NCBI GenBank assembly: GCA_902776615.1
Contig: CACYQU010000021.1
Coordinates: 1 to 34,486, forward strand
Direction: 5' to 3'
Length of the DNA stretch: 34,486 bases
Source: an uncultured bacterium
Lineage (GTDB): Bacteria > Verrucomicrobiota > Kiritimatiellia > RFP12 > UBA1067
The position numbers were made by a program, and so were the translations under genes. Below the pieces are notes generated by a model. The model did no database searches. It had not been told where the DNA came from and saw nothing but the letters and a program-made list of their open reading frames with translations. Shown here piece after piece: positions 1 through 34,486 of this stretch (its first letter is position 1; each line of letters starts with the position of its first letter).

Positions 1-24
1 CGTCTGGGAAGGCCTTCCCGGACG
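1..24. repeat. Short GC-rich inverted repeat at window edge
   Basis: The first 24 bases form a near-perfect hairpin: the arm starting CGTCTGGGAAGG is answered by CCTTCCCGGACG with one G:T-type mismatch. No T-run follows, so it is not a clear terminator. It could be a REP-like palindrome or the end of an element extending left of the window. Confidence 0.4.
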
Positions 25-247
25 GGCCGTTCTGTGCCGACACTATGTCGACTGAACAGTAGGATAGTTTACCAAATTCTGATTAGACAAGTCCCCGCTC
101 AGGTGAGCTCTCCTAGGTATCGCTTATTCAAGCGCGATTTTGCGAATCCGCCCCGATTTTGCCTGCTTTTAGGGTGATAACTTGCAATAATTGCAAATAT
201 ATCGCAAATATGCACTTTTGTGGTGTGTACGATAGATCGTTTTTGAG

Positions 248-286
248 GCAACGAACGCGTTCTCCGGCGCTTCGTTGCGCCTTTTT
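248..286 (+). terminator. Hairpin followed by a T-run, possible intrinsic terminator
   Basis: GCAACGAA (248-255) pairs with TTCGTTGC (271-278), and the sequence continues GCC then five Ts (282-286). This is the shape of a rho-independent terminator on the plus strand. No plus-strand gene is visible upstream in the window, so it may serve a transcript from outside or be part of a repeat. Confidence 0.35.
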
Positions 287-289
287 GGC

Positions 290-302
290 GGGGACTGTCC
301 CC
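290..302. repeat. GGGGACTGTCCCC palindrome
   Basis: A 13-bp palindrome, flanked by CTTTTTGG on the left and CAAAAGG on the right, which extends the dyad. The same 13-mer occurs exactly at 33666-33678 inside the RAYT transposase gene, and with mismatches at 631-643 and 34002-34014. From memory, such motifs occur near RAYT genes in PVC and related genomes. Confidence 0.55.
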
Positions 303-309
303 AAAAGGC

Positions 310-425
310 TTAGGGGTCGCTCAATTACCCCTTAGGGGTCGCTCAATTACCCCTTAGGGGTCGCTCACTTACCCCTTAGGGGTAGTTCACTTACCCCTTA
401 GGGGTTGTTCAACTACCCCTTAGGG
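310..425. repeat. 22-bp tandem repeat, five copies plus a partial sixth
   Basis: Units lie at 310-331, 332-353, 354-375, 376-397 and 398-419, followed by TTAGGG (420-425). Every unit carries TTAGGGGT, a 9-nt loop, then ACCCC, so each can fold as AGGGGT/ACCCCT. The arms are identical in all five copies. The loops drift from left to right: cgctcaatt, cgctcaatt, cgctcactt, agttcactt, tgttcaact. A 22-nt unit cannot encode a peptide repeat in a fixed frame. Confidence 0.85.
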
Positions 426-630
426 TGAATTTTGCTTACCTACCATCCAAGAGGTGTGGACGGGTGGCTGATTAGTGCGTTCACCCGCGCCGGACGCACT
501 CTATAACTGCACAAAATGAATTTTTGGCTAAAATCAAAAATATGCAATTATGGCACTTTACCGCATTCTGTGATAGGCGCCAAACATCACTCCCACGCCG
601 CATATTATATAACATTCTTCACGAGAATCA

Positions 631-643
631 GGAGACTGTCCCC
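631..643. repeat. Degenerate GGGGACTGTCCCC palindrome
   Basis: GGAGACTGTCCCC differs at one base from the palindrome at 290-302. It lies just beyond the end of the transposase remnant at 677-832, and a CACTGGGAG motif follows at about 668-676, which also occurs in the REP-like element near 33283. Confidence 0.4.
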
Positions 644-676
644 GCTTTCCTCCTGGCAGAGCGCTTCACTGGGAGC

Positions 677-832
677 TTATTCAAGCGTCATTCCGCTGAG
701 ACGCGCCTTGTACGCCTTCAGCGCTGTTTCTTGTTCCGGCGTTAGCACGTGTTCGTCGAGCACCCTCTGGTATGGGGTCCTCGGCTTGTCGTATGTGCAC
801 CTGTAGCCCTTGCCGTCCGGGCGGATGAAAAT
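677..832 (-). pseudogene. C-terminal remnant of an integrase-core (DDE) transposase
   Basis: Read on the minus strand, 51 codons up to a TAA at 677-679 encode a peptide containing YDKPRTPYQRVLD, then TPEQETALKAYKARL. This is how the extreme C-terminus of many rve-type insertion-sequence transposases looks, with a basic YDxPRTPYQR segment and then a short helix. Immediately upstream in the same frame come two tandem TAA codons (833-838), so the rest of the gene is gone. No terminal inverted repeat was found. The fragment ends about 65 bp before the tRNA-Asp gene. The family call is from remembered sequence similarity, not a search. Confidence 0.55.
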
Positions 833-848
833 TTATTAAAATACCCCC

Positions 849-878
849 TTGCGCGACGTGCCCAAAATATGATATACT
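849..878 (+). promoter_or_regulatory. Promoter for tRNA-Asp
   Basis: TTGCGC (849-854), an 18-nt spacer ending in TGA, then TATACT (873-878). Transcription would start near 885, about 15 nt before the tRNA. The same TTGCGC -35 box appears before the lipoprotein gene at 30427 and before coaC. Confidence 0.55.
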
Positions 879-899
879 ATCAATCACTTTCTGGAACAC

Positions 900-976
900 G
901 GGGTTGTGGCGCAATTGGTTAGCGCACTGGACTGTCGATCCGGGGGTTGCGGGTTCGAGCCCCGTCGACCCCGCCA
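900..976 (+). tRNA. tRNA-Asp (anticodon GTC)
   Basis: A full cloverleaf can be drawn. The acceptor GGGGTTG (900-906) pairs with CGACCCC (966-972) with one wobble pair. The D-stem is GCGC/GCGC. The anticodon stem CTGGA/TCCGG encloses loop CTGTCGA with anticodon GTC at 934-936. The T-arm has loop TTCGAGC. The discriminator is G and CCA is encoded (974-976). Length is 77 nt. A promoter lies just upstream. Confidence 0.95.
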
Positions 977-994
977 GTACGTGATTCTGCTTGT

Positions 995-1022
995 TGGGGT
1001 TCGAGTCCCTGCGAGGCAACCA
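995..1022 (+). pseudogene. Orphan 3' third of a tRNA (T-arm, acceptor strand, CCA)
   Basis: TGGGG (995-999), T-loop TTCGAGT, CCCTG, then seven acceptor nucleotides CGAGGCA, discriminator A and CCA (1020-1022). The geometry of a tRNA 3' end is exact, but the 18 bp separating it from tRNA-Asp are too few for any 5' half. It is either a decayed second tRNA of a cluster or a tRNA 3' end left as an integration attachment scar. Confidence 0.7.
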
Positions 1023-1064
1023 TTAAGTTTACCCCTCAAACTTCACTAAAACAAGCCCTTTTTG

Positions 1065-2129
1065 CTATTTTAGCACGCGGTGCAGAATATCATCAAGCTG
1101 CCCCTTGACCACCTCTAAAGAGAGCCTCTTCTCGAAGAATTCACGCGCTGCGGCGAAATATTCCTCGCGGCGACTCCAGTCGGCGCGGTATTCCTCGACC
1201 GCCTTGACCAGCGCCGCAGCGTCTCCGGCTGGAATGAACTTGATTGCCTTGCACTCCTTTGCATCAGGCGGATACCCCGTGCAGAACTCGTTTATCGTCG
1301 GTCGGCCGCAGGCCATGCACTCGTAAACCTTGTTCCCGATCACGCGAGCAGCCTTCGCCGTCGTGCCGAACACGCCAAGCACGACATCATGCGCCGATAT
1401 TACAGCCGGAACTTTCTCATACGGAACCCTGTCCAGAAACCGCACATTCTTCAAACCTGCGGCTTTCGCCTCGGTGGATGCCTTATAAGCGCCCCATCCG
1501 AGGAAATCCCATTCGATGGGCAGATTCTGGGTCATGCGAGCCGCTTCGACGATTGTCTCGGTTCCGTGCAGAGGAAGGTATGCGCCGTGATAGAGAACGC
1601 GAAACCTCCCGTCGGTCGGCGGCATCTCGCCGGTAGGTCGAAACACCTTCTCGTCCGTACCTGTAAAAAGCGGCGCCATTTTCTCGCGGGGAACTTCCAG
1701 ATACTCCGCAGCGAAGTCCACATGGCAGCTCGTATCCCATGTTATGAAATCCGGCATAGCCATGAGTTTGCGCTCCCACTTCAGAAGACGCTTCGCACGC
1801 GGCTCGTCTGCCTTCCACTTCTTCTGCTCAAGAACCTTCTTGTCCCACGCAGAGATCATCGGATCGAAAATCACCTTTATCCCGCGTCTGTGCGCCCATC
1901 GGCATGCGGCGGCGATATCACGCTGACGGCAAACCGGAACAAACACAAGATCGGGCTTCGCCCTGCGGCCCAATCCGCGGAGCCAAGCCTCTACATCGCC
2001 GAATCGGCAGCACCACTTGACGTCGAAAAACTCCACTTCCCACCCAAGCGCCCGGAACAGAGCCATATTCACACGGTTTTTGGAATATCCGTGATCGTAG
2101 CGTCCCCAGAAGAGAACTCTTTTTGTCAT
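1065..2129 (-). CDS. GT4-family glycosyltransferase
   Basis: The 354-aa product is likely a cytoplasmic retaining glycosyltransferase with a GT-B fold, adding a sugar to lipopolysaccharide or another surface glycan. The N-terminal domain is Rossmann-like. The GT4 C-terminal domain starts near residue 175 with VLYHGAYLPLHG. The nucleotide-sugar binding signature KVYECMACGRPTI lies near residues 267-279, where the Glu and the CG-P turn are typical. The start at 2129 is preceded by a strong GGAGGAGG ribosome binding site and overlaps the previous stop as ATGA. It is the last gene of a four-gene operon with an LpxL-like acyltransferase and another glycosyltransferase, so an envelope role is the best inference. 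Donor and acceptor are unknown. Confidence 0.85.
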   Translation of the reverse strand: MTKRVLFWGRYDHGYSKNRVNMALFRALGWEVEFFDVKWCCRFGDVEAWLRGLGRRAKPDLVFVPVCRQRDIAAACRWAHRRGIKVIFDPMISAWDKKVLEQKKWKADEPRAKRLLKWERKLMAMPDFITWDTSCHVDFAAEYLEVPREKMAPLFTGTDEKVFRPTGEMPPTDGRFRVLYHGAYLPLHGTETIVEAARMTQNLPIEWDFLGWGAYKASTEAKAAGLKNVRFLDRVPYEKVPAVISAHDVVLGVFGTTAKAARVIGNKVYECMACGRPTINEFCTGYPPDAKECKAIKFIPAGDAAALVKAVEEYRADWSRREEYFAAAREFFEKRLSLEVVKGQLDDILHRVLK

Positions 2130-3166
2130 CTGTACACCTCCTCCGCCCACTCGTACGGCTCGCTGTAGTCCACGCCGCAAAGCGTCTCGACCATAAACTT
2201 GAGAACTCTCGCGCCGTTGAACAGAGCATGATACCGCGCTCTTCCGGCATGCGCCACGCGCACTCGCGCATCATCGTGCGCATTGTACCACATTATCTTC
2301 TCCGCCAAATCGTCCGGTCCGTCGAAATAGACCGTCTCTTCGTCGGAGAAGAACCGTTGCATCTGGTTCTTCGCGCTCTGGAATGTAAGTATCCCATAAC
2401 CCATCAAATGGGCGATGCGGTCAGACGAATACCACTTGTCGCCTTCCTTGCGGTTCAGGTTCAACGACATCTTCGACGTGGCGAGCACGGTTTCATACTG
2501 CGCCCCCCAGATAGACGGCGTATCTATGCCAAAGAAGTCCGCCCTGAGCCGTCCGTCGATTTTCGGGCGCAAGGCTCCGAGCAAATCCAGGCGAGGATCG
2601 CCCTTTCTCGGATTCGCGGCGTAGAAGAGATCCCGCACAAAATCGGTTTTTGCCGAGTTGTCGCCATGCTCCATCGAAGGATCGCTTGGATTCGGCATGT
2701 ATGCTACAACATTGCGACCGTTGCACCAGCTTCGCAGATCCTCGCCCGCCGTAGTCACGAAGAGTCCGTCGCAACTCTCCATACGATCGGAGATTTGCCG
2801 TCTGGTGGACTCTTGCCAGATCGGATCAACATTGAAATGCGCGATTTTCACGCCAGGAAGCGCGCGTCGAATGGCGAAAAGCGTTTCGTTCTTTATGTAG
2901 TCGCAATGACCAAGCAGCACCACATCCGGACGGAAATTCTCGGCCGTCAGCAAGAGCTTGCGGTTGGTTATCACCCCGCCAAGCGCGCGTATGCCGACAG
3001 GCGCAAGAAGCCGCGCCATATCACGATCCGAGAACTCGCACAGCCGCCAGTCGTTGCGTATTGCGCCGCACATGAGTTTGCGTCCCGGCCCCATTCTGAG
3101 ATTGCCGTACCGGCGAATCATGAGATTGTCGACAAGAAGAATCCTGAGCATTGGGAAGTCCGTCAC
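2126..3166 (-). CDS. CgeB-like glycosyltransferase
   Basis: The 346-aa product resembles CgeB-type proteins: an N-terminal Rossmann-like half (LRILLVDNLMIRR near residues 7-19) and a C-terminal glycosyltransferase domain of the Glyco_trans_1_2 type. In the latter the segment YSSDRIAHLMGYGILTFQSA and a following VYFDGPDDLAEKI are characteristic. The start shown is a GTG overlapping the upstream TGA as GTGA, which fits translational coupling; an ATG at 3151 in the same frame is an alternative. It sits between an LpxL-like acyltransferase and a GT4 enzyme, suggesting surface glycan or lipopolysaccharide core work. The substrate cannot be read from the sequence. Confidence 0.75.
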   Translation of the reverse strand: MTDFPMLRILLVDNLMIRRYGNLRMGPGRKLMCGAIRNDWRLCEFSDRDMARLLAPVGIRALGGVITNRKLLLTAENFRPDVVLLGHCDYIKNETLFAIRRALPGVKIAHFNVDPIWQESTRRQISDRMESCDGLFVTTAGEDLRSWCNGRNVVAYMPNPSDPSMEHGDNSAKTDFVRDLFYAANPRKGDPRLDLLGALRPKIDGRLRADFFGIDTPSIWGAQYETVLATSKMSLNLNRKEGDKWYSSDRIAHLMGYGILTFQSAKNQMQRFFSDEETVYFDGPDDLAEKIMWYNAHDDARVRVAHAGRARYHALFNGARVLKFMVETLCGVDYSEPYEWAEEVYR

Positions 3167-4158
3167 TTCGAACCCGCCTTTCTCTCGCGATCCTCAAGCG
3201 TCGCCAGATCTTCAGACGTGGGGCGCTTGCGGAAACAGTTGTAGTTCAACACCCAGCACGACGGATGGCGCCGTATCACGCGCTCCAGATCACGCAGGCA
3301 ACGCTGGGTCGTATCCCACATGTCACGCGCCTCGTCGCACGGAATAAGATCGACAATCTCGCACCGGTACCGTCCGTCGCGCAGCGGACGCGACCACGCG
3401 ACGGCAATCGGCACTCTGCCTTTCGCGGCGAAGAATGCAGGTGCGGCAGATACCGGATGGGGACGGCCGAAAAAGCGCACCCACACGCCGCCGTCCTTGG
3501 GACTTACCACCTGATCGACCAAAAGACCAAGCGACTTGCCGCTCCTCACGCCGTCCATAAGCTGGCGGAACGCGCCGTCGGCGCGGACGATCTCCTGTCC
3601 AATGGACGTTCGGGCCTTCATCAGCAAATCGGTCATTCCGCTGGTTCCGATGTTTTTTGCCACAGACATCATGCGATGGCCATGGAGATACGCCAGCTGC
3701 GACAGTATCTCCCAGCAGCCAATGTGTCCCGAGACGGTCACGGCAGGCCTGTTCTCGGAAAGAAAGCGCCTCGCGCGCTCGTCAAGTTCGCCGGCTTTCG
3801 CCACGCGGGCACGCGCCTTGAAGCACGTCCAGAAAGCATGACCAACGCTTCTTGCCATGTTGCGGTAGCTTCGGCGGATGATCAGCTCTTCTGCGCGTGT
3901 AGGGGTGTATGCAAGCGACGGCGGCCAATATCGCTGCTCGACAGGATAATCGCCCGTGATGACACGAAGATTCGCCAACGCGTACTTTCTGCCCCGTCGG
4001 TCAAGGCGGTACATCGCCGCAGAAAGAAAGTCGCACAGCCTCAGCATCGCACGGCGCGGCAGAACGGCAAACACAGCGACACCGGCCAATATGCCAATCC
4101 ACTCGAAAGGCAACCTAACCGTTCGCATAAAGCGCCTCCACCTGCGCGAAACCTTCAT
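3163..4158 (-). CDS. LpxL/HtrB-family lipid A acyltransferase
   Basis: The 331-aa product belongs to the lysophospholipid acyltransferase family that transfers a secondary acyl chain onto lipid A precursors at the inner membrane. The catalytic HX4E motif is visible as GHIGCWE (His145, Glu150). A hydrophobic N-terminal stretch (about residues 18-34) would anchor it. Length matches the family (about 300-330 aa). The start at 4158 overlaps the previous stop as ATGA. A longer reading to 4323 is possible but would run back into the HD gene and lacks family similarity. Presence of this gene implies an outer membrane with lipid A. Which acyl chain and position it uses is not known. Confidence 0.85.
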   Translation of the reverse strand: MKVSRRWRRFMRTVRLPFEWIGILAGVAVFAVLPRRAMLRLCDFLSAAMYRLDRRGRKYALANLRVITGDYPVEQRYWPPSLAYTPTRAEELIIRRSYRNMARSVGHAFWTCFKARARVAKAGELDERARRFLSENRPAVTVSGHIGCWEILSQLAYLHGHRMMSVAKNIGTSGMTDLLMKARTSIGQEIVRADGAFRQLMDGVRSGKSLGLLVDQVVSPKDGGVWVRFFGRPHPVSAAPAFFAAKGRVPIAVAWSRPLRDGRYRCEIVDLIPCDEARDMWDTTQRCLRDLERVIRRHPSCWVLNYNCFRKRPTSEDLATLEDRERKAGSK

Positions 4159-4964
4159 TTGGGCGAAACTCCTTCCGATAGCACGCTCTCGGCTAGGTCG
4201 CACACGCGATCGACTGCCGGATCGTCGGAAAGCCGATGGAGAAAATCGCGCCTGAAAGCCAAATGGCCGCGCTCCGCACAAAGCCTCCGCGACGTCCTGT
4301 AATAGAGACCCGAAATCATCCAACCGACCTGAATCATCACAAAATCCGAAAGCGACTTTATCGCCTGATAGTCCACCGGGCTACGAGCCTCTATGCAGGC
4401 TACAACCTCCGCACTCGGCGGCTTATCCGTGGCAAGGTTCCAAAACGCTCGCGAATCCTTGCGCCAATCGACGGTCGCTATCTCCGCCTGAAGCACACGG
4501 AAGATGTCGAGCTTGTCGGCGTCGCGCACAGCCTGCGCCGCAGCAAGCGTAACCCTGTCGAGACCGTCCGGCAGATCGCGGCGATTATGGTATAGTATCG
4601 CCGCCAGCACGGATTCCGGACGCGACGCTCCAACCGCAGCAAGCCAGCCCTTGCTCTTCACTATCTGATGCGAGAAGACCGCATGGTCGATGGAATCGGC
4701 ATCCCGGAAAGTGTTGTACAGCTTCAACTGTTCATATCGGCCGGTGTCGTGCAGAAGCGCCGCTGCGAGCGCGCATTCGCGCTCCAGCGGATCGAAGCCC
4801 TCGCCATCGGCTATGGCGGCCGCGTTCTTGACGACAAAGCCCGTGTGAGCCCGCTTCAGCTGCATCAGCCTAGGCAGTGCGCCATCAGACAAACGATACG
4901 TATCAACGTATTCGTCGTACATGCGCAACAGCGGTCCGAGACAATCTTCATCATTCTGTGACAT
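4155..4964 (-). CDS. HD-domain phosphohydrolase
   Basis: The 269-aa protein carries an HD metal-dependent phosphohydrolase domain: His40, the LLHDTGR doublet (His72-Asp73), further histidines at 94, 99 and 126, and an Asp in the VRDADKLD segment (about 148-153). These are the ligands expected in order. The substrate is unknown; HD proteins hydrolyse nucleotides, cyclic dinucleotides or other phosphoesters. It is the first gene of the operon with the acyltransferase and two glycosyltransferases. A TGGTATAAT box ends 6 nt before the ATG and there is no Shine-Dalgarno, so the mRNA is probably leaderless. The link to envelope synthesis is by context only. Confidence 0.8.
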   Translation of the reverse strand: MSQNDEDCLGPLLRMYDEYVDTYRLSDGALPRLMQLKRAHTGFVVKNAAAIADGEGFDPLERECALAAALLHDTGRYEQLKLYNTFRDADSIDHAVFSHQIVKSKGWLAAVGASRPESVLAAILYHNRRDLPDGLDRVTLAAAQAVRDADKLDIFRVLQAEIATVDWRKDSRAFWNLATDKPPSAEVVACIEARSPVDYQAIKSLSDFVMIQVGWMISGLYYRTSRRLCAERGHLAFRRDFLHRLSDDPAVDRVCDLAESVLSEGVSPK

Positions 4965-4970
4965 GTTCGT

Positions 4971-4979
4971 ATTATACCA
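4971..4979 (-). promoter_or_regulatory. Extended -10 promoter, 6 nt before the HD-protein start
   Basis: On the minus strand this reads TGGTATAAT, then ACGAAC, then ATG. No clear -35 box is seen, which fits an extended -10 promoter. Transcription would begin at or next to the start codon. Confidence 0.6.
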
Positions 4980-4983
4980 TATC

Positions 4984-6012
4984 CTATCGCATTTCGCGCT
5001 GGCCGGAACGCCGGTGCATCACACGCACGAGCTCCGTAGTGATCAACGCGTCGATCGACCCTGCCGACGATACCGACTTCTCTCTGAGCGCCATGAACCT
5101 ATGCCACGCCGCACGCAGCTCACGCGCATCCCACTTCTCAAGAAAGCCCGTCTGCTTCTTTATCGCCCAGGGGCTCATGCCTTCGGTCAAATCGGCAGAG
5201 CGTCCGCGAGCCTGCGCGTCCTTGAACTCGCATAGTTGGCGGAAGAACTTCTCAAGCACGGTCGTAACCATCACCGCAAAACCGCTCTCGCCCTCAAACT
5301 GCGAAATGGCAGATAGCGCGGCATCGATGTTTCTCGCTCCGACGGCTTCGGTAATCGTCCACGGCGCAGGCTCGACGCCAACCCCTTGCGATGATATCGC
5401 GGCGACATCCTCCGCAGTGACAGTATGGCTCGACGGACCGAGGTAGTCGCGCATCTTCGCAAGTTCGCTCATCAACGAGCGGGAATCCACTCCGACGCGC
5501 GCGACGAACGCCTCTAGCGCTCCGCGATCAAAGCGCAGATTCATCTCTCCAGCGGCTTCGGCGACGCGTTCTGCGGCGGCGCGAGCCGCCTCCCATGGTT
5601 TGGCGGACGAAAAGGACACGATCTCTGCCACGCTCTTCAGCGTCTTGGCGAAGATGGACGTCATCAGCAGCTTCGGCCCCGAAAGTATGAAGTGCTGGTT
5701 TTCGGGCAGCGGACTCGCCGCCAGTTTGCCGGCGAACTTTTCCAGACCCGCCTTCACCGCCGACGATGCGGCTCTGCCGCCCGACTGAGGCAGAAAGTGA
5801 ACGTTCTTCCACCATGTAACCTTGCATGGCTCCAGGAACGGCGGTGTCGAAAAACTTGCATCGGCTTCGCGCAAATCGGCGAGTTGCAGATCTTCGTTGG
5901 TGGAATTCAGCGAATCGACAACCTCCAACCACCGCTCATCGCCAATGATGCGCTTGGCTGTTTCCGTGACGAGATAGTCGTCTTCACCGATTATGACATG
6001 CAAGTTTGCCAT
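4984..6012 (-). CDS. holA: DNA polymerase III subunit delta
   Basis: The 342-aa product resembles HolA, the clamp-loader subunit that opens the beta sliding clamp. It shows the short N-terminal pattern VIIGEDDYLV, a middle AAA-like region with LPENQHFILSG in place of the usual strand, and a helical collar domain ending near residue 335. HolA is poorly conserved, so the call relies on overall pattern and length (about 340 aa). The start at 6012 (MANLHVIIG) gives the usual N-terminus and overlaps the end of lgt by 29 bp. An in-frame ATG at 6033 would lengthen the overlap. It is the last gene of the ftsB-like, protease-like, lgt, holA run. Confidence 0.75.
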   Translation of the reverse strand: MANLHVIIGEDDYLVTETAKRIIGDERWLEVVDSLNSTNEDLQLADLREADASFSTPPFLEPCKVTWWKNVHFLPQSGGRAASSAVKAGLEKFAGKLAASPLPENQHFILSGPKLLMTSIFAKTLKSVAEIVSFSSAKPWEAARAAAERVAEAAGEMNLRFDRGALEAFVARVGVDSRSLMSELAKMRDYLGPSSHTVTAEDVAAISSQGVGVEPAPWTITEAVGARNIDAALSAISQFEGESGFAVMVTTVLEKFFRQLCEFKDAQARGRSADLTEGMSPWAIKKQTGFLEKWDARELRAAWHRFMALREKSVSSAGSIDALITTELVRVMHRRSGQREMR

Positions 6013-6766
6013 ATGCGATAAACACTGCGCCAAGCGCGATTGTCGCCAATGAAATCGTCTGGCTTATGCTGAACGGCCCTACCGCCGCGCGCGGATCGCC
6101 ACGCAGATATTCCATGCAGAACCTGAGTACGCCATAGCCGACGAGATAGAACCCGGCCGTGTACCGACGCAGACGCACATACACGGCCAGCAACACCGCA
6201 AACAAAACCAGCAAGGCCGCCGCCTCGAACAACTGCGTCGGCAGAACCGGCAGAGAACAAACGGCCGACGGCTTCAGAAGTCCTGTCGAGACCTGCTCGT
6301 ACCATGCCGGCGAATGCATCGGAAACGACACCGCGAATGGCGAGTCGCCCAGTCTGCCATAGCAACATCCATAGAAAAAACAACCTATCCGGCCACATGC
6401 ATGGCCAAGAGGTATTACCGTGCATATCACGTCCGCAAGCGCGAGAGGACGCTCCTTTTTGAAAAGACACCATGCGAAGAACACCGCCACGGCAAGGATC
6501 AGACCGCCATAGAACATCAGCCCCCCCTGGTCGATGCGCAGAATTGACGCCGGATTCGCCGCGAACTCGCTCTTCCAGTGCTCTATCACATAGGCGGCCC
6601 GGCTGCCGGTTATTCCGCCAGCCATGAGCAGCATGAACAGATTGGAGAGATCCTTTCGCCCGATGAGCCGCTCGGCAATCGACCAACACAGCAGGAAGCC
6701 AATCGCCATGCACACTCCGTATGTGCGCACATGAATGAATCCCATATCCAAAAGAGTCGGAAACAC
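5984..6766 (-). CDS. lgt: Prolipoprotein diacylglyceryl transferase
   Basis: Lgt moves a diacylglyceryl group from phosphatidylglycerol onto the lipobox cysteine of lipoprotein precursors at the inner membrane. The 260-aa protein has about seven hydrophobic segments, the RIDQGGLMFYGGLI loop (77-90) and the signature GHACGRIGCFFYGCCYGR (121-138), a common variant of the Lgt motif outside Proteobacteria. The C-terminal arginine segment FCMEYLRGDPR is also present. Only three bases separate its start from the stop of the upstream protease-like gene, so they are cotranscribed. At least two lipoproteins that would need it are encoded in this window (at 29435 and 30484). Confidence 0.95.
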   Translation of the reverse strand: MFPTLLDMGFIHVRTYGVCMAIGFLLCWSIAERLIGRKDLSNLFMLLMAGGITGSRAAYVIEHWKSEFAANPASILRIDQGGLMFYGGLILAVAVFFAWCLFKKERPLALADVICTVIPLGHACGRIGCFFYGCCYGRLGDSPFAVSFPMHSPAWYEQVSTGLLKPSAVCSLPVLPTQLFEAAALLVLFAVLLAVYVRLRRYTAGFYLVGYGVLRFCMEYLRGDPRAAVGPFSISQTISLATIALGAVFIAYGKLACHNR

Positions 6767-6769
6767 GCG

Positions 6770-7474
6770 TCAACTCCTTTTGAACAGCCCAAGCGCCCAA
6801 AGCGCGCCGCGCCATGCGAAAAGCCCGGCAGAAACATATGCCGACATGACGCGCGTCATGATAAAGCCTCCAGTATGCGCAAACGTAAGCTGCGTCGTCG
6901 ACGCCAGCCACACCAGTATCAGGGCAACGTTCACCAGGTAGATGAACACCCATGAAAATATTCGACCGTAGAGTTTGACGTCAGGCTGGCGCTGGGTCAG
7001 CGTCTCGAGAGTGAACAGAAAATGGAACGCCCATGTAAAGCCGATCAAAAACATCCAGAGCGGCAAAAACGGCAGAGGACGCATGAACGCCGAGGTCACA
7101 AGCGCTACGACAACCACCACGAAAGTGTAGAAGGGAAAGAAGTATGGCGCAAGCGTTATGAGGAAGTTCGACTTGGTGAGTTTCACGCTTCCGCCACTCT
7201 CGCTCACACGAACGTCGGACGGTCTTGCGCCAAAGAGCAACCCCCATAGCGCATGCGTCAACTCGTGGCCAAGCACATACATTCGCACCGGGTGGCTGAT
7301 GGTGGTCCAGCAAAGGGCAAACGCCGCCATACCGGCGAGAAGCGAAATCGCCTCAACGGAAAACGCCCCGCCGCCACCTGCCGCCTCCACGATGGCATCC
7401 ACAAGCGCGCGAGAAAAACCCCAGCACGCCGGAAGCAGCGCAAGCCCTAGCAGCCACCTGAGAAAACCGGCCAT
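6770..7474 (-). CDS. Membrane metallopeptidase-like protein with HELTH motif (M50-like)
   Basis: The 234-aa polytopic membrane protein carries LGHELTHALWG, a zinc-binding HExxH motif (His70, Glu71, His74), at the end of its second hydrophobic region. This placement and the YFFPFYTFVVVVV segment after it recall M50/site-2 protease-like proteins. I do not see the LDG or NPDG motif that supplies the third zinc ligand in classical M50 enzymes, so the activity is uncertain. It has at least five predicted membrane segments. It lies between an FtsB-like gene and lgt with 3-bp gaps on both sides, so expression is tied to division and lipoprotein functions. The specific substrate is unknown. Confidence 0.6.
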   Translation of the reverse strand: MAGFLRWLLGLALLPACWGFSRALVDAIVEAAGGGGAFSVEAISLLAGMAAFALCWTTISHPVRMYVLGHELTHALWGLLFGARPSDVRVSESGGSVKLTKSNFLITLAPYFFPFYTFVVVVVALVTSAFMRPLPFLPLWMFLIGFTWAFHFLFTLETLTQRQPDVKLYGRIFSWVFIYLVNVALILVWLASTTQLTFAHTGGFIMTRVMSAYVSAGLFAWRGALWALGLFKRS

Positions 7475-7477
7475 AGT

Positions 7478-7774
7478 CTACTTTTTCTTGTCTTCGAATA
7501 TGAAAAGCAATTCACCGGGGAACACGCGTCTGTTCTGCCTGGAGATGTGCTCGACGAAATCCGGATCCGTTTTGAAACGGTTCTGGTTCTCAATCAACTT
7601 GGCGATTTCGGCGCGCTTCATCTCCATGCGCTCGGCAAGTTCGGCGTCCTGCAGCCTCAGGGACTGCCCCCGCCGAAACGCAGGCCAGGCGACGAGTAGT
7701 CCGCCGATAAACACCACCACGATGAGCGAAAGGGCGAATACCTTGACGAATCTGTCTTTCCATCCTTCTGTCAT
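7478..7774 (-). CDS. FtsB/DivIC-like septum formation protein
   Basis: The 98-aa protein has a short cytoplasmic N-terminus, one membrane segment (about residues 13-30) and then a heptad-like helix (38-70), followed by RRVFPGELLFIFE. This is the architecture of FtsB/DivIC septum-formation initiators, which act with FtsL and FtsQ at the divisome. The GEL-F pattern at the end resembles family members. It is first in the operon, with a good promoter 7 nt before the ATG and no Shine-Dalgarno. Small single-pass coiled-coil proteins are easy to mislabel, so the family call is moderate. Confidence 0.65.
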   Translation of the reverse strand: MTEGWKDRFVKVFALSLIVVVFIGGLLVAWPAFRRGQSLRLQDAELAERMEMKRAEIAKLIENQNRFKTDPDFVEHISRQNRRVFPGELLFIFEDKKK

Positions 7775-7781
7775 GTTACGT

Positions 7782-7811
7782 ATTATACCGAATCGTGGGC
7801 CATGGCGTCAA
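7782..7811 (-). promoter_or_regulatory. Strong promoter for the FtsB-like operon
   Basis: On the minus strand: TTGACG (7806-7811), 18-nt spacer, TATAAT (7782-7787), then 7 nt to the ATG at 7774. It shares the 143-bp divergent region with the promoter of the folate cyclo-ligase. Confidence 0.7.
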
Positions 7812-7902
7812 ACGCACAAACGGGCCACAACGCGCTTGTGCGTTGCCAAAGGAAAGGCGAAAGAGGAAAGAGCGTGCGTCTCAAGCCGCTCGCAAGGTGT
7901 TT

Positions 7903-7911
7903 TGGTATAAT
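7903..7911 (+). promoter_or_regulatory. Extended -10 promoter, 6 nt before the folate cyclo-ligase start
   Basis: TGGTATAAT (7903-7911) is followed by ACCCTC and the ATG at 7918. There is no Shine-Dalgarno, so the transcript is likely leaderless. Confidence 0.6.
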
Positions 7912-7917
7912 ACCCTC

Positions 7918-8484
7918 ATGAACGGAAAATCCGAGCTTCGACGCGAGATGAAGGTTAGGCGAAGAGATGTCACGTATGCCGAAAAGACCTCGGCGGATGC
8001 CGTTATCTGCCAAAAGCTCAAGGCGCGGCGCGACATCGGCGAAATGGTCGATCCCCAAAACCGCAACAGCCCTCTCGCCGTCTATCTCGCCTCGCCCGGC
8101 GAAATCAACATCGACCGCTACATCAACTGCATGATTCGCGAGGGCGTCGAAGTGGTTGCGCCGCGATGGAACGGCAAAACGTACGATCTCGCAAAATTGA
8201 AAGGACTTGACGAGAAGAATCTGCGGAGAGGGCCGATGGGCATCCGCGAGGCCTGCGACGCCGATTTTGTGGAGCCAAAGGAAGTTTATGCCTGGATCAT
8301 TCCCGGCCTTGCGTTCACGCGCGAAGGAAAACGTCTTGGCTATGGCGGCGGCTGGTACGATCGCCTTCTCGCATCCGCCCCGAAGGACGCCGTAAAGATC
8401 GGCGTCGCCTATTTGTTCCAGATTGTCGATGACATTCCTGCCGAGCCGCACGACATCACGCTCACCGGCATCATAGAAGGTTGA
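7918..8484 (+). CDS. 5-formyltetrahydrofolate cyclo-ligase
   Basis: The 188-aa enzyme converts 5-formyl-THF to 5,10-methenyl-THF using ATP, recycling folate. It shows the N-terminal KSELRREMKVRRRDV helix that opens this family, a central YLASPGEINIDRYI strand, and the C-terminal signature RLGYGGGWYDRLL that binds ATP and folate. The start at 7918 fits the family N-terminus. The frame stays open upstream to 7795, but that part is basic, unlike the family, and contains the promoter. It is one of only two plus-strand protein genes in the window and converges with the hydrolase gene ending at 8500. Confidence 0.9.
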   Translation: MNGKSELRREMKVRRRDVTYAEKTSADAVICQKLKARRDIGEMVDPQNRNSPLAVYLASPGEINIDRYINCMIREGVEVVAPRWNGKTYDLAKLKGLDEKNLRRGPMGIREACDADFVEPKEVYAWIIPGLAFTREGKRLGYGGGWYDRLLASAPKDAVKIGVAYLFQIVDDIPAEPHDITLTGIIEG

Positions 8485-8499
8485 CGCTTTCGGCAAAGA

Positions 8500-9156
8500 T
8501 CACGAAAGGCCCAATCGCCGCACTTCATCCACGGCAAGGTCTATCCGGCCGGCAATTGAAACCGGCAGCGCGTGTTCCGGGCCGGGAATCATCTCCACCC
8601 GGCAGTTCGCGAATACTGACGCAAGAAAGTGCGCATTCTCAGGGCGCACGATTCCGTCGTGCTCGCTTTGGAAAACCCAAACCGGAAAACGCGCCCTGCC
8701 GCTCGCAGCAAGGTCAAGAAGCGGTCGCCGAAGATCCGTCGCCCTTAAATAGTCGAGGCCGCGCTCGAGGTTCTCGTCGCAATCCATCATGTAGGGGTTC
8801 GGCCCGTCTGCGGACAGGCCGCCAAATCCCTCGCCTTTCGTCATTTTGAGACCAAGCTCCAGAGCGGCGAGCCGACGAGGCGTCATCCCGGCCCAGCCGT
8901 CATCCTTCATCATCCGCGCGGTCGTGGCGACGAGTACGAGACCTCTCACCTTTTCAGGGAATTGCAGCGCAAGCCCCAAAGCCGCGCTGCCGCCCATAGA
9001 CCATCCGACCAACACCGCATCATCCGTTTCGCGCATTGCCGCCTCGGACGCGCCATCAAGCTGCTCGACATAGCTGAATATGCGGTCGCGGCCAAACTTG
9101 CAAAGGCTCCACGCATGTTCGCTCGCCGCCCAGCCGTTGAGAACGAACGTCTTCAT
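8500..9156 (-). CDS. Alpha/beta hydrolase (BioH-like)
   Basis: The 218-aa protein has a serine-hydrolase triad: nucleophile Ser53 in GWSMGG, Asp167 in FQSEHDGIV and His195 in PGPEHALP. Small hydrolases of this build include BioH pimeloyl-ACP esterase, and the opening FVLNGWAASEHAW resembles BioH-type enzymes. No other biotin gene is in the window, so the substrate is open. The ATG at 9156 overlaps the coaB stop as ATGA. It is the last gene of the etf-purL-coaB run and ends 16 bp from the convergent cyclo-ligase gene. Confidence 0.75.
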   Translation of the reverse strand: MKTFVLNGWAASEHAWSLCKFGRDRIFSYVEQLDGASEAAMRETDDAVLVGWSMGGSAALGLALQFPEKVRGLVLVATTARMMKDDGWAGMTPRRLAALELGLKMTKGEGFGGLSADGPNPYMMDCDENLERGLDYLRATDLRRPLLDLAASGRARFPVWVFQSEHDGIVRPENAHFLASVFANCRVEMIPGPEHALPVSIAGRIDLAVDEVRRLGLS

Positions 9157-9788
9157 GCGAGGGTCTCCGCGAAACGCACTATCCGCCGGGCGACAGCGAG
9201 CTTTGACATGAGCGGAAGGCGCTCCGCCGAACCATCGCGCCTGAAGAAAGTCACACGGTTTGTCGCGACGCCAAAACCAGCGCCCTTCTCCGTCACATCG
9301 TTCGCGACAACCATCGCGAGCCCCTTCTCGCGGCACTTGCGGGCAGCCTCGGCAAGCACGTTGTCCGTTTCGGCCGCAAAGCCGATCTTGCGCTCGCACT
9401 TTACCGTTTTAAGTATGTCAGGATTCCGCACAAGGCGCAAAACGCCGGTCATGTCGCGTTTCTTGAGTTTCTTCCCGGCGGTCTCCGCCGGACGCCAGTC
9501 GGCAACCGCAGCAGTCGCAACAAACACCGCAGTCGCCCTTGCGCAGTTTGCGTCTGCGAGAGCGCCCTCCACGGCCGACAGCATCTCTCGCGCGCTCGTA
9601 ACATCCACGCGAGCAACGCCTTTCGGCGTCTTTAGGGCGACAGGGCCAGCGACAAGCACAACCTCGTGGCCGCGCTCGACCGCGGCTCGCGCGACCGCGA
9701 AGCCCATGCGTCCTGTTGACGGATTGGATAGAAAGCGCACCGGATCGATGTGCTCTCTCGTGGGCCCCGCCGTTATCACAAACCGCAT
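9153..9788 (-). CDS. coaB: Stand-alone phosphopantothenoylcysteine synthetase (CoaB)
   Basis: The 211-aa protein matches only the C-terminal half of bifunctional CoaBC. This half joins 4'-phosphopantothenate and cysteine using CTP. Visible motifs are GPTREHIDPVRFLSN (8-22), STGRMG (24-29), AAVADWRP (93-100), the lysine-rich KKLKKR, RNPDIL (121-126), IGFAAETDN and VVANDV (160-165). The N-terminal flavoprotein decarboxylase domain is absent and is encoded separately at 32576-33100. The start at 9788 has GAGGCG upstream and leaves 7 bp after the purL stop; an in-frame ATG at 9812 would overlap purL. Coenzyme A synthesis in the cytoplasm is the expected role. Confidence 0.9.
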   Translation of the reverse strand: MRFVITAGPTREHIDPVRFLSNPSTGRMGFAVARAAVERGHEVVLVAGPVALKTPKGVARVDVTSAREMLSAVEGALADANCARATAVFVATAAVADWRPAETAGKKLKKRDMTGVLRLVRNPDILKTVKCERKIGFAAETDNVLAEAARKCREKGLAMVVANDVTEKGAGFGVATNRVTFFRRDGSAERLPLMSKLAVARRIVRFAETLA

Positions 9789-9795
9789 CGTCGCC

Positions 9796-12700
9796 TCAGA
9801 CGCCGGTTGCAAAGCGATAGGCGTTTTCGAACATGCGCATCCACGGCCCGTTTACTTTGAACACGCCGGGATTGTAGCTAAGCTGGCACGCCCTAAAGCC
9901 GCGCTCCGGATGAGGCATCATGATTGTGGCGCGTCCGTCTGTTGTAGTGAAGGCGGTCTGGCCGCCGATTGACCCGTTGGGGTTGAACGGATAACGCGTC
10001 GTGGCATTTCCGCGACCGTCAACGAAGTGCGCCGCGCAGACAGACGGCGCGAAACCATCCGTCCAGACGCGACCTTCGCCGTGCGCGACGGCTATCGGCA
10101 GGCGCGAACCTTCCATTCCCCTGAAGAATACCGACGGCGACGGCTCAATCTCGATCGTCGAGTAGCGCGCCTCGAACTGTTCGGAAATGTTCTTGACGAA
10201 CTTCGGCCAGAGTTCCGCGCCAGGAATGATATCCTTGAGCTGCGAAAGCATTTGGCAACCGTTGCATACGCCAAGCGAAAAAGTGTCGCCCCGATGGAAG
10301 AACCTGCGGAACATGGTCTTCAGACGGTCGTTGTAGAGAATCGAACGGGCCCAGCCCGAACCGGCGCCGAGCACGTCGCCGTAACTGAAACCGCCGCACG
10401 CGACAAGCCCGTTGAAGTCTTCGAGATCGACTCGACCGGCCATAAGGTCGCTCATGTGCACATCCTGGCATTCAAAGCCGGCCAGCGCGAACGCCGCGGC
10501 CATTTCGATATGGCCGTTCACGCCCTGCTCGCGCAGAATCGCCATCTTTGGTCTGACGCCCGATGCCGCGACAGTCGGCTTTTCGTCGGGATCGTACGTA
10601 AGATGGAACGCAAGCCCGGGATCCTGCTCGTCGAGTGCGTTGTCGTACTCCTCTTTCGCCGAGACGGGATTGTCGCGAAGGGCCTGCATGCGATAGGTAG
10701 TCTCGCTCCACGCGCGCCGCAGATAAGTGATATCGGTCTTGACCGCAAGTCTCTCGCCGACATGTATCGCGAACTCGCGCCCGCCGCGGAGCACCGGGCC
10801 GACTGTCCGCGCCTCCACTCCAGCCTCCGCGAAGATCTTCATTACCTTCGCGAGGTTGGTCTTGTCCGGGGCGGCATTGACGTTGTCGGTCACTTGCAGA
10901 ACCGCGCCGGGCTGTTCGTTGAAGAGCTGTTCGAGCGCGTCGCCGCCGGGCAGATTCGCAACGAGGCCGCATCCGCCTGTTATCGCCATCTCGGCCAAAG
11001 TCACGGCGAGGCCGCCGTCCGAGCGGTCGTGGTAGGCGCGGGCGAGGCGCCCCTTCACAATTGCCTGCATGGCGCCGAAGAAAGCCTTCAGCGTTTTGGC
11101 GTCGGCGTCGGCGTGCGTGTTGCCGAGCTGTCCGTAAACCTGCGCAAGCGCCGTTGCGCCGAGAGGGAACTCGCCCGGCTTGCCGAGATTCACATACACG
11201 AGCGTCGATACTTCGTCCTCGCCGAACGGCTTGAGGTCGGGCGTGAGCGTGAGGCGCACGTCCTTCACAGGCGCGAAGGAGCTGACAACGAGCGAGAGCG
11301 GAGCAACCTGCTTCTTCTGCTCGCCCTTGGAGTCGGTCCAAGTCGTGTGCATCGAGCAACTATCCTTGCCGACCGGTATGGAAACGCCGAGATCCGGGCA
11401 GAAGTTCAACCCGACTTCCTTGACCGTGTCGTAAAGCACAGCGTCTTCGCCGGGATCGCCGCACGGCGCCATCCAGTTCGCGGAAAGCCGAATCTGCGAT
11501 ATGTCGCCGACATCAGCCGCAGCGAGGTTGGTGATCGCCTCGGCAACGGCCATCCGCCCGGACGCCGGACCGTCGAGAAGCGCTATCGGCGTGCGTTCGC
11601 CTGTGGCCATTGCCTGTCCGTCATACGTCGTGTAGCCCATCGTGGTCACGGCGCAGTCGGCCGCAGGCAGTTGGTAGCGCCCCACCATCTGGTCGCGCGC
11701 GACGCGTCCTGTTACGGTTCTGTCGGTAATGGTCACAAGGAACGTCTTGTCGGCGACGGCCGGCAGATGCAAGATGCGGGTAAGCGCGTCTATCGGGCGC
11801 ACGCCTTCGAAACACGTGCCCTCATGGCTGCGCCTGACGCGCTTTACGTCTCGCACCATGCGAGGCGGCTTGCCGAGAAGCACCTTGATGTCCATGTCAA
11901 TCGGGCGGTCGCCGAAGTGCTCGTCCTCCAGGACGAGCTGTCCGTCGCCAGTCGCGACGCCGATGAACGCCACCGGACAGCGCTCTCGTGCGCAAAGGGC
12001 CTCGAAGAACTCGCGCGCCTCGGGCTTGAGCGCAAGAACATAGCGTTCCTGCGCCTCGCAGCACCATATCTCCATCGGGTTCATCGAGATCTCTTCGTTG
12101 TGAACCTTTCGCAACTCGAACCTGCCGCCGGTCGCTTCGACGAGCTCTGGGCAGCCGTTTGAAAGACCACCCGCGCCGATGTCGTGCACGGAAAGAATCG
12201 GATTCGCCTTGCCGAGATAGCTGCACGCGTCGATCACGCCCTGACAGCGACGCTGCATCTCGGCGTTGCCGCGCTGCACGCTGTTGAAGTCGAGAGCCTC
12301 GGAATTGGTGCCGGTCATCATCGAGCTGGCGGCGCCGCCGCCAAGGCCAATGCGCATTGCAGGCCCGCCGATCTGCACTATCAGCGCACCGATCGTGACA
12401 TCCTTCTTCTGCACCTGCGAACGGCGGATGACGCCCATTCCGCCGGCCAGCATTATCGGCTTGTGGTAGCCGCGAAGCTCGCCCGCGATCTCGCCTTCGT
12501 AAGTGCGGAAGAATCCGCAAAGCTGCGGACGGCCGAACTCGTTGCCGAAAGCGGCGCCGCCTATCGGGCCGTCGGTCATGATCTGAAGCGGAGTCGCAAG
12601 ACGCGTCGGGAAGTCGGCGAAGACACGCTCCCACGGCTGGGGAAAGCCGGGTATGCGCAAGTTGGAGACCATGAAACCGCATATGCCCGCAACAGTGCGA

Positions 12701-13659
12701 GAACCTGTACCGGTAGCCGCCTCGTCGCGTATTTCGCCGCCGACCCCGGTCGCCGCGCCCGGATAGGGTGATATGGCCGTCGGGTGATTGTGGGTCTCGA
12801 CCTTCATCAACTGGTCGAGCTGTTCGCGCTTGAAGCCGTAGAGGTTCGTAGCCGGGTCGATGGCAAAAACATCCGTCTTGAAACCGGCAACGACGGCAGA
12901 GTTGTCTTTGTATGCGGAAAGAGTGTCTTGAGGACGCTTCGCATGGGTGTTTTTGATCATCCCAAAGAGAGATTCCGGCATCTCTTTGCCGTCGATGATG
13001 AACTTGGCGCCGAATATCTTGTGGCGGCAGTGCTCGGAGTTCACCTGTCCGAACATCACGAGCTCGGTGTCGGTCGGGTTGCGTCCGGCGGCGGCGAAAC
13101 TCTTGGCGAGGTATTCCATCTCGGGTTCGCTGATGGCAAGACCAATCTCCTCGTTGGCTTCGCGTATCGCTTCGACACCCTTCGACAGCACATCGTATGT
13201 GCGCCCGGGTTTCGGGGTTCCCGCCGCGAAGAGGTCGGATATGCCGTCATACACGCCCTCTGTCATCTTGTCGTAGAGCGCGGCGTAGCATTGCGGCGGC
13301 AGAGGCTGCGATACGGTGAAGCGTATTCCCCTCTCGACGCGGGCGATTCCCGCAAGACCGCAGTTGCGGAAGATGTCCGTCGCCTTTGAACTCCACGGCG
13401 AAATCGTCCCTTTGCGCGGCGTTACGAAGAATGTCGACGCGTCTGCGGCGAACGCGTCGCACTCTGCGCCTGCGTTTAGCAGACTTGCCGCGCGTTCAAG
13501 CTCATCGGCAGTCGCGCCGCCCTCTGCAGGCAGAATGGCGTAGACCCATTTCGCATCTATGGAAACAGGCCCGAGTTCGGGCGAGAGCTTTGCGATAGCA
13601 TCCTTTATCGCGTCCAGACGGAACGGCGAATAGGCTTCAGTACCAAGCAAAAGAATCAT
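9796..13659 (-). CDS. purL: Phosphoribosylformylglycinamidine synthase (large, single-chain)
   Basis: The 1287-aa enzyme converts FGAR, ATP and glutamine to FGAM in purine synthesis. It is the long PurL type with all parts in one chain, as in E. coli (about 1295 aa). The synthetase core contains [15 protein letters not shown] and [13 protein letters not shown]. The C-terminal glutaminase domain has the nucleophile elbow GVCNGCQ (Cys1132) and the PHPER segment (His1250, Glu1252). The start has GGGGA about 6 nt upstream. It lies 23 bp after etfA and 7 bp before coaB. Bacteria with separate PurS, PurL and PurQ use a different layout. Confidence 0.97.
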
Positions 13660-13682
13660 GACATTTCCCCGCGCGGCGACGA

Positions 13683-14699
13683 TTAGCCTTTGATGGCCTT
13701 TATCAACTTCGGTACGACGACATTAAGGTCGCCCACGATACCATAGTGCGCCACTTTGAATATCGGCGCATCCTTGTCGGTATTGATCGCGATGATCTTC
13801 GCGGAATCCTGCATGCCGGCGAGGTGCTGAACCGCGCCTGAAACACCGCAGCTGATCATCAGCGCCGGCCTGACCGTTACACCTGTTTGGCCGATCTGGC
13901 GCTCATGCTCGCAGTAGCCGAGATCAACCGCCGCGCGGCTTCCGCCGACAGCTCCGCCGAGGACGGCGGCCAGATCGTGCAGAAGTTTGAAGTTCTCCTT
14001 CGACCCTACGCCAGCTCCACCGCAAACTATTATTCGGGAGCCTTTCAGGTTTACGGACGACGTCTTGCGGACTATATCGACGACCTCCACGGGTATTTCG
14101 ACGCCCTCGAGCCGGGCGCCGTGCTTCACGAGCTCGCCTTTGCGTCCCGAGACGCGCGGCAAGGGCTTCATTACACCCTCGCGCACAGTCGCCATCTGCG
14201 GCCAGTTGCGCGCATTGACGATCGTCGCTATTATGTTGCCGCCGAACGCGGGGCGTATCTGGTGCAACACGTTCTCGAACGTCTCTTTCGTCTTCTTGTC
14301 CTCGTAGCCCCCGATCTGCAGATCGGTGCAGTCGGCGGTGAGACCGCAGCGAAGAGCCGACGCAACCGACGGACCAAGGTCGCGCCCCATGTGAGTCGCG
14401 CCGAAGATGACGATCTGAGGATTGACCTCCTTCACAAGCTCGACCATCGCATGACGGTATGCCTTGTTGCGGTAAACCTTCAGCGCCGCGTCGTCTATCA
14501 TGTGCACCACGTCGGCGCCCGCCTCGAAAAGAGCACCGGAAAGCGGCTCGACGCCTTCGCCCATAAGTACGGCGCCGACCTTTACGCCAAGCTTGCCGGC
14601 GAGCTCGCGAGCCTTGCCGAGAAGTTCGAAGGGAACGTCGGAAAGCTTGCCTTCCTCCTGCTCTGCAAAGACCCAGACTTCACCCTTTGTATTCTTCAT
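13683..14699 (-). CDS. etfA: Electron transfer flavoprotein, alpha subunit
   Basis: The 338-aa EtfA binds FAD with EtfB and carries electrons between flavin dehydrogenases and a partner. The N-terminal half contains [19 protein letters not shown] and GLTADCTDL, the pattern of EtfA from strict anaerobes, many of which bifurcate electrons. The C-terminal FAD domain shows [19 protein letters not shown], the [11 protein letters not shown] segment and [11 protein letters not shown]. It starts 9 bp after the etfB stop. No acyl-CoA dehydrogenase, FixC or other partner is in the window, so the electron donor and acceptor are unknown. Bifurcation is an inference from family resemblance only. Confidence 0.93.
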
Positions 14700-14708
14700 A
14701 AAACTCCT

Positions 14709-15530
14709 TTACCCGATGGTGTGGTCCTTGACAAGTTCGGCGACGAGCCCCGCTATGCCTTCATCCGTAGCGGGCACTTCCTTGAAGTCGCCGCCGGCGA
14801 GAACAACAGACTCTATCTTGTTTACGCTCGTCGGAGAGCCCGCGAAGCCGCAGCGGTCGTCCTCGCATCCTATGGCGGCGCAGTCGAGCACGGTCGGCTC
14901 GGCGGCTTTGTACTTCATGACGCGACGCATCTCAAAAGGCCTCAGTTCGCCGAATTTCTCCGTTACGGTGAAAAGCGCAGGCAGCGTCGCACGGCATGTT
15001 TCCACGCCGGTTCCGATATCGCGCACGGCGATTGCCACATCTCCGTCGAGATCAAGTTTCTCAAGATACGCAACAACGGCGCAATCAAGCTTTTCGCCAA
15101 TCTGCGGCCCCGTCTGCGCGGTATCGCCGTCAATCGCCTGGCGCCCGCAGAAGACGAGATCGGGATTGAACTTCCTGACCGCCTGCGAGAGTATATAGCT
15201 CGTCGCCAGCGTATCAGACCCCGCCGCCTTTCGATCGGTTACGAGCACAGCCTCGTCGGCGCCGCACGCAAGCGCTTCGCGGAGAATTGCCTTGGCCGCG
15301 GGCAGACCCATGGTGATCGCCACCACCTTGCCGCCGAAGCGTTCCTTGACCGATAGCGCCGCCTCAAGGGCGTTGCGGTCCTCGGGATTGAAAATGGCAG
15401 GCAGAGCAGCACGGTTTATGGTGCCATCGGCTTTCATCGCCTCGCCCGTCACCTTTCCGGTATCTGGAACCTGCTTTATGCAGACTACACAAGTGTAGCC
15501 GCCCTCGCGTCCTTTGTTTTTTTCGTTCAT
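14709..15530 (-). CDS. etfB: Electron transfer flavoprotein, beta subunit
   Basis: The 273-aa EtfB pairs with EtfA. It shows VVCIKQVPDTGKV near residues 15-27, the NPEDRNALEAAL stretch, AITMGLPAAKAILREALACGADEA and CGRQAIDGDTAQTGPQIGEKL, all typical of EtfB. The ATG at 15530 is preceded by TGATATAAT with 9 nt between box and start and no Shine-Dalgarno, so translation may be leaderless or nearly so. Only 37 bp separate it from the GH3 gene end, and this promoter fills that gap. Etf genes then lead into purL and coaB in the same direction. Confidence 0.93.
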   Translation of the reverse strand: MNEKNKGREGGYTCVVCIKQVPDTGKVTGEAMKADGTINRAALPAIFNPEDRNALEAALSVKERFGGKVVAITMGLPAAKAILREALACGADEAVLVTDRKAAGSDTLATSYILSQAVRKFNPDLVFCGRQAIDGDTAQTGPQIGEKLDCAVVAYLEKLDLDGDVAIAVRDIGTGVETCRATLPALFTVTEKFGELRPFEMRRVMKYKAAEPTVLDCAAIGCEDDRCGFAGSPTSVNKIESVVLAGGDFKEVPATDEGIAGLVAELVKDHTIG

Positions 15531-15539
15531 GTTCGTTGT

Positions 15540-15548
15540 ATTATATCA
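15540..15548 (-). promoter_or_regulatory. Extended -10 promoter, 9 nt before etfB
   Basis: Minus-strand TGATATAAT sits between the GH3 stop (15568) and the etfB start (15530). No good -35 box is visible. Confidence 0.55.
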
Positions 15549-15567
15549 AATTTGACGGCATGCCGCC

Positions 15568-17820
15568 TCAGCGTCCACTTGCGGCGGCAGCGCGCTCGCG
15601 GGCAAAACGACGCGTTTTCATCACGAGCTCGCAAACCCTCTTGGCGCTGCGGCGCACCATGGTCAGAGAAAGGTATTTGCGCTTGTAGGCATAGCAAGCC
15701 TCCTTCACGCCGTCACCCTCTTCCAGGATGTGTCCGTTCGTGTCCAGCTTCTCGCCCGGCATCTTCACATCGTTCCCGGCACCTATTTCGCGCCACATGG
15801 AAACCGTTGTGTACCAGTCTGTCATAGCAAGTCCCTTGTAACCCCATTCGCCGCGCATGATGCCTTCGAGCAGTCCGTAGTTCTCGCCGGAATTGTAACC
15901 GTTGACCCCATTGTAGGAAGTCATCACTGCCCACGGCTCGCCCTCTTTCATCGCGCGCTCGAAGCCGCGCAGGTGTATTTCGCGGAACGCGCGCTCGGAG
16001 ACGATGTCGCGCTCGGTCTTGCGCGTCAGCTCGCGCCCGTTGCCGGCGAAATGCTTGACCGTAGCGCCGACGCCGTTCTTCTGCACGCCCTTCACATATT
16101 CGGCCGCACACCTGCCGGCCACAAACGGATCCTCCGAGAAATACTCGAAGTTGCGACCGCAGAGCGGATGGCGGTGGATGCAAAGACCGGGGGCGAGAAG
16201 TATGTCGAAATCGACCTCGGCCGCCTCCGCGCCGATAACATCGCCGATCTCGTTGAGCAGGCATTCGTCAAACGCGCACGCCAGAAGCGCGGCACATGGG
16301 AAATAGGTCGATGGCGTCGCACGGCGCACGCCCGCCGGGCCGTCGCATGTCTGCGCGGCGGAAATGCCGAACTTCGCAAAGTCGCCGATCGAGCCCGTGC
16401 CGGACGGATCGTGCTTTGGATGGCCGTACAGAAGGCGCAACATCTCCTCCAGCGTCATCTGGTCGAGGAACCCGTCGAGCGTGGCCTTGCCGTCTGCCAC
16501 GTCGAAAAGCGTGATCTCGGCCTTCTCGAGCGCGTTCGTGCGGACTGTGCCGTTTTCGGGGTATTCCTTGTGGCCGGGATACGAAACCGGCTCGACAGAA
16601 TACGTTCCGTCGGCCCTCATGCGACGGGCAAGCCTGTCGGCCTGAAGCTTGAAGCCGGGCGTGGACAGAATCACATCCTCGGCGACGACGAACGACGCAA
16701 CCTCGGCGACGTCTCTCACTGAACCGCCGACAAGCACGCGATATACGCCGCGATCTATCACCCACGATCCGATCTTGCCGCTCGAACCTTCGTCGTCAAA
16801 GTACGCAAGATCGTTCTTGGCGAACGAAAGGGCCAGTTCTTCGCTCTCGCCCGGATCCAGAAGCTTCGTCTTGGCGAAGGCCCGCAATTCTATCGCCGGA
16901 TGCTCTGCGGCGCCACCGGTTTGCGACGTATAGCAAAGAACAGAGCGACGCCCGGCTGCCTTTCCGGTATTGGTAACCTTCACCATGGCGGAAACCATGT
17001 CGCCGTCGTTCTCGATCTTGTTGCAGACGACGTCGAACGTCGTGTAGCTGAGGCCGTGGCCAAACGGATAGACAACCTTGCCCTTCGCGCCGGGAATCGT
17101 CTCGAAATAGCGGTAGCCGACAAATATGTCCTCTTCGTACGGCACGTACCAGCGGGACTCGTTCCATTTCGGATTGGCAGGGTAGTCGTCGACACGCTCG
17201 GCAAAGGTCGAGGCGAGGCGTCCCGACGGATTCACGTCTCCGACGAGAACATCTCCCGTTGCCGCACCGCCTTCACCGCCCGGATACCAAACCCACAAAA
17301 TCGCATTGACTGCGGGATCGCCCGCGATGGGCTTGAGGTTTATGGCATTGCCTGCATTGAACACGACCACAATGCGACGGAAACCGTCGGCCTTGGCCTT
17401 GGCGATGCCATCCAATTCCTTTCGGGAAAGATCAAATGCCTTGTCGGGGCGGTCGTGACTTTCGGAAGACTCGCGCGAAACGACGAACACCGCCGTATCA
17501 CGGCTGTCGGCGTCTACGACAAGTCCCGCTTCGGCGAGCCCGGCGGGAATATCGACCGTGCGCACGGGTTTGACATTCGACGAACCGCCGCCGCCCGGCC
17601 TGTACACGCCATACTCGCCAAGCAATGCGACCCTGGAGCCTTTCGCCAAAGGCAACGCGCCGTCGTTTTTGAGAAGCACCATTCCCTCGCCAGCCGCACG
17701 ACGGGCAACCGCCGCATGCGCAGCGACAGTGGCGGCGTCAAGCGCAGGCGTCGCATCCGTCTGCAGCACATATGCAAACAACATCGCAGCCGCGATGCAC
17801 AACTTTGATTTGTTCCTCAT
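15568..17820 (-). CDS. Secreted GH3 glycoside hydrolase with inverted domain order
   Basis: The 750-aa protein starts with a signal peptide (about residues 1-23). The usual C-terminal GH3 domain then comes first, with the presumed acid/base Glu120 in SRESSESHDR and the YPGGEGG turn. A fibronectin-III-like part follows after YPFGHGLSYTTF. The TIM barrel comes last, with VKHFAGNG, MTSYNGVNG and the nucleophile Asp668 in AMTDW. Inverted GH3 enzymes are known from rumen bacteria such as Ruminococcus albus and Butyrivibrio; several are beta-glucosidases. Substrate here is unproven. The start at 17820 gives a clean signal peptide and has AAGGA upstream; an ATG at 17868 adds a polar extension. Confidence 0.88.
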   Translation of the reverse strand: MRNKSKLCIAAAMLFAYVLQTDATPALDAATVAAHAAVARRAAGEGMVLLKNDGALPLAKGSRVALLGEYGVYRPGGGGSSNVKPVRTVDIPAGLAEAGLVVDADSRDTAVFVVSRESSESHDRPDKAFDLSRKELDGIAKAKADGFRRIVVVFNAGNAINLKPIAGDPAVNAILWVWYPGGEGGAATGDVLVGDVNPSGRLASTFAERVDDYPANPKWNESRWYVPYEEDIFVGYRYFETIPGAKGKVVYPFGHGLSYTTFDVVCNKIENDGDMVSAMVKVTNTGKAAGRRSVLCYTSQTGGAAEHPAIELRAFAKTKLLDPGESEELALSFAKNDLAYFDDEGSSGKIGSWVIDRGVYRVLVGGSVRDVAEVASFVVAEDVILSTPGFKLQADRLARRMRADGTYSVEPVSYPGHKEYPENGTVRTNALEKAEITLFDVADGKATLDGFLDQMTLEEMLRLLYGHPKHDPSGTGSIGDFAKFGISAAQTCDGPAGVRRATPSTYFPCAALLACAFDECLLNEIGDVIGAEAAEVDFDILLAPGLCIHRHPLCGRNFEYFSEDPFVAGRCAAEYVKGVQKNGVGATVKHFAGNGRELTRKTERDIVSERAFREIHLRGFERAMKEGEPWAVMTSYNGVNGYNSGENYGLLEGIMRGEWGYKGLAMTDWYTTVSMWREIGAGNDVKMPGEKLDTNGHILEEGDGVKEACYAYKRKYLSLTMVRRSAKRVCELVMKTRRFARERAAAASGR

Positions 17821-17824
17821 TTGT

Positions 17825-18250
17825 TCATTGTCCTTTCGTATTGTTTTGTGGATTGTAGATTTTTGCAAGAAGTCTCAGCGACGTCATTACCGACGACGCG
17901 ATTCGGATGTATTCGGCCTTTTCCTTCTCGTATCGCGCGGGAACAGACATCGCTTTCGCATCTGTGAACGCAGCCTCAAGTCTCGGCATGTATTTGATTA
18001 TGACAGCCCCCTTGTTCTCCGAGGCGGCGTACTCTTCCTGAAACGCCCACATGTCGGGCTGGTATTTCTTGACGACAGGCCCGAAGAAGCCCGCCGCCCT
18101 GTCGATCTTCTCTGTCGGCAGTTTGGCTATCAGCGCCTCGGCCATCTTCGCCATCCCCGACGACTCGGCGTGCGCAGCGGCACCGTCGCCTGCGACGCAT
18201 GGCGAAATCGCGATAAAGAGCACCGCCGCAAGTGTCGCGCTACGCCTCAT
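17825..18250 (-). CDS. Small secreted protein of unknown function
   Basis: The 141-aa product has a signal peptide (about residues 1-20, cleavage after CVAG or nearby) and no recognisable domain. The mature part is helical and charged, with a repeated AKMAEALIAKL-like start and a Lys/Glu-rich middle (ARYEKEKAEYIRI), and a polar C-terminus NPQNNTKGQ. It overlaps the 3' end of mazG by 11 bp and ends 4 bp before the GH3 start, so it belongs to that transcript. A periplasmic role alongside the secreted GH3 is possible, but I do not recognise the family. Confidence 0.65.
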   Translation of the reverse strand: MRRSATLAAVLFIAISPCVAGDGAAAHAESSGMAKMAEALIAKLPTEKIDRAAGFFGPVVKKYQPDMWAFQEEYAASENKGAVIIKYMPRLEAAFTDAKAMSVPARYEKEKAEYIRIASSVMTSLRLLAKIYNPQNNTKGQ

Positions 18251-19040
18251 TCCGTTTGGCCTCCTCCCACAGTGCGTCCATTTCGGCGAGCGACATTTCC
18301 TTCAATTCCCGCCCTTTGGCTTTTGCCGCGCCCTCCACCGACCGGAAGCGCCGCGAAAAGCGGGATGTCGTGCCTTCAAGCGCGCTTTCGGAATCGACCT
18401 TCAAGTGGCGCGCCAGATTCGCTACGGCGAAAAGCAGATCGCCAAGCTCCTCCTTTACGCGGACTGAATCGGCGGGCCTGTCGCTCGCGCGCGCGGAGAT
18501 TTCAGCCTTAAGTTCGCCAAGCTCCTCTTCGATCTTCTCCATCGGGCCGGCGGCGTCCTTCCAGTCGAAGCCGACGCGCGCGGCCTTCTCCTGGGTGCGC
18601 TGTGCCTTCAGCAGGCCAGGCAGAACGCCCGGCACGCCGTCCAGCGCGGAGTGGCGCGTCTCTTTGCGGTGCTCCATCTGCTTTATCTGCTCCCAATTGC
18701 GCAGAACAGTGGCGGAATCTTTCGCGTCCACATCGCCGAAGACATGAGGATGGCGGCGCACAAGCTTGTCGGAAATCGCATTCGCCACATCGTCAAAGCT
18801 GAAGCGCCCCTCCTGCTCTGCCATCACGCACTGGAACATCACCTGCAGCAGAACGTCGCCAAGCTCCTCGACATAGTTCGCCTTGTCTTCGGGACGATCC
18901 ATCGCCGACAGCAGCTCGTAAGTCTCTTCAAGCACGCAGGGCTTGAGCGATTCAAGCGTCTGCTCGCGATCCCAAGGACACCCCTTCTGCGGATCGCGCA
19001 GACGGGTCATTATCTCATGCAACCTTTCTATGCCGCTCAT
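18240..19040 (-). CDS. mazG: Nucleoside triphosphate pyrophosphohydrolase MazG
   Basis: The 266-aa protein hydrolyses (d)NTPs to monophosphates and PPi. It has two MazG repeats. The first contains RLRDPQKGCPWDREQT, the metal-binding EETYE and EELGDVLLQV. The second contains EEELGELKAEI and KEELGDLLFAVANLARHL. Length matches E. coli MazG (263 aa). The start at 19040 (MSGIERL) aligns with E. coli MazG and has GGAG upstream; the ATG at 19052 that overlaps the previous stop as TAATG is an equal formal option. It lies between a HAD-like gene and a secreted protein gene in the PFK-to-GH3 run. Confidence 0.93.
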   Translation of the reverse strand: MSGIERLHEIMTRLRDPQKGCPWDREQTLESLKPCVLEETYELLSAMDRPEDKANYVEELGDVLLQVMFQCVMAEQEGRFSFDDVANAISDKLVRRHPHVFGDVDAKDSATVLRNWEQIKQMEHRKETRHSALDGVPGVLPGLLKAQRTQEKAARVGFDWKDAAGPMEKIEEELGELKAEISARASDRPADSVRVKEELGDLLFAVANLARHLKVDSESALEGTTSRFSRRFRSVEGAAKAKGRELKEMSLAEMDALWEEAKRNEA

Positions 19041-19051
19041 TTTCTCCGCCA

Positions 19052-19714
19052 TTACACTCTTAAAATCTTCAAAAGTTCTTTCGCAGCATCCGCGTTCAGC
19101 GCGTCGACGACCGCATTTGCACCAGTATAGTCCTGATAGGCCGTACGCGGATTTGGCACCGCCATGGACCCCATTCCTGCGTAAAGGGCCGACCTTACGC
19201 CGTTTCCGCTCCCAGTGACGGCGACCGTGGTGACATGCTTAAGACCGCACGTCGCGCACGCGCGAAGCCACAAATCCCATTTAACGCAACCATATGTCGG
19301 GGAATCTTCGTGATAGACGACGACATTCGGTCCAAGCAGCGGCTTGAACGCCTCTTGGGCGACGGCTTCGCTCGCCCGCGTCGCTATCACAACCTTCACG
19401 CCCTTTGCCGCAAGCGCCCTAACGAAGTTTCTGAATCCCGAGGTGATTGACTTCGGCACCGCCTCGTTCAGAGCCGCCTCGAACGCCATGAACAGATCGA
19501 GCGCCGCCTTGGCGGCCGTTTTCTTGGTCTTGGCAACAGGGAAAAACTCCGAAAAAGCGCCGTGATAGTTGAATCCCGCCATGTAGCGAGCCTCTAGGAC
19601 ATCGTCGAAAGGAATGCCGTCAAGATCCCACAAGAACTTTTTGGTCGTCTCGAACAGGAGCTCGGCTCCGTTCATTGCTGCGAAGTCGAATTCGACTATT
19701 GCTCCCTTGGGCAT
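19052..19714 (-). CDS. HAD-superfamily-like protein with degenerate catalytic motifs
   Basis: The 220-aa protein has the fold pattern of beta-phosphoglucomutase-type HAD phosphatases: a motif I strand, a helical cap, VVIATRASEAVAQ as motif II, a Lys in TYGCVKWDL as motif III, and VAVTGSGNGVRSALYAG where motif IV should be. Motif I reads VEFDFAAMN, keeping the first Asp but replacing the second by Ala. The acidic pair of motif IV is missing (TGSGNG). It may therefore not be a phosphatase and could bind a ligand or a partner. The start at 19714 has AAAGGA 8 nt upstream; an ATG at 19750 directly after the PFK stop is an alternative. It is directly downstream of PPi-PFK. Confidence 0.6.
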   Translation of the reverse strand: MPKGAIVEFDFAAMNGAELLFETTKKFLWDLDGIPFDDVLEARYMAGFNYHGAFSEFFPVAKTKKTAAKAALDLFMAFEAALNEAVPKSITSGFRNFVRALAAKGVKVVIATRASEAVAQEAFKPLLGPNVVVYHEDSPTYGCVKWDLWLRACATCGLKHVTTVAVTGSGNGVRSALYAGMGSMAVPNPRTAYQDYTGANAVVDALNADAAKELLKILRV

Positions 19715-19750
19715 GGCGGCATTCCTTTCTGCCGCGCTAGGCGCGGCCAT

Positions 19751-20986
19751 TTACTTTTTCACGGTCCTCTTCTTGCGAGGTTTGGGCTGGCCGATTTCGG
19801 CAAGCATTTTGCGGAACGAGAACTTGCGCACATTGAAGGGCTTGCCGCCCTTGATGCGCGTAAATTCGCATGCGCGGATCTTGGCGCCGGCGGCCTCGTC
19901 GGGGCCGACCACGCCCGACTCGCCGGCCAGAGCGCACTCGACAGCCTTGCGTGCACATGCTTCGATAAGCTTGAGATCCTTTTTGTTCGGCGCGGCGGAG
20001 CGGGCGAAATAGCCCGACTTGAACACCTGCACCTTTTCGGCGCCGAGCATCTCGCCAAAGCGCTTGGCGACATACTGGCCGACATTGACCTTGTCCAGAC
20101 GCGGATGACCGAACGCATCGACAGGCACCTCTTCGCCCCGACGCTTCATCTCGGCGATTATGTCGGAAACTCCCGCGCCCTCGGAAACGAATATGTTGAC
20201 GCAATCGAGCTTGTCCATGATCGGCCTCAGACGAACGGCTTCGCTCTTGAAATCGATCTTGCTCTCGGGCACGTAGACCGCATGTACATCCTGCCGCTCC
20301 CTTGTAAGGTTGAATTCCGGCAGGAACTGCGTACGCTTGATCATCTTGTGGTAGAGCTGCGCCGTCTTGTAGGTCAGCCAGCCGCAGTTGCGGCCCATGA
20401 CCTCGTGCACAATGAGTGCGCGCGGATTCGCACTGTTCTCCTTCACGACATGCATGAAGAACTTCGCGCTCTCTTCGGCCGCAGTCCACGCACCAAGCGA
20501 CTGCTTGATCGGGTACACGTCGTTGTCAATCGTCTTGGGCAGGCCAACCACGATAAGCGGATAGTTGTTGTCGGCAAGATATGCCGCGAGATCCGCAGCG
20601 GTAGTGTTGGTGTCGTCGCCACCAATGGTGTGCAGCACGTCAACACCGTCCTTCACGAGCTGGTCGGCCGCAACTTTGAGGGGATCCTCCCCCTCCTTCA
20701 CGAGACCACGCTTCACGCAATCCGCAACGTTCGTGAGCTTCACACGGCTGTTGCCTATCGGGCTGCCGCCGTGACGCGTGAGAACCAGTGCGTTCTTCCG
20801 CACTTCGTCCGTAACCCTGATCGACTCGCCCTTGAGCAACCCCATGTACCCGTTGACATAGCCAATCATCTCAACGGATGGACTTTTCTTGGTATATTCG
20901 TCAATCAGGAATCCGATTGATGAACTGAGACACGGCGCAAGCCCGCCTGCAGTAAGGAACGCTACCTTCTTCACTTCTTTCGCCAT
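19751..20986 (-). CDS. pfp: Pyrophosphate-dependent 6-phosphofructokinase
   Basis: The 411-aa enzyme interconverts fructose 6-phosphate and fructose 1,6-bisphosphate, using PPi in place of ATP, in glycolysis or gluconeogenesis. The decisive motif is IGGDDTNTTA (121-130): PPi enzymes have GGDD where ATP enzymes have GGDG. The active-site PKTIDND (150-156) and VMGRNCGWLTY segments are also present. The N-terminus AFLTAGGLAPCLSSS is a variant of the usual GGxxPGxN loop. The weak AGAGAG-like site upstream suggests modest translation or coupling to ribH, which ends 76 bp before. It is followed at once by the HAD-like gene. Confidence 0.93.
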   Translation of the reverse strand: MAKEVKKVAFLTAGGLAPCLSSSIGFLIDEYTKKSPSVEMIGYVNGYMGLLKGESIRVTDEVRKNALVLTRHGGSPIGNSRVKLTNVADCVKRGLVKEGEDPLKVAADQLVKDGVDVLHTIGGDDTNTTAADLAAYLADNNYPLIVVGLPKTIDNDVYPIKQSLGAWTAAEESAKFFMHVVKENSANPRALIVHEVMGRNCGWLTYKTAQLYHKMIKRTQFLPEFNLTRERQDVHAVYVPESKIDFKSEAVRLRPIMDKLDCVNIFVSEGAGVSDIIAEMKRRGEEVPVDAFGHPRLDKVNVGQYVAKRFGEMLGAEKVQVFKSGYFARSAAPNKKDLKLIEACARKAVECALAGESGVVGPDEAAGAKIRACEFTRIKGGKPFNVRKFSFRKMLAEIGQPKPRKKRTVKK

Positions 20987-21042
20987 TTTAGTTCAGTACT
21001 CTCTTTCTGTGTTCTGTATTAGTAGTTGGGGAAACTTCTTCA

Positions 21043-21066
21043 TTGACGCCCGGCTTTGCGCGTCAA
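21043..21066 (-). other. Hairpin over the ribH stop codon
   Basis: TTGACGC (21043-21049) and GCGTCAA (21060-21066) form a 7-bp stem with a 10-nt loop, and the stem includes the ribH TGA. There is no T-run, so it is not an intrinsic terminator. It could stabilise the ribH mRNA end or slow read-through into pfp. Confidence 0.35.
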
Positions 21067-21527
21067 GCGCCAAGATGACGCATTACATTGGCCATTTCAA
21101 CCGCCGCTTGAACCGCGCCAAAGCCCTTGTTGCCCTGCTTGGTTCCGCAACGCTCGACGGCCTGCTCAAGATTCTCGGCAGACACCACACCGTCAAGAAC
21201 CGGTACGCCCGTTTCAAGCGAAATCTGGCTGAATGCACGCGCGGTGGTTTCGTTTATCAGCGCCGCATGGGCAGTAGCCCCCTGCACAACCGCGCCTAAG
21301 GCAACTACGGCATCAACCCCTTTCTTCGCAAGTTTCGCCGCCGCAAGCGGAAGTTCATATGCGCCAGGTACGCGCACAAGGATAATATCTTTTTCCGACC
21401 CGCCCAAGCGGACAAAAGCGTCCAACGCACCCTTTACAAGCTGCTCAGTCAGAAAACTGTTGAAACGGCTAACCACAAGGCCTATTTTTAGACCTTTTGC
21501 AACCAAATCTCCATTGATTTCCTTCAT
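21063..21527 (-). CDS. ribH: 6,7-dimethyl-8-ribityllumazine synthase
   Basis: The 154-aa enzyme condenses 5-amino-6-ribitylaminouracil with dihydroxybutanone phosphate in riboflavin synthesis. Visible landmarks are VVSRFNSF (substrate-binding Phe22), GAYELP (55-60), the GAVVQGATAH loop with catalytic His87, and ERCGTKQGNKG with Arg126. The loop after the His (AALINETTARAF) differs from the usual HFDYV. The ATG has AAGGAG 7 nt upstream. It has a strong promoter with a palindrome over the -10 box. No ribA, ribD or ribE is nearby, so it stands apart from the rest of its pathway. Confidence 0.93.
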   Translation of the reverse strand: MKEINGDLVAKGLKIGLVVSRFNSFLTEQLVKGALDAFVRLGGSEKDIILVRVPGAYELPLAAAKLAKKGVDAVVALGAVVQGATAHAALINETTARAFSQISLETGVPVLDGVVSAENLEQAVERCGTKQGNKGFGAVQAAVEMANVMRHLGA

Positions 21528-21562
21528 TCAGACACTCCTTAAACCCTACTTTGCATTGAAAT

Positions 21563-21601
21563 TTGATATGTAGTATATCAATTTTCATGCCGTAATGTCA
21601 A
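21563..21601 (-). promoter_or_regulatory. ribH promoter with palindrome over the -10 box
   Basis: On the minus strand: TTGACA (21596-21601), 18-nt spacer, TATACT (21572-21577), with TGA just before it. TTGATAT and ATATCAA (21575-21581 and 21563-21569) form a 7-bp inverted repeat around the -10 hexamer, a likely operator. The leader to the ATG is about 38 nt and too short for an FMN riboswitch. Confidence 0.6.
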
Positions 21602-21622
21602 ATATGCCCGACTCCAGCTTGC

Positions 21623-21637
21623 ATCACTGGGAGAGCG
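21623..21637. repeat. Solo copy of the REP-like 15-mer
   Basis: ATCACTGGGAGAGCG is identical to the start of the long inverted repeat at 33281. No matching second arm is clear here, so it looks like a decayed copy. It lies between the lactate permease 3' end and the ribH promoter, a typical place for REP elements. Confidence 0.45.
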
Positions 21638-21692
21638 CCAACCGGAAGAGCGGACGGTACGCCTCGGCACTCTTCTCTTCGCTCGACACCGG

Positions 21693-23117
21693 CTAAATGG
21701 TCATGCGAACGATCAATGCCGAGGCAATCGTCGCAATGCAGGCGAGAGATAAAACAGGAATGAAATAACGCAGCGCCCTTCCCATCACCTCTGCCTCTCG
21801 GCCAACAAGCCCGGCGGTGGCGCATCCAAGGACGAGCGACTGGGGACAGAGCATCTTGCCTATTCCCGCCCCCATGACATTTGCCGCCGCAAACAGATAG
21901 CGCTCCGCCTCGGATGAGGCCACGGACGCCTGAAGCGCGCCGAAAAGCACGTTGGAACTTGTTCCCGACCCCGTTACGAAACCGCCCAAAGCGCCAACAA
22001 CACTAGATACCGCGCAATAGCATCGGCCGGTTGACGCAATCAGCGCGTCCGCAAGCGCGCGGGTCATCCCTGATGCGCCCATAACCTTTCCGAGCGCAAG
22101 AACGGCACAAATCGTCAACAGCGCAGGCGAATAACGCCAAGCCGTGCGACCTGCAAGGCAGCCGAGCTTTCGGAAACCAAGGCCTTGGCAATACCCGCCG
22201 ACAAGCGCGGCCGCAAAGATTACGATGCCCGGCGATACCTTGCAGCTTTGCGGCAGAAACGCCGCGCAGCCCAGCGCCAGCACAACATATGCGAACGGCT
22301 GCCAAGCCCAGAGCTGCCGCTTCAAATCCATCGCCCCGCGCCGTCCGCCAGCCGCCGCAAGCGCAACCATAACCGCCAAACCGCCGACTATGTTCGGCAA
22401 TTCGCATCCCATGAAAGGCGCAACCGCAAGCCACGAACCCAAAAGCGCGATATCCGAGACAAGCGCCAAACGCCAGCACTCGCGCAGTCCGCGCCAGCCG
22501 TCCACTATAAAGAGAATCAAAAAAGGAGAAAGCGATGTAGCAAGAAGCTGCAGCACGGCAATCGTCGTCGTGAGGCGGCCAAGTTCAAGACCCGTCTCGC
22601 TTGCGAGCACCATCGTCGGCACGCCGACAGACCCGAAAGCGGTCGGTGTCGTATTTGCGACAAGGCAGCAGAGGACGGCTTTCATCGGATCGAACTTCAC
22701 GCCCACCAAAATAGCGCACGGAATCGCAACTGCCGTTCCGAAGCCAGCCATACCCTCCATGAACAAGCCGAATCCCCACGCGACAAGAAGCGCAAGAAAG
22801 CGGCTGTCGGACGAAAGGCCGGCCAGCGCACCCTTGATATCCGTTATGGCGTCCGACTCGACCGTCACCGCATAAGTGAACAGCGCGGCGACAATGACCA
22901 GCCCTATCGGATAAAGCCCGGTCGCAACGCCTCCAGCCGCAGACCCTGCTATCGCGCCCGGAGAAAGCCCAAAAGCGAAAAACGCTTCCGCGACGCCGAC
23001 GGCCAAAGCCGCAAGCGCCGCGCACCACGCCGGAAGGCGAAACACGATCAGGGCGACAATCAACGCCGCAATCGGCAGAATCGAAAAAACAAGCGTCATA
23101 CTGGCAGTCTTTCGCAT
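21693..23117 (-). CDS. L-lactate permease family transporter (LctP)
   Basis: The 474-aa protein has about 12 hydrophobic segments and matches the LctP family of lactate/glycolate:proton symporters. Typical stretches are FGLFMEGMAGFGTAVAIP, LCCLVANTTPTAFGSVGVP and GFVTGSGTSSNVLFGALQ. It is shorter than E. coli LldP (551 aa), so some loops are reduced. The start at 23117 has GGGAG 4 nt upstream, buried in a hairpin; an ATG at 23099 would begin directly in the first membrane segment. No lactate dehydrogenase gene is nearby. Lactate is the family substrate but other short hydroxyacids are possible. Confidence 0.88.
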   Translation of the reverse strand: MRKTASMTLVFSILPIAALIVALIVFRLPAWCAALAALAVGVAEAFFAFGLSPGAIAGSAAGGVATGLYPIGLVIVAALFTYAVTVESDAITDIKGALAGLSSDSRFLALLVAWGFGLFMEGMAGFGTAVAIPCAILVGVKFDPMKAVLCCLVANTTPTAFGSVGVPTMVLASETGLELGRLTTTIAVLQLLATSLSPFLILFIVDGWRGLRECWRLALVSDIALLGSWLAVAPFMGCELPNIVGGLAVMVALAAAGGRRGAMDLKRQLWAWQPFAYVVLALGCAAFLPQSCKVSPGIVIFAAALVGGYCQGLGFRKLGCLAGRTAWRYSPALLTICAVLALGKVMGASGMTRALADALIASTGRCYCAVSSVVGALGGFVTGSGTSSNVLFGALQASVASSEAERYLFAAANVMGAGIGKMLCPQSLVLGCATAGLVGREAEVMGRALRYFIPVLSLACIATIASALIVRMTI

Positions 23118-23121
23118 TCAT

Positions 23122-23160
23122 CTCCCGGCGCAAAGCAAATCACAGCCTTTGCGCCGGGAG
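23122..23160 (-). promoter_or_regulatory. 14-bp hairpin covering the ribosome binding site of the lactate permease
   Basis: CTCCCGGCGCAAAG (23122-23135) and CTTTGCGCCGGGAG (23147-23160) are perfect complements with an 11-nt loop. On the minus strand the 3' arm ends in GGGAG, the only Shine-Dalgarno of the permease, 4 nt before its ATG. It lies 6 bp after the stop of the upstream secreted-protein gene. It has no T-run. It could act as a terminator-like barrier, an RNA stability element or a translational switch. Confidence 0.75.
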
Positions 23161-23166
23161 TTTCGC

Positions 23167-23661
23167 TCAATACGAAACCATTCGCGTCTCGTAATGGCCC
23201 GGCTGCCAGATTCTGACAATCGTGCCGTTGGCCTGCACCTGGTCCACATACCGGCCCTCGACCCATACCTGGGTTGTTGTTGTCGCAGGCGCATTGATCA
23301 CAACGGGAGCAGGGTTTACCACCACGGGCGTCGAATTGACGACCACAGGCGTCTGCGTCACGACAGGCTGCTGCACGACAACCGTGCTGGATGTGTAGCG
23401 CGGCCCCACATACGCGTCTACGAGAGCTCCGCCGATTACGCCGCCCACGACGCCGCCCCAGAACGCGCCGCCGCCTCTACCCCAGCCGCTGTGGCGGTGA
23501 TGGTGGTGGCCATAGTAGGAATGATGCGGAACATGCATCCTGCGAGCCGGCCCGCCAAAACCATGCGGACGATGGCCTCCAAAGCCGGGCCCTCCGTGCG
23601 GACGGGCAAACGCACCTGCGGCAACCGCCGCTATCGCCAATGCTATGAGTAGTTTCTTCAT
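23167..23661 (-). CDS. Secreted Gly/His-rich protein with proline-valine repeats
   Basis: The 164-aa product has a signal peptide (about residues 1-20, ending AGAFA). Then come a Gly/Pro/His-rich part with HHHHRH, a glycine-zipper-like hydrophobic segment (GGAFWGGVVGGVIGGALVDAYVG), a low-complexity run of repeated TPVVV/NPAPVVI units, and a C-terminal VWVEGRYVDQVQANGTIVRIWQPGHYETR. The end resembles the small W-x-P-G-x-Y type domains of envelope proteins. The His cluster could bind metal. Its start at 23661 has GAGAGG upstream; reading from 23700 adds a basic stretch unlike a signal peptide. Function is unknown; an outer-membrane or periplasmic site is inferred. Confidence 0.7.
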   Translation of the reverse strand: MKKLLIALAIAAVAAGAFARPHGGPGFGGHRPHGFGGPARRMHVPHHSYYGHHHHRHSGWGRGGGAFWGGVVGGVIGGALVDAYVGPRYTSSTVVVQQPVVTQTPVVVNSTPVVVNPAPVVINAPATTTTQVWVEGRYVDQVQANGTIVRIWQPGHYETRMVSY

Positions 23662-23743
23662 GTTTACCTCTCTCTTTCTGCGACGCTTTTTTGCGTTCAC
23701 GAGCAGTTAGGGAGACGAGACGCAAACTTCTGACAAAAAAATT

Positions 23744-23752
23744 TGGTAAAAT
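23744..23752 (+). promoter_or_regulatory. Probable fabH promoter (TGGTAAAAT)
   Basis: An extended -10 box in an AT-rich stretch, 53 nt before the fabH ATG. No good -35 box is seen. It lies in the 143-bp divergent region shared with the secreted-protein gene. Confidence 0.4.
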
Positions 23753-23804
23753 ATTGTCATCTTCTCTGGCAGATTCGGCAACGAACAAAGGGGGCCCAAA
23801 AGAT

Positions 23805-24827
23805 ATGAGCATACGAATTCTTGGTACAGGTAGCTATCTACCGCCCAAAATCGTCACAAACGACGATATAGCTGCGGCGCTTGACACGAGCGACGAGTGG
23901 ATATTCTCGCATACGGGGATCCACGCGCGCCATGTAGCCGAAGACGGCGAAACAACATCTTCCATGGGCGCAAAGGCCGCAAAAGCCGCGCTGGAGATGG
24001 CGAAGGTCTCGCCAGAGGAGATAGGTCTCATTGTTCTTGCAACTTCAACGCCGGACTACGCGCCCTTCCCGTCCACGGCGTGCGTCGTGCAGGACATGCT
24101 CGGCTGCGTGAACGCCGGGGCGTTCGACCTGCAGGCCGCCTGCGCCGGGTTCATCTACGCGCTCGAACAGGCCCGCGGCTTCGTGAACTTCTATCCGGAC
24201 AAAAAAGCCCTCGTAATCGGCGCGGAATGCCTCACGCGCATCCTCGACTGGACCGACCGCTCGTCGTGCATACTCTTCGGCGACGGCGCGGGAGCGGTCG
24301 TGCTCGGCAACGACGACGCGCCCGGCGTAGCCTCGACGAAGACCTCCGCGCACACAATACTCGGCGCCGACGGCAAAGGGCAGGGCTTCATCCTGCGAAC
24401 CGGCGGCACGAAAGACGCGCTGCCGTTCGATCCCGTAACGGGCATTCCGCTAAAACCGCAGCCGTTCCTGCCCCAATTGACGCTGCAAGGCCATGATGTG
24501 TTCGCTTTCGCGGTAAGAAAGCTCTCCAAAGTCGTGGGCGACCTGTGCGAAAAGCTCGGCACCACGCCCGACGCGCTCGACCGCGTATTCGCCCACCAGG
24601 CCAACGGGCGCATCATCGAGGCCACCGCGAGGCGCATGAAGCTGCCGCTCGAAAAGTTCTGGCTGAATCTCGAAACGACCGCAAACACCTCGGCCGCGTC
24701 GGTGCCGATTTCGCTGGATCAAGCCGTGCGCGCAGGAAAGCTCACGGACGGAATGAAGATTGTGATGGTCGGTTTCGGCGCCGGTCTCACATACGGCGGA
24801 ACGTATTGCGTCTGGCCGGAGCTGTAA
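23805..24827 (+). CDS. fabH: 3-oxoacyl-ACP synthase III
   Basis: The 340-aa enzyme starts fatty acid synthesis by condensing acetyl-CoA with malonyl-ACP. The catalytic triad is complete: Cys113 in LQAACAGF, His264 in AHQANGRI and Asn294 in TANTSAASVP. The C-terminal GFGAGLTYGG is typical of FabH. The start at 23805 gives the usual N-terminus MSIRILGTGSYLP. A purine-rich GGGGG lies about 12 nt upstream, a somewhat long spacing. An open frame extends back to 23691 but that part has no FabH similarity. No other fab genes are in the window. Confidence 0.95.
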   Translation: MSIRILGTGSYLPPKIVTNDDIAAALDTSDEWIFSHTGIHARHVAEDGETTSSMGAKAAKAALEMAKVSPEEIGLIVLATSTPDYAPFPSTACVVQDMLGCVNAGAFDLQAACAGFIYALEQARGFVNFYPDKKALVIGAECLTRILDWTDRSSCILFGDGAGAVVLGNDDAPGVASTKTSAHTILGADGKGQGFILRTGGTKDALPFDPVTGIPLKPQPFLPQLTLQGHDVFAFAVRKLSKVVGDLCEKLGTTPDALDRVFAHQANGRIIEATARRMKLPLEKFWLNLETTANTSAASVPISLDQAVRAGKLTDGMKIVMVGFGAGLTYGGTYCVWPEL

Positions 24828-24841
24828 GCGCCGGCGGACTG

Positions 24842-25564
24842 CTAGCCTCGTATCGACCTTGCAAGCGCCGCGACCCATACGCGGTACGCGCCTGCGCGCT
24901 TCAGTTCGCCCGAAGCCTCGGAAAGCGTCGAACCTGTCGTGAGAATGTCGTCCACCAAAAGCAAGGTTCTCCCGCGGACAAAAGCAGGGCGCGCGACCTT
25001 GAACGAGTTCTTCACGTTTTCCATCCTTTCGATCTCGTTCAGCGAAGCCTGCCTCCGCACGCCGCCGCGGCGCGAGAGAGCCTGCGCGTCGAAGCGCCGC
25101 CCTATGCGGCGCGAAAGGATCCGCGCCAGTGGATCGCACTGGTTGTAGCCTCGGTCCCAGCGATGGACAACGCTAGCGGGCATCGGAAGAACCGCATCGA
25201 TGGAGGAAACGTCAAACCGCGCCCGTACCGCCGCTTCAAGCCAGTCGGAAAAATCGTCCCTGAGCCAAAGATGCCGGTTGAACTTGAAGTCCAGAATCAT
25301 GTCGCGCGCATGACCCTCGAACCTGAGCGCGACTGCCGCGCTGTCGAAGGAGGGCCGGCGCCGCTTGCATTCATCGCAAACGTATTCGCCCGAAAATCCT
25401 TCCACCGGGCGGGCGCAGATGCTGCAGCAGCCGGTTTGCGCGGCGAACGGAAGCCGCATGAGACATTCCGAACATAAATGTCGCCCGTCCCTGTCGGACG
25501 GGCGATTGCAGATTTCACATCTTCTGGGCCAGAGGATGTCAGAAAAGCTTCTGAGGATATTCAC
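24842..25564 (-). CDS. ComF-family phosphoribosyltransferase-like protein
   Basis: The 240-aa protein has the ComF layout. The N-terminal part carries several CxxC pairs (CEICNRPS, LCSECL, CSICARP, VCDECK) that would bind zinc. The C-terminal part is a type I phosphoribosyltransferase-like domain with the PRPP loop LLLVDDILTTGST. ComF proteins act in DNA uptake (as ComFC) in competent bacteria, but many non-competent species have them and the reaction is not settled. Its start overlaps the 3' end of the nucleotidyltransferase gene by 26 bp, so the two are cotranscribed. It ends 15 bp from fabH in the convergent direction. Confidence 0.9.
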   Translation of the reverse strand: MNILRSFSDILWPRRCEICNRPSDRDGRHLCSECLMRLPFAAQTGCCSICARPVEGFSGEYVCDECKRRRPSFDSAAVALRFEGHARDMILDFKFNRHLWLRDDFSDWLEAAVRARFDVSSIDAVLPMPASVVHRWDRGYNQCDPLARILSRRIGRRFDAQALSRRGGVRRQASLNEIERMENVKNSFKVARPAFVRGRTLLLVDDILTTGSTLSEASGELKRAGAYRVWVAALARSIRG

Positions 25565-26435
25565 CGGCGTCGACGAGCTTCTTGATTTCGGCCATGACGA
25601 ACGGCTTGTCCTCGCGATAGGTCACGCCAAACCAGCTGGACTCCGTCGGCAGCACGCGGCACGACGCCTTGCCCTCGTGGATCAGCTCGTCCACGACGAA
25701 GGGAATGTACCACTCGCTCTTCTCCTTTGCGCCGTTGGCCGCGAGCCACTTCGGGAAACGCTCCTCGAGCTCGGCGAACAGCTCGGGGGTGAAGCCCCAG
25801 AGGTTCATCGAGACGCGCGAATCGAGTGGAACCTTGACCGGCGCATCGGGGTTCTCGCGGTTTTCCGCGACATCGCCCGCCTTGACGAGCTTGGTCATCT
25901 CGGTAACGGCCTTCAGCGAACCGTCGTCGCCGACCGTGCAGATGCCGCGCGCGACCGAACCGTTCTCGGAAAGCGTCAGCTCGAGCTTGTAGCCGACCAT
26001 GGCGAAATCCATCGGCTTCGCGGCGGCGAGGAACGCTCCCAGCTTCGCAAACGCGTCGCGCCCGTAGAAGTCGTCGGCGTTTATCACGGCGAAAGGCTCT
26101 TTGACCACATTGCGCGCGGCACGCGTCGCGTGCGCCGTGCCCCAGGGCTTGGTGCGGCCTTCCGGCACTTTGTAGGGCGCGGGCAGGTCGTTGATATCCT
26201 GATAGCAGTATTCAACGGGCACGAGACCTTCGTACTTGGCCCCGACCTTCTCCTTGAACTCCGCCTCGAAGTCCTTGCGGATGATGAACACAACCTTGCC
26301 GAATCCGCCGCGAACGGCATCGAACACCGAATAGTCGAGAATCGCCTCTCCGGACGGCCCGACCGGATCGACCTGCTTCAGACCGCCGTAACGCGATCCC
26401 ATTCCTGCGGCTAAAACCACTAGTGTCGGCTTCAT
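25539..26435 (-). CDS. Sugar-phosphate nucleotidyltransferase
   Basis: The 298-aa protein is an NTP-transferase domain enzyme that would make an NDP-sugar from a sugar 1-phosphate and NTP. The nucleotide-binding signature LAAGMGSRYGGLKQ (8-21) and VINADDFYGRDAF, with a metal-binding Asp, are clear. The family resembles uncharacterised nucleotidyltransferases of Bacteroidetes and PVC bacteria rather than classical GalU or RmlA, so the sugar and base are not assigned. The ATG has AAGGAG 9 nt upstream and a leader of about 50 nt from a TGGTATAAT promoter. It may supply activated sugar to the glycosyltransferases in this window. Confidence 0.83.
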   Translation of the reverse strand: MKPTLVVLAAGMGSRYGGLKQVDPVGPSGEAILDYSVFDAVRGGFGKVVFIIRKDFEAEFKEKVGAKYEGLVPVEYCYQDINDLPAPYKVPEGRTKPWGTAHATRAARNVVKEPFAVINADDFYGRDAFAKLGAFLAAAKPMDFAMVGYKLELTLSENGSVARGICTVGDDGSLKAVTEMTKLVKAGDVAENRENPDAPVKVPLDSRVSMNLWGFTPELFAELEERFPKWLAANGAKEKSEWYIPFVVDELIHEGKASCRVLPTESSWFGVTYREDKPFVMAEIKKLVDAGEYPQKLF

Positions 26436-26488
26436 TTTTTTTGGCTCCTTTGCTTTATTGCTTTGCTTATTGGAAAAAGAACATGTGT

Positions 26489-26497
26489 ATTATACCA
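26489..26497 (-). promoter_or_regulatory. Extended -10 promoter for the nucleotidyltransferase gene
   Basis: Minus-strand TGGTATAAT just after the permease stop (26502). The start codon is at 26435 behind AAGGAG, so this gene has a normal leader, unlike the leaderless genes that share the same -10 box. Confidence 0.55.
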
Positions 26498-26501
26498 TTT
26501 T

Positions 26502-27434
26502 TCAGGCGAACCTGACACGCGGGTCGAGCGCCGCGTAGAGAAGGTCCGTCGCAAGATTCACGAACTGGTAGAGAAGAGCGCCCAGAACGACGACCGCCCT
26601 GACCACGGCCATGTCGGCCGAGTGTATCGCATTTATCGAAACGCTTCCGAGGCCGGGGATGCCGAAAAAGCTTTCGAGCAGCAGCGAGCCGGTGAAAAGC
26701 CACGGTATCGAAAGCGATACGTAGGTGACTATCGGTATGAGCGCGTTCGGCAGGATATGCCGAATCATCACCGCCGCTCTGGAAAGTCCCTTCGCGCGGG
26801 CCGTCAGAACATAAGGCTTGTACGATTCGTCAAGTATGGCGGTCCGAAAGAATCTGACATCCGTGCCAAGCGACGACACGATGCCTATGAAAACGGGAAG
26901 CGCCAGATACGCCGCGCTTTCAAAGCCCCATACCGGAAAAAGCCCCGCCTTGTACGAAAGAAGAAACTGCCCCAGCAGAACCCACACTACATAATTTACG
27001 CTCATGAGCACGGTCGACGAAACCAGCACGGCCTTGTCTACGGCGGCGCCGCGAAACGCCGCGGCAAGCATCGCAAGCATCAGCGCGACAACGGTTCCGC
27101 CAAGCAGTATCGGAACCGTAAGCGAAAGCGACGGACCCACGCCCCGCAGAAGCACGTCCTTCACAGGCTCGTTCATCTCTATCGAATAGCCGAGATCGCC
27201 CTTGGCGAACCCGGCCACGAAATTGACGAACTGGCTGTCGAGCGACCACACGAGCGGCTTGTCGTAGCCCCACTTCCGGTTGAACGCCGCTATCGACTCG
27301 GCCGTCGCGTTCTTGCCCAGAACCACCTCGGCGGGGGAACCGCCGACGACGTTGAACAGCAGGAACGCCATAAGCACTATGCCGAACGTGGTCGGCACGA
27401 CTTCGGCCAGCCGTCTGAGCGCGTATCTCAGCAT
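26502..27434 (-). CDS. OppB/DppB-type ABC transporter permease
   Basis: The 310-aa protein has about six membrane segments and the ABC importer EAA loop YVLTARAKGLSRAAVMIRHILPNALIPI, which docks the ATPase. The N-terminus MLRYALRRLAEVVPTTFGI and the inserted loop with LGYSIEMNEPV are typical of the peptide/nickel/opine permease family (OppB, DppB). The start at 27434 overlaps the upstream gene by 7 bp. No OppC, ATPase or binding-protein gene is present in the window, so this is an orphan subunit unless its partners lie elsewhere. A much longer open frame on this strand (to 28586) is an antisense shadow of the neighbour. Confidence 0.88.
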   Translation of the reverse strand: MLRYALRRLAEVVPTTFGIVLMAFLLFNVVGGSPAEVVLGKNATAESIAAFNRKWGYDKPLVWSLDSQFVNFVAGFAKGDLGYSIEMNEPVKDVLLRGVGPSLSLTVPILLGGTVVALMLAMLAAAFRGAAVDKAVLVSSTVLMSVNYVVWVLLGQFLLSYKAGLFPVWGFESAAYLALPVFIGIVSSLGTDVRFFRTAILDESYKPYVLTARAKGLSRAAVMIRHILPNALIPIVTYVSLSIPWLFTGSLLLESFFGIPGLGSVSINAIHSADMAVVRAVVVLGALLYQFVNLATDLLYAALDPRVRFA

Positions 27435-29383
27435 CCGGCCGCTTCCAGAAGTCTGGCCCTGAGCGCCTCGGGATCGGCGCGGTCGAGCCGGGCGAGCGAA
27501 CGCGCCCACCTGTATGCGCCGGAGCCGTTGGTGTCGAACGGACGATCGGCGAAAAGCCCGTCGAACGCCTTGCGCCGCGCGCGGTACGAAGCCTGCACCT
27601 CGGCGACCTTCGCGGCCAGCGCTTCGGCATACGCCGCCGCGAACGCCGCGTAGTCGGCGACGAACGCCTTGCGCGATTTCACGGGCTCTGCGTAGTCGGC
27701 CACGCAGTCGATCAGCTCGCGTTCGTATTCCACGAAGCTGCCCGCGTGGTCGGTAACGCGGATGGACGACGGCAGGCCGTCGTCGCCGCAGAGGACGATT
27801 TCGTAGCTGTGGTCGAAAAGTATCTCGTTTGTCGCCGACGAGCGCCGGCCCACGACCAGATCCACGGCGGCGGCGGCGCCGAGCAGCTTGGCAAACTTCA
27901 GCGCGAACGCGGGATTGCGGTAGCGCGGCGGCGGAATCTTGTCTGTCGCGGTTCCGCGCACATACGGCCTGACGAAACACCCGGTGCGCACCGAAATTCC
28001 GTTGTACTGGTTGTGGCCGCGGTACTTCTCGGTGAAATAGCCGAAGCCGATGCGCCGGGGAAGATCCATCCCCAGCTGGCAGCACATGAGGCGGCGGTCG
28101 AGGATGTACTCGGAGTATTCGTCCGATTCGAGCATGGCGCGCATAAGGTCCTTGCCTTCGTCGAGGTGCTCGGCCACGCCCCACTTCTGGAAGCGCATTA
28201 TCATCATCTTCGCCTTTTTCGTCCCCGAATCGCGATACTGCACTATGTATATGCTGCCGCGATGCCCGCTGGGATTGTGCTTGCGCGAAAGCGAATTGGC
28301 GATGCGCCCTATGTTTATGAAGTCGACCGCGCCGAACACGCGCGTCAGATTGAAGATGAGCGCCTTCGCGCGGCCGTCGCAAAGCGACAGCAGTTCGGGA
28401 TCCTGCGTGCGCGCCGCCTCGTCGTATATCTCGTCGAATATCAGCTCGCCGTTGTCGATTCGCGCGCCGGGCAGCCACTCTATCTGGCGGTAGAACTCCG
28501 CCGCGATTCCGCTTACGAGCTCGCGTTCGTCGGCGGCGGTGTCGTTGGGCTGGCGCGTGATCGTCTGGCACATCGCGTTGCGCCAATCGTAGTTGCCGGT
28601 GGATTCGTCGCGCAGTTCAGGCGGCACGGAAGCGCGCCATTCGGTCGCGATCTTGTCCACCGCGCGCCTCAGCTCGGCGTCGCTGAGCTCCGTCAGAGGA
28701 AGCGTCTTCAGCGCTTTCTTGACTTCGATGGGCGTCGTGAGCGGGAACAGGTCCACCTCCGGATGCCCAAGCCTGTTGCGCTGGTTGAGGCCGTCCACGA
28801 CCTCCTTGAGCTGCCTGCGGAAATCCGCGTCGCCGAGTTTCGACACCTCGGCGTAGCCGCCGGCGGTCACGAAGCGCGTGCCCGTCGCGCGGTTGTAGTA
28901 GTATACCGGCAGGCACTCTATCGCCACGTGCGACCGCTCGATCAGAGACGTCATATCCTCGTCGGAGATCGGGTGGCGCGCCATTCGCCAGTTTTCGCCG
29001 CGCTCGCACAGCGCCGAGCGCACCTTGAGCGAATGCGTGTTCAAAAAGCGGATCTTCCGCTTTGAAATCGTCTGCCTAAGCGTCTCGTCGGCGCGAAGGG
29101 CGAGATCCATCCGCTCCGGATCGGGCCGTATGAGAACGGCGTCTTCCGTGAAAATCAGATCGACGGACTGCGCAAGCTCCTCTTCCTCCTCTTCCGGGGT
29201 AAGCGGCGGCTTGCCCTCTGCGGCCAGCATGGCGTTTACATGCTCAAGCCACATCATGCGCTGCATGGCATGCACGCCCTTCGTTGTCACTAGCCCCGGC
29301 GTGCGGAAAAACATAGTGCCTATGCGGCTCAGAAGCCTGCCTTCCGGATCCTTCGCAAAAATCTTGTAACCTATTGTCTGCAT
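27428..29383 (-). CDS. 651-aa protein of unknown function
   Basis: I do not recognise this family. The protein is soluble, with no signal peptide or membrane segment. It has an acidic run EEEEEE near residue 65, and repeated Arg/Glu-rich helices. The part from about 370 to 570 has a pattern that recalls atypical kinases: a GSIYIVQY strand with a following MMIMRFQKWG, then AVDLVVGRRSSATNEILF (Asp508, Asn519) and VTDHAGSF (Asp545). This is suggestive only. The C-terminus (570-650) is helical and Ala-rich. It overlaps the OppB-type permease gene by 7 bp, so the two are translationally coupled. The ATG has TGGTATAAT 7 nt upstream and no Shine-Dalgarno. Confidence 0.8.
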   Translation of the reverse strand: MQTIGYKIFAKDPEGRLLSRIGTMFFRTPGLVTTKGVHAMQRMMWLEHVNAMLAAEGKPPLTPEEEEEELAQSVDLIFTEDAVLIRPDPERMDLALRADETLRQTISKRKIRFLNTHSLKVRSALCERGENWRMARHPISDEDMTSLIERSHVAIECLPVYYYNRATGTRFVTAGGYAEVSKLGDADFRRQLKEVVDGLNQRNRLGHPEVDLFPLTTPIEVKKALKTLPLTELSDAELRRAVDKIATEWRASVPPELRDESTGNYDWRNAMCQTITRQPNDTAADERELVSGIAAEFYRQIEWLPGARIDNGELIFDEIYDEAARTQDPELLSLCDGRAKALIFNLTRVFGAVDFINIGRIANSLSRKHNPSGHRGSIYIVQYRDSGTKKAKMMIMRFQKWGVAEHLDEGKDLMRAMLESDEYSEYILDRRLMCCQLGMDLPRRIGFGYFTEKYRGHNQYNGISVRTGCFVRPYVRGTATDKIPPPRYRNPAFALKFAKLLGAAAAVDLVVGRRSSATNEILFDHSYEIVLCGDDGLPSSIRVTDHAGSFVEYERELIDCVADYAEPVKSRKAFVADYAAFAAAYAEALAAKVAEVQASYRARRKAFDGLFADRPFDTNGSGAYRWARSLARLDRADPEALRARLLEAAGC

Positions 29384-29390
29384 GGAAGTG

Positions 29391-29399
29391 ATTATACCA
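29391..29399 (-). promoter_or_regulatory. Extended -10 promoter, 7 nt before the 651-aa protein
   Basis: Minus-strand TGGTATAAT follows directly on the T-run of the upstream terminator, with CACTTCC between it and the ATG. Confidence 0.6.
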
Positions 29400-29431
29400 A
29401 AAAAAGGATGCGCCTGCCGTTTGGCTGCGCA
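29399..29431 (-). terminator. Intrinsic terminator of the lipoprotein gene
   Basis: On the minus strand a TGCGC...GCGCA stem with an inner GCC/GGC pairing (29409-29431) is followed by TCC and seven Ts (29399-29405). It lies 4 bp after the stop at 29435. Its T-run abuts the next promoter's TGG. Confidence 0.65.
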
Positions 29432-29434
29432 GGA

Positions 29435-30427
29435 TTACAGTTCAACCGTGGCGACAACCGGGAAGTGGTCGCTCGGATAAAGGCCCTTGCCGGGACGGGG
29501 ATCGGCGACAGTCGCGTAATCGAGCACCGCAACTCCCGGCGAGACGTATATGTAGTCGATTCTCGCGCCGAAGTCCTCCCAGTCGTATCCGCCGTTCTTC
29601 AGCCTGTCGGCGTCGGGCGAACCCTCTTTGGCGTTGCGAACGCCAACGGGCATCTTGAGCGCTTCTGCCGTGGAGCGCTCGGCGTCGCGCCAGACCCATC
29701 CGTTATAGGTACGCCACGGGCCGGTCGGCGGGGTTTGGGTCTCGTAAAGCGCATTCTTGAGAAGCGCCGAGACTGCAATCGCCGGAGCCTCTGTTTCGCG
29801 GCAATTGTGATCGCCCGTGAAAATCACCGGCGCGCCATTGCCGAACTCTTTCATGCGGTCTATCACAAGCAGCATGCCCTTCTCGCGCGCAAGCGCGCTC
29901 ACATGGTCGGTATGCGTGTTGGCGAAGCAGAACCGACGGCCCGTCGCCTTGTCTTTCAGCACAAGATACGAGCACACTCTCGGACACTGCGCGCCCCAAC
30001 CCTTCACGCCTGGAACGTCAGGCGTTTCGGAAAGCCAGAACGTGCCGGACTTCTCGGCGTCGAAACGGTCCCTGCGGTAGAAGACGGGCGACGCCTCGTC
30101 GGATACGCGGTCCGCGCCGCGGTGGTCGCCGACGAATTCGAATTCCGGCAGCTGCTCGCGCAGATACGCCGCCTGGTCGGGGCACACCTCCTGCGCGCCG
30201 AATGCGTCGAGATCGAGGCTGCGGATGAGCGCCACAAGATCGGCCTTGCGTTCCTCCCACGCATTCGGAGTACCCTTGTCGCTCGCCGACAGCCGTATGT
30301 TGTATGTGCCGACGCGTATTTTCGCAAGCTTGGGCGCGTTGCTGCACCCGACAAGCGAAAAGAGCGCGCAAACTGCGGCGACAGACAAAAACAAAAGACG
30401 GCTTGCTGTTCCATGCTTCATTTTCAT
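29435..30427 (-). CDS. Endonuclease/exonuclease/phosphatase-family lipoprotein
   Basis: The 330-aa product has a lipoprotein signal peptide with lipobox SLVGC (Cys28). The mature domain is an EEP-fold hydrolase: TYNIRL at the start, GAQEV with the metal-binding Glu, THTDHVS, FTGDHNCRE in place of GDFN, and the final SDHFPVVA with the catalytic His. Such secreted or lipid-anchored proteins hydrolyse phosphodiesters of nucleic acids, phosphoinositides or sphingomyelin-type lipids; the substrate here is unknown. It has its own promoter, 6 nt before the ATG and no Shine-Dalgarno, and its own terminator, so it is a monocistronic unit. Confidence 0.87.
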   Translation of the reverse strand: MKMKHGTASRLLFLSVAAVCALFSLVGCSNAPKLAKIRVGTYNIRLSASDKGTPNAWEERKADLVALIRSLDLDAFGAQEVCPDQAAYLREQLPEFEFVGDHRGADRVSDEASPVFYRRDRFDAEKSGTFWLSETPDVPGVKGWGAQCPRVCSYLVLKDKATGRRFCFANTHTDHVSALAREKGMLLVIDRMKEFGNGAPVIFTGDHNCRETEAPAIAVSALLKNALYETQTPPTGPWRTYNGWVWRDAERSTAEALKMPVGVRNAKEGSPDADRLKNGGYDWEDFGARIDYIYVSPGVAVLDYATVADPRPGKGLYPSDHFPVVATVEL

Positions 30428-30433
30428 GGCGTT

Positions 30434-30463
30434 ATTATATCATTTATGGACATCTCGGCGCAA
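30434..30463 (-). promoter_or_regulatory. Promoter of the EEP lipoprotein gene
   Basis: Minus strand: TTGCGC (30458-30463), 18-nt spacer, TATAAT (30434-30439) with TGA before it, then AACGCC and the ATG. Same -35 box and spacing as the tRNA-Asp promoter. Confidence 0.65.
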
Positions 30464-30483
30464 ACGTCTGTGCGATGCTGCGG

Positions 30484-31269
30484 TCAACGATTCTTCATCA
30501 CCCATATGGCCCGCGCTTCAGGGTGGCGGCTCTTCAGAAAAGCCTCGCCCTTCTCTCGGCCGAATATGAACATCACCGTCGAAAGCCCGTCCGCCAGCAT
30601 CGCGCTCGTCGGATGGACGACCGTGACGGAAAGCACGTCGTTGGTCACGGCCAGTCCGGTGCGTCCGTCGCGAATGTGCTTGCCGCGAACGTACTCGGCG
30701 CTCGTCGCGCACGCCTCGCCGGCGGAAAGCACGATCGCCCCGGGCGAGGATTCCGCCTCCGGCGGACAGTACACGCCCACGCGCCATTCGCCGCTCGCCG
30801 CCTTGAGGTTTCCGCCGAGATCCAGCAGAACGTCCCGCACCTGAAGCGGATTCTCTTTCAACATCGACATCCGGTCGCTCGCCAGATCGAGAGCGAAGCC
30901 CTTCGCGATTCCGCCGAGGTCGAGCGTGCGCGGTCCGCGCCAGCGCGGATTGAACGCGCCTTCCGTTTCGCGCATGAGCGCAAACGCCGCCTCGTAGCAA
31001 GGTCGCATGCGCTCGTCGCACCGCGCCAGCACTTCATCGTCCGCCAGCGGCGCGAGTCGGCTGAGTTCGGAATCCGGATCGTGCGCGTTCAGCCTGTGCT
31101 CCACCTCGTCGAGAGCGCGGCGCGCCTCGGCCGTCGCAAACGGCGCCAACGCCCCGCGGAACTGCACGGCGGCGATCGTCCCCATGGTAGTCCACTCGAC
31201 GCGCTCCGCAGGCGCCCGGCCGCACCCCGCCGCAACGCACAGTGCCGCAGCTGCGAAAAGCCGTTTCAC
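30484..31269 (-). CDS. apbE: FAD:protein FMN transferase, lipoprotein (ApbE)
   Basis: The 261-aa enzyme attaches FMN from FAD to a Thr in flavoprotein subunits such as those of Rnf or Nqr complexes. Signal peptide and lipobox VAAGC (Cys16) place it on the periplasmic side of the membrane. Family landmarks are TMGTIAAVQF, DLGGIAKGFALD (115-126), LLDLGGNLKA and the metal-binding TSAMLADGLSTVMFIFG. The start is a GTG at 31269 overlapping the gmk stop as GTGA. No Rnf, Nqr or FMN-binding protein is in the window, so its target must be elsewhere. It closes the coaC operon. Confidence 0.92.
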   Translation of the reverse strand: MKRLFAAAALCVAAGCGRAPAERVEWTTMGTIAAVQFRGALAPFATAEARRALDEVEHRLNAHDPDSELSRLAPLADDEVLARCDERMRPCYEAAFALMRETEGAFNPRWRGPRTLDLGGIAKGFALDLASDRMSMLKENPLQVRDVLLDLGGNLKAASGEWRVGVYCPPEAESSPGAIVLSAGEACATSAEYVRGKHIRDGRTGLAVTNDVLSVTVVHPTSAMLADGLSTVMFIFGREKGEAFLKSRHPEARAIWVMKNR

Positions 31270-31865
31270 ATTCTGCCGCTCAGCGCGTCTATGAGGTCGC
31301 AAAGCCTCTTGTAGCATATCGCGAGATCGTCGTTCGTCACCTGGAACATGTACTCGCCGGCGCGGGACATCTCCCCCTCGGCGTTGTGTATGCGCTTTTC
31401 TATGACTTCCGGCGCGTCGGTACCGCGCCGTTCGAGCCTTTCGCGCAGCTCTTCGAGCGACGGCGGATTTATGAATATGTCGACATAGCCGATCTTGAGG
31501 GGGTCGGTGTCGGGCAGGCGGCGCACATATTCGCGAACCTTCGCCGCGCCCTGCACGTCGATATCGAGCACCATCGAATTGCCTTCGGCGAGAACCTCCT
31601 CTACCGGCGCTTTTAATGTTCCGTAGTAGTTGTCGTGCACCTTGGCGTATTCGAGAAACGCGTTCTCGCCGATCAGCTGCTCGAAGCGCTCCTTTGCGAG
31701 GAAGTGGTAGTCGAGGCCGTCCTCCTCCTCGCCGCGCGGAGCGCGCGTCGTGCAGCTGATGGAATACACGATATCGTGGTACTCCTGCAGCAGCATGTCG
31801 ATCAGGGTTGACTTTCCGCATCCGCTCGGGGCGGACATTACGATGAACAGTGGCTTGGTCTTCAT
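31266..31865 (-). CDS. gmk: Guanylate kinase
   Basis: The 199-aa enzyme phosphorylates GMP to GDP with ATP. The P-loop SAPSGCGKST (11-20) is clear, followed by the GMP-binding SISCTTRAPRGEEEDGLDYHF, DIDVQGAAKVRE and the lid with RLERRGTD and EVIEKRIHNAEGEM. The ATG at 31865 has AGGA about 11 nt upstream and is 15 bp after the sugar-transferase stop. In many bacteria gmk is followed by rpoZ and coaBC; here gmk still lies near coaC, but after it and with a glycosyltransferase between. Confidence 0.95.
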   Translation of the reverse strand: MKTKPLFIVMSAPSGCGKSTLIDMLLQEYHDIVYSISCTTRAPRGEEEDGLDYHFLAKERFEQLIGENAFLEYAKVHDNYYGTLKAPVEEVLAEGNSMVLDIDVQGAAKVREYVRRLPDTDPLKIGYVDIFINPPSLEELRERLERRGTDAPEVIEKRIHNAEGEMSRAGEYMFQVTNDDLAICYKRLCDLIDALSGRM

Positions 31866-31880
31866 ATCGTGCGATCCTCA

Positions 31881-32579
31881 TCAGCGCCCGCGCCCGAACC
31901 TCAGGCGCAGAGCTATTTTCACCGACTCGGCGGCGATTCCCGCCGTTATCTTGGAATATCCCGCCGCGCGGTCGGAGAACACTATCGGAATCTCCTTGAC
32001 GGTCAAGCCCGCCTTCCATGCGCGGTGGTTCATCTCAAGCTGGAACGAATACCCCGCGCTCGCCACGGTGGAGAAATCCACCGCCCTGAGGGCGGACGCG
32101 CGCCAGCACTTGAAACCGCCCGTCGGGTCTTTGAACGGCATGCCTGTCACGGCGCGTATGAACACTCCGCCCGCGCGGGATATGAGCCGTCTCTTGAAAG
32201 GCCAGCCGGGCGTTCCGCCGCCGGGAACATATCGCGAGCCTATCGCAAGATCGGCATCCTGCGCGACGAGGCGCATTACGTCCTTGGGATTGTGGCTGAA
32301 GTCGCAATCCATCTGCACAATCCTTTCCGCGCCCATCTCAAGAGCCTTTGCGAAGCCTGCCACATACGCGCGGCCAAGCCCCTCCTTGCGAAGTCTGTGC
32401 AGGCAGAAAAGGCGCGGACGGCTCTTCATCAGCCGCTCTATCTCTTCGCCCGTGCCGTCGGGCGAATTGTCGTCCACGAAAAGCAGTTCAAGCGAGGCGT
32501 CCTGGGCAAGCACCGCGTCGGCCATCGCCTCGACGTTCTCGCGCTCGTCGTAGGTGGGTATCACCACTACGGTCTTCAC
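31881..32579 (-). CDS. Polyprenol-phosphate sugar transferase (DPM1-like, GT2)
   Basis: The 232-aa protein is a GT2 enzyme of the dolichol-phosphate mannose synthase type, which moves a sugar from an NDP-sugar to polyprenyl phosphate at the cytoplasmic face. Motifs: PTYDERENV (8-16), VDDNSPDGT (35-43) and the DxD-type MDCDFSHNP (90-98), then AIGSRYVPGG and the DPTGGFKCW segment. It lacks the C-terminal membrane domain seen in longer relatives. The start is a GTG at 32579 overlapping the coaC stop as GTGA, with AGGAG upstream. Sugar and lipid length are not readable. Confidence 0.88.
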   Translation of the reverse strand: MKTVVVIPTYDERENVEAMADAVLAQDASLELLFVDDNSPDGTGEEIERLMKSRPRLFCLHRLRKEGLGRAYVAGFAKALEMGAERIVQMDCDFSHNPKDVMRLVAQDADLAIGSRYVPGGGTPGWPFKRRLISRAGGVFIRAVTGMPFKDPTGGFKCWRASALRAVDFSTVASAGYSFQLEMNHRAWKAGLTVKEIPIVFSDRAAGYSKITAGIAAESVKIALRLRFGRGR

Positions 32580-33100
32580 TTGAGCTCCTCGAAAATGTCC
32601 TTTGGCTCGGCCATGCGCCCCGCGCCAGCAGTGCCGCACGCGAGATCGCCCTCGCGCGGAGATATCACGAGAACGCCGCGCCTGCGGAGCGTTTCGACGT
32701 TCTCGACCGTAGCCGCGTTGAACCACATGCCCTCGTTCATGGCAGGGGCTACGGCGATCTGCGCTTTTGTCGCCAGCAGCGAAGATGCAAGGAGATTGTC
32801 GGCGATGCCATGCGCCATTTTGGCGATGGTGTTCGCGGTGGCGGGCGCCACCACCACGAGATCGGCGCTCTGCGCCAGCGATATGTGGCCGGGCTTCCAT
32901 TCGCGCGGAGGCTCGAACTGGTCTGTTGCAACCGGATTGCGCGAAAGCGTCTGGAATGTCAATGGCGCGACGAATTCGCACGCGGCCTGCGTCATGACCA
33001 CATGCACGTCATCGCCGTTCTTCACGAACAGCCTCACAAGTTCTGCCGCCTTGTATGCGGCGATCGAGCCTGTCACTCCCAAAAGTATGTTTCTGCCCAT
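32576..33100 (-). CDS. coaC: Stand-alone phosphopantothenoylcysteine decarboxylase (CoaC)
   Basis: The 174-aa FMN-dependent protein decarboxylates phosphopantothenoylcysteine. It equals only the N-terminal half of CoaBC. Catalytic features are present: His72 in GHISLAQSADL, the PATANTIAKMAHGIADNLL segment, the PxMNxxMW motif as PAMNEGMW (119-126) and Cys155 in ACGTAGAGRM. The synthetase half lies at 9153-9788. The start at 33100 has GGGAGG 4 nt upstream; an ATG at 33127 is less likely. It opens the coaC, sugar transferase, gmk, apbE operon and has a promoter with TTGCGC and GATAAT. Confidence 0.93.
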   Translation of the reverse strand: MGRNILLGVTGSIAAYKAAELVRLFVKNGDDVHVVMTQAACEFVAPLTFQTLSRNPVATDQFEPPREWKPGHISLAQSADLVVVAPATANTIAKMAHGIADNLLASSLLATKAQIAVAPAMNEGMWFNAATVENVETLRRRGVLVISPREGDLACGTAGAGRMAEPKDIFEELK

Positions 33101-33127
33101 TTTGCCTCCCGCTTCAATGCGGTGCAT

Positions 33128-33156
33128 ATTATCGCATATTCCGATTGCAGGCGCAA
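33128..33156 (-). promoter_or_regulatory. Promoter of the coaC operon
   Basis: Minus strand: TTGCGC (33151-33156), 17-nt spacer, GATAAT (33128-33133) preceded by TGC. The -35 box sits in the small dyad GCAGG-TTGCG-CCTGC. The AATATGCGATAAT string recurs before the RAYT gene at 34441. Confidence 0.55.
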
Positions 33157-33459
33157 CCTGCGCCGCTCATTTTCAGCCATATTCTGTCACCATCAATCAT
33201 CGCGCCAACAGCATGCCAAATTCCCGGCGCAGGGTGGCATGGCAGATTTGGTCTGACACATTACCAGAAGAGCGTGGCGTATCACTGGGAGAGCGTGGCG
33301 TCTCGCCCGCTCATATGGAAGATTAAAGCCTCCTTAGTCGCGGGCGGGACGCCCGCTCTCCCAGTGGGAGGCCTCTCAAGGAAAACCGGGGACAGGCACT
33401 AGTCGACTCGTTCGATAATCACTCTCTGCATCTACTTCCAACCCGCTTCACACCTTCTT
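33157..33459. other. Gene-free stretch with REP-like inverted repeats
   Basis: No gene is supported between the coaC promoter and the RAYT stop. It holds CCAAAT...ATTTGG arms around 33214-33250, a GGTCTGACAC motif (33250-33259), the long inverted repeat described next, and GGGGACAGGCAC (33388-33399), which is half of the GGGGACWGTCCCC palindrome. Confidence 0.6.
33283..33366. repeat. REP/MITE-like element with about 27-bp inverted arms
   Basis: The left arm (33283-33310) starts CACTGGGAGAGCG and ends CTCGCCCGC; the right arm (33340-33366) is its complement apart from one extra base and one or two mismatches. A 29-nt spacer (33311-33339) separates them. The right arm itself folds as GCGGGC-ggGAC-GCCCGC. 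The left arm overlaps a direct repeat AGAGCGTGGCGT that occurs twice (about 33270 and 33291). It lies 94 bp past the stop of the RAYT transposase gene. Confidence 0.75.
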
Positions 33460-34335
33460 TTATGCCGCCTTTCGTTCGATCTTCGCCGCCAGCAGGTGGC
33501 CATGCGACGAAAAGCCCTCGCCGCCCTTGATCCGTCTCGGCCGCGCAGTGCGCGACTTCACCCTGTCCGCGAGCAGCCCCAACGATTCCGCAACGAATTC
33601 GCTGCTTCCGAATATCTTTCCGCACGATATCTGCGGCGCACGCTTCATCAGCCACCCTTCGGAACGGGGACTGTCCCCGAATCCCGCGACTGCGGCAAGT
33701 CTCTCGCGGCAGCGCTGCGCGAAGGCGTTTCCGCGCTCCGCCGCGCCGGTCGTGCACCATTCATAACCGCTGGAGCTCGTCGAAAGCCCCGCCCGGACGG
33801 GATTCAGCTCGACATAGGCCGTGCATATCCTCAGATACTCCGCTTCGCCGATCAGCGTGCTTTTGAAGCGTCCTTCCCACAGGTTTCCGCACCACGGCCG
33901 CCTCCGGCGGAATATGCGGCCGAACGTCTCCTTGAAGGTCTTTCCGAACTGGCTGAGGTCGTACATCCGCGAGCGCATGCGATCGAGGATGATGTCAACC
34001 GAGTGACTGTCCCCGCGTTCTCGCATATGGGCGAGGCGCGACTCCAGTTCGTCGGCCTTCACCTTCCCGACCAGCACAGCGTATCGCCGCAGTACTTCTT
34101 CCTCCGGCACCGGCTCTTCGGGGCTCGGTATCCTCACGACAAGGTGAAAGTGGTTGTCCATCAGCGCGAAGCTGAGAACCTCCACCCCGCTGAACTCCGC
34201 GCTGCGCTCCAGGGCGCGGAGCATGTCGCGCTTCACTCCGGCGTCCGCGAGCAACATCTGCCGTCCGGCGGTTCTCGACATGATGTGGTAGATCGCGTCG
34301 CGTCCCGCGAGTTTGATTCGTCTTGTTCTTGCCAT
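33460..34335 (-). CDS. REP-associated tyrosine transposase (RAYT, Y1/IS200-like)
   Basis: The 291-aa protein has a Y1 transposase domain: RDAIYHIMSR near residues 12-21, the HUH motif NHFHLVV (His62, His64), then LWEGRFKST and the RAYT hallmark YVELNPVRAG (174-183). Related proteins usually have WYNRR before GxLWE; here the stretch reads GRIFRRRRPWCGNLWE, with Phe142 where I expect the catalytic Tyr, so activity is doubtful. The gene itself contains GGGGACAGTCCCC, read as GDSP (220-223), and a second, degenerate copy. The start at 34335 has AAAGGA upstream; an ATG at 34353 is also possible. RAYTs are single-copy and mobilise REP palindromes. Confidence 0.85.
   Translation of the reverse strand: MARTRRIKLAGRDAIYHIMSRTAGRQMLLADAGVKRDMLRALERSAEFSGVEVLSFALMDNHFHLVVRIPSPEEPVPEEEVLRRYAVLVGKVKADELESRLAHMRERGDSHSVDIILDRMRSRMYDLSQFGKTFKETFGRIFRRRRPWCGNLWEGRFKSTLIGEAEYLRICTAYVELNPVRAGLSTSSSGYEWCTTGAAERGNAFAQRCRERLAAVAGFGDSPRSEGWLMKRAPQISCGKIFGSSEFVAESLGLLADRVKSRTARPRRIKGGEGFSSHGHLLAAKIERKAA
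33666..33678. repeat. GGGGACTGTCCCC palindrome inside the RAYT gene
   Basis: Exact copy of the palindrome at 290-302. It is in frame and encodes GDSP on the minus strand. A degenerate copy (AGTGACTGTCCCC) is at 34002-34014 and encodes GDS. Confidence 0.6.
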
Positions 34336-34378
34336 CTTTCCGGTTCCTTTCATGATTCCGCGCTGGAGACATCGCCGA

Positions 34379-34399
34379 GGGCGGACGGGATGTCCGCCC
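34379..34399. repeat. GC-rich hairpin in the RAYT leader
   Basis: GGGCGGAC and GTCCGCCC form a perfect 8-bp stem with loop GGGAT. It resembles the GCGGGC-GGGAC-GCCCGC hairpin at 33340 on the other side of the gene, so the transposase is flanked by related hairpins. Confidence 0.55.
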
Positions 34400-34440
34400 G
34401 CTTGGACTGCGGCGCATGCCTTCCCCGCGGGAACACAACC

Positions 34441-34449
34441 ATTATCGCA
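34441..34449 (-). promoter_or_regulatory. Possible RAYT promoter
   Basis: Minus-strand TGCGATAAT, about 90-105 nt before the start. It shares the 13-base AATATGCGATAAT string with the coaC promoter but no clear -35 box is seen. Confidence 0.35.
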
Positions 34450-34462
34450 TATTTTCCGGAAA

Positions 34463-34486
34463 CGAATGTTACGCGAATGTTACGCG
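34463..34486. repeat. 11-bp tandem repeat running into the window edge
   Basis: CGAATGTTACG occurs at 34463-34473 and again at 34474-34484, and the last two bases start a possible third copy cut by the window end. Confidence 0.6.

Follow-up and report, generated by a model that had tools for sequence, protein, structure and literature searches.

What does a long hairpin do when it stands between the stop codon of one gene and the start codon of the next? In the window (the whole stretch of DNA that was analysed, 34,486 nucleotides), which is contig 21 of the 2.35-Mb genome (2,354,932 bases in 127 contigs) of an uncultured bacterium of the gut, such a hairpin lies near 23.1 kb, where one minus-strand gene ends and another begins. 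The downstream gene encodes an L-lactate permease family protein (PF02652 in Pfam, E = 1.7e-96), and its closest relatives in named records belong to Kiritimatiellae, Verrucomicrobia, and Lentisphaerae genomes, many of which are rumen or gut MAGs. The upstream gene, P0002, encodes a protein with an N-terminus that looks like a signal peptide by eye, and has no match in Pfam. The features of the locus, in the direction of the minus strand, are as follows.

23167 to 23661, minus strand: P0002, the upstream gene (ATG at 23661, stop TGA at 23169-23167, 164 amino acids)
23160 to 23178, minus strand: adjoining minor 6-bp stem (GTTTCG/CGAAAC), predicted only
23122 to 23160, minus strand: hairpin with a perfect 14-bp stem and an 11-nt loop (arms 23122-23135 and 23147-23160)
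23100 to 23117, minus strand: possible six-codon N-terminal extension of the permease (MRKTAS), present only if ATG 23117 is used
21693 to 23099, minus strand: L-lactate permease family gene, downstream of P0002, with homology supporting its start at ATG 23099

According to the original prediction, a 14-bp stem without mismatches closes a loop of 11 nt and starts 6 nt past the stop codon of the secreted protein encoded upstream. The stem and loop can be read directly in the sequence, and the coordinates agree with the 6-nt distance from the P0002 TGA. On the plus strand, the arms are CTCCCGGCGCAAAG (23122-23135) and CTTTGCGCCGGGAG (23147-23160). The hairpin is confirmed as real and far beyond chance for the window. 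The fold of the plus strand over 23090-23190 has an energy of −34.2 kcal/mol (z = −4.5), and only one of 200 dinucleotide shuffles was as stable; on the mRNA strand, a 60-nt segment folds with −30.5 kcal/mol (z = −5.4, from 30 mononucleotide shuffles). Moreover, a stem of at least 14 bp, with a loop of 3 to 20 nt, occurs in none of 40 first-order Markov windows of equal length. The predicted minor stem holds the P0002 stop codon in its loop, and base 23160 can pair either there or in the main stem, so that the two compete for it. As a known RNA family the hairpin was rejected, its best Rfam matches falling far below the gathering scores; an RNA thermometer of the ROSE or fourU type does not fit either, with no Rfam match near the gathering score and a stem that is perfect and GC-rich rather than marginally stable.

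Where does translation of the permease begin? The frame offers two candidate ATGs, at 23117 and, 18 nt downstream, at 23099. The DNA homology to the two closest permeases, in genomes G059 and G058, starts exactly at 23099 in both cases when a 3.5-kb piece of the window is compared. In 27 of the 28 other distinct permease loci, a start codon coincides with the ATG-23099 equivalent or lies no more than three codons from it, as called by a script that takes the nearest start and is thus biased toward this outcome; the N-terminus of the exception, L100, does not align. In fourteen of the 28, no second in-frame start occurs over the preceding 12 codons, or over the shorter stretch up to a stop codon. 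The protein alignments with relatives begin mostly at residues 5-10. GGGAG (23126-23122) lies in the 3′ arm of the hairpin and ends 4 nt before ATG 23117, so the spacing given in the original prediction is correct for this ATG. With the anti-SD taken to be the canonical sequence, the pairing energy is −7.4 kcal/mol at ATG 23117 versus −0.9 kcal/mol, or almost none, at ATG 23099. In this genome, an SD of −6 kcal/mol or below is present at the best candidate ATG in 36% of 195 ORFs, as compared with 9% of 224 internal ATGs, and SD-poor starts also occur among the permease homologues (L087, L089, and L099). From these sequence comparisons, we lean toward ATG 23099 over ATG 23117 as the permease start. 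The hairpin ends about 22 nt upstream of ATG 23099, which is at the edge of or beyond the initiation footprint, and therefore the stem need not open for initiation there.

The original prediction named conservation of the stem in relatives as a check, and the outcome spoke against it. In the 180 nt upstream of the permease, none of the 28 other loci has a comparable stem, the longest perfect one being AT-rich and 10 bp long (L087). The gene pair is not conserved either: P0002 stands beside the permease only at the window's own locus among the 40 scanned (29 distinct; flanks of up to ~2.5 kb, shorter at contig ends). A conserved permease leader element was rejected, since neither the stem nor the gene pair is kept in other permease loci. 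As a separate observation, the closest permease relative, L094, carries its own long inverted repeat of unrelated sequence about −100 to −35 upstream, followed by a TATAAT-type promoter, and in L086 and L087 inverted repeats lie between facing promoter-like motifs upstream of the permease.

Does the hairpin switch permease translation? If ATG 23117 were the start, the stem would hide GGGAG, and ribosomes terminating on P0002, or another factor, would open it and thereby couple the permease to P0002. The proposal that the stem hides the permease ribosome binding site holds for ATG 23117, where the well-matched SD is inside the 3′ arm and opening of the −18 to +10 region is predicted to cost 27.5 kcal/mol; it fails for the homologous start, ATG 23099, where no SD lies within the stem. 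The P0002 stop codon, only 6 nt from the stem, speaks for such coupling, but a terminating ribosome would cover just the first few base pairs and leave most of the GC-rich stem in place. The SD-like GGGAG inside the stem resembles RBS-sequestering hairpins and translational coupling, the latter as described in PMC5318159, whereas here homology favors a start 18 nt further on and the stem is not conserved. With the start and the lack of conservation of both stem and gene pair against it, we regard such a switch as unlikely, and the data point weakly to a lock on the permease ribosome binding site. If true, it would represent a lineage-specific tie of transporter output to the translation of another gene. 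More generally, a check of the start codon against the homologues can reveal that an apparent translational lock is a post-stop hairpin.

A stem at this place may also serve ATG 23099 without being opened. According to PMC5318159, translation of fis in Escherichia coli dusB-fis is favored by a stem that lies close to where the upstream gene ends and isolates the two ORFs. By this precedent, the stem could keep the permease start region, ~22 nt downstream, from pairing with the upstream mRNA. The predicted cost of opening −18 to +10 is 10.3 kcal/mol at ATG 23099 versus 27.5 kcal/mol at ATG 23117, a comparison that concerns the accessibility of these two starts, but the stem is not conserved, and we consider such insulation highly improbable.

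To which gene does the hairpin belong? With the window counted, the 80 nt after the stop codons of the P0002 family fold with z ≤ −2 in 21 of 35 cases, and 15 of the 35 reach z ≤ −3; without the window, a stable fold (z ≤ −2) follows 20 of 34 P0002 relatives; the 80 nt before the permease starts reach z ≤ −2 in 3 of 29, the window being one. These z-scores derive from mononucleotide shuffles, and several of the structured 80-nt flanks lie in the coding sequence of the next gene, so the contrast is suggestive in tying the hairpin to the 3′ side of P0002 rather than to the 5′ side of the permease. After the stop codons of individual P0002 relatives, we found a 14-bp stem (L062) and an 11-bp stem (L058), both without a U-tract, a stem followed by GATTTTTGG (L154), and terminator-like stems flanked by A and T (L059 and L060).

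The rest of the genome provides the same kind of structure. In a survey of perfect stems over 812,486 bases (the window and 40 further stretches), with ORFs called by a simple codon score and gene ends therefore approximate, stems of at least 8 bp were counted after 21 of the 197 stops that leave room for one and in 22 of 1970 Markov controls, a roughly tenfold enrichment. For stems of at least 10 bp, the counts are 11 of 197 and 3 of 1970. Stems of at least 8 bp are present in 6 of 55 short tandem gaps, and in none of the 29 regions that precede divergent genes. The next 8 nt after the 21 post-stop stems contain at least four T in 10 cases and at most two in another 10. The hairpin of the window is thus an extreme member of this post-stop class, and an element of an ordinary kind.

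Many of these stems resemble the U-less post-stop hairpins reported in PMC8355165, which states that, of the best post-stop hairpins across 1060 species, about half have no U stretch. The window hairpin shares with them a GC-rich stem no more than 20 nt from the stop codon, the missing U-tract, and membership in a class commoner than chance, and about half of the post-stop hairpins in our genome sample are similar; it differs in its setting, a short gap between tandem genes, the second of which follows directly. An intrinsic (Rho-independent) terminator also has a stable GC-rich stem just 3′ of the stop codon, within ~80 nt as here. However, the mRNA-strand tail directly after this stem, ATGAATGC, contains two T in 8 nt and no U-tract, the 11-nt loop is long, and the hairpin is not among the sites listed by a terminator scan. 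As for a terminator in the antisense direction, no plus-strand gene ending at the hairpin is apparent, and the plus-strand tail from 23160 onward is GTTTCGCTC-like. These observations add to the evidence for many U-less stems right after stop codons in this Kiritimatiellae genome; among the papers listed by a literature search for termination data in Kiritimatiellae, none names the group.

We propose, with a probability of about 0.6, that the hairpin is a U-less 3′-end element of the P0002 mRNA—a partial terminator or an exonuclease block—at a lineage-specific junction. The hairpin would form in the RNA once the P0002 stop codon has been transcribed. Without a U-tract, it would most likely act either as a weak or partial terminator or as a barrier to 3′ exonucleases once Rho-dependent termination or processing has taken place, and thereby yield a stable P0002 message. 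Stems are known to halt 3′ exonucleases after Rho-dependent termination, and the genome contains a rho gene. The permease, presumably placed just downstream of the P0002 hairpin by a rearrangement, would receive only readthrough transcripts or use an unrecognised promoter, and its translation would begin just beyond the stem, at ATG 23099. Several points count against the 3′-end reading: textbook intrinsic termination finds no support in a stem lacking a U-tract, complete termination would leave the permease with no visible promoter, ATG 23099 has no SD, and the P0002 relative in the closest relative, G059, has no such hairpin.

The promoter type common in this genome is TTTGGTATAAT, with 43 sites of 10 or 11 matches in a 400-kb sample versus 2 for the reversed motif. 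On the minus strand, no site with at least 8 of 11 matches to it lies at 23096-23720. A permease promoter of this type in the 600 bases upstream was rejected, the best candidate having 7 of 11 matches, which is chance level. Since no permease promoter is visible, either some transcripts pass the hairpin or an unseen promoter serves the permease. Elsewhere at the locus, TTTGGTAAAAT (about 23739-23750, plus strand), ahead of a fabH-like gene, resembles the enriched extended −10 motif TTTGGTATAAT.

How did the two genes come together? G059 holds the closest P0002 relative (84% identity over the whole protein), and its homology to the unit of fabH-like gene and P0002 extends to window position 23177. 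In G059, this unit and the permease are on different contigs. The stop codon of the G059 P0002 relative overlaps the next reading frame directly (TGATGG), with no such hairpin, and the hairpin is therefore not a conserved mark of P0002. In the window, it sits in a ~77-nt junction between two homology blocks that has no G059 counterpart. A search with the 116-bp junction against 61 genomes of the genus, its own included, returned no DNA match across the hairpin: hits at E ≤ 10 were listed for 59 of the 61, most of them short and attributable to chance, and the strongest non-self hit (2.3e-4) is confined to the P0002 end. By these comparisons, the P0002-hairpin-permease junction appears lineage-specific, and no other genome has so far shown the hairpin at this position.

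Such a junction invites two further explanations. The permease may have gained its six-codon extension there, with its sole good SD inside the 14-bp stem, such that its output would require the end of the P0002 message to be opened by ribosomes or a factor; we find this very doubtful. Alternatively, the palindrome may be a functionless scar left by the rearrangement that joined P0002 and the permease. Its single copy and its position in a homology-free stretch between units unlinked in G059 are consistent with a scar, but the roughly tenfold enrichment of post-stop stems over the Markov controls provides a functional class that the hairpin fits, and a neutral origin is quite unlikely.

The malE-malF REP is an intercistronic stability hairpin. 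Like it, the window hairpin is a stem-loop that separates two genes on one strand and could protect the message of the first; unlike it, it is single-copy and belongs to no REP repeat family. A REP/BIME palindrome or other repeat family was rejected, since exact copies of the arm in the 2,354,932 bases are limited to the two in the hairpin itself, and four more places match it with a single mismatch.

Repeats of other kinds exist in this genome. The nearly palindromic 12-mer TCACCCTTAGGG has 54 exact sites, versus none for the reversed pattern; the sites are clustered, often with 22-bp spacing, and these short-period arrays probably form a repeat family. They lie outside the window (genome G000), among other places, at the following positions.

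C6, 17186-17285: TCACCCTTAGGG cluster
C9, 2440-2517: TCACCCTTAGGG cluster
C10, 493-589: TCACCCTTAGGG cluster
C24, 31071-31145: TCACCCTTAGGG cluster
C85, 3495-3569: TCACCCTTAGGG cluster

A second, similar family, CCCTATATAGG, has 32 exact sites versus one for the reversed pattern, spaced by ~23 bp or multiples thereof, and forms the following clusters in G000.

C4, 212-344: CCCTATATAGG cluster
C12, 22742-22843: CCCTATATAGG cluster
C13, 40068-40240: CCCTATATAGG cluster
C15, 27564-27713: CCCTATATAGG cluster
C18, 159-219: CCCTATATAGG cluster
C36, 4082-4230: CCCTATATAGG cluster
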